Shown: one piece after another, positions 1 through 40,934 of the stretch
Layout of the letters: every line of letters begins with the position of its first letter
Position numbering within the stretch: the first letter of the stretch is position 1
IMG/VR virus record: IMGVR_UViG_3300032435_000026
Coordinates: 1-40,934 of that record
Strand: one strand, 5' to 3'
Source: a virus
Length of the DNA stretch: 40,934 nt
Position numbers and translations under genes: made by a program
Notes under the pieces: model-generated
The model's input: the letters and a program-made list of their open reading frames with translations, nothing else
The model's database searches: none
What the model was told of the DNA's origin: nothing

Positions 1-113
1 GCGTCGAAGGCGGCGTCAAACTTGCGGCGCAGGCGCTTGGCCACTTCGAGCTTCTTTGCGATGAAGGCGATCAGGGCTTCGTCTTGTGCGGCGGTGCTGG
101 TCTGGTTGCTCAT
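1..113 (-). CDS. Small phage protein, N-terminal part (cut by window edge)
   Basis: Reads leftward from an ATG at 113 and runs off the window with 37 complete codons visible. It begins MSNQTSTAA, the same nine residues that start the gene at 40483-40710, although the two proteins then diverge. The remainder is rich in charged residues (lysine, arginine, aspartate), suggesting a helical cytosolic protein. The ribosome site CCGGAG lies just upstream inside repeated leader A. Function is not recognised. The shared N-terminus plus shared leader suggests duplication of the 5' end of a cassette with replacement of the downstream coding part. Confidence 0.6.
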   Translation of the reverse strand, partial: MSNQTSTAAQDEALIAFIAKKLEVAKRLRRKFDAAFD

Positions 114-222
114 GGTCTTTTCTCCGGGTCTGGTGCGTCGCGGTGTGCGTCGCCTCTGCAACCACCATCGCTCTTGTCGCGCTGCTAGTGTAGAGAAAGC
201 AGAGCAATAACAGTGCTTTGTG
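114..222 (-). promoter_or_regulatory. Repeated leader A (promoter and 5' UTR)
   Basis: One of four ~110 bp near-copies placed directly upstream of small leftward genes (others at 592-705, 959-1068, 40711-40818). Reading leftward: conserved CTGTTATTGC (204-213), a TACACT hexamer (187-192) that fits a -10 box, a GCGATGGTG block, a doubled CGACGCAC motif and a CCGGAG ribosome site. No good consensus -35 hexamer is visible, so an activator or a phage-specific control may be needed. Confidence 0.6.
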
Positions 223-233
223 CAATCGCGACG

Positions 234-293
234 GCGCCCGAAATAGCGCCCGAAATAGCGCCCGAAATAGGCCCCGAAATAGGCCCCGAAATT
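234..293. repeat. Five tandem 12-bp repeats upstream of leader A
   Basis: Five consecutive 12-bp units, three of GCGCCCGAAATA followed by two of GGCCCCGAAATA, the last ending ...GAAATT. They lie immediately upstream, in the leftward sense, of the -35 region of leader A and are absent from leaders B, C and D. No convincing ORF uses them; the rightward frame is just a repetitive EIAP string. They could be a protein-binding array or replication slippage. Confidence 0.75.
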
Positions 294-326
294 ATAATAT
301 CGGGCAAACGGGTCGGGAGAGCGAAG

Positions 327-349
327 CGGCCCGGCAGAGCGCCGGGCCG
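327..349. terminator. GC-rich hairpin downstream of the 370-591 gene
   Basis: Perfect 9-bp inverted repeat CGGCCCGGC / GCCGGGCCG with a 5-nt loop, placed just after the stop of the leftward gene 370-591. There is no T-run on the leftward transcript, so it may be a weak terminator or an mRNA-stabilising hairpin. It bounds the cassette. Confidence 0.45.
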
Positions 350-369
350 TGGAGGTCTGCTGCGGTGCC

Positions 370-591
370 TCAGTCGACCCAGAACTTGGTGGCGTCGATC
401 GCCTGAAGGCGGAAGGTGTCCTCTTCGTGGCCCTCTTCAAAAGCCCAATATTCGTGGCAGATGTGGCCAGCGCCAAACTCGCAGGCTTTGAGGGTCTCGT
501 TGGTGAAGCGGGTCCGGTAGTAAACCTTGCCGTCCTGGCCGGTGATCTCGTCGGGCATGTCGCTCGCTGGGGTGTGGATCTTGGCGGTCAT
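370..591 (-). CDS. Small hypothetical cassette protein (73 aa)
   Basis: Start is the ATG at 591, about nine bases after GGAG at the end of leader B. A longer in-frame reading from 639 would translate the leader itself and is unlikely. The protein begins MTAKIHTPAS, and contains a GKVYYRTRF strand-like segment and a cluster of Cys, His and Glu residues (CEFGAGHICHEYW), so a metal-binding or small beta-rich fold is possible but unproven. It has its own leader upstream and a 9-bp hairpin downstream, which makes it a self-contained transcription unit. Function is not recognised. Confidence 0.6.
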   Translation of the reverse strand: MTAKIHTPASDMPDEITGQDGKVYYRTRFTNETLKACEFGAGHICHEYWAFEEGHEEDTFRLQAIDATKFWVD

Positions 592-705
592 GTTCGTGGC
601 TCCGGGTCTGGTGCGTCGCGGTGTGCTTCGCCTCTGCAATCACCATCGCTCTTGTGGCGCTGCTAGTGTAGAGAAAGGTGAGCAATAACAGTTCTTTATA
701 TCATC
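592..705 (-). promoter_or_regulatory. Repeated leader B (promoter and 5' UTR)
   Basis: Second copy of the leader. Conserved CTGTTATTGC at 682-691 and TACACT at 665-670 (both on the minus strand), then GCGATGGTGATTGCAGAGGC and the repeated CGACGCAC-type motif (one copy CGAAGCAC), ending CCGGAGCCACGAACATG. The last ~15 bases before the ATG match leader C better than A or D. Confidence 0.6.
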
Positions 706-753
706 GCACGAATATCCGTTCTTCACTGGATCGCGGGCCCGACAGACGAGGCA

Positions 754-772
754 CCCCGGCACTTGGCCGGGG
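754..772. terminator. GC-rich hairpin downstream of the 782-958 gene
   Basis: Perfect 7-bp stem CCCCGGC / GCCGGGG with loop ACTTG, just downstream of the stop of leftward gene 782-958. No T-run follows. It occupies the same place in its cassette as the hairpins at 327-349 and 40446-40464. Confidence 0.4.
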
Positions 773-781
773 CGCGTAGCT

Positions 782-958
782 TCAGCGGAATTCGCCAGCG
801 ATGCTCGCGCCAGTTGTCTCGATCAGCGCGAGCCAGGCGTCGATGGCGGTTTGTTCGATCAGCAGGACGCTGACCTGCGCCGCCAAGTCTTCGAGGTCGC
901 TTGAATCGCCCCAGCGGATCGCGTCCTTGATCCGGCGAACGATATCTGTGGTGGTCAT
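782..958 (-). CDS. Small hypothetical cassette protein (58 aa)
   Basis: Starts at ATG 958 after GGGAGCC in leader C; the in-frame extension to 1000 would again translate leader sequence. The protein begins MTTTDIVRRIKDAIRWGDSS and is predicted by eye to be mostly helical and acidic, with an SSDLEDLAAQVSVLLIEQTA helix followed by a second amphipathic helix. No catalytic or metal motifs are visible and I do not recognise a family. It is the innermost of the leftward cassettes and is divergent from the terminase operon. Confidence 0.55.
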   Translation of the reverse strand: MTTTDIVRRIKDAIRWGDSSDLEDLAAQVSVLLIEQTAIDAWLALIETTGASIAGEFR

Positions 959-1068
959 AGGCGTGGCTCCCGAGTTGGTGCGTCGCGTTGTGCGTCGCAT
1001 CGTGCGAACACCATCGCTGCTATGGCGCTGGTAGTGTAGGAAAAACAGAGCAATAACAGTTCTTTATC
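959..1068 (-). promoter_or_regulatory. Repeated leader C (promoter and 5' UTR)
   Basis: Third, most diverged copy: CTGTTATTGC at 1050-1059 and TACACT at 1033-1038 on the minus strand, then ACCAGCGC...GCGATGGT and the doubled CGACGCAC motif. Because it abuts the ribosome site of the small terminase gene (GGAGG at 1072-1076), this 128-bp intergenic region may also hold the rightward late promoter, which I could not pick out. Confidence 0.55.
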
Positions 1069-1086
1069 ATCGGAGGCCGCACCCAG

Positions 1087-1632
1087 ATGAAGGGCATGAG
1101 CGAGCGCGATTATGGTGCGCACGCGGCGCTCTCGCGTGGCGCGGTGCAGAAGGCGAAGAAATACGGGCGGATCGTTCTCTATCCGGACGGCTCGATAAAT
1201 GCCGCGGCATCGGACACTCGGTACCGACTGACCACCAATCCCCTAAAGGCGGTTGCCAAGGTCGGCAGCGATGCCGGGCCAGCGCCGACAGGAAGCGCGG
1301 ACCCGTCTGCCTTTCTCAAAGCACGCACCGCGAACGAGGTCATAAAGGCGCAGCGAGGTCAGCTGCAGCTGGCTCGCCAGCGCGGCGAGCTGGTTGATCG
1401 GACGAAGGCGGAATCGCTTTTCTTCAAGCTGGCACGCCAAGAGCGTGACGCCTGGATCACGTGGCCGTCGCGCGTGGCAGCGCTGATGGCAGCGGAGTTC
1501 ACCGCGCAGATTGAAAAGGACACAGGCAAGAAGGTTGTGATCGATCCGGGCTTGGCCCAGAGGATTTTAGAAGACCATGTGCGCAGCAACCTCGAGTCCC
1601 TCGCTGAACCAGTCGCCAAACTTGGTTCCTGA
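1087..1632 (+). CDS. Terminase small subunit
   Basis: 181-aa DNA-recognition subunit of the packaging motor, first gene of the rightward late operon. The N-terminus (DYGAHAALSRGAVQKAKKYGR) has the shape of a helix-turn-helix as in Nu1-like subunits, and the C-terminal half (RTANEVIKAQRGQLQLARQRGELVDR, then QERDAWITWPSRVAALMAAE) matches the conserved region I know from alphaproteobacterial phage small terminases. Start at ATG 1087 is supported by GGAGG ten bases upstream. It overlaps the large subunit gene by 56 bp, typical of coupled terminase genes. A cos or pac site is expected nearby but was not identified. Confidence 0.85.
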   Translation: MKGMSERDYGAHAALSRGAVQKAKKYGRIVLYPDGSINAAASDTRYRLTTNPLKAVAKVGSDAGPAPTGSADPSAFLKARTANEVIKAQRGQLQLARQRGELVDRTKAESLFFKLARQERDAWITWPSRVAALMAAEFTAQIEKDTGKKVVIDPGLAQRILEDHVRSNLESLAEPVAKLGS

Positions 1633-3571
1633 CGATTGGTCGTTTGACGGAGGCGCTGGTCTTATGGCCGCGTTCCGGCGCGGGATCCGGCCCGACCAGC
1701 TGCTGTCGGTTACCGAGTGGGCGGACGAGCATCGGGTTCTGGCGGCAAAGGCGGCGGCCGAGCCCGGCCGGTACCGGAGCGCCAGGACGCCTTACCTGCG
1801 CGAGATCATGAACGCGCTGTCTCCTGCCCACCATGCGCAGCGCGTCACCTTCATGAAGGGCGCGCAGCTCGGGGCGACAGAGGCTGGCAACAACTGGATC
1901 GGCTTTGTGATCCATCACGCGCCGGGCCCGATGCTGGCGGTGCTGCCAAACGTAGAGCTCGCCAAGCGAAACTCGCGCAGCCGGATCGATCCGCTGATCG
2001 AGGAAAGCCCGGTGCTGCGCGAGCTGGTCAAGCCAGCGCGGTCGCGGGACGCCGGAAACACGATGCTGTCGAAGGACTTCCCAGGAGGCATTCTGGTGAT
2101 GACGGGCGCGAACAGCGCGGTTGGACTCCGATCGATGCCTGCGCGGTACCTCTTCCTCGACGAGGTGGATGGGTTTCCAACGTCGTCAGACGACGAGGGT
2201 GATCCGGTCGCGCTGGCCGAGGCGCGGACTTCGACCTTCGCGCATCGCCGCAAGATATTTATGGTCTCGACGCCTACGGTGCGAGGCGTCAGTCGGATCG
2301 AGCGCGAGTTTGAAGCCAGCGACCAGCGGCGGTACTTTGTGCCGTGCCCGCACTGCGGCCACATGCAGTGGCTGGAATTCGAGCGGCTGCGCTGGGAAAA
2401 GGGACGCCCGGAGACGGCAGCTTATCTCTGCGTCGGGTGCGATGCTCCGATTAATGAGCATCACAAACCGCGCTTTCTTGAGCAGGGTGAGTGGCGGCCA
2501 ACGGCAATCTCGAGCGATCCAAGGCACGTCGGCTTTCACCTCTCGGCGCTCTACTCGCCGATGGGCTGGGAGTCGTGGCAGAACATCGCGCGAAAGAAGG
2601 AAGCGGCGAAAGGGTCTGACGCGGCGCAGCGTGCCTTTGCGAATACCGTGCTCGGCATATCGTGGACCGAGAGCGGCGACGCTCCGGAGTGGGAGCGCCT
2701 GCAGGACCGGCGCGAAACCTACGGCGGCGCAGATATTCCGGCGCGAGGCCTGTTCCTGACTGCAGGCGTCGACGTTCAGGCGGATCGTTTCGAGATCGAC
2801 GTCTGGGCTTGGGGACGCGATCTGGAAAGCTGGCTGATCGATCACCGCGTGATCGAGGGCGGACCAAAGCGGCCCGAGGCTTGGGACGAGCTGACAACGG
2901 TGCTCGGCGCATCCTGGCAGCACGAAAACGGTGCCTTCATGCAGATCGCGAAGCTGGCGATCGACACCGGCTACGAGACCTCGGCGGTCTACGGCTGGTC
3001 GCGGAAGCAGGGCTTTGCGCAGGTGGCACCGGTCAAGGGTGTCGAGGGTTTCAACCGATCGGCGCCCGTCTCGGGCCCGACGTTCGTGGACGCCACGATC
3101 GGTGGTAAACGACTGCGCCGCGGTGCACGGCTCTGGACCGTCGCGGTGTCGACGTTCAAGCAGGAGACCTACCGTTTCCTGCGGCTGGAGCGTCCTGCAG
3201 ACGAGCAGCTGGCTGCAGGCGCAGGCTGGCCGCCCGGCTACGTCCACCTGCCCGATTGGGCGGACACGGAGTGGATGAAGCAGCTGGTTGCAGAGCAGCT
3301 GGTGACTGTCCGCAACCGGCGCGGGATTGGTCGCCTCGAATGGCAGAAGATGCGTGAGAGAAACGAAGCGCTCGATCTGCGTGTCTATGCGCGCGCTGCA
3401 GCATGGATCCTTGGCGCGGATCGATGGAGCGAGGACGCCTGGCGCACGCTGGAGTCGCAAGCAGGTGTCGAGACACTCGCAAAGAAGGAAGATCCACAGA
3501 ACACCGGCCAGACCCTTCCAACGGCCGGACTGCTGACGACGCCGCGGCGCAGTCGCAAGAGCACACGATAG
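1577..3571 (+). CDS. Terminase large subunit, GpA family
   Basis: 664-aa ATPase-nuclease that translocates DNA into the prohead. KGAQLGATEAGNN at about residues 94-106 is the degenerate Walker A typical of GpA-type terminases and RYLFLDEVDGF (190-200) is Walker B. A zinc-ribbon-like pair CPHCGHM / CVGC follows near residues 257-290. The C-terminal half (AGVDVQADRFEIDVWAWG and IDTGYETSAVY) carries the acidic residues of the RNase H-like nuclease. Length matches lambda gpA (641 aa). Start ATG 1577 lies inside the small-subunit gene; a later ATG at residue 30 is possible. The GpA family usually goes with cos-type packaging. Confidence 0.95.
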   Translation: MCAATSSPSLNQSPNLVPDDWSFDGGAGLMAAFRRGIRPDQLLSVTEWADEHRVLAAKAAAEPGRYRSARTPYLREIMNALSPAHHAQRVTFMKGAQLGATEAGNNWIGFVIHHAPGPMLAVLPNVELAKRNSRSRIDPLIEESPVLRELVKPARSRDAGNTMLSKDFPGGILVMTGANSAVGLRSMPARYLFLDEVDGFPTSSDDEGDPVALAEARTSTFAHRRKIFMVSTPTVRGVSRIEREFEASDQRRYFVPCPHCGHMQWLEFERLRWEKGRPETAAYLCVGCDAPINEHHKPRFLEQGEWRPTAISSDPRHVGFHLSALYSPMGWESWQNIARKKEAAKGSDAAQRAFANTVLGISWTESGDAPEWERLQDRRETYGGADIPARGLFLTAGVDVQADRFEIDVWAWGRDLESWLIDHRVIEGGPKRPEAWDELTTVLGASWQHENGAFMQIAKLAIDTGYETSAVYGWSRKQGFAQVAPVKGVEGFNRSAPVSGPTFVDATIGGKRLRRGARLWTVAVSTFKQETYRFLRLERPADEQLAAGAGWPPGYVHLPDWADTEWMKQLVAEQLVTVRNRRGIGRLEWQKMRERNEALDLRVYARAAAWILGADRWSEDAWRTLESQAGVETLAKKEDPQNTGQTLPTAGLLTTPRRSRKSTR

Positions 3572-3578
3572 GAACAAA

Positions 3579-3788
3579 ATGACGATCGAGCAGATGACCA
3601 TAAAGCTGAATGCGCTGAAAGATGCGCGCTACGCGGGCGTTCGCAGCGTGAGTTATGAGGGCCGCTCGGTCACCTATGGAAGCGATAATGAATTGAAAAT
3701 GGCCATTTCGGATTTGGAATCGGAGATCGCGAAAGCGCTGCGTCCTCGTTCCCGCATGTCCAGAACCTACGCCGTGAAGGGTCTCTGA
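3579..3788 (+). CDS. Head-tail joining protein, gpW family
   Basis: 69 aa, nearly the size of lambda gpW (68 aa), and in the same place between terminase and portal. Visible features are the helical N-terminus MTIEQMTIKLNALKDARYAG, a short beta hairpin RSVSYEGRSVTYGS and a helical ELKMAISDLESEIAKAL segment, the alpha-beta-alpha order of the gpW fold. gpW binds the portal after packaging and closes the head for tail attachment. Starts eight bases after the terminase stop; an internal ATG at codon 6 is an alternative start. Confidence 0.85.
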   Translation: MTIEQMTIKLNALKDARYAGVRSVSYEGRSVTYGSDNELKMAISDLESEIAKALRPRSRMSRTYAVKGL

Positions 3789-3789
3789 T

Positions 3790-5313
3790 ATGACTTGGCG
3801 CAAAAAGCTGGGAATGATGATTGCGGGTCAGCCCGCAACCCTGTGGACGGGTGGCTTCGAGGGCTCACAGGGCTCCGGACGTCTCCGTCAATTCCGACCG
3901 GCGCGGTCGCACGTCAACACGCTGCTGGCCGCTGCTGGCCCAGACATGAATGCGCGCGCCAGGTGGCTGGTGCGCAATAACGGCTATGCCGCGAACGCAA
4001 TCGAGAGCTTTGCCGGCAACGCCGTGGGTAACGGCATCAAGCCGGTTCTGAAATTGACCGACAGCGCCACCAAGGAACGGCTGCAGGAGTTGTTCTTGGC
4101 CTGGACTGATGAAGCGGACGCTGAGGGGATTACTGACTTCTACGGACTGCAGCGCCGCGCTGCGCGGGAAGTGTTCATGACCGGCGAGGTCTTTATCCGC
4201 ATGCGGCCACGCCGCACAGAGGACGGGCTGCGCGTTCCGCTTCAGCTTCAGATGCTGCCAGCAGAAATGCTGCCGATGAACCACACGCAGGTCGCGGCGA
4301 ATGGCAATCGCGTCCGCCAGGGGATCGAGTTCGACCTGGTCGGACGCCGGGTGGCCTACCACTTCTACCGTCGGCACCCAGGCGATGTGACTGAGCAGGA
4401 AAACACAGGCCAGATGACGCGCGTTCCGGCGTCGGAGGTTCTGCACATCATCGACCCGGTCGAGGCTGGCCAGCTGCGCGGGATATCCAAGTTCGCACCG
4501 GCGATCGTCAAGCTGTTCCTGCTGGACCAGTACGATGATGCCGAGCTGGACCGGAAGAAGGTCGCGGCGATGTTCGCCATGTTTGTCACCTCGCCTGCGC
4601 AAGAAAACCCGCTCGCACCTGCTGAAGAGGATATCGAACTTTCGCCTGGCCTGGTGACGCGACTGGATCCCGGCGAGGACGTGACCGTTGGCCAGCCAGC
4701 CGATTCCGGCGCTACCTATGAGCCGTTCCAGTACCGGACACTTTTGCAAGTCTCGGCCGCGCTGGGCATCCCCTATCCCTACATCACGAACGATATGGTG
4801 AAGGGCAACTTCTCGAACTCGCGGCTGGCGCTGATCGAGTTCCGGCGTCGTATCTCTGCGTGGCAGCACGGGGTGATGGTGTTCCAGATGTGTCGCCCGA
4901 TCTTCACACGCTGGATGGACGTCGCGGTCTTCTCCGGCGCGATTGATCTGCCTCGGTACGAACAGGAGCGCGCCGTTTACCAGCGCGCCGACTGGCTGCC
5001 CACAAAGTGGGATTGGGTCGACCCCCTGAAGGACGCGAACGCCGAGCTGGCGCAGATCGAGGGTGGACTCAAATCGCGGACCCAGGCTATCGCAGAGCGC
5101 GGCTATGACGCCGAAGAGGTCGATCGGGAGATTGCGGCGGAGCGTGCGCGCGAGCGTTTGCTTGGCCTCGACTTCCGTCGGCCCGGCTCGCCGCAGGGAC
5201 CAGCGCAAGAACCTGGCGCAGCTGATCCGAGCGACGCTGCAGAGAACGACGTCGACGAGGACAGCGACGAGGACAACGATGCGCCCGCGCGTGGGCCAGA
5301 GGAGGGACGATGA
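3790..5313 (+). CDS. Portal protein, lambda family
   Basis: 507-aa portal forming the dodecameric ring at the unique head vertex. The N-terminal WLVRNNGYAANAIESFAGNAVGNGI segment and LLQVSAALGIPYPYITNDMVKGNFSNSRLALIEFRRR (about residues 317-353) are signature stretches of lambda gpB-type portals. The C-terminus is acidic and disordered (NDVDEDSDEDNDAP). Starts one base after the gpW gene stop and overlaps the protease gene by four bases (ATGA), so head genes are translationally coupled. Confidence 0.95.
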   Translation: MTWRKKLGMMIAGQPATLWTGGFEGSQGSGRLRQFRPARSHVNTLLAAAGPDMNARARWLVRNNGYAANAIESFAGNAVGNGIKPVLKLTDSATKERLQELFLAWTDEADAEGITDFYGLQRRAAREVFMTGEVFIRMRPRRTEDGLRVPLQLQMLPAEMLPMNHTQVAANGNRVRQGIEFDLVGRRVAYHFYRRHPGDVTEQENTGQMTRVPASEVLHIIDPVEAGQLRGISKFAPAIVKLFLLDQYDDAELDRKKVAAMFAMFVTSPAQENPLAPAEEDIELSPGLVTRLDPGEDVTVGQPADSGATYEPFQYRTLLQVSAALGIPYPYITNDMVKGNFSNSRLALIEFRRRISAWQHGVMVFQMCRPIFTRWMDVAVFSGAIDLPRYEQERAVYQRADWLPTKWDWVDPLKDANAELAQIEGGLKSRTQAIAERGYDAEEVDREIAAERARERLLGLDFRRPGSPQGPAQEPGAADPSDAAENDVDEDSDEDNDAPARGPEEGR

Positions 5314-6731
5314 TGAATTCCCCGCAGATCGCGCAGCGCGCATTCAATACGCCTCTGCTGGTGCAGCCCGCAAAGGCAATGGCGTTCCTTGCTGGAATGG
5401 GCACACGGATTGCTGGTAGCGATGTGCGCTTTGAGAACTTCACGATTGAGCCCGACGCAGTCGCGCAAGCGGCCCTCCCGGCTCGCGCCGGTGTCCTCGT
5501 CAACGACATTGCGGAGCGAGTTCAGAGGAACGGTCGTCGCCCATACCTTGTGAAAGACGGCGTCGCCGTGATCGAGGTAATTGGCACGCTGGTGCATCGT
5601 GGCTCATATATCGGGTCCAGCTCCGGCGTCACGTCCTACGAAGGTCTCTCTGCCCAGGTCAAGGCGGCGGTCTTGGATCCCTCCATCCGTGGCATCGCTC
5701 TCGAGATTGACAGCTTCGGTGGCGAGGTCGCAGGTGCGTTTGACTTGGCCGACACGATCCGTGCGGCCAGGGCGACGAAGCCCGTCTACGCGTTTGTTGG
5801 GGAACACGCCTTCTCGGCAGGTTACGCGGTTGCCAGCCAAGCCGATCGGATCATCGTCCCTCGGACTGGCGCGGTCGGCAGCATCGGTGTCGTCGTGATG
5901 CACCTGGACATGAGCCGACGGCTTGACGGTGATGGCGTCGCCGTGACGCTGATCCACGCCGGTTCGCACAAGGTCGACGGCAATCCTTACGAGCCTCTGC
6001 CGCCAGAGGTCCGCAACGATATCCAGATGGAAATTGATGCTGTGCGGGAACTCTTCATCGAGACGGTTGCTCTCGGCAGAGGTTCCCGTCTGAACGCAGA
6101 GGCTGCGCGCGCGACAGAAGCGGATAGCTATCGCGGTGCGATGGCGGTTGAAGCTGGCTTGGCCGACGAAGTGTCGGACCTCGCGAGCGCGTTTGAGCGC
6201 TTTGCCAGCATCGTGAATGGGCGAAGCGCGTCGCCCCAAGGCGCGACGGCGGGACGCGCAGACCGTTCCCGCCACAACGAGGTGAAACCCATGGACACCA
6301 ATACCCAAACCGCCAGCGCGGTGGACGACGACCAGACGCCGGTGACGACAGACACGGTGGACGAGCCCTCCACGACGCCGGTTCCCGATCCTGTTCCCGA
6401 ACCAGCTGAAGCAGCGGTTGCTGCTCCGACGGCTCCGGTTATCGCATCGGATGCAGATGCCGCTGCCCAGGTGCGCCGCGACTCTGCGGAAATCGCTGTG
6501 ATCGCTGCCCAAGCTGCTCGGCTTGGCGTGAACATCGATGTGGCCGCAGCGATCACTGCGGGCACCAGCCCGAGCGCTTTGCGCTCCACCGTCCTCGAGC
6601 GAGCGGCTGCGGACTCGAGTGCCCACGATGTTCTCGTGGCAACACCGTCCCGGCAGCAGCCTTCGAATGCTGACAGCCCGATCATCGCTGCAGCGAAGCG
6701 CGCTGCTGCACGTGCAGTCGCAAAAGCCTAG
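5310..6731 (+). CDS. S49 capsid maturation protease with C-terminal scaffold
   Basis: 473 aa. Residues ~80-290 form a ClpP/SppA-type S49 peptidase: GIALEIDSFGGEVAG (128-142), catalytic serine in HAFSAGYAVASQAD (S169) and TGAVGSIGVV. It corresponds to lambda gpC, which cleaves head proteins during assembly. After residue ~310 comes a low-complexity acidic and proline/alanine-rich region and a helical C-terminus ending AAAKRAAARAVAKA, expected for a scaffold. An in-frame ATG with its own ribosome site at 6291 would yield the scaffold alone, as with lambda C/Nu3. Confidence 0.9.
   Translation: MMNSPQIAQRAFNTPLLVQPAKAMAFLAGMGTRIAGSDVRFENFTIEPDAVAQAALPARAGVLVNDIAERVQRNGRRPYLVKDGVAVIEVIGTLVHRGSYIGSSSGVTSYEGLSAQVKAAVLDPSIRGIALEIDSFGGEVAGAFDLADTIRAARATKPVYAFVGEHAFSAGYAVASQADRIIVPRTGAVGSIGVVVMHLDMSRRLDGDGVAVTLIHAGSHKVDGNPYEPLPPEVRNDIQMEIDAVRELFIETVALGRGSRLNAEAARATEADSYRGAMAVEAGLADEVSDLASAFERFASIVNGRSASPQGATAGRADRSRHNEVKPMDTNTQTASAVDDDQTPVTTDTVDEPSTTPVPDPVPEPAEAAVAAPTAPVIASDADAAAQVRRDSAEIAVIAAQAARLGVNIDVAAAITAGTSPSALRSTVLERAAADSSAHDVLVATPSRQQPSNADSPIIAAAKRAAARAVAKA
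6291..6731 (+). CDS. Probable internal scaffold start (Nu3-like)
   Basis: In-frame ATG at 6291 inside the protease gene, preceded by GAGGTG seven bases upstream. It would give a 146-aa product (MDTNTQTASAVDDDQ...) made of the acidic linker and the helical C-terminal domain, with no protease part. Lambda and related phages make their scaffold this way from the 3' end of the protease gene. Here it is inferred from position and ribosome site only. Confidence 0.5.
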   Translation: MDTNTQTASAVDDDQTPVTTDTVDEPSTTPVPDPVPEPAEAAVAAPTAPVIASDADAAAQVRRDSAEIAVIAAQAARLGVNIDVAAAITAGTSPSALRSTVLERAAADSSAHDVLVATPSRQQPSNADSPIIAAAKRAAARAVAKA

Positions 6732-6799
6732 CCTTCAACCCTGACCCGATCGGCAGCGTCGTGCTTCCGGTCCTAATCTTCAGATAAAGGATCTCCCAA

Positions 6800-7183
6800 A
6801 TGCCTCCTCTGACCCAGACGCCGACTGTCGGCGACGTCCTGAAATTCGACGTGGAACCCAACTATACCCGTGAGCCTGTGACTCTGCTCACCGGCGCAGT
6901 CTATCCCGTCGGCGCTGTGGTCGGATTGATCACGGCAAGCGGCAAATACAAGCTGTCCACCGCCACCGGTGCCGATGGTGCGCAGGTTGCTGGTGGCGTC
7001 GTTCTCTACCGAGCCGATGCTACAGACGGCGATGTGACCGGTGTTTCGATCCTGCGGCGCGGCCCGGCGATCGTCTCGCAAGACGCCCTGTCGTTTGACG
7101 CCACTGTCGATGATGCGCCCAAACGGGCTGCAAAGCTGGCGCAGCTCGTGACGCTGGGCATCGTCCCGCGCACCACCGCCTGA
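6800..7183 (+). CDS. Head decoration protein, gpD family
   Basis: 127 aa, close to lambda gpD (110 aa), directly before the major capsid gene. Conserved features are the N-terminal extended arm, EPVTLLTGAVYPVGAVVGLIT, and the AGGVVLYRADATDG stretch typical of HDPD-family trimers that clamp the three-fold sites of the expanded capsid. Ribosome site AAGGA lies upstream of the chosen ATG. No cysteine or signal peptide. Confidence 0.88.
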   Translation: MPPLTQTPTVGDVLKFDVEPNYTREPVTLLTGAVYPVGAVVGLITASGKYKLSTATGADGAQVAGGVVLYRADATDGDVTGVSILRRGPAIVSQDALSFDATVDDAPKRAAKLAQLVTLGIVPRTTA

Positions 7184-7245
7184 CAAGAGCGCGGCTGCAC
7201 GCAGCCTCGCTGATCCCTTCCCCTGATAACCTGGAGTAATTGAAG

Positions 7246-8277
7246 ATGAACGCGATCGTCCGTAACCCATTCGACGCTGGCGGCTACTCGCTGGCGGAGA
7301 TGACGCAGGCCATCAATATCCTGCCCACCTTGTACAGCCGTCTCGCCGCGATCGGCCTCTTCCGTTTTGAAGGGGTGTCGCAGCGGTCGGTCATCATCGA
7401 GCAGCGCGACGGCGTGCTCAATCTTTTGCCGTCTGTTCCCTTGGGCGCGGCGGCCACCGTTGGCGGCCGCGAGGGCCGTTCCATGCGCTCCTTCGTGGTG
7501 CCGTGGATCCCGCACGACGACATCATCCTGCCTGGCGATATTCAGGGCGTTCCTGCATTCGGCGCGATCGATGGTGCGGACCCGCTTGCCGAGCTGGTCT
7601 CGCGCAAACTTGCTCTGATGCAGCGCAAGCACGCTCAGACACGCGAATACATGGAGATGAACGCGCTGCGTGGAACGGTGAAGGACGGCGCGGGCGCGAC
7701 GCTCTACAATTACTTCACCGAATTCGGCATCGCTCAAATCTCGGTGGACTTCGTGCTCGGCACTGCCGGGACCAATGTGCAGGCGAAAGTTCGAGAGGTT
7801 CTTCGGGCGATCGAGGACAATCTGCTCGGTGAGTCGATGTCGTCTGCTCACGTTCTGGTCAGCCGGGAATTCTTTGACAAGCTGATCAGCCATCCGAAGG
7901 CTGAAGAGGCGTACAAGTTCTTCGCGGCAACCGGTGCCCAGCCGCTTCGTGACGACATGCGACGTGCCTTCCCCTTCGCGGGTGTGGTGTTCGAGGAATA
8001 CAACGCGACCGTCACGCTCGGTGACGCTGCAAAGACCCTCGAGCGCTTGGTTCCCGCGCAGGAGGGCGTTGCCTTCCCGCTCGGCACCTTCGACACCTTC
8101 ACCACGTATGGCGCGCCAGCGAACCTGCTTGAGACGGCAAACACCATCGGCTTGCCGATGTACGCGCGCCAGCACCTCGACGAGAAAGGCCGCTGGATCG
8201 ATCTGATGACTGAAGCGTCGATCCTGCCGGTCAACAAGCGCCCGCGCATTGCGGTGCGGGTCCACACGTCCAACTGA
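7246..8277 (+). CDS. Major capsid protein, gpE family
   Basis: 343 aa, matching lambda gpE (341 aa). Typical regions include the N-terminal NPFDAGGYSLAEMTQAINILPTLYSRLAAIGLF, RSFVVPWIPHDDIILPGDIQGVPAFG, and the C-terminal FPLGTFDTFTTYGAPANLLETANTIGLPMYARQHLDEKGRWIDLMTEASILP. Chosen start is the ATG at 7246, nine bases after GGAG; an upstream in-frame TTG (7240) is less likely. Forms the icosahedral shell. Confidence 0.95.
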   Translation: MNAIVRNPFDAGGYSLAEMTQAINILPTLYSRLAAIGLFRFEGVSQRSVIIEQRDGVLNLLPSVPLGAAATVGGREGRSMRSFVVPWIPHDDIILPGDIQGVPAFGAIDGADPLAELVSRKLALMQRKHAQTREYMEMNALRGTVKDGAGATLYNYFTEFGIAQISVDFVLGTAGTNVQAKVREVLRAIEDNLLGESMSSAHVLVSREFFDKLISHPKAEEAYKFFAATGAQPLRDDMRRAFPFAGVVFEEYNATVTLGDAAKTLERLVPAQEGVAFPLGTFDTFTTYGAPANLLETANTIGLPMYARQHLDEKGRWIDLMTEASILPVNKRPRIAVRVHTSN

Positions 8278-8289
8278 TCGGAACCGCAA

Positions 8290-8607
8290 GTGAGCATCTT
8301 CGCCACCGGCATGAACACGATCTTCAACGATCCACACATGGCGGTGGACGCTCTCTGGCTGGCGGATGGCCAGCCTCCCGGCGTGCCGGTCCGTTTGATC
8401 CGTCGCGCCCCTGACGTTGAGACGCAGTTTGGCGCTGCGCGGATTTTGTCGGAAACGATGGTGTTCGATGCACGATGCTCCGAGATCCCCGCGATCGCAA
8501 AGGGCGACAGGCTGATCGTCGGTTTAGAAGAATTCACTGTCCAGGGCGATCCGAAGCGGGACCGCGAGCGGTTAACCTGGACAATCAACACGAGGCCAGC
8601 GTCATGA
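8290..8607 (+). CDS. Head-tail connector, gpFII-like
   Basis: 105 aa, GTG start at 8290. Position between capsid and tail-completion genes, small size and a beta-rich composition (PVRLIRRAPDVETQFG, GDRLIVGLEEFTVQGDPKRDRERLTWTI) fit the gpFII type head-tail joining proteins, which in alphaproteobacteria are often found in this spot. It would form the interface at which tails attach. The stop overlaps the next gene by four bases (ATGA). Confidence 0.7.
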   Translation: MSIFATGMNTIFNDPHMAVDALWLADGQPPGVPVRLIRRAPDVETQFGAARILSETMVFDARCSEIPAIAKGDRLIVGLEEFTVQGDPKRDRERLTWTINTRPAS

Positions 8608-9233
8608 GGATCACCCTGGACGTCTCGCCCTCGATCGCCTCAATCATGGCGCGCGAAATGGCAAAAGGCGAGAAAGCTGTCACGACTGCTTTGAAGCAGG
8701 CGGGCGAAGCCCTGAAGGCTGACTGGCGCTCGGAAATCGTCCGTGCTGGACTTGGTGCACGGCTCTCGCGCTCGATCCGCAACAAGTCCTTTCCCCGGTC
8801 TGGCCAGAGCATCAACGCTGCAGCATTGGTCTTTTCGAACGCTCCAAAGATCATCAGCGCGCATGAAGAAGGGTCCATGATCCGATCCCGCAATGGCGCT
8901 TGGCTGGCAATCCCCACACCAGCTGCTGGCAAGGGCCCGCGTGGTGCCCGGATCACGCCTGAACAGTTCGAGCGCAAATCCGGCCTCAAGCTGCGATTCA
9001 TCTATCGCCGCGGGCAGGCCAGCCTGCTCGTCGCGGAGGGCCGACTTTCCAGCCGGGGCAGCGTCGCTGCTTCGCGGTCTAAAACAGGCCGGGGCGTCGC
9101 AACGGTGCCGGTCTTCATCCTCGTGCCGCAGGTGAAGCTGTCGAAGCGGCTCGATCTGGGGCGCGCTGCTGATCGGGCGCAGAGCGGCATTCCGGGCGCA
9201 ATCGTCCGCAATTGGGTCGAGGACTCGGTCTGA
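8604..9233 (+). CDS. Tail completion protein, DUF6441-like
   Basis: 209 aa starting at ATG 8604, overlapping the preceding stop. The signature AGLGARLSRSIRNKSFPRSGQSINAAALVFSNAPKIISAHEEGSMIRSRNGAWLAIPTPAAG followed by LRFIYRRGQASLLVAEGRLS matches the DUF6441 family I know from rhodobacterial phages, encoded where lambda has gpZ. Very basic overall. Likely involved in tail completion or joining; the biochemical role is unproven. The stop overlaps the next start (TGATG). Confidence 0.75.
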   Translation: MRITLDVSPSIASIMAREMAKGEKAVTTALKQAGEALKADWRSEIVRAGLGARLSRSIRNKSFPRSGQSINAAALVFSNAPKIISAHEEGSMIRSRNGAWLAIPTPAAGKGPRGARITPEQFERKSGLKLRFIYRRGQASLLVAEGRLSSRGSVAASRSKTGRGVATVPVFILVPQVKLSKRLDLGRAADRAQSGIPGAIVRNWVEDSV

Positions 9234-9670
9234 TGACTGATCCGGTCCTGTCCAAGCGCGAAGCCGTTCTCGACGCTCTTCACGTCCTGCTCGCTGCCGC
9301 GCTCGATGCGCCTGTGCTGCGCGATGAAGTTCTGCCCGAGCTGCTGCCGGCCGACGGTCTTCTGATCATCCGCGACGGCGAGCCAGGGGATCCCGATGTT
9401 ACTCTTTCGCCTTTGACATATCACTACGAGCACCGCGCAGAGATTGAGGTCTTGGTGCAAAGCGGCAATGACCGCGCAGCACCTTTTGACGCCCTCTGTG
9501 TGCAGCTTGGTACCGCTCTCGCCGCAGACCGGACGCTCGGTGGCCTTTGCGACTGGATCGAGGCCAGCGCTCCGAGCTCCGTCGATCTGCCGATCGAGGG
9601 AGCCGAGGCGATCAAGGCGGCGGTCGTCCAGGTGACCCTGTATTATTCAACCTCTGACCCACTGGCCTGA
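9233..9670 (+). CDS. Tail terminator, gpU-like
   Basis: 145 aa, ATG 9233 overlaps the previous stop by one base. Layout is that of small tail terminators: an N-terminal helix (REAVLDALHVLLAAAL), a central TYHYEHRAEIEVLV strand, a helix with FDALCVQLGTALAADRTLGGLCDWIEA, and a C-terminal AVVQVTLYYST strand. Homologues in related genomes often bear the misleading label acyl-CoA transferase. It should cap the completed tail tube and meet the head connector. Confidence 0.75.
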   Translation: MTDPVLSKREAVLDALHVLLAAALDAPVLRDEVLPELLPADGLLIIRDGEPGDPDVTLSPLTYHYEHRAEIEVLVQSGNDRAAPFDALCVQLGTALAADRTLGGLCDWIEASAPSSVDLPIEGAEAIKAAVVQVTLYYSTSDPLA

Positions 9671-9712
9671 AACCGGACGCTGACCCACACCACAGATTGA
9701 GGAGACACCACA

Positions 9713-10654
9713 ATGGCACGAGCTCAAGGCGCGCGGTCGCAGATGGCGCTTGCGTTTGAAACGACATACGGCACCTCGCCCGCTTCCGGGTTTTTCAAGA
9801 TGCCCTTCGCCAGTTCAACGCTTGGCGCAGACCAACCACTGCTCGACTCGGAGCTTCTGGGTTTCGGGCGTGATCCTCTTGCGCCGATAAAGGACGCGTT
9901 GACCGCTGATGGTGACGTTATGGTCCCGATCGATGCGCAAGCCTTCGGCTTCTGGCTCAAGGCTGCGTTTGGCGCTCCGACGACGACGGAAGTAACCGGT
10001 GTCTTCACGCACGTTTTCAACTCGGGCAGTTTTGATCTGCCCTCGATGTCGATCGAGGTCGGCATGCCCGAGGTGCCGCGCTTTGCGATGTACGCGGGCT
10101 GCAAAGTGGACCAGCTGTCTTTCACGATGCAGCGGAGTGGATTGCTGACTGCATCGGCTCAGCTGGTCGCGCAGGGCGAGACCGTTGCCACCTCGACTGC
10201 TGCGGGCACGCCGGGCGCAATACCGCTGAAGCGCTTTGGTCACTTCAACGGCGCGATAAAGCGTGACGGGGTAACGCTCGGAAACGTGGTCTCCACGCAG
10301 ATCAACTATATGAACAATCTCGACCGTATCGAGACGATCCGCTCCGACGGCAAGATCGACGGCGCGGATCCGTCCATGGCCTCGCTTTCAGGCAGCATGG
10401 AGGTTCGGTTTGCGGACAACACGCTGATGACACAGGCGATCAACGGGACCGATTGCGAATTGGAGTTCTCGTATATCCTGCCAACAGGCGAGAGCCTCAC
10501 GGTCACCGCCTACTCGGTGTTTCTGCCGCGCCCTCGGGTCGAGATCGGCGGACCGCAGGGCGTGCAAGCCACCTTCGATTGGCAGGCCGCCACGGATCCC
10601 GTTGAAGGCCGCATGTGCACCGTCACACTGGTCAACGCCAGGGCGGATTACTGA
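9713..10654 (+). CDS. Major tail tube protein
   Basis: 313 aa, strong ribosome site GAGGAG before ATG 9713. Positioned between the terminator and the chaperone genes, as gpV in lambda. The beta-rich sequence with GVFTHVFNSGSFDLPSMSIEVGM, QRSGLLTASAQLVAQGE and VSTQINYMNNLDRIETIRSDGKIDGADPSMASLSGSMEVRF is typical of the phage tail tube family that forms stacked hexameric rings. The window's long tape measure gene is consistent with a flexible non-contractile tail. Confidence 0.88.
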   Translation: MARAQGARSQMALAFETTYGTSPASGFFKMPFASSTLGADQPLLDSELLGFGRDPLAPIKDALTADGDVMVPIDAQAFGFWLKAAFGAPTTTEVTGVFTHVFNSGSFDLPSMSIEVGMPEVPRFAMYAGCKVDQLSFTMQRSGLLTASAQLVAQGETVATSTAAGTPGAIPLKRFGHFNGAIKRDGVTLGNVVSTQINYMNNLDRIETIRSDGKIDGADPSMASLSGSMEVRFADNTLMTQAINGTDCELEFSYILPTGESLTVTAYSVFLPRPRVEIGGPQGVQATFDWQAATDPVEGRMCTVTLVNARADY

Positions 10655-10656
10655 TC

Positions 10657-11094
10657 GTGCTGAAGCTAGACCTCAACAAAAAACCGAGCTGGTTACAGCT
10701 CGCGCCCGGCGTCCGCGTGCAGCTTCTGCCGCTGACCACAGCCCTGATGGTCTCCACTCGCGGCGACCTGACGGTCGAAATGCTGTCCGACAGGTCCAGC
10801 GACGAGGACCGCGCACTGGTGTTTGCCAAGGCGCTGGGTCGGCGTGCTGTGATCGCTTGGGAGGGCGTGGGCGACGCAGACGGCGAAGTGCTGGACCTCA
10901 CGCCCGAGGGTGTCGACGCGCTGCTCGACCTCTACCCAATCTTCGACGCCTTCCAGGAAGGCTACGTCGCCAAGGGGCTGGTCTTGGAATCTGAAAAAAA
11001 CGTCTCCGCGCCCTCGCCGACTGGCACTTCAGCGGGGGCGATCGATACTGCGAAGCCTGTCAAGGCCCGTGCCCGGAATGTCCGGCGAAAGTAA
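10657..11094 (+). CDS. Tail assembly chaperone, gpG-like
   Basis: 145 aa from a GTG at 10657, three bases after the tube gene stop. It is the short product of the chaperone pair (lambda gpG) that holds the tape measure protein during tail assembly. Codons GAA-AAA-AAC at 10993-11001 contain the slippery heptamer A AAA AAC; ribosomes that slip back one base make the longer gpGT-like protein (see 11001-11321). Read through in the zero frame, the protein ends with a low-complexity basic tail (AKPVKARARNVRRK). Confidence 0.82.
   Translation: MLKLDLNKKPSWLQLAPGVRVQLLPLTTALMVSTRGDLTVEMLSDRSSDEDRALVFAKALGRRAVIAWEGVGDADGEVLDLTPEGVDALLDLYPIFDAFQEGYVAKGLVLESEKNVSAPSPTGTSAGAIDTAKPVKARARNVRRK
10995..11040 (+). 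promoter_or_regulatory. Programmed -1 frameshift signal (slippery site plus hairpin)
   Basis: Heptamer A AAA AAC at 10995-11001 sits in the correct X XXY YYZ phase of the gpG-like frame. Seven bases later is a 9-bp stem, CGCCCTCGC (11009-11017) with GCGGGGGCG (11032-11040), containing a single G-U pair and a 14-nt loop: the spacing and strength expected of a stimulatory hairpin. The -1 frame is open from here to 11321 and reads as a conserved protein. Confidence 0.88.
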
Positions 11095-11321
11095 ACTGGC
11101 CTCAGACCTTTGAGGGTGTGCAGGTCTGGGACTTGGTTGGCCGCTTAGGTGGCCAACTGCGCGCCACGCAAAAGACCGTCCTCGGCTGGGACATGGGTGC
11201 CGCTCTTGCGATGGCGCGCGCCCTTGGCATCAAGGGGATCGTGGCAATGGAACTTCTGCCCGCGATCGAGGCCGTGATGGTCGTCAAAATAAACGAGAGG
11301 ATTGGAGAGCAAAATGTCTGA
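11001..11321 (+). CDS. Frameshifted gpT-like extension of the tail chaperone
   Basis: Reading in the -1 frame from 11001 gives 106 residues: RLRALADWHFSGGDRY, then a cysteine cluster CEACQGPCPEC (three CxxC-type spacings, possible zinc site), VQVWDLVGRLGGQLRATQ and a C-terminal helix LPAIEAVMVVKINE. Combined with 115 codons of the gpG-like frame the fusion would be 221 aa. In lambda, gpGT recruits the tube protein to the tape measure. No good independent start exists: the only near start is a GTG at 11118 inside the conserved part. Overlaps the tape measure start by eight bases. Confidence 0.82.
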   Translation, partial: RLRALADWHFSGGDRYCEACQGPCPECPAKVNWPQTFEGVQVWDLVGRLGGQLRATQKTVLGWDMGAALAMARALGIKGIVAMELLPAIEAVMVVKINERIGEQNV

Positions 11322-13749
11322 AAAGCGCGTCTCCGTCCGTCTCGGCGCTGTTGGCGGCAACCAGGTCAAGGCCGAGCTGCGCGGCATTGGGGATGCCGGT
11401 GCCCGCGGCCTCGGTCGGCTGTCGCGCGAAACCGATATTGCGAACGCACGGCTCGCTGCATTCACGCGCCGGGCGCGGTTGGCGGCGACAGCAGCAGCTG
11501 CCGCTGTGGTCGCTGCCGGTGCAATCATGATCCGGTCGGGCCTGCAGACGATCGACCAGACAGCCAAATTGGCGCAGTCGCTGGATACGACCGTGGAGAG
11601 CCTTCAGGTACTCGAACGCGCTGCTGACCTCTCGGGTGTCTCGATGGGCGCTGTCGAGCAGGCCACGATGCAGCTGACGCGTCGTCTCAGTCAGGCGGCA
11701 GGAGGTGCTGGCCCGGCGGCGCAAGCCCTTGACCGCCTTAGTCTGTCTGCCAGCGAGCTGCAAAGCCTGCCGCTCGATCAGCGCATCGCTTTGATCCAGG
11801 AGCGGCTGGCGGAGTTTGTGCCGGAGGCCGAGCGCGCCGCAGTTGCCTCGCAGCTCTTTGGCGATCGCGCGTCCCTCATCTTCACGCGCATCGATACCGC
11901 CACGCTCCGCCAAGCCACCGCTGATGTGCACGATTTCGGTGTTGTCGTGTCGGAGCAGGACGCCGATCAGGTCGAACGGACTAACGACGCAATCTCCCGG
12001 CTCGGACTCATATGGCGTGGTGTCTCAAACCAGCTGGCGGTGGCTGCAGCGCCAGCGCTGGAGTCGGTCGCGGAAGCGCTGGCATCCATGGCGCGCGTCA
12101 CGGGTCCGCTCGGTTCCGCCATCAAGGGGCTGTTTGAAAACCTCGGGCGGCTGGGCACAACGGCTGGGACTTTTGCAGCCTTCATTGCTGGCCGGTTCGT
12201 GGCCGGGATCGTGGCGGCGACTTTCTCGATTGGTGGCTTGGTGACTGGCCTCGTTTTCTTGCGGGCGGCGCTGATCCGAACGGGCATCGGCGCTCTGATC
12301 GTTGGCGCAGGCGAGCTGGTCTATCAGTTCACGCGCCTCGTCGCCGGTGCGGGCGGGTTCGGAAACGCGATGGACCTGCTGAAGGACGTGGTCTCCGAGG
12401 TGTGGAACCGCTTCACGCTTCGGTCGGATGCAGCGTTTGCCCGTCTGCAAGGTGCGTGGTCAGAAGCCCTTGTCGGGATCTACAACGCGCTGCAATCGGC
12501 CTCGGACTCCGTGGTCGCCTGGGCCAACTCTACCGGGAACACATTCGAGGGCACGTTTCTTGCGGTGGAGGCTATCTGGGGCGCGCTTCCGGATGTTTTC
12601 CGTCGCGTCGGAGCGCTTGCGATCAATGGCCTGATCACGGTGATGGAGCTCGGCATCGCAGGCATCACGGAAGCGATCAATACCGTTCTGACTCTTGGAG
12701 GTCTGCGCCCCGAATGGGCAATAACTGCGCCCGACCTCTCGGCTTGGAAATCGGTTGTTCCCGAGGCCGTCGACATTGGTGGCCGCGCAAGAGAGGCATA
12801 CGACAGCGCTTTCTCGGACTCGCCATTCGAAGCGCCCGATCTGTTCGGTGGCATGGCGTCCGATGCGAGTGGCCGCGCGGCCGGGTATTCCGAGGCGGCT
12901 CGGATGCTCACGGAGGCGGCTTCGCGTCCAATGACCGCTTGGCAGGCTCTTCGCGCTGCCGTGACCGGCGCGGGCGCAGATGGTGCGGCGGCGCTGGAAA
13001 GTGCTGCGAACTCGACGGATCGGTTTAACGAAGCGCTGGAAGAAACCGAAGAAGAGGCTGCGAGCGCGGGCGGCGCCGCGCGCCAAGCTGGCGCAGACGC
13101 TGCAGCCGGTGCGGAAGTAGCTGCCACCGGTTGGAGGGCGGTTGCGAAAACGCTCAGCGATTACGCTGACAGCGCTGCGGACTTGGGGAAGGGGATCGGT
13201 GAGATTTTGACGGGCTCGTTCCAGTCGGCGGAGAGCGCGTTCAAATCCTTCGTGACCACTGGCAAGTTCGATTTCAAGTCGTTGATCTCGTCGATGCTCG
13301 CCGACCTCGCGACCTTGGCTTTCAAAAACGCAGTGCTCGGACCGGTCGCCAGGTTCCTCTCAACATCGCTCCCAGGCTTCTTTGGGAGCGTGTTGCATGA
13401 TGGCGGGATCGTTGGTGCGGCTGGCCCATCGCGGATGGTTCCGGCGATGGCGTTTGCCAACGCACCTCGCATGCACCAGGGCGGCTGGGCTGGGCTCAAG
13501 TCTGACGAGGTGCCCGCAATCCTGCAGCGCGGCGAGAGAGTGTTGTCGCGGGCGGAGGTTGCAGGCGGAATGGGCGGTGGTGCGGCTGACAGCCGATCGG
13601 TTGGCGTTTCCATCAATATTGATGCGCGCGGGGCGCAGGTTGGTGTAGCGGAGCAAATTGCAGCAGGCATTCGCCGCGAGCTGCCGGGGATCATCGATGC
13701 GACGCGTGCGGGCATAAGTGGACGCCAGTCGAGAGGGTATCGGGTATGA
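11314..13749 (+). CDS. Tail tape measure protein
   Basis: 811 aa, longest tail gene after the tip protein. ATG 11314 follows GGAGAGC. Alanine-rich coiled coil at the N-terminus, several hydrophobic helices around residues 280-330 (FAAFIAGRFVAGIVAATFSIGGLVTGLVFL), and the lambda-family C-terminal block near residue 630-720 (GIGEILTGSFQSAESAFKSFVTTG...LADLATLAFKNAVLGPVARFL, then HDGGIVG). It sets tail length and is ejected to help DNA pass the membrane. Follows the frameshifted chaperone gene as in nearly all siphoviruses. Confidence 0.92.
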   Translation: MSEKRVSVRLGAVGGNQVKAELRGIGDAGARGLGRLSRETDIANARLAAFTRRARLAATAAAAAVVAAGAIMIRSGLQTIDQTAKLAQSLDTTVESLQVLERAADLSGVSMGAVEQATMQLTRRLSQAAGGAGPAAQALDRLSLSASELQSLPLDQRIALIQERLAEFVPEAERAAVASQLFGDRASLIFTRIDTATLRQATADVHDFGVVVSEQDADQVERTNDAISRLGLIWRGVSNQLAVAAAPALESVAEALASMARVTGPLGSAIKGLFENLGRLGTTAGTFAAFIAGRFVAGIVAATFSIGGLVTGLVFLRAALIRTGIGALIVGAGELVYQFTRLVAGAGGFGNAMDLLKDVVSEVWNRFTLRSDAAFARLQGAWSEALVGIYNALQSASDSVVAWANSTGNTFEGTFLAVEAIWGALPDVFRRVGALAINGLITVMELGIAGITEAINTVLTLGGLRPEWAITAPDLSAWKSVVPEAVDIGGRAREAYDSAFSDSPFEAPDLFGGMASDASGRAAGYSEAARMLTEAASRPMTAWQALRAAVTGAGADGAAALESAANSTDRFNEALEETEEEAASAGGAARQAGADAAAGAEVAATGWRAVAKTLSDYADSAADLGKGIGEILTGSFQSAESAFKSFVTTGKFDFKSLISSMLADLATLAFKNAVLGPVARFLSTSLPGFFGSVLHDGGIVGAAGPSRMVPAMAFANAPRMHQGGWAGLKSDEVPAILQRGERVLSRAEVAGGMGGGAADSRSVGVSINIDARGAQVGVAEQIAAGIRRELPGIIDATRAGISGRQSRGYRV

Positions 13750-14339
13750 TCCAAGAACTTCCTTTGGTCCTCGTGTCGGGAATCCCACAACGGACGCTGG
13801 TGGCCATGACGTCGGCCGCCAGTTCACCATTCACAGGCGGGCAACAGGTGCAGGATTGGGGTGGTCGCTACTGGTTCTACCAGATCACGATGGCGCGTCT
13901 CCGGGGCCGGAATGCGTTGATCATGGATGCGTTCCTAAATGGCCTCGGCGGATTGGCCGGAAGGTTCATTTTTCGCGATCCTGCCATCGAACAAACCATC
14001 GCGGGCACGCCGCTGGTGGCAGGCGGTGCGCAGAGCGGCTCGTCGCTGATCACAGACGGTTGGCCGACCAGCGCCACGGTTATGCAGACGGGTGAATTCT
14101 TTTCGCTGGGCGCGGGTTCTGCAATGCGGCTGCACCAAATCGCAGCTGACGTGGACTCAAACGCATCTGGGGTGGCGACGCTGACGTTTCATCCGCCTCT
14201 TCGCGCAAGCCCTTCGGACAACGATGCGCTGAACGTAGCCAACCCCGGTGTTCTGCTGCGACTGACCGATCAGGCTCCAGCGCGGATCGGCGCTGTCGCC
14301 ACGTATCTTTTCACCCTATCCGCACGCGAGGCACTATGA
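13746..14339 (+). CDS. Distal tail protein (minor tail)
   Basis: 197 aa, ATGA-coupled to the tape measure gene. Signature stretches SSPFTGGQQVQDWGGRYWFYQITMARLRG and RFIFRDPA followed by an SLITDGWPTSATVMQTGEFFSLGAGSAMRLHQI segment match a family of short tail proteins found at this place in alphaproteobacterial siphoviruses. Probably forms the ring joining the tube end to the hub. Not certain which lambda protein (gpM or gpL) it replaces. Confidence 0.65.
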   Translation: MIQELPLVLVSGIPQRTLVAMTSAASSPFTGGQQVQDWGGRYWFYQITMARLRGRNALIMDAFLNGLGGLAGRFIFRDPAIEQTIAGTPLVAGGAQSGSSLITDGWPTSATVMQTGEFFSLGAGSAMRLHQIAADVDSNASGVATLTFHPPLRASPSDNDALNVANPGVLLRLTDQAPARIGAVATYLFTLSAREAL

Positions 14340-14899
14340 GCCGTGATCTGCCTGCAGCCATCACTGCCGCACTGGAGGGTGGCGACGCAATGCGTCTGGC
14401 CCTGCTGGTCGAAATGGAGTTTGCGTCCGGGTTCCTACGGCTCTGGTCCGGGCTTTCGCCGCTTACCTACGATGACCGCGAGTGGACCGGGGCAGGGACG
14501 CTGTTCGGCTTCGGCAGCGTTGAGGAGACCCGGGAAGTCGTCGCCAACGGTGCAACGATCTTTCTGTCGGGGATCCCGTCCGATTTGGTGTCTCTCTGTA
14601 TCAGCGATGCGCAGCAGGGCAAAATCGGCAGGATTTATCTGGCGGTCCTTGATGCCGATGGCGCTGTGGATGGTGATGCAGTGGAGCTGTTCGTCGGGCG
14701 GCTGGACGTGCCGACGATCAGCGATGAAGGGGCGAACTGCACGATCGCCATATCGTACGAAAGCCGCATGATCGATCTGGCTCGGCCGCGCGAGTTTCGC
14801 TACACGCACGAGAGCCAGCAGGTTCTCTATCCGGGCGATCGGGGATTTGAATTTGTCACCTCAATTCAGGGTCTCGAAATCACGTGGGGGCGCGGCTGA
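14336..14899 (+). CDS. Tail hub protein, gpL/DUF2163-like
   Basis: 187 aa, ATGA-coupled. Begins SRDLPAAITAALEGGDAMRLALLVEMEF and has LWSGLSPLTYDDREWTGAGTLFGFGSVEETREV and VELFVGRLDVPTISDEG, the pattern seen in DUF2163-like hub proteins of gene transfer agents and related phages. It precedes the DUF6950 and tip genes as in those tail clusters. No catalytic motif. The assignment rests on order and weak sequence similarity. Confidence 0.6.
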   Translation: MSRDLPAAITAALEGGDAMRLALLVEMEFASGFLRLWSGLSPLTYDDREWTGAGTLFGFGSVEETREVVANGATIFLSGIPSDLVSLCISDAQQGKIGRIYLAVLDADGAVDGDAVELFVGRLDVPTISDEGANCTIAISYESRMIDLARPREFRYTHESQQVLYPGDRGFEFVTSIQGLEITWGRG

Positions 14900-15303
14900 T
14901 GGCGCGCGTGACCGGTTGGGAATCATCCTTGGTGGCAGCTGTGGCTGGTGCGCGCGATCGGCCGTTTCAGTGGGGCACGCACGACTGCGCCACTTGGGCC
15001 TTTGACGTGCGGCTGGCGATTACCGGCGTCGACGCGGCAGCCGCATGGCGCGGCAGGTACCGGACCGAAAATGGCGCAGCCAGAATGATGCGGCGGTTGG
15101 GCTGCAAAACCGTCGCGGATTTGGCCAGCTCCATTTTAGGCGAAGCGCTGCCGACAGTACTCTTCGCACAGCGCGGGGACATTGCGCTGGGCGGCGTGGA
15201 GCAGGCACTGGGCATTTGCGTCGGCTCGGACGTCCTCTTCTTACAACCATCTGGTCTGGTCGCACTGCCGCTGCGCCTCTGCCTGAAAGCCTGGAGGGTC
15301 TGA
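14899..15303 (+). CDS. DUF6950 protein (NlpC/P60-like tail cysteine hydrolase)
   Basis: 134 aa; ATG 14899 overlaps the previous stop (TGATG). Contains FQWGTHDCATWAFD near residues 25-38, the W-G-x-x-D-C catalytic cysteine motif of DUF6950 and NlpC/P60-like proteins. In tail clusters such a protein sits next to the tip protein, as lambda gpK. The expected later histidine is not evident: the second half (FAQRGDIALGG) gives the usual QRGDI strand but no clear catalytic His, so peptidoglycan cleavage is inferred and may be lost. Confidence 0.72.
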   Translation: MARVTGWESSLVAAVAGARDRPFQWGTHDCATWAFDVRLAITGVDAAAAWRGRYRTENGAARMMRRLGCKTVADLASSILGEALPTVLFAQRGDIALGGVEQALGICVGSDVLFLQPSGLVALPLRLCLKAWRV

Positions 15304-15304
15304 A

Positions 15305-17926
15305 TTGCCGTTTTTAGCGCCAGTCTTTGCAGCGGTCATCGGGACGATCGGGGCGGTCACCACCTTTGTTGCTGGTCTTGGATTTGTCGGTTCAACGCTC
15401 GTTAAGCTTGGCGCGTCAGTACTGCTGTCAGCTGCAAGCCGTGCCTTCATGCCAAAGCCATCCGGTCCCCAAGTGCAAATCGGTCCCCAAGTGCAAATGC
15501 AGGATCGGAAGGTGTCCGTGCGCTCGCCAGCTGCGCCGCGCGATCTGGTCTACGGCAAAATGCGCAAAGGCGGGGTGATTGTTTACATCAACTCTTCTCA
15601 AGGCCCAGCATCAGATTTTGGGCAGAACATACTTGACTTAGTGATCGTGCTCTCTGGCCACAGAGTTCATAGCATTGGTACTGTTTATTTTGATGATCAA
15701 ATTGCGCTCAACGCAAGCGGGACTGCACAAGGTCGATACGCCGGTGCTGTAACTGTCGCAAAGCGGCTTGGCGAAGCGGCCCAGCCCGCGTTTGTGATCC
15801 CCGGCGACGCGGCTTGGACGTCGGCGCACCGCGTGGCTGGGTGCGCTGCAATCCACCTTCGCCTGATTTATCTACCCGACCGGTTCCCCAACGGCATTCC
15901 AAATGTGAGTGTTGATATCGAGGGCAAAAACGACATTCTCGATCCGCGTGATGGCGTGCGAGGGTTTACCGAGAACGCGGCACTTTGCGTCGCCGACTAT
16001 ATGTCCCTTCGTGATTTCAGCCTCGGTGCCCAGATCGGGGCCGCTGACGGCATTGACAGCGATTCACTGATAGAGGCCGCCAACATCTGTGACGAGGTCG
16101 TGGCAGTCCCTGGTGGCGGCACACAGGCACGCTACACCTGCAACGGGACAGTGACGCTGGCCGAAACGCCGCAAACCATCATCGAGGTCATGCAGGCGTC
16201 TATGGCGGGCAGCTGCGCTTGGATCGGTGGCCCGTGGCGCATCCGCGCCGGGGCCTACCGGATCCCGACCGTGACGCTGACCGACAACGATGTGCGCGCG
16301 GGCGGCATGTCGCTTGAGACCCGCGTTTCGCGCTCAGAGAGTGCCAACGGAGTGCGCGGCACGTTCATCAGCCCGTCCAACAACTCGCAGGTGGACGATT
16401 TCCCGGCCTACGAGAGTGCGGTCTACCTGGCCGAGGATGGTGGCGAACGACGCTGGCTTGATATGGCGTTGCCGTTCACGGACTCGGCCAGCATGGCGCA
16501 GCGCCTGGCGCGGATCGAGCTGGAGCGCATCCGTCGCCAGATGACCGTCAACATGAGCGGCAAGCTGTCGGCGTGGCGCGTGTCGGTCGGCGGCACTGTG
16601 ATGCTGACCTATGCGCGATGGGGGCTGGCTGCAAAGCCCTTCGAAGTGCAGGGCCTGACACTGCAGCTGACCGGTTCCGAGCAGCCAGAGCTCGTGCCCG
16701 ACCTCGTGCTGCGTGAAACGTCGCCACTGGTTTATGATTTCGACGCGAGCGAGGCGGCGGTTTACGCAGCTGCGCCGCGCACGACTTTGCCCAATGCCTT
16801 TGATATTCCGGCACCAAGTGAGCTGGTGATTTCAGAGTCGCTCTACGCGACCCGTAGCGGTGGCGGCGTCAAGGCGTTGGCTCGGCTGGATTGGGTTTCT
16901 GCACCAAGCGGGTTCGTGAGCGATTACATCGTGGCCACGAAACAGCCGAACGGGGAATGGATCGAGCGGGGGCGCACGAGCGACCTGATGTTCGAGGTGT
17001 TGGACGTAGATCCGGGCGTGCAGGAATTTCGCGTAAAGGCGATCAGCGTGCTGGGTGTTTCGTCGCCGTGGGTCACGGTCACGCAGGAAATTTATGGGCT
17101 GGGAGCACCGCCTGTCGCTATCACCGGTGCGACCCTGCAAGCAGCTGGCGGCTTGGCGATCATCAAATGGGATTTGCACCCTGACCTCGACGTCAGGATT
17201 GGCGGCGCAATCGTGATCCGCCACACGACTTCAGATGACGCGACGTGGGCCGGGTCGGTCAGCATGGAGCGGGCAAACGGTGGGCAGACGAACACGGCTC
17301 TGCCGCTCAAGCCGGGAACTTATATTCTGCGCGCCTTTGACAGCGGCGGACGGCTTGGACCGGCTGTGTCTGTGGCCACCAGTGGCGCGCAGGTTGTGGC
17401 GTTTTCGTCGGTCGGGTTCCTTCAGGCGGACAGCGTCTTTTCCGGCGCGAAGGAAGGCACCTTTGCAGAAGACGGTGTTTTGCGACTGGATGCTGATCTG
17501 CTGATTGACGATTGGGGTTCGATCGACGGTTTGGGGCCCGTTGACACGATCGGCGGCATAGTGCCCGAGGGGATCTACAACTTTGCCTCTGGGCTGGACC
17601 TTGGGTCTGTAAAAGTCGTTCGGCTCCGCAGTGATATTGCCCTGACCGCTGTGGACATGTTCGACCTGATCGACGCCCGCGAAAACAACATCGACGAATG
17701 GCCTGCGTTTGACGGGGTCGACGGCGGCGAGGTTGATGTCGTCATGGAGGTGCGCGTGACACCGGATGATCCCGCAGCCGATCCGGTTTGGAGTTACTGG
17801 AGCCGCGTCGACAACACCGAAATATCCGCTCGCGGCGTTCAGTCCCGCGCCCGTCTATCCAGCAACGACAACAGTTTCACGCCCGCTGTCACACGGCTGC
17901 GGCTTTATGCAGATGAGGTGGCCTGA
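15305..17926 (+). CDS. Tail tip attachment protein, gpJ-like
   Basis: 873 aa with a TTG start at 15305 preceded by GGAGGG. N-terminus has two hydrophobic segments (FLAPVFAAVIGTIGAVTTFVAGLGF, STLVKLGASVLLSAAS), as usual for this family, followed by VSVRSPAAPRDLVYGKMRKGGVIVYI and the hub-like region (LRLIYLPDRFPNGIPNVSVDIEGK). A fibronectin type III-like stretch lies around residues 520-600 (LARLDWVSAPSGFVSDYIVAT...EFRVKAISVLGVSSPW). It forms the central fibre base that contacts the host. Overlaps the fibre gene by one base. Confidence 0.85.
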   Translation: MPFLAPVFAAVIGTIGAVTTFVAGLGFVGSTLVKLGASVLLSAASRAFMPKPSGPQVQIGPQVQMQDRKVSVRSPAAPRDLVYGKMRKGGVIVYINSSQGPASDFGQNILDLVIVLSGHRVHSIGTVYFDDQIALNASGTAQGRYAGAVTVAKRLGEAAQPAFVIPGDAAWTSAHRVAGCAAIHLRLIYLPDRFPNGIPNVSVDIEGKNDILDPRDGVRGFTENAALCVADYMSLRDFSLGAQIGAADGIDSDSLIEAANICDEVVAVPGGGTQARYTCNGTVTLAETPQTIIEVMQASMAGSCAWIGGPWRIRAGAYRIPTVTLTDNDVRAGGMSLETRVSRSESANGVRGTFISPSNNSQVDDFPAYESAVYLAEDGGERRWLDMALPFTDSASMAQRLARIELERIRRQMTVNMSGKLSAWRVSVGGTVMLTYARWGLAAKPFEVQGLTLQLTGSEQPELVPDLVLRETSPLVYDFDASEAAVYAAAPRTTLPNAFDIPAPSELVISESLYATRSGGGVKALARLDWVSAPSGFVSDYIVATKQPNGEWIERGRTSDLMFEVLDVDPGVQEFRVKAISVLGVSSPWVTVTQEIYGLGAPPVAITGATLQAAGGLAIIKWDLHPDLDVRIGGAIVIRHTTSDDATWAGSVSMERANGGQTNTALPLKPGTYILRAFDSGGRLGPAVSVATSGAQVVAFSSVGFLQADSVFSGAKEGTFAEDGVLRLDADLLIDDWGSIDGLGPVDTIGGIVPEGIYNFASGLDLGSVKVVRLRSDIALTAVDMFDLIDARENNIDEWPAFDGVDGGEVDVVMEVRVTPDDPAADPVWSYWSRVDNTEISARGVQSRARLSSNDNSFTPAVTRLRLYADEVA

Positions 17927-19116
17927 TGGCACAAACAGATAGCTTCGTTCTTGGCAACGTGCCGGGCTCAACATTTCGTCAGAATTTAAACGAAATCCTT
18001 GCGGCACTGCAAAGCACCAATTCCGGAAGTAGTGCGCCAACGGTGACAGCGCCCGGGATGCTCTGGTTTGACACAACAGTCCCGCCAGGCATCCAGAAGA
18101 TTCGCAACGGTGCCGATGATGCCTGGCTTGTAGTTCCGTTCGCCGTGAACGTCGCGACCAGCGCGCAGGGTGACCGAGCAGATACCGCATCGCAGCCAGA
18201 TCAGTACGGTTTGATCAACAGCGCGTTTGAGTTTTGGCAGCGCGCGGCCAGCGGAACAATAAACGGGTACGCTGCGTGTGATAGGTGGGCAAATAGCTGT
18301 ATTGGTGGGACAGTAACACAATCCGCGCAAGCGTTTGCTCTGGGCACAAAACTTGGTAAAAACAATCCCAAGTATCACCTTCGTCAGACCGTTGCTGGTC
18401 AAAGCACGGCAGCACACGTTGCACTTACTCTACAAAAGATCATGGGCGTTAGAAACTATGCCGGGGAAACGATCACGATCCTTGGCTGGGCCAAACGCTT
18501 TAGTGGAGCGGGGAACATCGCATTCGAGGCGACGCAGGATTACGGGACAGGTGGAAGTCCATCTGCCGCAGTGATTGGAATTGGCACGGCTGACATAGCT
18601 TTGACGACGTCATGGGAGCCGTTTGCGGTCACAATCGACGTGCCGTCCATTACAGGAAAAACCATTGGGAATAATGGCAACGACAGCTTCAATGTTCTGT
18701 TTTGGACTTCGGCGGGCGCAGACTTCAACGCGAGATCGGGAAGCCTCGGCGTCCAAACAATAGCTGTTGATCTTTGGGGCATCCACATCAAGCACGGCAC
18801 ACATTCCGCGCTAGAGGCGTTGAACTATGTGCAGCCTCCGGAAGATGGTATCGAGTTTGCACGGTGCCAGCAGTTTTATGAAATAGGTACTTTTTTTACA
18901 CAATCTGCTGCAGGCACAGTCGGGTTTGGCGGTGTACAAGGTTTCAACACTCGAAAAAGAGGTGTTCCTTCGCTAAGCGGCACTATCGGTAATTCATTTA
19001 ACGTGAACACAATCGGTTATCAAGCTATAAGCACGCAAGGGATGGGTATGAACGCCGTGGCTACAGGAGCAGGCGCATTTTTCTTCTGGAACTGGGCAGC
19101 AGACGCGGAGCTATGA
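17926..19116 (+). CDS. Tail fibre / receptor-binding protein
   Basis: 396 aa. The N-terminal ~75 residues (FVLGNVPGSTFRQNLNEILAALQS...PGMLWFDTTVPPGIQKIRNGADDAWLVV) look like the virion-anchoring part of many fibres. The rest is beta-rich with INSAFEFWQRAASGT, a jelly-roll-like middle (ETITILGWAKRFSGAGNIAFEATQD) and EFARCQQFYEIG near the end, a motif frequent in fibre tips. The DNA from about 18200 to 19100 is visibly richer in A and T than its neighbours, consistent with recent exchange of the host-range region. Confidence 0.75.
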   Translation: MAQTDSFVLGNVPGSTFRQNLNEILAALQSTNSGSSAPTVTAPGMLWFDTTVPPGIQKIRNGADDAWLVVPFAVNVATSAQGDRADTASQPDQYGLINSAFEFWQRAASGTINGYAACDRWANSCIGGTVTQSAQAFALGTKLGKNNPKYHLRQTVAGQSTAAHVALTLQKIMGVRNYAGETITILGWAKRFSGAGNIAFEATQDYGTGGSPSAAVIGIGTADIALTTSWEPFAVTIDVPSITGKTIGNNGNDSFNVLFWTSAGADFNARSGSLGVQTIAVDLWGIHIKHGTHSALEALNYVQPPEDGIEFARCQQFYEIGTFFTQSAAGTVGFGGVQGFNTRKRGVPSLSGTIGNSFNVNTIGYQAISTQGMGMNAVATGAGAFFFWNWAADAEL

Positions 19117-19664
19117 AGATGGAAATCATCAGGCAAAACAAAGACGGGCTTTATACAGCCGAGATAAATGGGGAGTTAAATACATTCCCAGAAAGCCATC
19201 GTTACTACCAGATGGTGCTGGAGGCTGTCGAAGCCGGGGCCGTGATTGAGAGGTATGTCGAGCCGACGCTTTACCCTGACGACGCCAGCGCGCTTTTCGC
19301 TCTCCACGCTTGGATTGCGACTTTCCTTGCGCAATTTGTCGGAGACGCCACGCCGGAGGAGGTTGTGTCGTGGCCGGGAAAGGCGATCGATGCTGCAGCA
19401 TATATCGCTGGAACGGCAACCGACAAACAGAAAGCCCTGATTGAGATTGAGGCGACAGCACGGGGCGGCACTTCTATGGACTTGGCAACGCTGATTGCTG
19501 CGAACGCTGCAGTCTACGATCCGATAATCAGAGCGGTCCCTGGGCTTCGCAGCGCGACGGTGGTGGCTCTTGGTGCTGCCACCACGTCGGACGAACGGGA
19601 GGCAGTTCTGGCTGCCGCAAAGGCAAAGGCTGAGGCTCTGCTGGCGCAGGTGATGGGTGAATGA
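19113..19664 (+). CDS. Tail fibre assembly-like protein
   Basis: 183 aa, ATGA-coupled to the fibre gene. The N-terminus (MEIIRQNKDGLYTAEINGELNTFPESHRYYQMVLEAVEAG) reads like the substrate-side domain of fibre-assembly or chaperone proteins; the C-terminal half is helical and alanine-rich (VVALGAATTSDEREAVLAAAKAKAEALLAQV). Its place right after the receptor-binding gene supports a role in folding or attaching the fibre. The family is not identified with certainty. Confidence 0.5.
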   Translation: MKMEIIRQNKDGLYTAEINGELNTFPESHRYYQMVLEAVEAGAVIERYVEPTLYPDDASALFALHAWIATFLAQFVGDATPEEVVSWPGKAIDAAAYIAGTATDKQKALIEIEATARGGTSMDLATLIAANAAVYDPIIRAVPGLRSATVVALGAATTSDEREAVLAAAKAKAEALLAQVMGE

Positions 19665-20050
19665 ACACCGCAGGCCTGTTCGCGCGCGGCACTGTCAGAC
19701 GCTGGCGCACGACGCACCCTATCGAATGGGACGTCGGACGCCAGGCGTCAGGGCACCGCGTCACCATTCCGGCCGGGACTGAATTCGAAAGCAGCGTGCC
19801 TCGACTGCTGCGCTGGTGGATGCGGCCTGATGATCCGCGCTACCTGCTCGCGGCGCTGGTGCATGACTACCTGCTCGAGGCGGGTATCTACGGGCGGCTG
19901 CAGGCCGCAGCGGATTGGGACGACGCCGCGCGCGCGGCAGGCGCACCGGCAGGCAAAACCAATCTGGCGCTTATGGGCATCATGGCCAAGGCGCTCTGGC
20001 TCAACGAGCGCGACCGGCGGCAGACTCGCAACCAGGCGGGGGCGACGTGA
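19661..20050 (+). CDS. DUF1353 family protein
   Basis: 129 aa, ATGA-coupled. The line from HRVTIPAGTEFESSVPRLLRWWMRPDDPRYLLAALVHDYLLEAG (about residues 32-75) is the DUF1353 signature, with the conserved HDYL. The family is common at the end of tail or lysis clusters in tailed phages. Its function is not known to me; the conserved His-Asp suggests an enzyme. Basic C-terminus. Confidence 0.8.
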   Translation: MNTAGLFARGTVRRWRTTHPIEWDVGRQASGHRVTIPAGTEFESSVPRLLRWWMRPDDPRYLLAALVHDYLLEAGIYGRLQAAADWDDAARAAGAPAGKTNLALMGIMAKALWLNERDRRQTRNQAGAT

Positions 20051-20098
20051 TGCGTGCTCTGGGCAAATCACCACACCAAAAGAAGGAGAAGGCCAGCC

Positions 20099-20365
20099 AT
20101 GCCGGATTGGGACATCATACAGGGCGTCTGGCCGCTGCTGTTGGGCATCGCTGTTTTGTGGGCGAGAATTGAAGTGGCGCTGTCAAAGTCACGCGATCAA
20201 AGCAAGATCAACGAACGTGAAATTGGCAAGTTGGAGCTGAAGGTCGAGGCGCAAGCAGTGTCTGCTTCGGCGCAAGCTGTGCAGCTCGGGCGGATCGAGG
20301 AAGCACTCACCGGGATTGGCCGCACGCTTGAGCGCCTAGAATCCAGAATGACAAACAGCTCGTGA
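20099..20365 (+). CDS. Small membrane protein, possible holin accessory
   Basis: 88 aa from ATG 20099, six bases after AGGAGAAGG; an upstream start at 20054 is less likely. One transmembrane helix (VWPLLLGIAVLWARIEVAL, residues ~10-28) followed by a long heptad-like coiled coil (INEREIGKLELKVEAQAVSAS...RIEEALTGIGRTLERLESRM). This architecture matches hemolysin XhlA-like and other phage membrane proteins found beside lysis genes. It is the last gene before the terminator at 20413, and the best holin candidate in the window, though a one-helix holin remains a guess. Confidence 0.55.
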   Translation: MPDWDIIQGVWPLLLGIAVLWARIEVALSKSRDQSKINEREIGKLELKVEAQAVSASAQAVQLGRIEEALTGIGRTLERLESRMTNSS

Positions 20366-20412
20366 CCGTCTTTTGCGCTTAGGCGCAAGTGAACGCGTCG
20401 ATCAAGAACCCG

Positions 20413-20440
20413 ACCCGCCCTCGAGGCGGGTTTTTTTTAT
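20413..20440 (+). terminator. Strong intrinsic terminator after the tail operon
   Basis: 7-bp stem ACCCGCC / GGCGGGT with loop CTCGA directly followed by eight T residues. Classical Rho-independent terminator on the plus strand, separating tail genes from the lysis genes. Some readthrough or a second promoter is needed for the endolysin. Confidence 0.9.
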
Positions 20441-20455
20441 TGATGGGAGACTACC

Positions 20456-21130
20456 ATGGACAAACAGCACTACGTCAATTTCCGCAACGTGCCGACGTCC
20501 GCTTGGGTCTGGCCGAACTTCTCACCGGCCGAGATCGCCTGCAAGGGCACTGACCAGCTGCTGATCGACGACGCTGCGCTGGACATGCTGCAGGCGCTGC
20601 GCAACCGGCTTGGCAAGCCGCTGATCTTGCGCTCGGCCTATCGCAGCGTGGAGCACAACGCCGCGCAGCGCGGAGCCCGGAATTCAAAGCACCTGCTCGG
20701 CGAGGCGTTCGACATTGCCATGGCGAACCACGATCCCGTGACCTTCGAGGCGGCGGCGCGCGCGGTCGGCTTCTTGGGGTTCGGCTTCTACCCGCGATCG
20801 GGCTTTATGCACATTGATCTTGGGCCAAAGCGCGAGTGGGGCACGCGGTTTCCCATCCGGGCGACAGCGTTTGCTTCAGAGACGCCACCGGCGCGGGAGG
20901 TCTTGGCGGAAAGCCGGACTTTGCGTGGAGCGGGCGCGGCCGGTCTCGCAACCGTGGGCGCAGCTGGTGTCGAAGTGGCCCAGGAGGTTCTGGCTGATGC
21001 GCAGGCCACTGTTCTGCCGCTGGTGCCTTATCTGGACTCACTGCGCTGGGTCTTTGTCGTCCTCGCGCTCGTGGGGATCGGCGTTGCGGTCTACGCGCGC
21101 CTCGATGACTGGCGCAAAGGCACCAGGTGA
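20456..21130 (+). CDS. Endolysin, peptidase M15 with C-terminal membrane anchor
   Basis: 224 aa with ribosome site GGGAG. Residues 1-130 are an M15 zinc carboxypeptidase: NFSPAEIACKG, LRSAYRSVEHNAA, zinc ligands in SKHLLGEAFDIA (H79, D86) and HIDLG (H119). It should cut the peptide cross-bridges of peptidoglycan. Residues ~140-190 are an alanine-rich linker and ~190-213 a transmembrane helix (LRWVFVVLALVGIGVAVYARL), absent from ordinary M15 lysins. There is no N-terminal signal peptide. Overlaps the spanin gene by one base. Confidence 0.88.
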   Translation: MDKQHYVNFRNVPTSAWVWPNFSPAEIACKGTDQLLIDDAALDMLQALRNRLGKPLILRSAYRSVEHNAAQRGARNSKHLLGEAFDIAMANHDPVTFEAAARAVGFLGFGFYPRSGFMHIDLGPKREWGTRFPIRATAFASETPPAREVLAESRTLRGAGAAGLATVGAAGVEVAQEVLADAQATVLPLVPYLDSLRWVFVVLALVGIGVAVYARLDDWRKGTR

Positions 21131-21504
21131 TGTGGGGCGTCATGCTGGCCGGCAAAATTGTCGGGGCGGCGGCACGCAGCTTGTCGCCCCGGCTCTGGCT
21201 CGCCTTGGCGGTTGCGTTCGCGCTATGCGCCGCGGGCTTGTGGATCGATGCTTCAGCATATGCCCGCGGCGAGGCTGCTGTTGAACTTCGGATGGCTGAC
21301 GAAGTTCGCGTGCTCGAGCTGCGCATCCGCACGGCAGCCGATCGTGCAAGGGTGGCCGAGGAAGCGCGCCTTCAGGCGGAAAGGGTGATCAATGACTTGC
21401 GAACAGAAATGGACGAGCAGGGCCGTGCGGATCCCGATGCTGATCGCCGCGCTCTCGGCGCTGGTGGCGTGCTCCGGGTCGAAAGTATCCGGCGCACTGA
21501 TTGA
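21130..21504 (+). CDS. Inner-membrane spanin, Rz-like
   Basis: 124 aa from ATG 21130 (a GTG one codon earlier is also possible). One N-terminal transmembrane helix (LWLALAVAFALCAAGLWI) and a long periplasmic coiled coil (ELRMADEVRVLELRIRTAADRARVAEEARLQAERVINDLRTEM). This is the Rz architecture; with the overlapping lipoprotein it would span the periplasm and fuse inner and outer membranes in the last step of lysis. Confidence 0.82.
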   Translation: MWGVMLAGKIVGAAARSLSPRLWLALAVAFALCAAGLWIDASAYARGEAAVELRMADEVRVLELRIRTAADRARVAEEARLQAERVINDLRTEMDEQGRADPDADRRALGAGGVLRVESIRRTD

Positions 21505-21709
21505 TCCACCGCCTCCTAGCCTGACGGCACCTTGCGGGGATCCACTGCGACTGCCTGCGAGGGACGCGACGCAGGAAGAGGTCGAGCGATGGTGGCGCGC
21601 TGACCGCGCAAACCTCCTGTCATGCGGCGACAAACAAGCCGGGCTGGTTGCGTGGATTGCAGGGCTGCTTCAGGCGATGAGCGATGACGGGCCGCAGCCC
21701 AGGTCGTAG
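21392..21709 (+). CDS. Outer-membrane lipoprotein spanin, Rz1-like
   Basis: 105 aa, starting inside the Rz-like gene in the +1 frame and running past it. Signal peptide with lipobox LVAC (cysteine 27) followed by a proline-rich mature region (PPPPSLTAPCGDPLRLP), the hallmarks of Rz1. The partially embedded arrangement is a classical Rz/Rz1 layout. The mature part is larger than lambda Rz1 and ends with a helical segment. Confidence 0.8.
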   Translation: MTCEQKWTSRAVRIPMLIAALSALVACSGSKVSGALIDPPPPSLTAPCGDPLRLPARDATQEEVERWWRADRANLLSCGDKQAGLVAWIAGLLQAMSDDGPQPRS

Positions 21710-21718
21710 GCGTCGGCA

Positions 21719-21734
21719 TGTTTCACGTGAAGCG
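21719..21734. promoter_or_regulatory. parS-like palindrome
   Basis: TGTTTCACGTGAAGCG matches the general bacterial parS sequence TGTTTCACGTGAAACA at 14 of 16 positions, differing at positions 14 and 16. It lies ten bases after the o-spanin stop. A host ParB could bind it. Only one such site was noticed and no phage parA/parB pair is present. Confidence 0.45.
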
Positions 21735-21817
21735 AGATACCCGGACTAGCCGACCGGAAAAGCCGTGAACTAGTCCACTCTTCGAGGGTGCAAAAACCAC
21801 GTTCCTGAACGCGGCCA

Positions 21818-22017
21818 GTTTGCACATTCCGGATACGTTCGCGACGCGTTCCGGGGGTCTGTTGTGTTTCGAGCGTTTGATTTCTGGGCAAATAACGCCG
21901 GATTTCCGGTCCGCTGCGTGACCACTCCGCGAACTCGCCATTTTTGTTGGTGCCAGCAACGCTTAGGCGATCCGGGCAAAGAGCGCAAAAGAGGCGGTTT
22001 GCACACCAGTTTGCACA
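21818..22017. repeat. Three GTTTGCACA repeats (candidate integrase arm sites)
   Basis: Direct copies at 21818-21826, 21997-22005 and 22009-22017; the last two are 12 bp apart and the outer two share CCAGTTTGCACATTC. Arm-type sites of lambda-like integrases are short direct repeats arranged like this on either side of a core. No other copy was noticed in the window. Confidence 0.5.
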
Positions 22018-22064
22018 TTCACGTTCTGGTCTTGTTCTGTTCCCGGCAAGTGTCGTCCGCTGGA

Positions 22065-22310
22065 CTAGGCTGTAAACAATCCGGACGATATTTCTCCTTG
22101 GTGGCGTCCGGTGTCTGCCCCGCTGGCCTCAAAGGTCGGCGGGGCTTTTTTTGCGAACGCCAGCGCGTTGGCCTCGATGATGCGTCCTTTTTCTATCTCA
22201 TCGCGCAGCGCATCAGCGGCTGCAGCAGGCACCCAAGCAGCCACGTATCGCAGACCAGCCTTTTCGAGAATGCGCGCCTTGCGGGGGCGGGTGAGAGGCG
22301 CGGGCTTCAC
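22065..22310 (-). CDS. Small hypothetical protein at the end of the integrase operon
   Basis: 81 aa from a GTG at 22310 that overlaps the stop of the 27-aa ORF upstream (GTGA). The middle (GLRYVAAWVPAAAADALRDEIEKGRIIEANALAFAKKAPP) is convincingly protein-like, and its strand-helix-helix look recalls small ribbon-helix-helix proteins, but no family is certain. The last ~30 residues are encoded through the terminator at 22118-22152 and look unnatural, so the ancestral gene probably ended earlier. Last gene of the leftward operon; could serve in integration or excision. Confidence 0.5.
   Translation of the reverse strand: MKPAPLTRPRKARILEKAGLRYVAAWVPAAAADALRDEIEKGRIIEANALAFAKKAPPTFEASGADTGRHQGEISSGLFTA
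22118..22152 (+). terminator. Intrinsic terminator of the rightward lysis transcript
   Basis: Stem CCCCGC / GCGGGG extended by GGCC / GGTC, with seven T residues after it on the plus strand. It faces transcripts coming from the lysis genes and lies inside the 3' part of the opposing ORF 22065-22310. Confidence 0.82.
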
Positions 22311-22390
22311 AGTGCGCCCGCAAAAGACGTCCGGCCCTCATCAAGCTGAACTCGCTGGCGGGCCGTCAGTTGGCTTGGCGTCGTCAGCAT
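22307..22390 (-). CDS. 27-aa leader-like ORF
   Basis: ATG 22390 with GGAG seven bases upstream, sequence beginning MLTTPSQLTARQRVQLDEGR and ending GAL, stop overlapping the GTG start of the next ORF (GTGA). Its codon order is protein-like and the coupling suggests that it is translated. Alternatively it is the N-terminal part of one protein with the 81-aa ORF, split by a frameshift. Confidence 0.4.
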   Translation of the reverse strand: MLTTPSQLTARQRVQLDEGRTSFAGAL

Positions 22391-22410
22391 GCATCGCTCC
22401 TGATCGGTTT

Positions 22411-23400
22411 TTACTTCCGCGTCTTCTGCGCTTCGGTCGCGCGCGCCCTTTGTCGCGCGGGCCCGGCATAGCGCCGGATCATCGCAATCGTGGCGTGGCC
22501 GGTGATCGATGCGATCTGCTCGTCCGTGCAGCCAGCAGCCGCGAGCTCGGACGCGGCAGCGTATCGCAGGGAGTGCAGATCGTGTGCCTCAGCCGCGATC
22601 TGCTTGCGCACGTCCATTACCGACGAGTGAGCCGCGCGATAGGACAGCGGACGCATGTCGCGTCCGACAAGAATGGTCAGCCCTTGGCGTGGAGTGGCAG
22701 CGAGAGTGGCATCCAGCGTCGGAGTCAGCGGGATCCAGAGGCGAGAGCCGGTCTTGCCCTGACGGACCCATAAACCGCCATCTTCAATATGATCCCACCG
22801 CATGCGCAGGACGTCCCCAATTCTCTGACCGGTACCGTGCAGCAGGTCGAACACCAGCCGTGCACGTGTGCCGACCGGCGCAGCCTGGCGGAAGTCCTCG
22901 ATCGCCTCCTGTGGCCAAGGCTGCCTCTGCTTCCCCTCGGATTTCAGCAGCTGGACGCCCTTCGCGGGATTATCCTCGCGCCAGCCCTCGTCCCTCGCAT
23001 GTTCAAAAAGGACGCGCAGGACCTGGACCGCATAGTTGGCAAACCGCGTCGCGTCCGCGTTTGAATCACGCAGACGCACGATGTCCTTGCGACGCATCTT
23101 GTCGGCCGGCAGAGCACCGAGTCGATCTTCGATGAAAGCGAGAACCTTGTCGTAATCCTGCCGCGTGCGCGGTGCCAGCTTGGCAAACCTTTGCGATCGC
23201 TTGTAGCTGGCGATCAGCGCTCGGAATGTCTTTCCCGGTGGTCGCGGCGTCTGGCCGTTCAGGATGCGCGCGTACTCGCTCGCGAATTCCGGCGTGCCCG
23301 GCTGGGAATGGATCCGGATCGCTGGCCAGTTCCTGCGGATGAAATAGAGGTAGCGCCCCCCCTTTCTCGCCTGAACATATGCTGGAAGATCGCGCTTCAT
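22411..23400 (-). CDS. int: Tyrosine-type integrase
   Basis: 329-aa site-specific recombinase. The C-terminal catalytic domain shows R193 (GTGQRIGDVL), H276 and R279 (HDLHSLRYAAASELAAAG), H302 (SITGHAT) and the nucleophile Y311 (MIRRYAG). Residues ~58-150 form the core-binding SAM-like domain (TFRALIASYKRSQRFAKLAPRTRQDYDKVL), and the N-terminal ~50 residues may bind arm sites. Starts at ATG 23400, overlapping the upstream small gene by four bases. Should integrate the phage at attP, probably just beyond its 3' end (21710-22064). Confidence 0.95.
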   Translation of the reverse strand: MKRDLPAYVQARKGGRYLYFIRRNWPAIRIHSQPGTPEFASEYARILNGQTPRPPGKTFRALIASYKRSQRFAKLAPRTRQDYDKVLAFIEDRLGALPADKMRRKDIVRLRDSNADATRFANYAVQVLRVLFEHARDEGWREDNPAKGVQLLKSEGKQRQPWPQEAIEDFRQAAPVGTRARLVFDLLHGTGQRIGDVLRMRWDHIEDGGLWVRQGKTGSRLWIPLTPTLDATLAATPRQGLTILVGRDMRPLSYRAAHSSVMDVRKQIAAEAHDLHSLRYAAASELAAAGCTDEQIASITGHATIAMIRRYAGPARQRARATEAQKTRK

Positions 23401-23594
23401 CTCTTCATGTCCACCAAGTCAAAGGGATCTCTGCTCTCGCTCGTAGCCAACGTCAGATCGAGCGTGCCGTCGGGGGCCAGCGTTGCACGCTCCACAGCGA
23501 CGCCCTGCTCGCGCAGCCTCGTGAGCAGCGTGGCGAGCCCTTCCGGCGTCAGACGTCGCTTCGCCTTTGCGTTTTGTGCTGGCTTGTCAGTCAT
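23397..23594 (-). CDS. Small hypothetical protein upstream of int
   Basis: 65 aa; ATG 23594 overlaps the stop of the upstream gene (ATGA) and its own stop overlaps the integrase start, so it is tightly coupled on both sides. Sequence is basic at the start (DKPAQNAKAKRRLTPEGLATLLTRLREQGVAV) then beta-like (ERATLAPDGTLDLTLATSES). Placement next to int is that of an excisionase or directionality factor, but no winged-helix motif is clear. Unrecognised family. Confidence 0.6.
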   Translation of the reverse strand: MTDKPAQNAKAKRRLTPEGLATLLTRLREQGVAVERATLAPDGTLDLTLATSESRDPFDLVDMKR

Positions 23595-23800
23595 CGCACC
23601 CACCATTTCCGTGGCATTGTCCCGTTTTTATTGTGGTCTGGGTCGGACGCGTCCGTCGCTTTCCTGATCCGATAAAAGAGTTGATGGGTCGCGTCTTCGC
23701 TCTTCCCCATCTTGCGGCCGATTTGGACGCCGCTCTTACCGTCATTCTCGTGCGAGTCGAGCGCGGTCAGAATTTGTTCGTCGGTCCACTGCGTGCTCAT
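23591..23800 (-). CDS. Small HTH-like protein
   Basis: 69 aa. MSTQWTDEQILTALDSHENDGKSGVQIGRKMGKSEDATHQLFYRIRKA has the WTDE opening and the I-G-x-x-x-G turn of GcrA-like or SANT-like helix-turn-helix domains, and a basic C-terminus (NKNGTMPRKWWVR). Probably DNA-binding, possibly regulating integration. ATGA-coupled to its neighbours, including overlap with the ASCH-like gene. Confidence 0.6.
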   Translation of the reverse strand: MSTQWTDEQILTALDSHENDGKSGVQIGRKMGKSEDATHQLFYRIRKATDASDPDHNKNGTMPRKWWVR

Positions 23801-24588
23801 AGCTTGCTCGCGATCTCGTCGATATTTCCGCGATGCATGTCAAAGGTCAGCGCCACGATCCAAGGGTTTGCCTCCCAAGCGTCAGTGCCGTGGAGGCTGT
23901 CCCAGAGGTCGGCAAACCAGTCGCGGGCACTGTCCCATCCCACATCACCGCCCATTTCGTGTGCTATTTCAGCAGGCATGTAGTCGCCATGCTCTGTCGG
24001 CTCTGGGTCCATCAGACACCCTTCCGCCACTGCCTCCGCCTCGCTGATGTCCTGCAACCGCTGCACGCGCACATCGGTGACAATCAGGGTCAGGCGGGAG
24101 GCCCATCGAGGCATGTGGATTGATGGTCGCCAATTGGCAACCTCCGGCTCAAATCCGTGCTGACGCCAATCCGGATCGACAGCGTTGCATGCTTCCCCAA
24201 AGATATAGCCATCATTGTCGTCTGCAATGTTCGGTTTTATGCGCGCGCCGTCAGTCCTGTATTCAACGCAGCACCAGATATCCGGGTCCATTTGCGGCCG
24301 CCAAGTCTCCCGCACCCAAAGCCGATCGCCACGGGCGTATGGCATCTTGATCGTTTTCTCGATGAACGCGCCCCCTCCTACCGCATCGGCGGAGAACCGT
24401 GCGTAGCAGTCTGGATCTGCGCTGTCGGGATGGTGGACACGCTCCATCCGTAGATCACCTTCATAATACCCGTCAGCCATTGGCTGCGGCTTGATGATCC
24501 GGCGCGTCTGCGTCTTGCGCTCAGCGACGAGCGCACTGACCATTGCTCCGCTGAAAATTATCGGCTTGGTCGCGTGCTGGTTTGTCAT
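23797..24588 (-). CDS. ASCH-like domain phage protein
   Basis: 263 aa from ATG 24588 (GGAGG upstream). PIIFSGAMVSALVAERKTQTRRIIKPQP at the start, YARGDRLWVRETW in the middle and SIHMPRWASRLTLIVTDVRVQRLQDISEAEAVAEG near residue 180 are typical of the ASCH-like family seen in many phages (sometimes named morphogenetic protein). ASCH folds resemble PUA domains and bind RNA or modified bases. It overlaps the methyltransferase gene (ATGA), which hints at a role tied to nucleic acid modification. Exact function unknown. Confidence 0.75.
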   Translation of the reverse strand: MTNQHATKPIIFSGAMVSALVAERKTQTRRIIKPQPMADGYYEGDLRMERVHHPDSADPDCYARFSADAVGGGAFIEKTIKMPYARGDRLWVRETWRPQMDPDIWCCVEYRTDGARIKPNIADDNDGYIFGEACNAVDPDWRQHGFEPEVANWRPSIHMPRWASRLTLIVTDVRVQRLQDISEAEAVAEGCLMDPEPTEHGDYMPAEIAHEMGGDVGWDSARDWFADLWDSLHGTDAWEANPWIVALTFDMHRGNIDEIASKL

Positions 24589-25196
24589 AGGTAATCCTCC
24601 GGAACTTCGAGGCGCTTTCGGCAAGGCGCGATCCACTCAAACAGCGTCGAATTGTTCGTCCGGCTGTGCCAGACCAACCAGCAATATGCCGTGGCCGATT
24701 TGCCCTTTGGCACGATCTTCCCCTTGTGGATCACCACGCGCTCCGCAAACTGCAAAATGCGGCTCGGCGGGTTCCTGGTGAAGAGGTCTCGGTGACGCGT
24801 TTTCCCCTCAAGAAATGCGATGCGCGCAAAAATCGCGACTCCCACTGTGCTCGTCGCGAGAGCCCGCACGATGAATTGATGCGCAAGACGGAATGGCGGG
24901 TTCGTGATTGTCCAGTCGACAGGCGCAGGCTCTGGCCCGAAAAGGTAATCGTTCACCTGATAGCCTGCTCCATAGTCAAAGATATCTGCGGCACAAACCT
25001 GATGGAAATACTCCTGAAGAGGCCGGGCCATGTAGCCGCGGTTGGCTGCTGGCTCGCGACAAGTCATCATGTTCAGAGGTTCGTGCAGCTGCTCGCACAG
25101 CGCACGTGTTGCCCAAGGCGGTGTTGGGAAATCGTTCAAGCTGTCGTGCGCCTCTTTGCATTGCTGCATCACCGCGCTTGATCGGTTCTGCCTCAT
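24585..25196 (-). CDS. DNA adenine-type methyltransferase (NPPF)
   Basis: 203 aa. FPTPPWATRALCEQL, then CREPAANRGYMARPLQEYF (SAM-binding motif I, usually EPAxGxG), AADIFDYGAGYQVNDYL, and DWTITNPPFRLAHQF with the NPPF catalytic motif of N6-adenine or N4-cytosine methylases. No target-recognition domain is evident, so it is a short, single-domain phage enzyme. Likely modifies phage DNA against host restriction. Overlaps neighbours by four bases on both sides. Confidence 0.85.
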   Translation of the reverse strand: MRQNRSSAVMQQCKEAHDSLNDFPTPPWATRALCEQLHEPLNMMTCREPAANRGYMARPLQEYFHQVCAADIFDYGAGYQVNDYLFGPEPAPVDWTITNPPFRLAHQFIVRALATSTVGVAIFARIAFLEGKTRHRDLFTRNPPSRILQFAERVVIHKGKIVPKGKSATAYCWLVWHSRTNNSTLFEWIAPCRKRLEVPEDYL

Positions 25197-25519
25197 CGCG
25201 GAGTCGCCCTAGCAACCGAGTCCGAGATTATCTCGTGGAAGTCATCCGTCATCGGCTGATTGGGATCCCAAGCGAAGTGGATTTGCGTGGTAGGGCTTGA
25301 CCGCAAAGTGATGCTGGCCGTCAATCCCTCGGACACTTCTTGGCCGTCTCGGATGGCGTCTTTGACGCCGCGCAAAAGGACACACATCGCAGAGTCGTCT
25401 TCGTGCTCGTCCAGCATTTCGATGATCATGTCAGAGACGGCTTCCGCTCCTTCCGCACGTACGATTTCCTCGAACACTTCCAGCGCGTTCCACGCGCTTT
25501 CACGGCTGATCTTATCCAT
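25193..25519 (-). CDS. Small acidic hypothetical protein
   Basis: 108 aa from ATG 25519 (a TTG two codons earlier sits nearer to GGGAG and may be used). Strongly acidic first half (NALEVFEEIVRAEGAEAVSDMIIEMLDEHEDDSAM) with predicted helices, then a beta-like half ITLRSSPTTQIHFAWDPNQPMTDDFHEIISDSV. No known motif. The acidity would suit a DNA-mimic or inhibitor, which is only a guess. Confidence 0.55.
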   Translation of the reverse strand: MDKISRESAWNALEVFEEIVRAEGAEAVSDMIIEMLDEHEDDSAMCVLLRGVKDAIRDGQEVSEGLTASITLRSSPTTQIHFAWDPNQPMTDDFHEIISDSVARATPR

Positions 25520-25552
25520 TGTCAATTCACTCCCTTATCGACGCGCTGGGCG

Positions 25553-25882
25553 TCATTCGTTGGCCATTTCAAGCAAAATGTCTGCGTGGCACGCGCTGCC
25601 GATCGCACACCAGCAGGCGAGGTTTTTGCCCCGCAGATCACGCAGGCGCTTCCTGATTGTGCGGGTCGCCGGAAGATCCTTGAGCATGCTGTTCCTGAAC
25701 CATCCAGCGCAGATGTCACGGAGCTGTTGGTCCTCGCCTTTAAAGCCCGCAGCCCGCGCGCCCTCGATCGTGAACGGGTTCCCGAAGATCGTCGTGCGAT
25801 CAACTTTGACGGTGTTCTCCGGCATCCGCCAACCGGCCTTCCGCGACAGCTGCACGCGCACGAGAATTGGTTTCTGGGTCAC
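25553..25882 (-). CDS. DUF4326 family protein
   Basis: 109 aa. Chosen start is the GTG at 25882, seven bases after AAGGGAG; longer in-frame readings overlap the zinc-finger gene. The pattern MPENTVKVDRTTIFGNPF ... RDICAGWFRNSML ... LRDLRGKNLACWCAIGSACHADILLEMAN is the DUF4326 signature with the conserved W-C and C-H-A-D. The two cysteines and histidine suggest a metal or catalytic site. The family is widespread in phages; its function is not known to me. Confidence 0.82.
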   Translation of the reverse strand: MTQKPILVRVQLSRKAGWRMPENTVKVDRTTIFGNPFTIEGARAAGFKGEDQQLRDICAGWFRNSMLKDLPATRTIRKRLRDLRGKNLACWCAIGSACHADILLEMANE

Positions 25883-25883
25883 A

Positions 25884-26114
25884 TCAATCTCCCTTCGATT
25901 TCCATCGGTCGCGATCCGGCCAGTGATTTTGACGCGCATCGTCGACGTGCCCGGCGACGATGTCTTCTGTCGCGTGCGCTCTTCGCCCGGTGCTTCCACA
26001 CGCAGTGCAACTTCGCTGCTTGTAGAATGGCCATCCTCCTTCGGTCGGAACCCATCCGCTGCCGCTGCAGTCGGGACACGCATATCCGTTGCCGTGCAGG
26101 AACCGATCGGGCAT
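25884..26114 (-). CDS. Small zinc-finger protein
   Basis: 76 aa. Two CxxC pairs with glycine-rich spacing, CPDCSGSGW (residues ~13-21) and CTACGSTGR (~36-44), resemble one DnaJ-type zinc ribbon. Histidine- and aspartate-rich C-terminus. Lies between a two-helix membrane protein and the DUF4326 gene, with a two-base gap to the latter's start. Probably binds zinc; partner unknown. Confidence 0.6.
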   Translation of the reverse strand: MPDRFLHGNGYACPDCSGSGWVPTEGGWPFYKQRSCTACGSTGRRAHATEDIVAGHVDDARQNHWPDRDRWKSKGD

Positions 26115-26117
26115 CGG

Positions 26118-26264
26118 TCACCACAGCCAACCAAAAGCAAGGCCAACGGCCAGGATGGCAAGGTAGACAGCCAGCGCTGTCTGAAGAACCATAATCAAGC
26201 CGCCTCCGATCACGAGAGCGCAGATCACGAACCTGGCCTTCCTTTCGTCATCATCACTGGCCAT
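26118..26264 (-). CDS. Small two-helix membrane protein (48 aa)
   Basis: ATG 26264 follows AAAGGAG. After a charged start (MASDDDERKAR) come two hydrophobic helices (FVICALVIGGGLIMVLQ and LAVYLAILAVGLAFGWLW). No other motif. Such short inner-membrane proteins in early phage operons can be superinfection-exclusion or holin-like factors; nothing here decides between them. Confidence 0.6.
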   Translation of the reverse strand: MASDDDERKARFVICALVIGGGLIMVLQTALAVYLAILAVGLAFGWLW

Positions 26265-26517
26265 TGTCGGCTCCTTTCGCTGAGCTGTAAAACTCGGCCG
26301 CGTGGTCGTTGAGGATCCGCGCGACCTTTGCAGCGAGTTCATCTGCATCCTCGAAAATGTCCTCGGGGATCAGGAGGATCGGGAACCGGAGCGAGAACGT
26401 CGTTGTGCCGGTTGCGGCGTCGCGCCTCGGCGCATCGCTGCAGTGGATCGCTAACGCACCCCTTTTCCGGATCCTCATTGAGGTCCGCGTGACCTCGAAA
26501 TACTTGTGGTCAAACAT
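26254..26517 (-). CDS. Hypothetical protein (87 aa)
   Basis: Overlaps the start of the membrane protein gene by 11 bp. Beta-rich N-terminal half (MFDHKYFEVTRTSMRIRKRGALAIHCSD), then TTFSLRFPILLIPEDIFEDADELAAKVARILNDHAAEF, a strand plus helix. No family recognised. Small and soluble. Confidence 0.55.
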   Translation of the reverse strand: MFDHKYFEVTRTSMRIRKRGALAIHCSDAPRRDAATGTTTFSLRFPILLIPEDIFEDADELAAKVARILNDHAAEFYSSAKGADNGQ

Positions 26518-26523
26518 TGATCG

Positions 26524-26991
26524 TCACTCCTTCTTGCGCTCTGGGCCCGGCGCGGCCAGCGCCAGCGGGGATCCTTTGGCTGTGACCGCGTCGATCACGG
26601 ATCGCCCATCTGCCAGCTGGATATGCGGCAGGAACGCAGTGTCCGCGTCCATCAGGCCGCAGCTGATCATTGCCGCCTGGGCCTTGATCCAATCCGCCAG
26701 CACCGCCCAAGTCGCCTGCTCGGCCTGCAGCCGGGCCTTCGCTCGATGCTCGGCTGGCGTTTTCCGCATCCTGTTTGAGTGAGGGTTTTCGCGCAGCCAG
26801 GCTGCTTCGTATGCAGCCACGCTGACTGGTACGGTGATCTGGCGCCCGCGCAGACGAAACAGGGCGATGATCAGGTCAAGATCGTCGTCGACCATAAAGC
26901 CGACAGCTGAAGCGCCAACGTTGCGCAGCGTTTCGCGGATTTCGCGCTCCCGCGCTTGGCCTGCTGAAGCGGATGCGTAAGGCAGGTTCAT
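26524..26991 (-). CDS. Conserved phage hypothetical protein (155 aa)
   Basis: IRETLRNVGASAVGFMVDDDLDLIIALFRLRGRQITVPVSVAAYEAAWLRENP (residues ~18-70) followed by a helical QATWAVLADWIKAQAAMISCGLMDADTAFLPHIQLADGRSV segment. I recall similar proteins from alphaproteobacterial prophages without an assigned role. The predicted alpha/beta N-terminal part followed by a helix is compact. Stop precedes the next gene by six bases; its start overlaps the neighbour by four. Confidence 0.65.
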   Translation of the reverse strand: MNLPYASASAGQAREREIRETLRNVGASAVGFMVDDDLDLIIALFRLRGRQITVPVSVAAYEAAWLRENPHSNRMRKTPAEHRAKARLQAEQATWAVLADWIKAQAAMISCGLMDADTAFLPHIQLADGRSVIDAVTAKGSPLALAAPGPERKKE

Positions 26992-27233
26992 GATGCAGCA
27001 TCCAGCGCGGATGCACGGCTGGCAGAAAACGTCGGTCGGCTCTCAATTGTGATTGAATAGCGCACCCATGGTCCGCCAAGCGTTCTGACGAAGCATTCAT
27101 CGACATCGTATTCCGCGTGAAAAGCGCAATAGTCTGCTGCCCACCTTTCCGCAGCGGTTTCCTCATCGAAAGCGGCAATTGTTACCAATCGGCCTTCTTC
27201 AAGATTGCTGTCGGAAACGTCAAAAGTTGCCAC
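26988..27233 (-). CDS. Small hypothetical protein (81 aa)
   Basis: Best start is the GTG at 27233, one base after the lipoprotein stop, giving MATFDVSDSNLEEGRLVTIAAFDEETAAERWAADYCAFHAEYDVDECFVRTLGGPWVRYSI; other upstream GTGs are possible and the ribosome site is weak. Composition is acidic and beta-alpha. ATGA-coupled to the following gene. No family recognised. Confidence 0.5.
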   Translation of the reverse strand: MATFDVSDSNLEEGRLVTIAAFDEETAAERWAADYCAFHAEYDVDECFVRTLGGPWVRYSITIESRPTFSASRASALDAAS

Positions 27234-27234
27234 T

Positions 27235-27579
27235 TCAGCAACCACGCGTTTGCGCAGCTGCTTGGAGCGCTTCGGCTTCGCCACGCATCTGGGCGATCGC
27301 GGGTGCCTGATCATTGCCGCCGACGAATAATGCAGCTGGCCAGAACACGAGCAGAGCGATTGCGGTCGTCGCGGCGTCTGCGTTTGCCTGCTGCGCCTGC
27401 TGGCCCGTGGCGGTCGCCAGGCGGGCATTGAGCCGCTGCGCCTCGGTGGTCAGCTGGCCACACGACATTCCTGCAAACAGCGTCGGGCTGACGTAGTTTG
27501 CGGCGATCTGGTCGGGCGCGGTCGCGCAGGCCGAAAGGGCAAGCGTGGCGGCGAAGGCAAGTGCGGTGGAATGTTTCAT
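27235..27579 (-). CDS. Small lipoprotein
   Basis: 114 aa. Signal peptide with lipobox LSAC (cysteine 18), then ATAPDQIAANYVSPTLFAGMSCGQLTTEAQRLNARL, a glutamine/alanine helix, and a hydrophobic stretch TTAIALLVFWPAALFVGG. Very similar in plan to chromosomal lipoproteins of Rhodobacteraceae that I recall, so it may be a host gene carried as a moron, perhaps modifying the cell surface. Overlaps the DUF5131 gene stop region by four bases. Confidence 0.75.
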   Translation of the reverse strand: MKHSTALAFAATLALSACATAPDQIAANYVSPTLFAGMSCGQLTTEAQRLNARLATATGQQAQQANADAATTAIALLVFWPAALFVGGNDQAPAIAQMRGEAEALQAAAQTRGC

Positions 27580-28670
27580 GATCTTTCCCTTGTTTGTGAT
27601 TTTTTATTTGCTGTCGTGTTTTTGTGATTTCGCGGCATCTGGCTCCACTCACGTCCATCAAGCTGGCGGCCTGCAGCCTTCTTTCCGACGCGCAGGACTC
27701 CGTGGTGACCCGGAAGCGCATCAAAGCCCTGCCTGTCCAGCCAGCCGCCATGAACGCGGACCAGGTGCGGCGTCATCAACCCCTTAGGTCGATCAGGCGC
27801 AGTGGAGATCGCTGTGACGCCATCGATCTGCATCGCCGGAGCCCACTCGCCCCATTGCTTGAAGAAGAACGCGACCTTTGCAGACTCGCACTGGTCGCGC
27901 AGAGACCGTGCCCAATCCACCAGCATCGGTCGCGCGTTCTTGCCGCTCTCGCCCCCGACGATCACCCAATCGATTCCGGTGCGGCTGCCACCTGTGAGTC
28001 TGCCCCCGATCAGCGCGTCCATCGTTCTGCCGTTCGGGCTGCCGGTGGGCTGGATGCGATCAAGACGCACTGCGCCAAGCAGTGGCTCTGCGCTGACGAA
28101 CCGCACTGCTGCTGGCGTCGCGAGAAGCGGCCCGATCCGTTCGTTTGCAGTGGCTTGGTTCTCGACCGATGTGCCAAGCCAGACGTTGGGCAATGCACCG
28201 TAGCGATCGACGGTGCTGGCGATCCTATTTTGCCAAAGGGTCTCCATCACCTTCAACCAACGCGCGTATGGAGCGTTTGCGAAATACTGCGCCATCCGCT
28301 CTGGCCGCTTCGTCAGAACCTGGAACGTGTGCTGCGGTGCCAGCGCCATGACGGCGAACACTTGGTCGATCCATTCATCCGGGACGCTCTCGTGGAAAAG
28401 ATCGCCGTGCGCGCAAACGAAGATCATGCGCGGGCGCTTCCACTGCAGCGGTTGCTGCATCCACTGATCGTTGAGACGCACCTCGCCGTTCCAGACAGCG
28501 CGGCCGCCAACCTCGCGAGTAAGGCCTGTCCTGCTCGGGTGATGGCGCAGGCGCGTGGCAGCAAGGCCCATCGCGTAGCAGTTCGTGCAGCCCGCGCTGA
28601 CCATGGTGCAGCCGGTGATGGGATTCCACGTTGCGTCGGTCCATTCAATCTTCGATGTGTCTGCCATCAT
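27576..28670 (-). CDS. Phage Gp37/Gp68 family (DUF5131) protein
   Basis: 364 aa. Begins TSKIEWTDATWNPITGCTMVSAGCTNCYAMGLA, with cysteines 21, 28 and 31 (C-x6-C-x2-C), the invariant opening of Gp37/Gp68 proteins; then FVCAHGDLFHESVPDEWIDQVFAVM, FQVLTKRPERM, PNVWLGTSVENQ, RFVSAEPLLG and DWVIVGGESGKNARPM. The three-cysteine motif and barrel-like spacing suggest a radical-SAM-like iron-sulfur enzyme, which is inference. It sits in the same operon as a methyltransferase, ASCH-like and DUF4326 genes. The C-terminal tail is basic. Confidence 0.88.
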   Translation of the reverse strand: MMADTSKIEWTDATWNPITGCTMVSAGCTNCYAMGLAATRLRHHPSRTGLTREVGGRAVWNGEVRLNDQWMQQPLQWKRPRMIFVCAHGDLFHESVPDEWIDQVFAVMALAPQHTFQVLTKRPERMAQYFANAPYARWLKVMETLWQNRIASTVDRYGALPNVWLGTSVENQATANERIGPLLATPAAVRFVSAEPLLGAVRLDRIQPTGSPNGRTMDALIGGRLTGGSRTGIDWVIVGGESGKNARPMLVDWARSLRDQCESAKVAFFFKQWGEWAPAMQIDGVTAISTAPDRPKGLMTPHLVRVHGGWLDRQGFDALPGHHGVLRVGKKAAGRQLDGREWSQMPRNHKNTTANKKSQTRERS

Positions 28671-28686
28671 CGCGCTCCGGACCGGC

Positions 28687-28812
28687 TCATTGAAAGACCG
28701 CAGCGGCGAAGATCAGGATTAGGAACGTCCCGACCAGTGAGAGCATGCCAATCACGTCCCCGATCCAGTGATCGTCAAGCGCGCAGATGAACTTCCAAGC
28801 ATTGCGGATCAT
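28687..28812 (-). CDS. 41-aa single-helix membrane protein
   Basis: ATG 28812 with AAGGAG nine bases upstream and overlapping the previous stop (ATGA). Sequence opens MIRNAWKFICALDDHWIGDV and continues with a single hydrophobic helix (IGMLSLVGTFLILIFAAAVF). Coupling on its upstream side makes translation likely despite its small size. Function unknown. Confidence 0.55.
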   Translation of the reverse strand: MIRNAWKFICALDDHWIGDVIGMLSLVGTFLILIFAAAVFQ

Positions 28813-29162
28813 TGGCTGGGCTCCTTGTTCGAAGGTGAAGGTTCAATTTGCGGTGAAGGATTAGGCGCTGGCGAACCGACAAAAACGGACTGATTGTTGT
28901 AGCAGCGCGGGCAAACGGCCAGCCTGATGGTTGCCTGCAAGCCTCGTCCGCTGGCGGACATTGGCAAATAAAATCCTTCCCAAGTAAGCCCGCAGTTTCC
29001 GCAGCTGATCGTCGAGGCTCGGCGCGCCAAAACATCGGCTTTCGCGTCGCCGGGATAATCCTCGAACATCTCCAGCAGCTCTTTGAGGGCTTCGGTGGTT
29101 TCGGGATCCAAAGAGTCGAGCAGTGACTTGTTGAGTGCGGCACTGAGCGCCCGCGCAATCAC
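28809..29162 (-). CDS. Zinc-ribbon-like hypothetical protein
   Basis: 117 aa from a GTG at 29162 that overlaps the upstream stop (GTGA). Helical N-terminal half (SLLDSLDPETTEALKELLEMFEDYPGD), then a ribbon CGNC ... CPRC around residues 54-87, and a proline-rich C-terminal tail. Likely binds one zinc ion. Second gene of the leftward early operon. No family named. Confidence 0.6.
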   Translation of the reverse strand: MIARALSAALNKSLLDSLDPETTEALKELLEMFEDYPGDAKADVLARRASTISCGNCGLTWEGFYLPMSASGRGLQATIRLAVCPRCYNNQSVFVGSPAPNPSPQIEPSPSNKEPSQ

Positions 29163-29413
29163 GCCTCCACCTCGCCAAGCTGAAGCTGCACCGCGCGGTT
29201 AGCCATCTTGAGCCAGTTCGACGCAGCGTGATCGGCGGTTACGCCGGTGGCGTAGACGTCCAGCAGATGGACCTCGTGCATATGCGTTGCCTTGCCAGGC
29301 TCAAGGGTTGACCCGTAATGCTCGAGCACAAGTTCAGCTAGCCGCGCCGCGCGATCCTCGCGCTCGGTTCCATTCATCTGTTGCGTTGCCTGGTGTAGCG
29401 CAGTCGGTTCCAT
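29159..29413 (-). CDS. First gene of leftward early operon (84 aa)
   Basis: ATG 29413 is preceded by GGAGG; the in-frame extension to 29569 crosses the operator region and is rejected. Helical sequence (EDRAARLAELVLEHYGSTLEPGKATHMHEVHLLDVYATGVTADHAASNWLKMANRAVQ). Being first from the divergent promoter it is expected to be expressed immediately after infection, so a regulator is plausible, yet no clear helix-turn-helix is seen. Unrecognised. Confidence 0.6.
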   Translation of the reverse strand: MEPTALHQATQQMNGTEREDRAARLAELVLEHYGSTLEPGKATHMHEVHLLDVYATGVTADHAASNWLKMANRAVQLQLGEVEA

Positions 29414-29438
29414 TCGAGCCTCCGGTTCCTGGTGCTCG

Positions 29439-29567
29439 CATATTGAGGGGATAAAACCCCCGGTCAAGTTAAAAGAGGGAGTTAAATCCTCTGGCCGGTC
29501 TGCGTTGCACTTTTCCCGGCTTTTTTTTGCACTTGACGGGTAGGGGGAAAATCTCCCAGATACCGCC
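29439..29567. promoter_or_regulatory. Divergent early promoters with three operator-like repeats
   Basis: Leftward promoter: TTGACC (-35, minus strand, 29462-29467), 17-bp spacer, AATATG (29439-29444). Rightward: TTGACG (29533-29538), 17-bp spacer, CCAGAT (29556-29561). Three related inverted repeats: GGGGATAAAACCCC (29447-29460) inside the leftward spacer, AGAGG...CCTCT (29474-29492) in the middle, and GGGGGAAAATCTCCC (29543-29557) inside the rightward spacer. This is the layout of a lambda-type switch. The rightward start would fall at or next to the ATG of the Cro-like gene. Confidence 0.72.
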
Positions 29568-29792
29568 ATGGATCAACTCATTGCGGAAATCGAGTCGTAT
29601 TGCACCGCTGCTGGCATTTCGCCGCAGAGGTTGCTGCGCGAGGCTATCGACGCCTCTTGGGGCACTTGGGGTGCTTGGAAGGATGGAGTGTCCAGTCCGA
29701 CGATGCGAATCGTTGACCGGACCCGTGTCTACATGGCTGCGCATCCTCCGGCACAGGCCAGTGCCCCACCTGCCGACGGGGAGGCTGCGTGA
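29568..29792 (+). CDS. Cro-like DNA-binding protein
   Basis: 74 aa. MDQLIAEIESYCTAAGISPQRLLREAIDASWGTWGAWKDGVSSPTMRIVDRTRVYMAAHPP looks like a small lambda-repressor-type helix-turn-helix (helices IAEIESYCTAAG, SPQRLLREAI, and SPTMRIVDRTRVYM). First rightward early gene; it would bind the three inverted repeats just upstream. No ribosome site precedes the ATG, so the message may be leaderless. Overlaps the next gene by four bases. Confidence 0.7.
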   Translation: MDQLIAEIESYCTAAGISPQRLLREAIDASWGTWGAWKDGVSSPTMRIVDRTRVYMAAHPPAQASAPPADGEAA

Positions 29793-30220
29793 TGAGCGAG
29801 GAATGGAGCCATTGGGTCGAGCACGACGGCGGATCGGTCGAAGGGCTTTTAAACTTGCCCTGCACAATCCAGTTTCAAGCCCGGCTTCCGGGCATCACAG
29901 AGCCAGCGGATGGACAACCTATTTCGGACGACTGGCCAGGCTTTCTTTGGCGCTGGAAGCAAGTCCGCGTCGGATGGGTCAAGACGAAGCTGAAGCGCGT
30001 CTGCGACGACCCGGACTATGCGGCGGTCATCCGTTACCGGATTCGAAAGCCGCGCGGTCTTTCAATCCTCGAGCGCATCGCAGCCAACCCGGCACACATC
30101 ATCAAGCCAGACCGCGAGCCGCGTGCGCCCGGCCAAAAACGCATCCCCACGCCTGTCGACTTGGGGCGGAGCTTCGGCTCCGCCTGCTTTTTGCCGCAGA
30201 CCGAAGGGATCAAATCATGA
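29789..30220 (+). CDS. Hypothetical early protein (143 aa)
   Basis: Start GTG 29789 or the adjacent ATG 29792. SEEWSHWVEHDGGSVEGLLNLPCTIQFQARLPGITEPADGQPISDDWPGFLWRWKQVRVGWVKTKLKRVCDDPDYAAVIRYRIRKPRGL reads as a compact beta-rich protein with many tryptophans. The last ~20 codons are encoded through a perfect stem-loop (30165-30184) followed by a T-run, so the 3' end may contain an attenuator. ATGA-coupled to the next gene. Unknown role. Confidence 0.6.
   Translation: MMSEEWSHWVEHDGGSVEGLLNLPCTIQFQARLPGITEPADGQPISDDWPGFLWRWKQVRVGWVKTKLKRVCDDPDYAAVIRYRIRKPRGLSILERIAANPAHIIKPDREPRAPGQKRIPTPVDLGRSFGSACFLPQTEGIKS
30165..30192 (+). terminator. Terminator-like hairpin inside an early gene
   Basis: Perfect 8-bp stem GGCGGAGC / GCTCCGCC with a TTCG tetraloop, then TGCTTTTTG. 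It has all elements of an intrinsic terminator or attenuator but is within the coding sequence of the 143-aa ORF, about 30 bases before its stop. Confidence 0.6.
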
Positions 30221-30459
30221 AGTGGTACCAGAGCATGCCTCAAGATGACGAAGCAAAGGAAATGCATCCGTTCTGGCCCGAGCCGCTGTCGCACGCCCAG
30301 CTGAAGGACTTCCGCAGCATGCTGGATATCTTAATCGCCATCCGCAAAAGTCGGTTGGAAGGCACGATCCCTGCTGAAATCTTTTTCGACGACGACGGAA
30401 CAACGCTCGTGCTGAGCGCACCGCGCCCGATCGAGCATAGCACGGAGGCCGCAGAGTGA
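30217..30459 (+). CDS. Small hypothetical protein (80 aa)
   Basis: ATG 30217 overlaps the previous stop and follows AAGGGA. MKWYQSMPQDDEAKEMHPFWPEPLSHAQLKDFRSMLDILIAIRKSRLEGTIPAEIFFDDDGTTLVLSAP is acidic, helix then strand pair. Lies directly before and overlapping the GapR-like gene (GTGA). No family recognised. Confidence 0.6.
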   Translation: MKWYQSMPQDDEAKEMHPFWPEPLSHAQLKDFRSMLDILIAIRKSRLEGTIPAEIFFDDDGTTLVLSAPRPIEHSTEAAE

Positions 30460-31151
30460 GCGACACGACACACGACACCACCACCAGCGAAGCAGCGACA
30501 AACATGGTCGCGGGCGATCGCCTGCGGTCGTTCGTCGAGCGGCTTGAACGCCTCGGCGCTGAAGCAAAGGATATCGCGGAGCAAAAGAAACTCGTGATGG
30601 CAGAGGCCACGGCCGAAGGCTACGCGACGAAGTACATCGCCGCGATCTGCAAGATGCGCCTGAAGCCACCGTCCGAGCGCGACGAGGACGAGGCGATGAT
30701 GGACATGTACCAGGCGGCCATGGGCATGGCGCGCGAACTGCCGCTGTTCCGATCCATTCAGGCAATTGCCGTCGACACCACAGCGCGCGAAAGCATCCTC
30801 GAAGCGCTGAAGCTGCTGGCACCAGAGGATGGCGAAATCACGATCCGCGTTGGCGCGGGCCCGAGGATGCGCCTGTGGCGCACCAAGGAAGGTGTCCATG
30901 TCGAAGAGGTCACGCCGGAAACGCCAGCGCGGCGGAAAAGCGACGATGACGTCGTCGAGTCGGCAGCGTCGCGCGCGAAGTCCGATTTTCCTGACGTGAC
31001 GATCGACCAGGCAAAGTGCCTTGGGTCTGAGGCACGCCTCGACGACCAACCGGTGATCGCGAACCCATTCCCTTGGGATGACAAGCGCCGACGGAGCTGG
31101 GACGAGGGCTGGCGCGAGCAGGACGGCGGCGACGGGATGGGTCCGCAATGA
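30456..31151 (+). CDS. GapR (DUF2312) domain protein with RMF-like C-terminus
   Basis: 231 aa, GTG start overlapping the previous stop. Residues ~18-90 (MVAGDRLRSFVERLERLGAEAKDIAEQKKLVMAEATAEGYATKYIAAICKMRLKPPSERDEDEAMMDMYQAAMG) match the DUF2312/GapR domain, an alphaproteobacterial nucleoid protein that clamps overtwisted DNA ahead of replication and transcription. The C-terminal NPFPWDDKRRRSWDEGWREQDGG resembles the ribosome modulation factor motif. The middle is acidic and unstructured. Probably helps phage replication or reshapes the host nucleoid. Coupled to the HD gene (ATGA). Confidence 0.82.
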   Translation: MSDTTHDTTTSEAATNMVAGDRLRSFVERLERLGAEAKDIAEQKKLVMAEATAEGYATKYIAAICKMRLKPPSERDEDEAMMDMYQAAMGMARELPLFRSIQAIAVDTTARESILEALKLLAPEDGEITIRVGAGPRMRLWRTKEGVHVEEVTPETPARRKSDDDVVESAASRAKSDFPDVTIDQAKCLGSEARLDDQPVIANPFPWDDKRRRSWDEGWREQDGGDGMGPQ

Positions 31152-31618
31152 GCAGCACCGCACGAACCGACAAAATGTCGGCCAAGGTCGGGCTCCCTAC
31201 GATCCAGACCGTCGGCGGCACATATTTCGATTTTGTGGATCCCGATTCATCCACCATCACCATCACCGATATTGCGCATGCCTTGTCCAATCTTTGTCGG
31301 TTCACCGGACACACCAGAGGCTTCTATTCGGTCGCAGAGCATTCCATCTTTTGCAGTCAATTGGTGCCGCTAGAAGATGCGGCGGCGGCGCTGATGCACG
31401 ATGCTGCGGAGGCATATTGCGGTGACGTGTCCAGCCCTCTGAGAGCACTTTTGCCCGGATACGAAGTCATCTTGCGCCGCGTTGAAGCAGCAGTGGCCGA
31501 GCGCTTCGGGATGCCGCTGCCGCTGCAGGAAACAGTCAAAATAGCAGATTGCCAGATGCTGCGTCTTGAACAGCGCTTCGCGATGGACTCCGGCGATCGA
31601 TGGGCGGGGCTTGATTAA
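31148..31618 (+). CDS. HD-domain phosphohydrolase, truncated by in-frame TAA
   Basis: 156 aa up to TAA at 31616-31618. RGFYSVAEHSIFCSQLV, AALMHDAAEAYCGDVSSPLRALLP and VKIADCQMLRLEQR contain the H...HD...D metal ligands of small HD nucleotidohydrolases common in phages, likely acting on nucleotides. After the TAA the same frame continues for 41 codons with a family-like C-terminus (LPRITLRFWPPATARQHFLRRAMELGI), so the full-length protein would be about 198 aa. Either a nonsense mutation, a sequence error or readthrough. Confidence 0.8.
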   Translation: MSSTARTDKMSAKVGLPTIQTVGGTYFDFVDPDSSTITITDIAHALSNLCRFTGHTRGFYSVAEHSIFCSQLVPLEDAAAALMHDAAEAYCGDVSSPLRALLPGYEVILRRVEAAVAERFGMPLPLQETVKIADCQMLRLEQRFAMDSGDRWAGLD

Positions 31619-31744
31619 GAAGAGTCCCTTCCAAGGATCACGCTTCGGTTCTGGCCGCCAGCAACTGCACGCCAGCACTTCCTGCGCCGGGCCATGGAGC
31701 TGGGGATCACAGCTTGGGACAAATCCTCGGGGAGTTATCGCTGA
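31619..31744 (+). pseudogene. In-frame C-terminal remainder of the HD hydrolase
   Basis: Same frame as 31148-31618, running from the codon after the TAA to TGA at 31742-31744. EESLPRITLRFWPPATARQHFLRRAMELGITAWDK resembles the usual RLHFW...F...ELG ending of these phage HD proteins. It has no start codon placed for independent use apart from an ATG at 31694, and would normally be the tail of the enzyme. Confidence 0.6.
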
Positions 31745-31795
31745 ACGAAACGGCCAAGACGACGATTGTGGGAACAAATTTGTGGGGACAAATCG

Positions 31796-32038
31796 ATGAC
31801 AAAAACGACTGAGCACAAAAGCCTCAGCGAGCTCCAGAATGAGCTCCTTCAAGCGACAACAAAGCTGGAACGACAGCGGAGCAGCGAGGAAGCTGAGCGC
31901 AGGGCCACCACCGTCGCGTTGAACCGGGTGAACGCCGCACAAAAGGCGATCGATACCGCAATCGACGCGCTGCGCACCGGAGCTCCCAAGGACACGGATT
32001 GGAAACGCCCACCGCTTCGCGGGGAATACACCCCATGA
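31796..32038 (+). CDS. Small coiled-coil protein (80 aa)
   Basis: ATG 31796 after GTGGGGA; a longer reading from 31766 is less likely. Most of the protein is a charged coiled coil (SLSELQNELLQATTKLERQRSSEEAERRATTVALNRVNAAQKAIDTAIDAL), with a proline-rich end. ATGA-coupled to the AAA+ ATPase gene, so it may be a partner of that enzyme. No family recognised. Confidence 0.6.
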   Translation: MTKTTEHKSLSELQNELLQATTKLERQRSSEEAERRATTVALNRVNAAQKAIDTAIDALRTGAPKDTDWKRPPLRGEYTP

Positions 32039-33006
32039 GGCCTGTGAAGCGCGACCCTACGCTCGAGGACTTCGGGGATCTGATGATAAGTCCAGAGGAC
32101 GATGAGCCGATCCTGGGCACCGGGGTTCGCGGCGCGTTGCTCGAATGGCTGGAAGAAATATGGGCGAAGGACGAGCTGGCCGAGGTCGGCTTGAGGCCGC
32201 GCCACCGTGCGCTCTTTCATGGTGCGCCAGGCACAGGCAAGACCACGCTGGCGCGTCATCTTGCTGCGCGGCTTGGGCTGCCACTGCTGGCGGTGCGTCC
32301 CGACAAGGTTGTCGACATGTACCTCGGCGCGACCGGCCGCACCCTTGGCACCCTTTTTGATCTTGCGCGCAACGCACCGCTTGGCGAGGGCCCGGTGGTT
32401 TTGTTCTTCGACGAATTTGAAGCGCTGGGCTCGAAACGGGTGGCCGGTGCTCGCGACGCCCAGCGCGAAATGAACGCGGTCGTCGGCGTGCTCTTGCAGC
32501 GGATCGAGGCGCACCAAGGGCTGATCATTGCGGCCACCAATCACGCGGCCGAGCTCGACTCCGCAATCTGGCGACGCTTCGATATCCACATCAAGATTGA
32601 CACGCCAGGGCAGCGCGAGCGCGAGCTGATCATTGCGCGGTACCTCCTGCCCTTCGGATTGCCTCCCAAGGCCCTCATCGCGCTTGCCCTCTCGTGCGAG
32701 ACGTCTTCGCCCGCGCTCTTGCGGCAACTTTGCGAGGGTCTGAAGCGGAACCAGGTGCTGGGCCCTAAACTCGGGTGGCCAATGGGCAAAGAGGCCACTC
32801 TTGGGCGCGTCCTGGCGTCTGTCGCACCGCATCCGGAACTTGGGAAACCCCGGCTCTGGGCTCTGGGCGCTGCGGATCAGGCGGTGGCCGTGCTGCCTTG
32901 GCCGCTGCCCGGCGCTGGTGACAAAGCAGCCATGGACGACGACAGCCGGTCTCGAGACGCCGATCAGCGCGATGCCGCGGTTGTCCAGATGCGGAGGCCG
33001 AACTGA
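32035..33006 (+). CDS. AAA+ ATPase
   Basis: 323 aa. Walker A GAPGTGKTT (residues 63-71), Walker B VVLFFDEFEA (121-130), sensor-1 asparagine in AATNHAAELDSAIWRRFD (N169, followed by the arginine pair 180-181). The overall plan is that of single-domain FtsH/spastin-like AAA modules used as remodellers. Placed just ahead of HTH, nuclease and initiator genes, it could load or remodel the replication complex. No protease or helicase domain is attached. Coupled to both neighbours. Confidence 0.88.
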   Translation: MRPVKRDPTLEDFGDLMISPEDDEPILGTGVRGALLEWLEEIWAKDELAEVGLRPRHRALFHGAPGTGKTTLARHLAARLGLPLLAVRPDKVVDMYLGATGRTLGTLFDLARNAPLGEGPVVLFFDEFEALGSKRVAGARDAQREMNAVVGVLLQRIEAHQGLIIAATNHAAELDSAIWRRFDIHIKIDTPGQRERELIIARYLLPFGLPPKALIALALSCETSSPALLRQLCEGLKRNQVLGPKLGWPMGKEATLGRVLASVAPHPELGKPRLWALGAADQAVAVLPWPLPGAGDKAAMDDDSRSRDADQRDAAVVQMRRPN

Positions 33007-33446
33007 TGGCCGCAACATTTAATCGCGAGGCGTTCACCGCAGCCTGGAACAACTACCGCATTCCGGTGAAGCACATCGCAGCTGCGCTTGGCATCACGAA
33101 GCAAGGCGTCAGCTGGCACGCGAAACATATGGGTTTGCCGAACAGAGGGAAAAACCGCTATCGTAAGACCGACCCGAGGCTGCTCCGGGCCATGTGGATC
33201 GCAGGAGTGTCGGGACGCGAGATTGCCGCGCACTTTGGTTACAAGACCCCATGCGGCGCCACACTTGCCGCACGGAACGCTGGCCTGCCAGGGCGCGAGC
33301 GTGGTCCCTCCGGTGCTCGCAATGGTGGGTGGAAAGCGCACGTGCCGATCTCGGTCTTCTGGGAGCAGCAGATGGCGCTGCAGATGCATGCGCTGGCCGA
33401 GCGAGACAAAGAAGTCGCCCGGACAAAAAACAGGCCGGCAAAATGA
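33006..33446 (+). CDS. Double HTH DNA-binding protein
   Basis: 146 aa. Two similar helix-turn-helix units: AWNNYRIPVKHIAAALGITKQGVSWHAKHMGLPNRG (about residues 14-49) and LLRAMWIAGVSGREIAAHFGYKTPCGATLAARNAGLPGR (59-97), of the GcrA/resolvase type. The C-terminus is helical (VFWEQQMALQMHALAERDKEV). Probably a transcription factor of the phage early or late genes, as GcrA-like proteins work with sigma 70 in alphaproteobacteria; that role is inferred. Confidence 0.72.
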   Translation: MAATFNREAFTAAWNNYRIPVKHIAAALGITKQGVSWHAKHMGLPNRGKNRYRKTDPRLLRAMWIAGVSGREIAAHFGYKTPCGATLAARNAGLPGRERGPSGARNGGWKAHVPISVFWEQQMALQMHALAERDKEVARTKNRPAK

Positions 33447-34033
33447 TGGGGCGCAAACCATGGAACAGGTTGCGACCGACGGCATCTGCTTTGCCGACCG
33501 AACAGACTGCTTCGCCAACGCGAACGGGGATTGGCGGAGTGCGGGTTCCTATCTCGGCGCCGGAGGCAATTCCGCACAAGCCCAAAGCAAGGCGGCGCAA
33601 CCCAGAGGCCGACGCACAGCGCGCGATCGTGACGTTTCTGCGGATGATCCTGCCTCGGCGCGCGATCGTCCACCATTCGGCGAATGAGGTCCGAGGCTCC
33701 GGGCATGATTACGAGCGCGCGCAGGGGCTGGCCGTCGGCATGGGTGTCCACGCCGGGTTCTCTGATCTGCTCGTGATGTCGGAGCAACGGCTGCTCTTCC
33801 TGGAAGTGAAAAGCATGACTGGTCGCCCGACTGACGCGCAGCGCGAGTTTGAATCGGACGTCGTGGCGCAGGGCCATCCGTACGAAATTGTCCGCAGCGT
33901 CGAGGACACTCGCGCGGCACTCGAAAAGCACAAATTCACAACCCGAGAAAGGAGGAGGCCAATGCCGATAAACCAGGACGGTTTAAGGCCTGTCAGCGAA
34001 ACCGATGTCCGCAGCAAAGGGGATCGACCATGA
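33443..34033 (+). CDS. VRR-NUC domain nuclease
   Basis: 196 aa from ATG 33443 overlapping the preceding stop. After a basic unstructured start, residues ~55-165 show the VRR-NUC pattern: DAQRAIVTFLRMILPRRAIVHHSANE, GVHAGFSDLLVM (D108), LLFLEVKSMTGRPTDAQREFESDVVAQGHPYEIVRSVEDTRAAL with E121 and K123. The family includes Holliday-junction and structure-specific endonucleases. Expected role is processing of replication or recombination intermediates. ATGA-coupled to the initiator gene. Confidence 0.85.
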   Translation: MMGRKPWNRLRPTASALPTEQTASPTRTGIGGVRVPISAPEAIPHKPKARRRNPEADAQRAIVTFLRMILPRRAIVHHSANEVRGSGHDYERAQGLAVGMGVHAGFSDLLVMSEQRLLFLEVKSMTGRPTDAQREFESDVVAQGHPYEIVRSVEDTRAALEKHKFTTRERRRPMPINQDGLRPVSETDVRSKGDRP

Positions 34034-34980
34034 GCCACCAAGCGACCAATTGGGCGGTCCAGCAGCGTGGGCTGAAGCCAGCGACCAAGATTGTCCTTTG
34101 GCACCTCTGCGATCGGCATAACCCTGACTACGGCTGCTTTCCATCGCAGCATCAATTGGCCCACGACTGCGAAATGTCGCCGTCGGCGCTGAACGTGCAT
34201 CTGCTCAAACTCGAAGCAGCTGGGCGCATCCGGCGCGTTCAATCACGGGATCCGAAAACAAACCGGCAGCTGCGGACACGCTACATATTGGGGTTCGAGG
34301 CGCTCTTCATACCAGAGCCGACTCCGGAATCAGGAGTCGGGATTGTCGGAACAGAAAAGGAACAGACACCAAAGCCGACTCCGGAATCAGGAGTCGGAAC
34401 CGTCTCCGGAATTGAGGGAAAGCCGACTCCGGATAATGGCCAAAGCCGACTCCGGAATCCGGAGTCTAAGAGTAACCCTGTAACAGAACCATTAAGAGAA
34501 CCAGTAAAGGAGGAGGAGGACGCGCGAGAAAGCGCGAGACGGGTTTCGGATGTTTTGTTTTTGAGGGTTCTCACAGCGCTGGGCATCAACGCCAACCGAT
34601 TGCCAACTTGGTGGCAGGGCGACGCAGCCCGCAGCCACATCGGCAGCTGGCGGCACGATCTTGGGCTTTCAGACAACGCCATCCTCCAAGTCGCTGCAGA
34701 GACCAGGAAGGCGCACGCAGAACCGCCAGACGGTCCGAAGGCGCTCGATCGAGCCATGGCGCGCCGATCGGCGACGGACCGGGCGGCCAGCACCAGGATA
34801 GTTGCGGCAAAGCATTCTGCGCCACAGGCGAGCCTTGGCGAACGCGCGGCCTTCTACGCGGAAATCGTGAACTCGGACGGGTTTCTGGCACCCTCGATGA
34901 TCAGCTGCACCGTCCGAGACGCGATGCTGCATCAAGGCCTCGTGACCGCCGAGCGACTTCGCGAACGAGGGGTGAGATGA
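34030..34980 (+). CDS. Replication initiator, lambda O-like, with origin inside
   Basis: 316 aa. Residues ~1-95 form a winged-helix of the phage replication-initiator type (NWAVQQRGLKPATKIVLWHLCDRHNPDYGCFPSQHQLAHDCEMSPSALNVHLLKLEAAGRIRR). The middle (residues ~97-150) is encoded by iterons and repeats PTPESGVG. The C-terminal part (from ~175) is helical and may recruit the host helicase. This is the same plan as lambda O, in which the origin lies within the gene. Its TGA overlaps the methyltransferase starts. Confidence 0.82.
   Translation: MSHQATNWAVQQRGLKPATKIVLWHLCDRHNPDYGCFPSQHQLAHDCEMSPSALNVHLLKLEAAGRIRRVQSRDPKTNRQLRTRYILGFEALFIPEPTPESGVGIVGTEKEQTPKPTPESGVGTVSGIEGKPTPDNGQSRLRNPESKSNPVTEPLREPVKEEEDARESARRVSDVLFLRVLTALGINANRLPTWWQGDAARSHIGSWRHDLGLSDNAILQVAAETRKAHAEPPDGPKALDRAMARRSATDRAASTRIVAAKHSAPQASLGERAAFYAEIVNSDGFLAPSMISCTVRDAMLHQGLVTAERLRERGVR
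34318..34466. repeat. Iterons within the initiator gene (candidate origin)
   Basis: Dyad repeat with arms CCGACTCCGGA and its complement: near-perfect 23-bp copies at 34318-34340 and 34375-34397, a 21-bp copy at 34446-34466, a half copy at 34423-34439 and a degenerate one at 34400-34416. From 34375 on the starts are 25, 23 and 23 bp apart. A less GC-rich stretch with TAAGAGTAA and ATTAAGAGAA follows (34467-34510), possibly the unwinding element. Confidence 0.75.
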
Positions 34981-37088
34981 ATGACGTGGTGCTACGTCCC
35001 AGAAACGGTATCAGCCTGTGCGCCGGAGCCGGTGGGCTCGACCTTGGGCTCCAGCTGGCCGAATTCGGATATGCAACCCGCTGCTTTGTTGAAAACGATC
35101 CCCGCGCTCAGGAAGCACTCGTCGCCGCAATGGCCTCGGAGCTATTTCTTCATCGCAACCCCGCACGTTCAGCTGCTTATTTCGATGATGTTGATCCTTC
35201 GATATCGGTCGATCCTTCCTTCGCCGGATGGGATACCGGATCTCTCCACACCGCCCCTGTGTGGTCCAACCTGCGAACGTTCATCGGTGATGCGTGGCGC
35301 GGGCATATCAACATCGTCAGTGCGGGATACCCTTGCCAGCCGTTCAGCGCCGCCGGGAAGCGTCTTGGCTCGGATGATCCTCGACACCTCTGGCCCGACG
35401 TCGCCCGAATCCTTGTTGAAACCGGAGCCGAATGGGGATTCTTCGAAAATGTCGCTGGGCACATTTCCCTCGGTCTTGAGACCGTGCTGCGAGACCTTTG
35501 GGACATGGGCTACACGCCTGCGGTTGGCCTATTCTCGTCGGCTGAAGCATTCGGCGCGCACGAACGGCAAAGGGTTTTCATCGTGGCCCACCGCAAGGGT
35601 GGCGGTGGGAGAATACACGCGCGATCGAGGGCAGAAGGGCGCGGAGCGACCGACCTTAAAGGGCACGGCGGTGCTGTGGAAAACGCCATCCGTTCCGAAC
35701 GGCGGGCGGGCGATGCCAGAGGGCATGACGCTGACCGGCCGGAAACAGGACGGGACCAAGGGGCAGGTCGAATTGGAGCACCAAGCGAAGATGTGGGGAA
35801 CCCCGCGGGCATCGGACGCCGATCAGGGATGGTCGCAGAACCTGAACGATGTGGCGGAACAAGGCACTTGGCCGACGCCGCGCGTGCAGATGGCGAAGGG
35901 GGCGGGCGGCAATCAACAGGGCGCAGCAGACCTGCAAACGGTAGTCAGCACCTGGCCGACGCCTGCGGCCCGGGACCACAAGGGCAGCAGCCCGGCGAGT
36001 GTCACGAGGGTCAACGGAAAGACCCGGATGGACTTACTCGATTTTCGAGCCGAGCTGGGATTTCACCACCAGGACCAACCGACGGCGTCGCATGGAGTGC
36101 CGTCCTCAGACTGGCGCCCGATCTCGCGCCGTCTCTTGCGTTCCGCGATCTCGTCAGTCGGGCAAACGACCTTGCTGCGATGGTTGCGGAAGGACGCATG
36201 GCGGAAGCGCAGGCTCAATCCGATCTTCGTCGCATGGCTGATGCGCTGGCCAAGCGGCCACGCGCTTTGCGCATTCTCGGAAACGGAGTGGACCCACTGG
36301 TCGCAGGATATGCGTGGCGCTCTCTCAGCGCTGCCCATGGCCTCGGGCCCTTGGATCTGGGAACCGAAAGAGGAAGCGGCAGAGGCGGTCCAGTTTCAAA
36401 TGTTCAGCGGTGGTGCGGAGTGATGGTTGAACAGCAAACCGGAAGGCGTGCGGCGGCGAATATGCCGGCCGGAATACTTCACCATGCTGCGGAAATGCAT
36501 GCGGCGACCCTGCGGCATGCTGCGGACATGCATGCAGGAAGCCTTCAGCATGCTGCGGACATTCATGCGGCCTCTCTCGAGCATGCTGCGGACATGACGG
36601 AGCAGCATGCGCCCAATGCTGTATCGGCCTTGAACAGCGCCGATATGGGCCTGTTTGCGGCCGATCCGGCAGATACGCCCCCGCAACCCCTTACAAACGC
36701 GGCCAACATGCCCGCGGCGACCCTTCAGCGTGCTGCGCACATGCATGCGGCGACCATGCGGCATGCTGCGGACATGCCTGCCGGAACCCTTCAGCATGCT
36801 GCGGACATGCAGGCGGCCTCCCTCGAGCATGCTGCGGACATGACGGAGCAGCATGCGCCCAATGCTCTCTTGGCCCTGTGTGGCGCGGATATGGGCCTGT
36901 TTGCGGCCGATCCGGCAGATACGCCCCGAAACCCCTTAAAAACGCGCCGGTTATGCCTGCGGCGACCCTTCAGGATGCTGCGGACATTCATGCGGCGACC
37001 CTCGAGCATGCTGCGGACATTCATGCGGCGACCCTTCAGCATGCTGCGGACATGCAGGCGGCCTCCCTCAAGCATGCGGCGGACATGA
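34977..37088 (+). CDS. C5-cytosine DNA methyltransferase with repeat tail
   Basis: 703-aa ORF. Residues 1-450 carry all main C5-methylase motifs: SLCAGAGGLDLGL (motif I, ~13-25), SAGYPCQPFSAAGKR (catalytic Cys in PCQ, ~119), FFENVAGH (motif VI, ~155), HERQRVFIVAH (motif VIII, ~195) and RALRILGNGVDPLVAGYAW (motifs IX-X, ~430-448). The stretch 200-400 is low-complexity (LADAARADGEGG), typical of one phage subfamily. After residue ~482 it runs without a stop into alanine-rich 11-residue repeats, ending out of frame at 37088. The methylase probably ends near residue 470; ATG 36423 is a possible separate start. Confidence 0.85.
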   Translation: MNDVVLRPRNGISLCAGAGGLDLGLQLAEFGYATRCFVENDPRAQEALVAAMASELFLHRNPARSAAYFDDVDPSISVDPSFAGWDTGSLHTAPVWSNLRTFIGDAWRGHINIVSAGYPCQPFSAAGKRLGSDDPRHLWPDVARILVETGAEWGFFENVAGHISLGLETVLRDLWDMGYTPAVGLFSSAEAFGAHERQRVFIVAHRKGGGGRIHARSRAEGRGATDLKGHGGAVENAIRSERRAGDARGHDADRPETGRDQGAGRIGAPSEDVGNPAGIGRRSGMVAEPERCGGTRHLADAARADGEGGGRQSTGRSRPANGSQHLADACGPGPQGQQPGECHEGQRKDPDGLTRFSSRAGISPPGPTDGVAWSAVLRLAPDLAPSLAFRDLVSRANDLAAMVAEGRMAEAQAQSDLRRMADALAKRPRALRILGNGVDPLVAGYAWRSLSAAHGLGPLDLGTERGSGRGGPVSNVQRWCGVMVEQQTGRRAAANMPAGILHHAAEMHAATLRHAADMHAGSLQHAADIHAASLEHAADMTEQHAPNAVSALNSADMGLFAADPADTPPQPLTNAANMPAATLQRAAHMHAATMRHAADMPAGTLQHAADMQAASLEHAADMTEQHAPNALLALCGADMGLFAADPADTPRNPLKTRRLCLRRPFRMLRTFMRRPSSMLRTFMRRPFSMLRTCRRPPSSMRRT
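34981..36423 (+). CDS. Overlapping +1-frame ORF within the methyltransferase gene
   Basis: 480-aa ORF starting four bases after the methylase ATG (ATGAATG) and stopping at TGA 36421-36423, where the TGATG start of the repeat gene lies. From ~residue 200 on it has the repeated motifs SSWPTARVAVGEY, LWKTPSVPNGG, WGTPRASDADQG, WPTPRVQM, WPTPAARDHKG and, near the end, RRLNPIFVAWLMRWPSG, as found in phage methylase-associated proteins. The same DNA words read LADA in the methylase frame. May be a second gene, a remnant of an ancestral frame, or chance openness in GC-rich DNA. Confidence 0.35.
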   Translation: MTWCYVPETVSACAPEPVGSTLGSSWPNSDMQPAALLKTIPALRKHSSPQWPRSYFFIATPHVQLLISMMLILRYRSILPSPDGIPDLSTPPLCGPTCERSSVMRGAGISTSSVRDTLASRSAPPGSVLARMILDTSGPTSPESLLKPEPNGDSSKMSLGTFPSVLRPCCETFGTWATRLRLAYSRRLKHSARTNGKGFSSWPTARVAVGEYTRDRGQKGAERPTLKGTAVLWKTPSVPNGGRAMPEGMTLTGRKQDGTKGQVELEHQAKMWGTPRASDADQGWSQNLNDVAEQGTWPTPRVQMAKGAGGNQQGAADLQTVVSTWPTPAARDHKGSSPASVTRVNGKTRMDLLDFRAELGFHHQDQPTASHGVPSSDWRPISRRLLRSAISSVGQTTLLRWLRKDAWRKRRLNPIFVAWLMRWPSGHALCAFSETEWTHWSQDMRGALSALPMASGPWIWEPKEEAAEAVQFQMFSGGAE

Positions 37089-37340
37089 AGGAGCAGCATG
37101 CGCCCAATGCTCTCTTGGCCCTTTGTGGCGCGGATATCGGGCGGTACCGGGGAAATCAGGCGGATATGTCGGCGAAAGCCCTCACAATCGCGGCCGACAT
37201 GCCTGCCGGAACCCTTCAGCATGCTGCGCACATGCATGCGGCGACCCTGCGGCATGCTGCGGACATGCATGCGGCCTCCCTTGAGCATGCTGCGGACATG
37301 ACGGAGCAGCATGCGCCCAATGCTCTCTTGGCCCTGCGAC
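36465..37340. repeat. Array of 33-bp tandem repeats
   Basis: Unit of about 33 bp containing GCATGCTGCGGACATGCATG, i.e. dense 8-10 bp palindromes (CAGCATGCTG, CATGCATG). Units group into four blocks separated by a related spacer starting (A/T)...GAGCAGCATGCGCCCAA at 36597, 36843, 37088 and 37301, giving a ~246-bp super-repeat (one 245, one 213). In the plus frame each unit reads as an 11-residue alanine-rich motif such as HAADMHAATLQ. Confidence 0.88.
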
Positions 37341-37366
37341 GACAGGATCAACGAGTCAGCCCATGA
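36953..37366 (+). CDS. Hendecad-repeat protein, C-terminal part in -1 frame
   Basis: 137 aa from ATG 36953 (MPAATLQDAADIHAATL...), continuing the repeat protein of 36423-37088 in the -1 frame after one C is missing from a C-run near 36923-36926. Stop 37364-37366 overlaps the next start (ATGA), and the likely start at 36423 overlaps TGA (TGATG), so 36423-37366 looks like one gene of about 314 aa. The 11-residue period with Met/Leu and many Ala suggests a hendecad coiled coil. No function known to me. Confidence 0.5.
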   Translation: MPAATLQDAADIHAATLEHAADIHAATLQHAADMQAASLKHAADMKEQHAPNALLALCGADIGRYRGNQADMSAKALTIAADMPAGTLQHAAHMHAATLRHAADMHAASLEHAADMTEQHAPNALLALRRQDQRVSP

Positions 37367-38067
37367 CGAAGCAGTCAGCACTGATGACCAAGGGTCACCA
37401 TCAAGGGCGCACGCGGCGCAGCTTCTGCGTTCAAGACATCTTGGAGTGGGCTTTTCGGATCGAGTGCGTCCAGCTGGAGCTGCCAGAGACGCGGTCGCCT
37501 GAAGAGCGCGGGTCAGGCTTCGGCGTAGAGTACGTGCTGATCCAGCGGGCGATCCTCGGTTGCAAGGTGGATGGTGGTGGCAGCAGCGACGCGCATTGGG
37601 ACGCAGAGATCATTGCCGCGACGGTCGCTAACCTTCCTGATGCGGTCGGCGGGATTCGGATGGGGATCTGGATTGCAGAGCTGGCTCGCGCCGGGCTCAC
37701 ACCAGACTGGATGCCAGGCGCGGTCTCGCGTTGCGTGCCATCCGAGTGGCGGCAGACCAAGCACGGCCAGCGCGCGCAGTCACAGGTCTGCGGTGAGCAT
37801 ATGGTGCGCAGCCGTGGGCGGTTGCGGTTGATCGAGGTCCGGTGCTGCCCGGTCAAGTACGATCCGCATCCCGGCATCATCGACGCTGCACGGCAGTCAT
37901 ACAACGATTGGTGCGCTGCGCTGGTCCACGTGCGCGATGCGCTCGACGCGGGCAGGATGCTGCGCGATCACGTGGTCGAGGAACGTTTGCCACCGGCGCA
38001 GCCCTGGGCGAGACGGTCCAGAGCAAGACCAGAGGTGATCAACCACCAGCATCGCGTCCAGACCTGA
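37363..38067 (+). CDS. Conserved phage hypothetical protein next to methylase
   Basis: 234 aa, ATGA-coupled to the repeat gene. Recognisable segments: QDILEWAFRIECVQLELPE, GFGVEYVLIQRAILGCKVDGGGSSDAHWDAEIIAATVANLP, GIRMGIWIAELARAGLTPDWMPGA and WCAALVHVRDALDAG. I recall similar proteins beside methylases in rhodobacterial prophages; no role is established. The conserved C, H and D residues could make a metal site. The basic C-terminal tail may be an extension. Confidence 0.7.
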   Translation: MTKQSALMTKGHHQGRTRRSFCVQDILEWAFRIECVQLELPETRSPEERGSGFGVEYVLIQRAILGCKVDGGGSSDAHWDAEIIAATVANLPDAVGGIRMGIWIAELARAGLTPDWMPGAVSRCVPSEWRQTKHGQRAQSQVCGEHMVRSRGRLRLIEVRCCPVKYDPHPGIIDAARQSYNDWCAALVHVRDALDAGRMLRDHVVEERLPPAQPWARRSRARPEVINHQHRVQT

Positions 38068-38118
38068 GCACCAGCCCTTGTGGCCACACACATCATGGCG
38101 GAAGAAATCGTTTGAAAA

Positions 38119-38134
38119 TGTCAACCGGTTGACA
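38119..38134. promoter_or_regulatory. Perfect 16-bp palindrome (operator-like)
   Basis: TGTCAACCGGTTGACA, a full palindrome of 16 bases, just after the 37363-38067 gene. Its right end TTGACA could serve as a -35 box, but no fitting -10 follows. A second inverted repeat, CCGGTC-TG-GACCGG, lies at 38159-38172. Confidence 0.55.
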
Positions 38135-38188
38135 TAGCCTTGGCGGATAGAGGTGCGCCCGGTCTGGACCGGCGTACGTTTTGTTTGG

Positions 38189-38262
38189 CGCAGGTGGAAC
38201 AGCGGCAGCTCGCACGGTTGGTACCCTTGACGCCGTGGGTGCGAGTCCGACCCCTGCAACCA
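38189..38262 (+). tRNA. Degenerate tRNA-like sequence, anticodon GGT
   Basis: Folds by eye as a cloverleaf with encoded CCA: acceptor CGCAGG/CCTGCA (C1-A72 mismatch as in initiator tRNAs), D-stem GAAC/GCTC, anticodon arm CACGG-TTGGTAC-CCTTG (anticodon GGT, Thr), T-arm GTGGG-TGCGAGT-CCGAC, then ACCA. Every stem has one mismatch and the 8-9 linker is one base short. It may be a decaying or unusual phage tRNA; a false positive is possible. Confidence 0.35.
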
Positions 38263-38539
38263 CGTCTACCCCCCCCGGCTATGGTTCCTCCCTTGCCCAC
38301 ATCGTATACGGGGGGGCTAAGCGCGCAAGATCGCTAGCGACTGGCCTAAAAATTATGGAAGCCACCGAAGCCAAAAAGCCAGTCTGGCCGCGCGCTGAAC
38401 CTTCAACAAAACAAAGCGTTTGCGAAACAGTAGCATCGCGCGCACTGGATTTTTTCTGCCAGAAATGGGGAAGCCACTTTGGCTTTGTTCCAACTGGATT
38501 TTGGAAGCCACCTCGCGTGGCGTGAAAGCAGACGACAGA

Positions 38540-39796
38540 ATGGATTTGATCTTCGTTCCGCAGACCGTCGAGCAGTGGCCGCTTGATCGCCTAAAGGCCT
38601 ATGCTCGAAACGCAAAGCTGCACTCGCCCGATCAGGTCACACGCATTGCGGCCAGCATGGTGGAGTTCGGCTGGACCAATCCTTGTTTTGTTGCCGACGA
38701 CGGCGAGCTGATTGCTGGTCACGGGCGAATTCTTGCTGCTGCTCAACTCGGCATTGAGACAGCGCCAGTCATCGTTCTCAGTCATCTGTCGGATGCGCAG
38801 CGCATCGCATATCGCCTGGCGGACAATTTGTTGGCTGATCTTGGCACGTATGATCAGGAGGCGTTGCACGAGCAAGTGCAGCTGCTGATGGCAGAGGATT
38901 ACGACATCGACCTTCTCGGCTTCACGGACGAGCACCTGAACGCACTTCTTTCGATCGGCGAAGGGAACGAAGGTGGAGTCGAGGGCGAGGATGATATCCC
39001 GGAGGTGTCGGCAACGCCGGTGTCGATCGCTGGTGACGTCTGGGTGTTGGGAAGCCACCGCCTGATCTGCGGGGACAGCACTTCGGCCGACGTCGTCGAC
39101 AGATTGCTCGGCGGTGTCAAACCGCAGCTGATGGTGACCGATCCTCCCTACGGCGTGGAGTACGATCCCTCTTGGCGCAACGAGGTTGGTGCCGCAAAGA
39201 CAAAGCGGAGCGGCAAGGTTCTGAATGATCATCGCGCGGACTGGCGCGAAGCCTGGGCGCTGTTCCCTGGCGACGTCGCCTACGTCTGGCACGGAGCGCT
39301 GCACGCGGCCGTCGTCGCGTCGTCTCTGGAGGCCACCGGCTTCGCCATCCGCTCGCAGATCATCTGGGCGAAGGAGCGCTTGGTGCTCAGCCGGGGTGAT
39401 TACCACTGGCAGCACGAGCCTTGTTGGTATGCCGTGCGGAAAAAGGGGACTGGCCATTGGGCAGGTGACCGGAAGCAGACGACGCTCTGGCAGATTTCCG
39501 CCAAGGACCAGGACGCGGAGACGGTGCACGGGACGCAGAAGCCGGTCGAATGCATGCGGCGGCCAATGGCAAACAACTCAAGCCCTGGGCAAGCGATCTA
39601 CGAGCCGTTCATGGGTTCTGGCACGACGCTGATCGCGGCGGAGACGTGCGGCCGAGTCTGCTACGGGATCGAACTGGATCCGGCCTACGTCGACGTTGCG
39701 GTGGAGCGCTGGCAGAACCTGACTGGCCAGACGGCGATCGAGGAAGAGACCGGCAAGACGCTGGAGGATCTGCGAGGCGAGCGGCTCACCGCCTGA
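38540..39796 (+). CDS. ParB-like / DNA N6-adenine methyltransferase fusion
   Basis: 418 aa from ATG 38540. Residues ~1-110 are a ParB/Srx-like domain (WPLDRLKAYARNAKLHSPDQVTRIAASMVEFGWTNPCFVADDGELIAGHGRILAAAQLG) with the GHGR motif. Residues ~165-415 form a beta-class methylase: LICGDSTSADVVDRLL, VTDPPYGVEY (catalytic DPPY, ~201-204), QKPVECMRRPM, and the SAM motif YEPFMGSGTTLIAAE (~357). Beta order (DPPY before FxGSGT) is as in CcrM-type enzymes. Such fusions occur in Mu-like and siphoviral prophages and protect DNA. Last gene of the rightward early operon. Confidence 0.92.
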   Translation: MDLIFVPQTVEQWPLDRLKAYARNAKLHSPDQVTRIAASMVEFGWTNPCFVADDGELIAGHGRILAAAQLGIETAPVIVLSHLSDAQRIAYRLADNLLADLGTYDQEALHEQVQLLMAEDYDIDLLGFTDEHLNALLSIGEGNEGGVEGEDDIPEVSATPVSIAGDVWVLGSHRLICGDSTSADVVDRLLGGVKPQLMVTDPPYGVEYDPSWRNEVGAAKTKRSGKVLNDHRADWREAWALFPGDVAYVWHGALHAAVVASSLEATGFAIRSQIIWAKERLVLSRGDYHWQHEPCWYAVRKKGTGHWAGDRKQTTLWQISAKDQDAETVHGTQKPVECMRRPMANNSSPGQAIYEPFMGSGTTLIAAETCGRVCYGIELDPAYVDVAVERWQNLTGQTAIEEETGKTLEDLRGERLTA

Positions 39797-39805
39797 ACGC
39801 GTAGA

Positions 39806-39837
39806 AGCGCCAGTCGCTTTGCAAGAGCGCTGGCGCT
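39806..39837. terminator. Hairpin between convergent genes
   Basis: 8-bp inverted repeat AGCGCCAG / CTGGCGCT with a 16-nt loop in the 50-bp gap between the rightward methylase and the leftward DUF3489 gene. No T-run on either strand; perhaps a weak bidirectional terminator. Confidence 0.4.
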
Positions 39838-39846
39838 GATCCGCGA

Positions 39847-40395
39847 TCAGGGCTGGCCGGTGATCCGGTGGACGCGGCCGCGCTCGGCGACGTCCTCGGA
39901 AGCCATTTGAAAGCCAAGGCGCTTTTGCAGCGCATGCGAGAGTGTCGAGCGCACCGTGTGTGCCTGCCAGCCGGTCGCCTCGGCGATCTCCTTGGTCGTC
40001 GCGCCCTCGGGGCGAAGGAGCATCGCGATCACGTGAGCCTGCTTCGTGCCCTCGCGACGTGGGCGCGACGCTGGAGCCGCGCTGGGTTCGGTTGCTGGCG
40101 GCTCTTCCGCGACACTTGTCTCGGTCGTTTCGCCCTGCTCGATGCCGATCGCTGCGAGGCCTTTGGCCGTGGCCACCAGCGTGACACCGTGGCCGTCGCC
40201 GGTCTCGCGCCAGACCGGTTCGCCCCGACGCATGTCGGCTTCGACTTCCTCAAGAAAGCCAGCGCGCTTCATTGCGACGATGACCTTGGCTGCTGCGCCT
40301 CCGCGCAAGTTCGCGGGCAACGGTAGCGCGATTAGATAAAGACGCTGCGATGCCGCGCTGAGGATCAGTGATTGGGTTTCGGAAATCTGTGACAT
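39847..40395 (-). CDS. DUF3489 domain protein
   Basis: 182 aa, ATG 40395 with CCGGAG upstream. The C-terminal REGTKQAHVIAMLLRPEGATTKEIAEATGWQAHTVRSTLSHALQKRLGFQMASEDVAERGRVHRI (residues ~110-178) is the DUF3489 signature, a winged-helix-like domain with an explicit helix-turn-helix. The N-terminal half (RLYLIALPLPANLRGGAAAKVIVAMKRAGFLEEVEADMRRG) looks like another small DNA-binding or wHTH module. Likely regulator. Leftward, convergent with the methylase operon. Confidence 0.85.
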   Translation of the reverse strand: MSQISETQSLILSAASQRLYLIALPLPANLRGGAAAKVIVAMKRAGFLEEVEADMRRGEPVWRETGDGHGVTLVATAKGLAAIGIEQGETTETSVAEEPPATEPSAAPASRPRREGTKQAHVIAMLLRPEGATTKEIAEATGWQAHTVRSTLSHALQKRLGFQMASEDVAERGRVHRITGQP

Positions 40396-40445
40396 GTCTG
40401 GCTCCGGTTGTCGGCGAGCGTGATGCTCATCCTTCTACGCGGCCA

Positions 40446-40464
40446 AGCCCCGCAGTGCGGGGCT
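40446..40464. terminator. GC-rich hairpin between leftward genes
   Basis: Perfect 8-bp stem AGCCCCGC / GCGGGGCT with a three-base loop, downstream of the 40483-40710 gene and 51 bases upstream of the DUF3489 gene start. No T-run. Same place in its unit as 327-349 and 754-772. Confidence 0.45.
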
Positions 40465-40482
40465 CGCGCCATCCATTTGGCT

Positions 40483-40710
40483 TCAGATCAGGTTAAGGGC
40501 TGTGAGGATCGTGGCGACCTTCAGAAGGTCGGCTGTGCGGCAGTCGATTCCGACCCGGCCAGCCATCAAGAAAACCTCGTAGTTCTCGAGGCACTCCATG
40601 TGCAGCGTGTTGTGCATCTCGTGAATGTTGCAGACCTTGTGGAACTCTTCGAGGCCGAAGAAGATCCGTGTCGTTTCGGTGTTCGCGGCGGTGCTGGTCT
40701 GGTTGCTCAT
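40483..40710 (-). CDS. Small hypothetical cassette protein (75 aa)
   Basis: ATG 40710 follows CCGGAG in leader D; in-frame extension to 40758 would translate the leader. Begins MSNQTSTAA, identical to the start of the gene at 1-113, then diverges (NTETTRIFFGLEEFHKVCNIHEMHNTLHMECLENYEVFLMAGRVGIDCRTADLLKVATIL). Several Cys and His residues could bind metal. Function unknown. Confidence 0.62.
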   Translation of the reverse strand: MSNQTSTAANTETTRIFFGLEEFHKVCNIHEMHNTLHMECLENYEVFLMAGRVGIDCRTADLLKVATILTALNLI

Positions 40711-40818
40711 GGTCTTTTCTCCGGTTCTGGTGCGTCGCGTTGTGCGTCGCCTCTGCAATCACCATCGCTTTGGTGGCGATGGTAGTGTAGTGAAAGCAGA
40801 GCAATATCAGTGCTTTCT
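40711..40818 (-). promoter_or_regulatory. Repeated leader D (promoter and 5' UTR)
   Basis: Fourth copy: CTGATATTGC (40801-40810) and TACACT (40784-40789) on the minus strand, then a perfect 8-bp inverted repeat ACCATCGC / GCGATGGT (40761-40768 and 40776-40783) at the expected 5' end of the RNA, and the doubled CGACGCAC motif. Closest to leader A, sharing CCGGAGAAAAGACC before the ATG. Confidence 0.6.
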
Positions 40819-40820
40819 GA

Positions 40821-40934
40821 TCACTCGGCAATTCCGAGGACTTCAGGGTCAATGCGGTAATCGTCGCGCAGCCGGTGGAGCGCAGAGCCTGGAAGGGCGA
40901 AGTGGACAACCGAAAGGATGGCGTCGGCATCCGG
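40821..40934 (-). CDS. C-terminal end of a small protein (cut by window edge)
   Basis: Leftward frame with stop TGA at 40821-40823 and about 37 visible codons reading PDADAILSVVHFALPGSALHRLRDDYRIDPEVLGIAE. The sequence is clearly protein-like and ends just before leader D, so it is the cassette upstream of the 40483 gene. It might be the C-terminal half of the gene starting at 113 if the molecule is circular, but a direct end-to-end join is out of frame by one base. Confidence 0.5.
   Translation of the reverse strand, partial: PDADAILSVVHFALPGSALHRLRDDYRIDPEVLGIAE

Follow-up and report, generated by a model that had tools for sequence, protein, structure and literature searches.

The window analysed here is a 40,934-base viral record carrying phage terminase and portal genes, and approximately 1,440 of its bases are apparently read in two overlapping frames. 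All the features described below lie on the plus strand. An upstream gene encoding an HTH protein (34030..34980; PF13730, E 2e-12) ends with a TGA at 34978-34980, which stands between the two start codons of a double start, ATGAATG (34977..34983). The first ATG of this junction, at 34977, opens frame 0, referred to as alpha (34977..36430), the catalytic subunit of a C5-methyltransferase bearing motifs I to VIII and X and matching PF00145 (E 3.4e-23). The second, at 34981, opens the +1 frame, referred to as beta (34981..36423), a product of 480 amino acids proposed to be the recognition subunit, the C-terminal half of which would hold the target-recognition domain (TRD) and motif IX, the beta HMM matching the in-frame TRD-IX of single-chain methyltransferases. 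The original prediction of a +1 frame open over 480 codons, from the ATG at 34981 to the TGA at 36421-36423, was exact in its coordinates, and the ATGAATG junction and terminal TGATG that it described were both found in the sequence. A purine-rich stretch, GAGGGG, is present upstream of the double start in the window. Frame 0 is uninterrupted from the ATG at 34977 to position 37085: alpha of the window has no stop near the end of beta and continues into a repeat array, a configuration from which most of its relatives differ.

The core motifs of a C5-methyltransferase (PF00145), I, IV (PCQ), VI (ENV) and VIII, are present together in alpha. Motif I (LCAGAGG, 35016..35036) was identified from the sequence, motif IV (GYPCQP, 35325..35342) contains the catalytic cysteine within a GxPCQ that is invariant in A5, motif VI (FENVAG, 35442..35459) has an invariant EN, and motif VIII (ERQRVFIV) occupies 35562..35585, the first WPTA block of beta starting at 35584. 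AF2 modelled with confidence a core spanning residues 9 to 213 approximately (pLDDT 85-97) and helices around motif X. Conversely, residues 214-361 (35616..36059), which lie over the DNA of the beta TRD, are predicted to form an unstructured linker with pLDDT of 30-41 and no secondary structure. The best Foldseek matches of this model were M.HaeIII (E 5.7e-12) and M.HhaI, over about 206 aligned columns of their 324-327 residues, mostly in the core. The original prediction had attributed all the C5-methylase motifs to frame 0, which holds for I, IV, VI, VIII and X and fails for IX, since none of 146 alpha frames (0/146) has an IX-like core between VIII and X and 144 of the 146 beta frames carry one close to their C-terminus; the absence of IX and of a folded TRD in frame 0 had then been overlooked. 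A further criterion of this enzyme class, a single chain uniting the core with the TRD, IX and X, is not fulfilled, X being in alpha, IX in beta and alpha 214-361 predicted as unstructured. It is because frame 0 lacks both IX and a folded TRD that the two frames look like subunits of one enzyme.

Beta matches phrog_27243 (E 3.2e-47), of unknown function, and phrog_1008 (E 9.6e-30), labelled DNA methyltransferase, and has no match in Pfam and NCBIfam. Its putative TRD (35584..35985) contains W(P/K/G)T(A/P) blocks at 35584, 35677, 35794, 35869 and 35953, and is supported by the third beta codon position being the fastest, as expected of a beta-driven stretch, and by homology with the in-frame TRD of the Mycobacterium phages Rita and Quico. 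The equivalent of motif IX (RRLNPIFVAWLMRWPSG, 36208..36258) is the most conserved segment of beta and corresponds to a segment directly preceding X in single-chain relatives. Upstream, beta overprints alpha IV-VIII with PPGSVLARMILDTSG (35350..35394), as supported by the openness of the frame and its +1 similarity. Downstream, its C-terminal segment SETEWTHWSQDMRGALS overlaps alpha motif X (ILGNGVDP, 36273..36296), where constraint is apparent in both frames. Two double readings previously pointed out, of LADA with WPTP and of motif X with a +1 stretch, were recovered: CACTTGGCCGACGCC, near 35865-35880, is read as HLADA by frame 0 and as TWPTP by the +1 frame, and the DNA of motif X encodes part of FSETEWTHWSQDMRGALS in the latter. 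AF2 modelling of beta alone, from an alignment without four rows from phage and plasmid records, was poor (pLDDT 58.6, pTM 0.24), and for this reason the TRD fold is not established; comparison of the beta sequence with PDB returned nothing meaningful. Moreover, as no match was obtained by hhalign between the beta profile and four classical single-chain C5 enzymes, the assignment of motif IX rests on its pattern, its position and the single chains of actinophages.

Tblastn brought up relatives of beta that overlie this methylase gene in phages of Paenibacillus and Synechococcus, and homologues are overall distributed among phages of Paenibacillus, cyanobacteria, Salmonella, Acinetobacter, Streptomyces, Bacteroides and others. 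A search of viral contigs with frame 0 as the query found no locus, and scans of viral and bacterial contigs with the beta alignment returned 160 loci. Of 160 loci with the beta IX motif, drawn from these scans and from the earlier loci, nearly all have beta exactly +1 to an ORF with alpha motifs, and at least 146 satisfy a stricter definition, by which a single alpha ORF must bear both motif IV and motif X, with beta exactly +1. Synonymous codons were shuffled over the region from IV to X in 146 related loci, and a chance open frame was rejected by this procedure: beta is free of stops from IV to X in 137 of these loci (7.9 expected) and the third frame in none (0/146). Among loci sharing less than 60% identity, all 62 keep beta open over IV-VIII (20.0 expected) and alpha open over VIII-IX, hence through the TRD (2.6 expected), and beta is open over I-IV in 39/53 (22.1 expected). 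The strength of this evidence comes from the homologues, since about 8% of the shuffles of the window itself leave its +1 frame open by chance. These numbers should nevertheless be taken as guides, considering that the loci are related and not phylogenetically independent, that they were found via beta, and that the openness of alpha from IV to X was a condition of their selection. Two observations had been put forward as able to refute a coding role of the +1 frame, its regular disruption by stops in homologues and the lack of independent homologues of its product. Neither was encountered, given the 137 stop-free loci for the former and phrog_27243, phrog_1008 and the many phages with relatives for the latter.

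Substitutions counted per codon position and by region, in the group of the window and in two other groups, revealed that the frame under constraint changes along the DNA. In the group of the window, the fastest position over I-VIII is alpha position 3 (e.g. 0.23/0.14/0.42 over the three positions), reaching 0.52 in I-III and 0.42 in IV-VIII, beta position 3 is the highest in the TRD under the beta-based alignment (0.50, 0.40, 0.44), alpha position 1, equivalent to beta position 3, is the fastest in motif IX (0.30 vs 0.14 and 0.11), and the three positions differ little in the X region (0.26, 0.22, 0.29). The two other groups display the same pattern over I-VIII, the TRD and IX, with a less even X region. 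Among 34 families of less than 45% identity, the +1 similarity over IV-VIII also exceeds the shuffled null (z 19.2 vs 6.0 for the +2 control), and the excess is weak over I-IV (8.7 vs 3.7 for the +2 control). Together, the fastest positions and the similarity pattern indicate that alpha drives I-VIII, that beta drives TRD-IX and that both matter at X, a switch explained by the partition of the motifs between the two chains. A gene can be regarded as overprinted when both frames are open and constrained across divergent homologues, which is the case here, and the true overprinting envisaged in the original prediction is supported by the maintenance of the open +1 frame in homologues and by this switch. 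Residues 1 to about 110 of beta display little constraint beyond that of alpha; they may represent a passive lead-in, and beta might for this reason start internally instead of at 34981.

The double start is itself conserved. In 106 of the 146 loci, the alpha start is followed by a beta ATG 4 nt downstream, and 103 loci have the exact NTGAATG, with a Shine-Dalgarno-like stretch in 94 of them; in 89, the central TGA terminates an ORF of at least 80 codons located upstream. RTGAATG appears to serve as the start of both subunits, the two start codons flanking the TGA stop of the upstream gene. The second alpha codon, when encoding Asn, is AAT in 97/100 loci, compared with 109/360 of the other Asn codons, and in 19/22 representatives compared with 51/157 elsewhere (Fisher 1.7e-6). 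As the beta ATG needs AAT at alpha codon 2, this preference was taken as selection on the start. Expression looks set up for two products, with support for the translation of both that remains indirect. In other groups (Paenibacillus, E. coli type) beta apparently has an internal start, and stop/start coupling downstream of alpha or beta is mixed.

Several relatives present other arrangements of the same elements. In Rita and Quico, a single chain carries I-VIII, a TRD of LLPTP type, IX and X in frame, and the beta HMM aligns with Rita over residues 189-350 (i-E 5.5e-17) and equally well with Quico; in both phages and in Gordonia phage Trax, a +1 ORF over the core matches the N-terminal part of beta. 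Because these single-chain relatives carry both elements in frame, the working half of beta is interpreted as the TRD and motif IX of this methyltransferase, displaced into the other frame. The suggestion that two protein families arose from each other by frameshift is therefore retained in this more precise form. The beta frame carries X in addition to the TRD and IX, as in M.AquI, in Samy (Streptomyces phage), in Pumbaa and Firecracker (Mycobacterium phages) and in the loci L032, L037, L078 and L085. L032, L078, Samy, Pumbaa and Firecracker were counted as intermediates, the direction of change between the forms being unresolved.

On these grounds we consider it highly probable that a heteromeric C5-cytosine DNA methyltransferase has its two subunits encoded by one DNA segment in overlapping frames, its translation, assembly and activity being inferred. 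Alpha would contribute the core responsible for SAM binding and catalysis (I-VIII) as well as the helix of motif X, its region between VIII and X acting as a flexible linker, and beta would supply the target-recognition domain and motif IX. Ribosomes could start at either ATG, 4 nt apart around the upstream TGA, so that one mRNA would give both chains, which would assemble into the usual two-lobed enzyme. In the absence of expression or activity data, the translation of beta, its assembly with alpha, the specificity of the enzyme and its biological role are inferences. No restriction nuclease adjoining the methylase was recognised among the neighbours examined, which makes an orphan phage methylase, probably marking phage DNA against host restriction, the most likely option.

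An unlikely alternative is a programmed +1 ribosomal frameshifting after motif VIII, giving a single chain I-VIII-TRD-IX and making the overlap a recoding window. The constrained frame does switch just after VIII, single-chain relatives exist, and one slip would be sufficient to give the whole enzyme in Pumbaa, Samy and L032, where IX and X are in the beta frame. However, the window and at least 146 loci return to frame 0 for X, so that a second slip would be required. Frameshifting requires neither the opening of alpha through 62/62 TRDs nor that of beta upstream of VIII in 62/62 loci, far above the 2.6 and 20.0 respectively expected, and it leaves the double start and the AAT preference unexplained. 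It is still less probable that beta is an independent protein of different function (e.g. anti-restriction or regulatory), overprinting the methylase by happenstance: its lack of Pfam or NCBIfam match and its uninformative AF2 model would be compatible with such a role, but its TRD-IX region belongs to the single chain in some methylases, the alpha with which it is paired is devoid of IX, and one of its matching PHROG families is labelled DNA methyltransferase. Finally, a frame 0 functional on its own, the +1 frame being an open shadow of GC-rich codon use, could be argued from the 8% or so of open shuffles in the window and from the E. coli and Salmonella copies annotated with frame 0 only, but is hardly tenable in view of the 137/146 open loci for 7.9 expected, the beta-driven substitutions over the TRD and IX, the lack of IX and folded TRD in frame 0 and the conservation of the +1 frame in Paenibacillus phages.

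The heteromeric enzyme proposed here can be compared with known two-polypeptide C5-methyltransferases, such as M.EcoHK31I and M.EaeI (YGGCCR). According to Lee, Kam and Shaw in 1995, the beta of EcoHK31I is reportedly encoded in another frame inside alpha. The window shares with M.EcoHK31I the division into two chains, a large one with I-VIII and X and a small one with IX, and most loci likewise have X in alpha. EcoHK31I was sought in E. coli and plasmids and was not located, these searches returning prophage-type pairs; for its alpha and beta, PMC6174562 cites GenBank X82231. In M.EcoHK31I, the larger chain has I-VIII and X and the smaller chain alone has IX, the predicted TRD being in the large subunit, whereas motif X of M.AquI is in the small subunit (PMC3404938). 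The window is thus regarded as a variant of the M.EcoHK31I type and not as a member, because its TRD-like blocks and the associated constraint sit in beta, as the evidence from constraint, fusion and structure indicates; moreover, M.EcoHK31I is part of a restriction-modification system, without any such partner nuclease recognised at the window. With M.AquI it has in common an alpha with I-VIII and a second chain with the TRD part and IX, and the M.AquI split is the same as that of L032, Samy and Pumbaa. The location of IX and X in the small subunit, which defines the M.AquI type, is observed in L032, L078, L169, L187 and L189 and not in the window, where X is in frame 0.

Two-polypeptide C5 enzymes are already known; their wide and often unannotated distribution in phages appears to be undescribed, as no paper on overlapping phage cytosine methylases or on such a distribution was found in the literature searched, most subscription journals being outside its scope. 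With less assurance than for the locus itself, we incline to the view that nested two-frame genes represent a common and largely unrecognised architecture of phage C5-methyltransferases, in which the subunits share hundreds of codons and a three-frame junction start (RTGAATG, with the upstream stop inside), and that many of the “DNA cytosine methyltransferases” annotated in phages or prophages represent only one half of an enzyme encoded by two genes. If true, two genes of the same strand would overlap over a very long distance (about 480 codons here), the functional logic being clear, and would do so repeatedly across distant phage groups, and annotation would often miss one subunit. It could explain why some orphan methylases seem inactive when cloned as one ORF and, with its single-chain relatives and AquI-type intermediates, would offer a natural system to address how a gene becomes read in two frames. 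Beta belongs by profile to phrog_1008 and phrog_27243, neither label of which mentions that members can overlap the catalytic gene in a different frame. Alpha alone is annotated in the E. coli loci L171 and L173-L175 and in Salmonella phage S9-5, and the beta frame alone in a Sphingomonas plasmid (L006) and a Synechococcus phage (L002), the catalytic chain being thus missed; in the Roseicitreum plasmid pRA03, annotation is limited to a part of beta. Both genes are annotated in Paenibacillus phage Diva, where DIVA_50 (“g49 internal gene”), a relative of beta located inside the methyltransferase gene, differs from beta by its shorter length (234 aa) and its internal start and has been given no function.

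Public annotation of two related loci, L006 on a Sphingomonas plasmid (2324-3415) and L002 in a Synechococcus phage (2840-3955), retains the beta frame alone, the proposed recognition subunit, under the name of hypothetical protein, and the catalytic alpha frame of the C5-cytosine methyltransferase (C5-MTase) is absent from it at both loci.

Among other relatives, L026:133-1952 is a tandem of two alpha/beta pairs, the second of which begins where the first ends. At L077:1846-2982, motifs I, IV, VI and IX are read in one frame and motif X falls in a different one; this frame change is an indel within the target-recognition domain (TRD) region, either biological or a sequencing error. The C5-MTases of four phage loci from Streptococcus, Lactococcus and Brochothrix (L180, L181, L183 and L184) have their core overlain by an ORF in the +1 frame, roughly 140-170 aa long, with a conserved SLSDILEExVDEKYFLS-like stretch close to its end, and classical motifs IX and X both lie in frame 0 in L180, L181 and L184. 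The +1 ORF of these four loci is possibly an overprinted piece in its own right, belonging to a different type of TRD.

In the window, the beta stop is directly followed by a tandem array (36477-37300; period of 246 bases, 3.4 copies) built of 33-base subunits, the translated reading of which is of the HAADMHA type. The alpha frame meets no stop ahead of this array and remains open through it up to 37085, whereas in most relatives alpha ends close to the beta stop. The window also carries another methyltransferase gene (38420-39796; N6_N4_Mtase match, E 9e-20), with a weak ParB-like match in its N-terminal part.

Follow-up and report, generated by a model that had tools for sequence, protein, structure and literature searches.

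The stretch of DNA analyzed here, hereafter the window, is a 40,934-base virus record from IMG/VR. Near its right end, the gene order comprises an O-like replication initiation gene (34030–34980, plus strand; phrog_345, E 1.3e-21; HTH_36, E 2e-12), a C5-cytosine methylase locus (34977–36423), a tandem repeat array (36423–37366), a gene of unknown function (37363–38067, plus strand; phrog_9306, E 3.9e-39) that is conserved beside the C5-methylase gene (dcm) in relatives, and a DNA methylase whose N-terminus is ParB-like (38420–39796). The best explanation of this neighborhood, which shares the modest confidence of the whole reading developed below, places the array in the early operon of a lambda-like phage that has relatives in Rhodobacteraceae genomes. 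Inside the O-like gene, iteron-like repeats of palindromic appearance (34311–34475) form a candidate lambda-type origin, and a 12-bp tandem repeat of about 4.9 copies occupies positions 234–292. In a contig about 95% identical to the window (L011), window positions 38011–40461 continue into positions 124–3950, with a different sequence at the join. Since this contig spans the window ends (1–124 and 40461–40934), the two ends belong together and the genome is circular or permuted; the same contig stops about 600 bp short of the array.

Anatomy and Reading Frames of the Repeat Array

The array is made up of four imperfect super-repeats with a period of 246 bp, built from 33-bp units. Tandem Repeats Finder reported a period of 246 for positions 36477–37300 (3.4 copies, 86% matches, score 1166), with sub-periods of 33 and 66 bp, which bears out the original prediction of about 0.9 kb of 33-bp repeats nested in super-repeats of roughly 246 bp. 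The predicted coding units of HAADMHAATLQ type are likewise present in the translated array, where 13 alanine-rich units of 11 residues were listed. Besides these units, each super-repeat has a linker and a constant end, EQHAPNA, apart from super-repeat 1 (36450–36626), from which the linker is absent. Super-repeat 2 (36627–36872) and super-repeat 3 (36873–37117) both carry the linker, the latter being short by one base, and super-repeat 4 (37118–37330) carries the linker and lacks one hendecad (33 bp); all four lie on the plus strand. Identity between super-repeats is 81–88%, and a degenerate two-hendecad DNA pattern matched four times in the window versus none in 100 shuffles.

The repeat reading frame begins at an ATG (36423–36425, plus strand) that overlaps the TGA of ORF B (36421–36423) as TGATG (36421–36425). 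It continues to a run of four C (36924–36927, plus strand), where the frame changes once, the equivalent run of super-repeat 2 having five C (36678–36682). From there, the repeats are read in a second frame (36926–37366, plus strand; open from the GTG at 36878), whose TGA (37364–37366) overlaps the ATG of the downstream gene (37363–37365) as ATGA (37363–37366). The single frame change at the C-run and the overlap of the array's stop with the next ATG were both correctly foreseen from the sequence. The proposed overlap of the repeat start with an upstream TGA also holds, but this TGA was taken for the methylase stop and in fact ends ORF B, which is read in the +1 frame relative to the methylase.

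The methylase frame itself, here called frame A, starts at ATG 34977 and has no stop before the array, remaining open from 34977 to 37088 (704 codons). As frame A is stop-free up to the array, the first half of the repeats forms an in-frame C-terminal extension of the methylase; the same half can also be started at ATG 36423, directly at the ORF B stop. Because of the one-base break, frame A stops at 37088 and the second half of the repeats is cut off. In six relatives compared side by side with the window, frame A ends in a TGA shortly upstream of the ORF B stop, and the window bases at that site are altered; another relative (L084), compared in the same manner, has its frame A stop at the same place. 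Together with the stop-start overlaps, this read-through supports the earlier suggestion that the repeats are fused to, or coupled with, the methylase locus.

A single missing base within a C-run of a metagenomic record, past which the amino-acid pattern resumes exactly, could be a sequencing or assembly error in that base or in the repeat number, in which case the true frame would be open from the methylase to 37366. This is improbable, as the copies differ by 12–19% and are distinguishable; no exact repeat within the array exceeds 54 nt, which is short enough for ordinary reads to have resolved the array.

Coding Signal of the Array

A codon-usage model trained on 14 window genes gave the repeat frame 0.195 bits per codon before the break and 0.203 after it, with the remaining forward frames of the array scoring -0.18 to -0.50. 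The best reverse frame scored 0.055 before the break and 0.165 after, and the other reverse frames -0.26 to -0.42. For comparison, the downstream gene scored 0.175 and five structural genes 0.306–0.409, all of these being within the training set. Variable columns between super-repeats, counted by codon position, numbered 18, 19, and 30 (binomial p 0.034). This third-position excess resides mainly in the hendecad body (9, 11, 20), nearly vanishes in the linker (9, 8, 10), and does not appear between super-repeats 2 and 3 (11, 8, 11). The dN/dS values among super-repeats were 0.38–0.64, for copy pairs that are not independent of each other. Taken together, these values are moderate evidence that the array is a weakly constrained coding sequence.

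Homologue Searches and the Variable Slot

All searches for homologues of the repeats came back negative. Against phages, blastn returned nothing, and the best of five tblastn records (E 0.07) looks compositional; tblastn against plasmids also gave no homologue. Viral contigs yielded none when searched with the second-half protein, with a four-row profile, with a 23-mer, or with the degenerate two-hendecad pattern, which had been verified on the window. In genome contigs, the profile gave 237 pattern matches, none of which was confirmed. The repeats were absent from 12 records of relatives, the two-hendecad pattern found no homologue in 385 genomes of the class, and the profile matched four of 394 genomes of the family at E 0.006–0.009, a number expected by chance. 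Searches of protein families and solved structures gave no credible relative, and no family, those of PHROGs included, covers the repeats. Matches to DUF6505, BT4734-like_N, RGS12_usC, and GvpQ fell below the cut-off and were judged compositional, as were weak PDB matches to DARPins (E 0.018). A pentapeptide-repeat reading, prompted by a 13-bit PDB match, was also rejected: the unit corresponds to two quasi-pentapeptides plus one residue, which breaks the strict period of five, and no pentapeptide model matched. None of the papers listed in a literature search showed a phage hendecad protein of this kind. The view that no such phage protein is known agrees with these searches of phages, plasmids, viral contigs, and genomes.

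To place the array among related phages, 249 loci besides the window's own, many of them from Rhodobacteraceae genomes and viral contigs, were gathered with the downstream gene as bait together with the more distant methylase; this bait favors loci that have the downstream gene and is blind to phages without it, and records very near the window were left out. A survey of 180 loci with the downstream gene found the dcm locus upstream in 95, the initiator without dcm in 76, and neither within reach in nine; after removal of duplicates, these numbers became 78, 64, and 9. The slot between initiator and downstream gene (34980–37363) is already variable in these phages, with dcm present or absent; the locus whose downstream gene is most similar to that of the window (L091, 65%) has none. 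Among the 64 initiator-only loci, the slot of L005 and that of L006 contain 426 and 754 nt, respectively, of sequence that does not resemble the array.

In all 78 distinct dcm-bearing relatives, the downstream gene follows the extrapolated ORF B end with no insert, which makes the array unique to this phage within the set of loci surveyed. The largest distance past the last aligned residue, in the survey before duplicate removal, was 77 nt, in a locus (L140) whose frame B is open beyond the usual stop. In relatives, the overlap of the ORF B stop with the following start takes the form ATGA (64 of 71) or GTGA (6 of 71). Homologues that kept the flanking genes and lacked the repeat ORF, with no sign of translation, had been named as evidence against a repeat gene. 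The first part of this pattern is indeed what the relatives present, but codon usage and the overlaps still favor translation in the window.

The frame break, the weak constraint, the lack of homologues, and the absence from all 78 relatives would also be expected of a decaying, untranslated array, produced by selfish tandem expansion in a tolerant junction and with its frame already lost. Such an origin is rather unlikely, however, given that codon usage agrees with the repeat frame before and after the break alike, that the overlaps are kept at both ends, and that frame A enters the array without a stop. A role at the DNA level, for example as an origin or partition array, might be suggested by the direct repeats of 33 bp, which lie some 1.4 kb away from the O-like initiator gene. 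This role is very improbable: relatives manage without the array, the array bears a codon-phase signal, inverted repeats of at least 10 bp within 60 bp are absent from 36000–37800, and iteron-like repeats already exist inside the O-like gene, in favor of which the array was dropped as a candidate for origin iterons.

Predicted Structure of the Repeat Polypeptide

The period of 11 residues is present, as 13 units with a 33-bp period. The right-handed hendecad coiled coil or LEA-like helix that this period had suggested did not find support. No register of a hydrophobic a, d, e, h core exceeded 75% hydrophobic residues counting alanine, nor 27% large hydrophobics; the hydrophobic moment of an 11/3 helix was 0.196 versus a shuffle mean of 0.187, with 44% of shuffles equally high; and no Pfam LEA family matched. 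Structure prediction, which had been proposed for the corrected full-length protein, was applied to the first in-frame half. AlphaFold2, run on this half as a monomer from a single sequence, gave long helices (residues 2–77, 89–144, and 147–159), at a mean pLDDT of only 66.5 and a pTM of 0.44. Alanine-rich single sequences tend to be modeled as helices, and these helices are therefore given little weight. The repeat polypeptide would probably be helical, though not a classical coiled coil.

These results bear on the idea of a functional alanine-rich repeat protein, either as a methylase tail or as a separate coupled product, in which the break would act as an on/off switch through slippage at the C-run or recombination between super-repeats. 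Besides the one base, the indels keep the frame (33 bp and 246 bp), dN/dS is below 1, and recombination could occur between exact repeats, which reach 54 nt. Against this, runs of four and five C are short for slippage switching, which calls for a long homopolymer or short-repeat run, and the phase variation attributed to the C-run is thus unsupported. With the array absent from all relatives and an amphipathic or coiled-coil signal absent as well, we consider a functional protein of this kind unlikely.

Two Overlapping Frames in the Methylase Locus

The C5-cytosine methylase is encoded in frame A (34977–37088, plus strand; methylase part 34977–36422), which matches PF00145 (E 3.4e-23) and phrog_363 (E 1.4e-39); its TIGR00675 score is below the cut-off (63 vs 100.65 bits). 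A C-terminal GNxV-type motif, which we take to be that of C5-methylases, is present in frame A of the window and of five aligned relatives. ORF B (34981–36423, plus strand) runs in the +1 frame over the whole methylase gene and matches phrog_27243 (E 3.2e-47) and phrog_1008 (E 9.6e-30), so that PHROGs holds families for both frames.

The same arrangement was observed in all 71 distinct loci compared, where frame A ranges from 318 to 506 codons and frame B inside it is always stop-free, with 5–14 stops in the third forward frame. Frame B has its ATG four bases past the frame A start in 69 of the 71 loci, the other two having poorly anchored starts, and ends 16 nt past the frame A stop in 68. 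Under synonymous recoding of frame A, 3.78 frame-B stops would be expected per locus, and none was observed in 72 loci including the window; the mean zero-stop probability was 0.024, with at least one locus without power (probability 1.0), and as the two-frame loci are related, these counts are not independent events. The lengths of frame A cluster at 318, 358, 385, and 416 codons (e.g., L002:4413-5676, L025:2853-4023, and L093:2996-3965), and ORF B contains repeated W-x-TP modules, a pattern that would fit the gain and loss of recognition modules.

Constraint shifts between the frames along the gene. In 25 loci of 416 codons, differences at frame-A codon positions 1, 2, and 3 were 0.073, 0.036, and 0.294 for nt 0–312, indicating that frame A is constrained there, and 0.140, 0.042, and 0.174 for nt 312–624. 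For nt 624–936, the values were 0.293, 0.065, and 0.067, the differences falling on the third position of ORF B, as expected where frame B is constrained; for nt 936–1248 they were 0.182, 0.076, and 0.120. Past its first few codons, the early part of frame B (about nt 80–390) is conserved no better than the third frame, so frame B might use a start further downstream or be entered by a frameshift from A. An AlphaFold2 model of the last 281 residues of ORF B was poor (pLDDT 47.4).

Annotated phages contain both versions of this gene. In Acidovorax phage Alfacinha1, both frames are open and gp46 (L255:1434-2567), annotated as a cytosine-specific methyltransferase, is the B-type frame; the methylase motifs lie in the other one. 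Synechococcus phage Yong-M2-251 has the same two open frames, and its annotated gene is frame A. A tentative reading of these sequence patterns is that the C5-methylase locus could be dual-coded over much of its length, with frame A supplying the catalytic part and C-terminal motif, and frame B either another conserved polypeptide or, joined on through frameshifting, a target-recognition part. The insert in the window would then form both a frame A tail and a cistron coupled by stop-start overlap to B, with a frame that super-repeat recombination could reset. If confirmed, some phage methylase annotations may cover only half of a two-frame gene.

Origin of the Insert and Comparison with Known Systems

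The best explanation of the array, which we favor with modest confidence, is a lineage-specific coding insert, expanded in tandem and under weak constraint, which sits between overlapping genes of the operon and is now broken in frame. The insert would have grown by tandem duplication, of 33-bp units first and 246-bp super-units next, and may be, or may until very recently have been, translated as an alanine-rich, weakly constrained polypeptide. Ribosomes could enter it by reading on from the stop-less methylase frame or by restarting at ATG 36423 after the ORF B TGA, the latter route resembling the placement of the downstream gene in relatives. Since each end of the insert retains a stop-start overlap, translational coupling of the operon would persist in a version with an intact frame. 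Beyond translation that is tolerated, the insert is expected to have little if any selected function. The anatomy of the array, its overlaps, the coding-like codon use on both sides of the break, and its absence from relatives are direct observations on which this explanation draws. On the opposite side, third codon positions vary only modestly more than the others (p 0.034), one reverse frame past the break likewise scores 0.165, and the insert is present in one genome only, so that nothing shows retention; the broken frame speaks against a full-length product being made today.

Helices with a period of 11 residues are known from hendecad right-handed coiled coils, group 3 LEA proteins, and type I antifreeze proteins. 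The array shares with them the 11-residue period, the richness in alanine, and the predicted helicity, but differs in having no core register, no moment above shuffles, and no family match. Lineage-specific tandem-repeat ORFs without homologues are a recognized general kind, to which the array corresponds as an in-frame tandem duplication under weak constraint in a single genome. It departs from them in its position within an operon, where stop-start overlaps flank it, and in sharing its frame with a methylase. The array offers a clear example of a new coding insert, grown in tandem, that has entered an operon between overlapping genes, with stop-start overlaps retained on both sides and many insert-free relatives available for comparison.

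For the methylase overlap, our literature search returned no description of an overlap of this kind. The PHROGs families extend to each frame separately, with phrog_27243 and phrog_1008 matching ORF B and phrog_363 matching frame A, and none of them reaches the repeats. The array is a modest orphan insert, whereas the overlapping methylase frames are the stronger lead, and the methylase locus would matter more if confirmed. The nearest described case was the ShiLan out-of-frame insertion, in which an HNH homing endonuclease lies within phage DNA methylases (PMC11855218). Both cases have a second ORF in another frame of a phage DNA-methylase gene; in ShiLan this is an insertion within the gene, whereas in the present locus ORF B extends over the full gene in every relative examined and the repeats follow after it.
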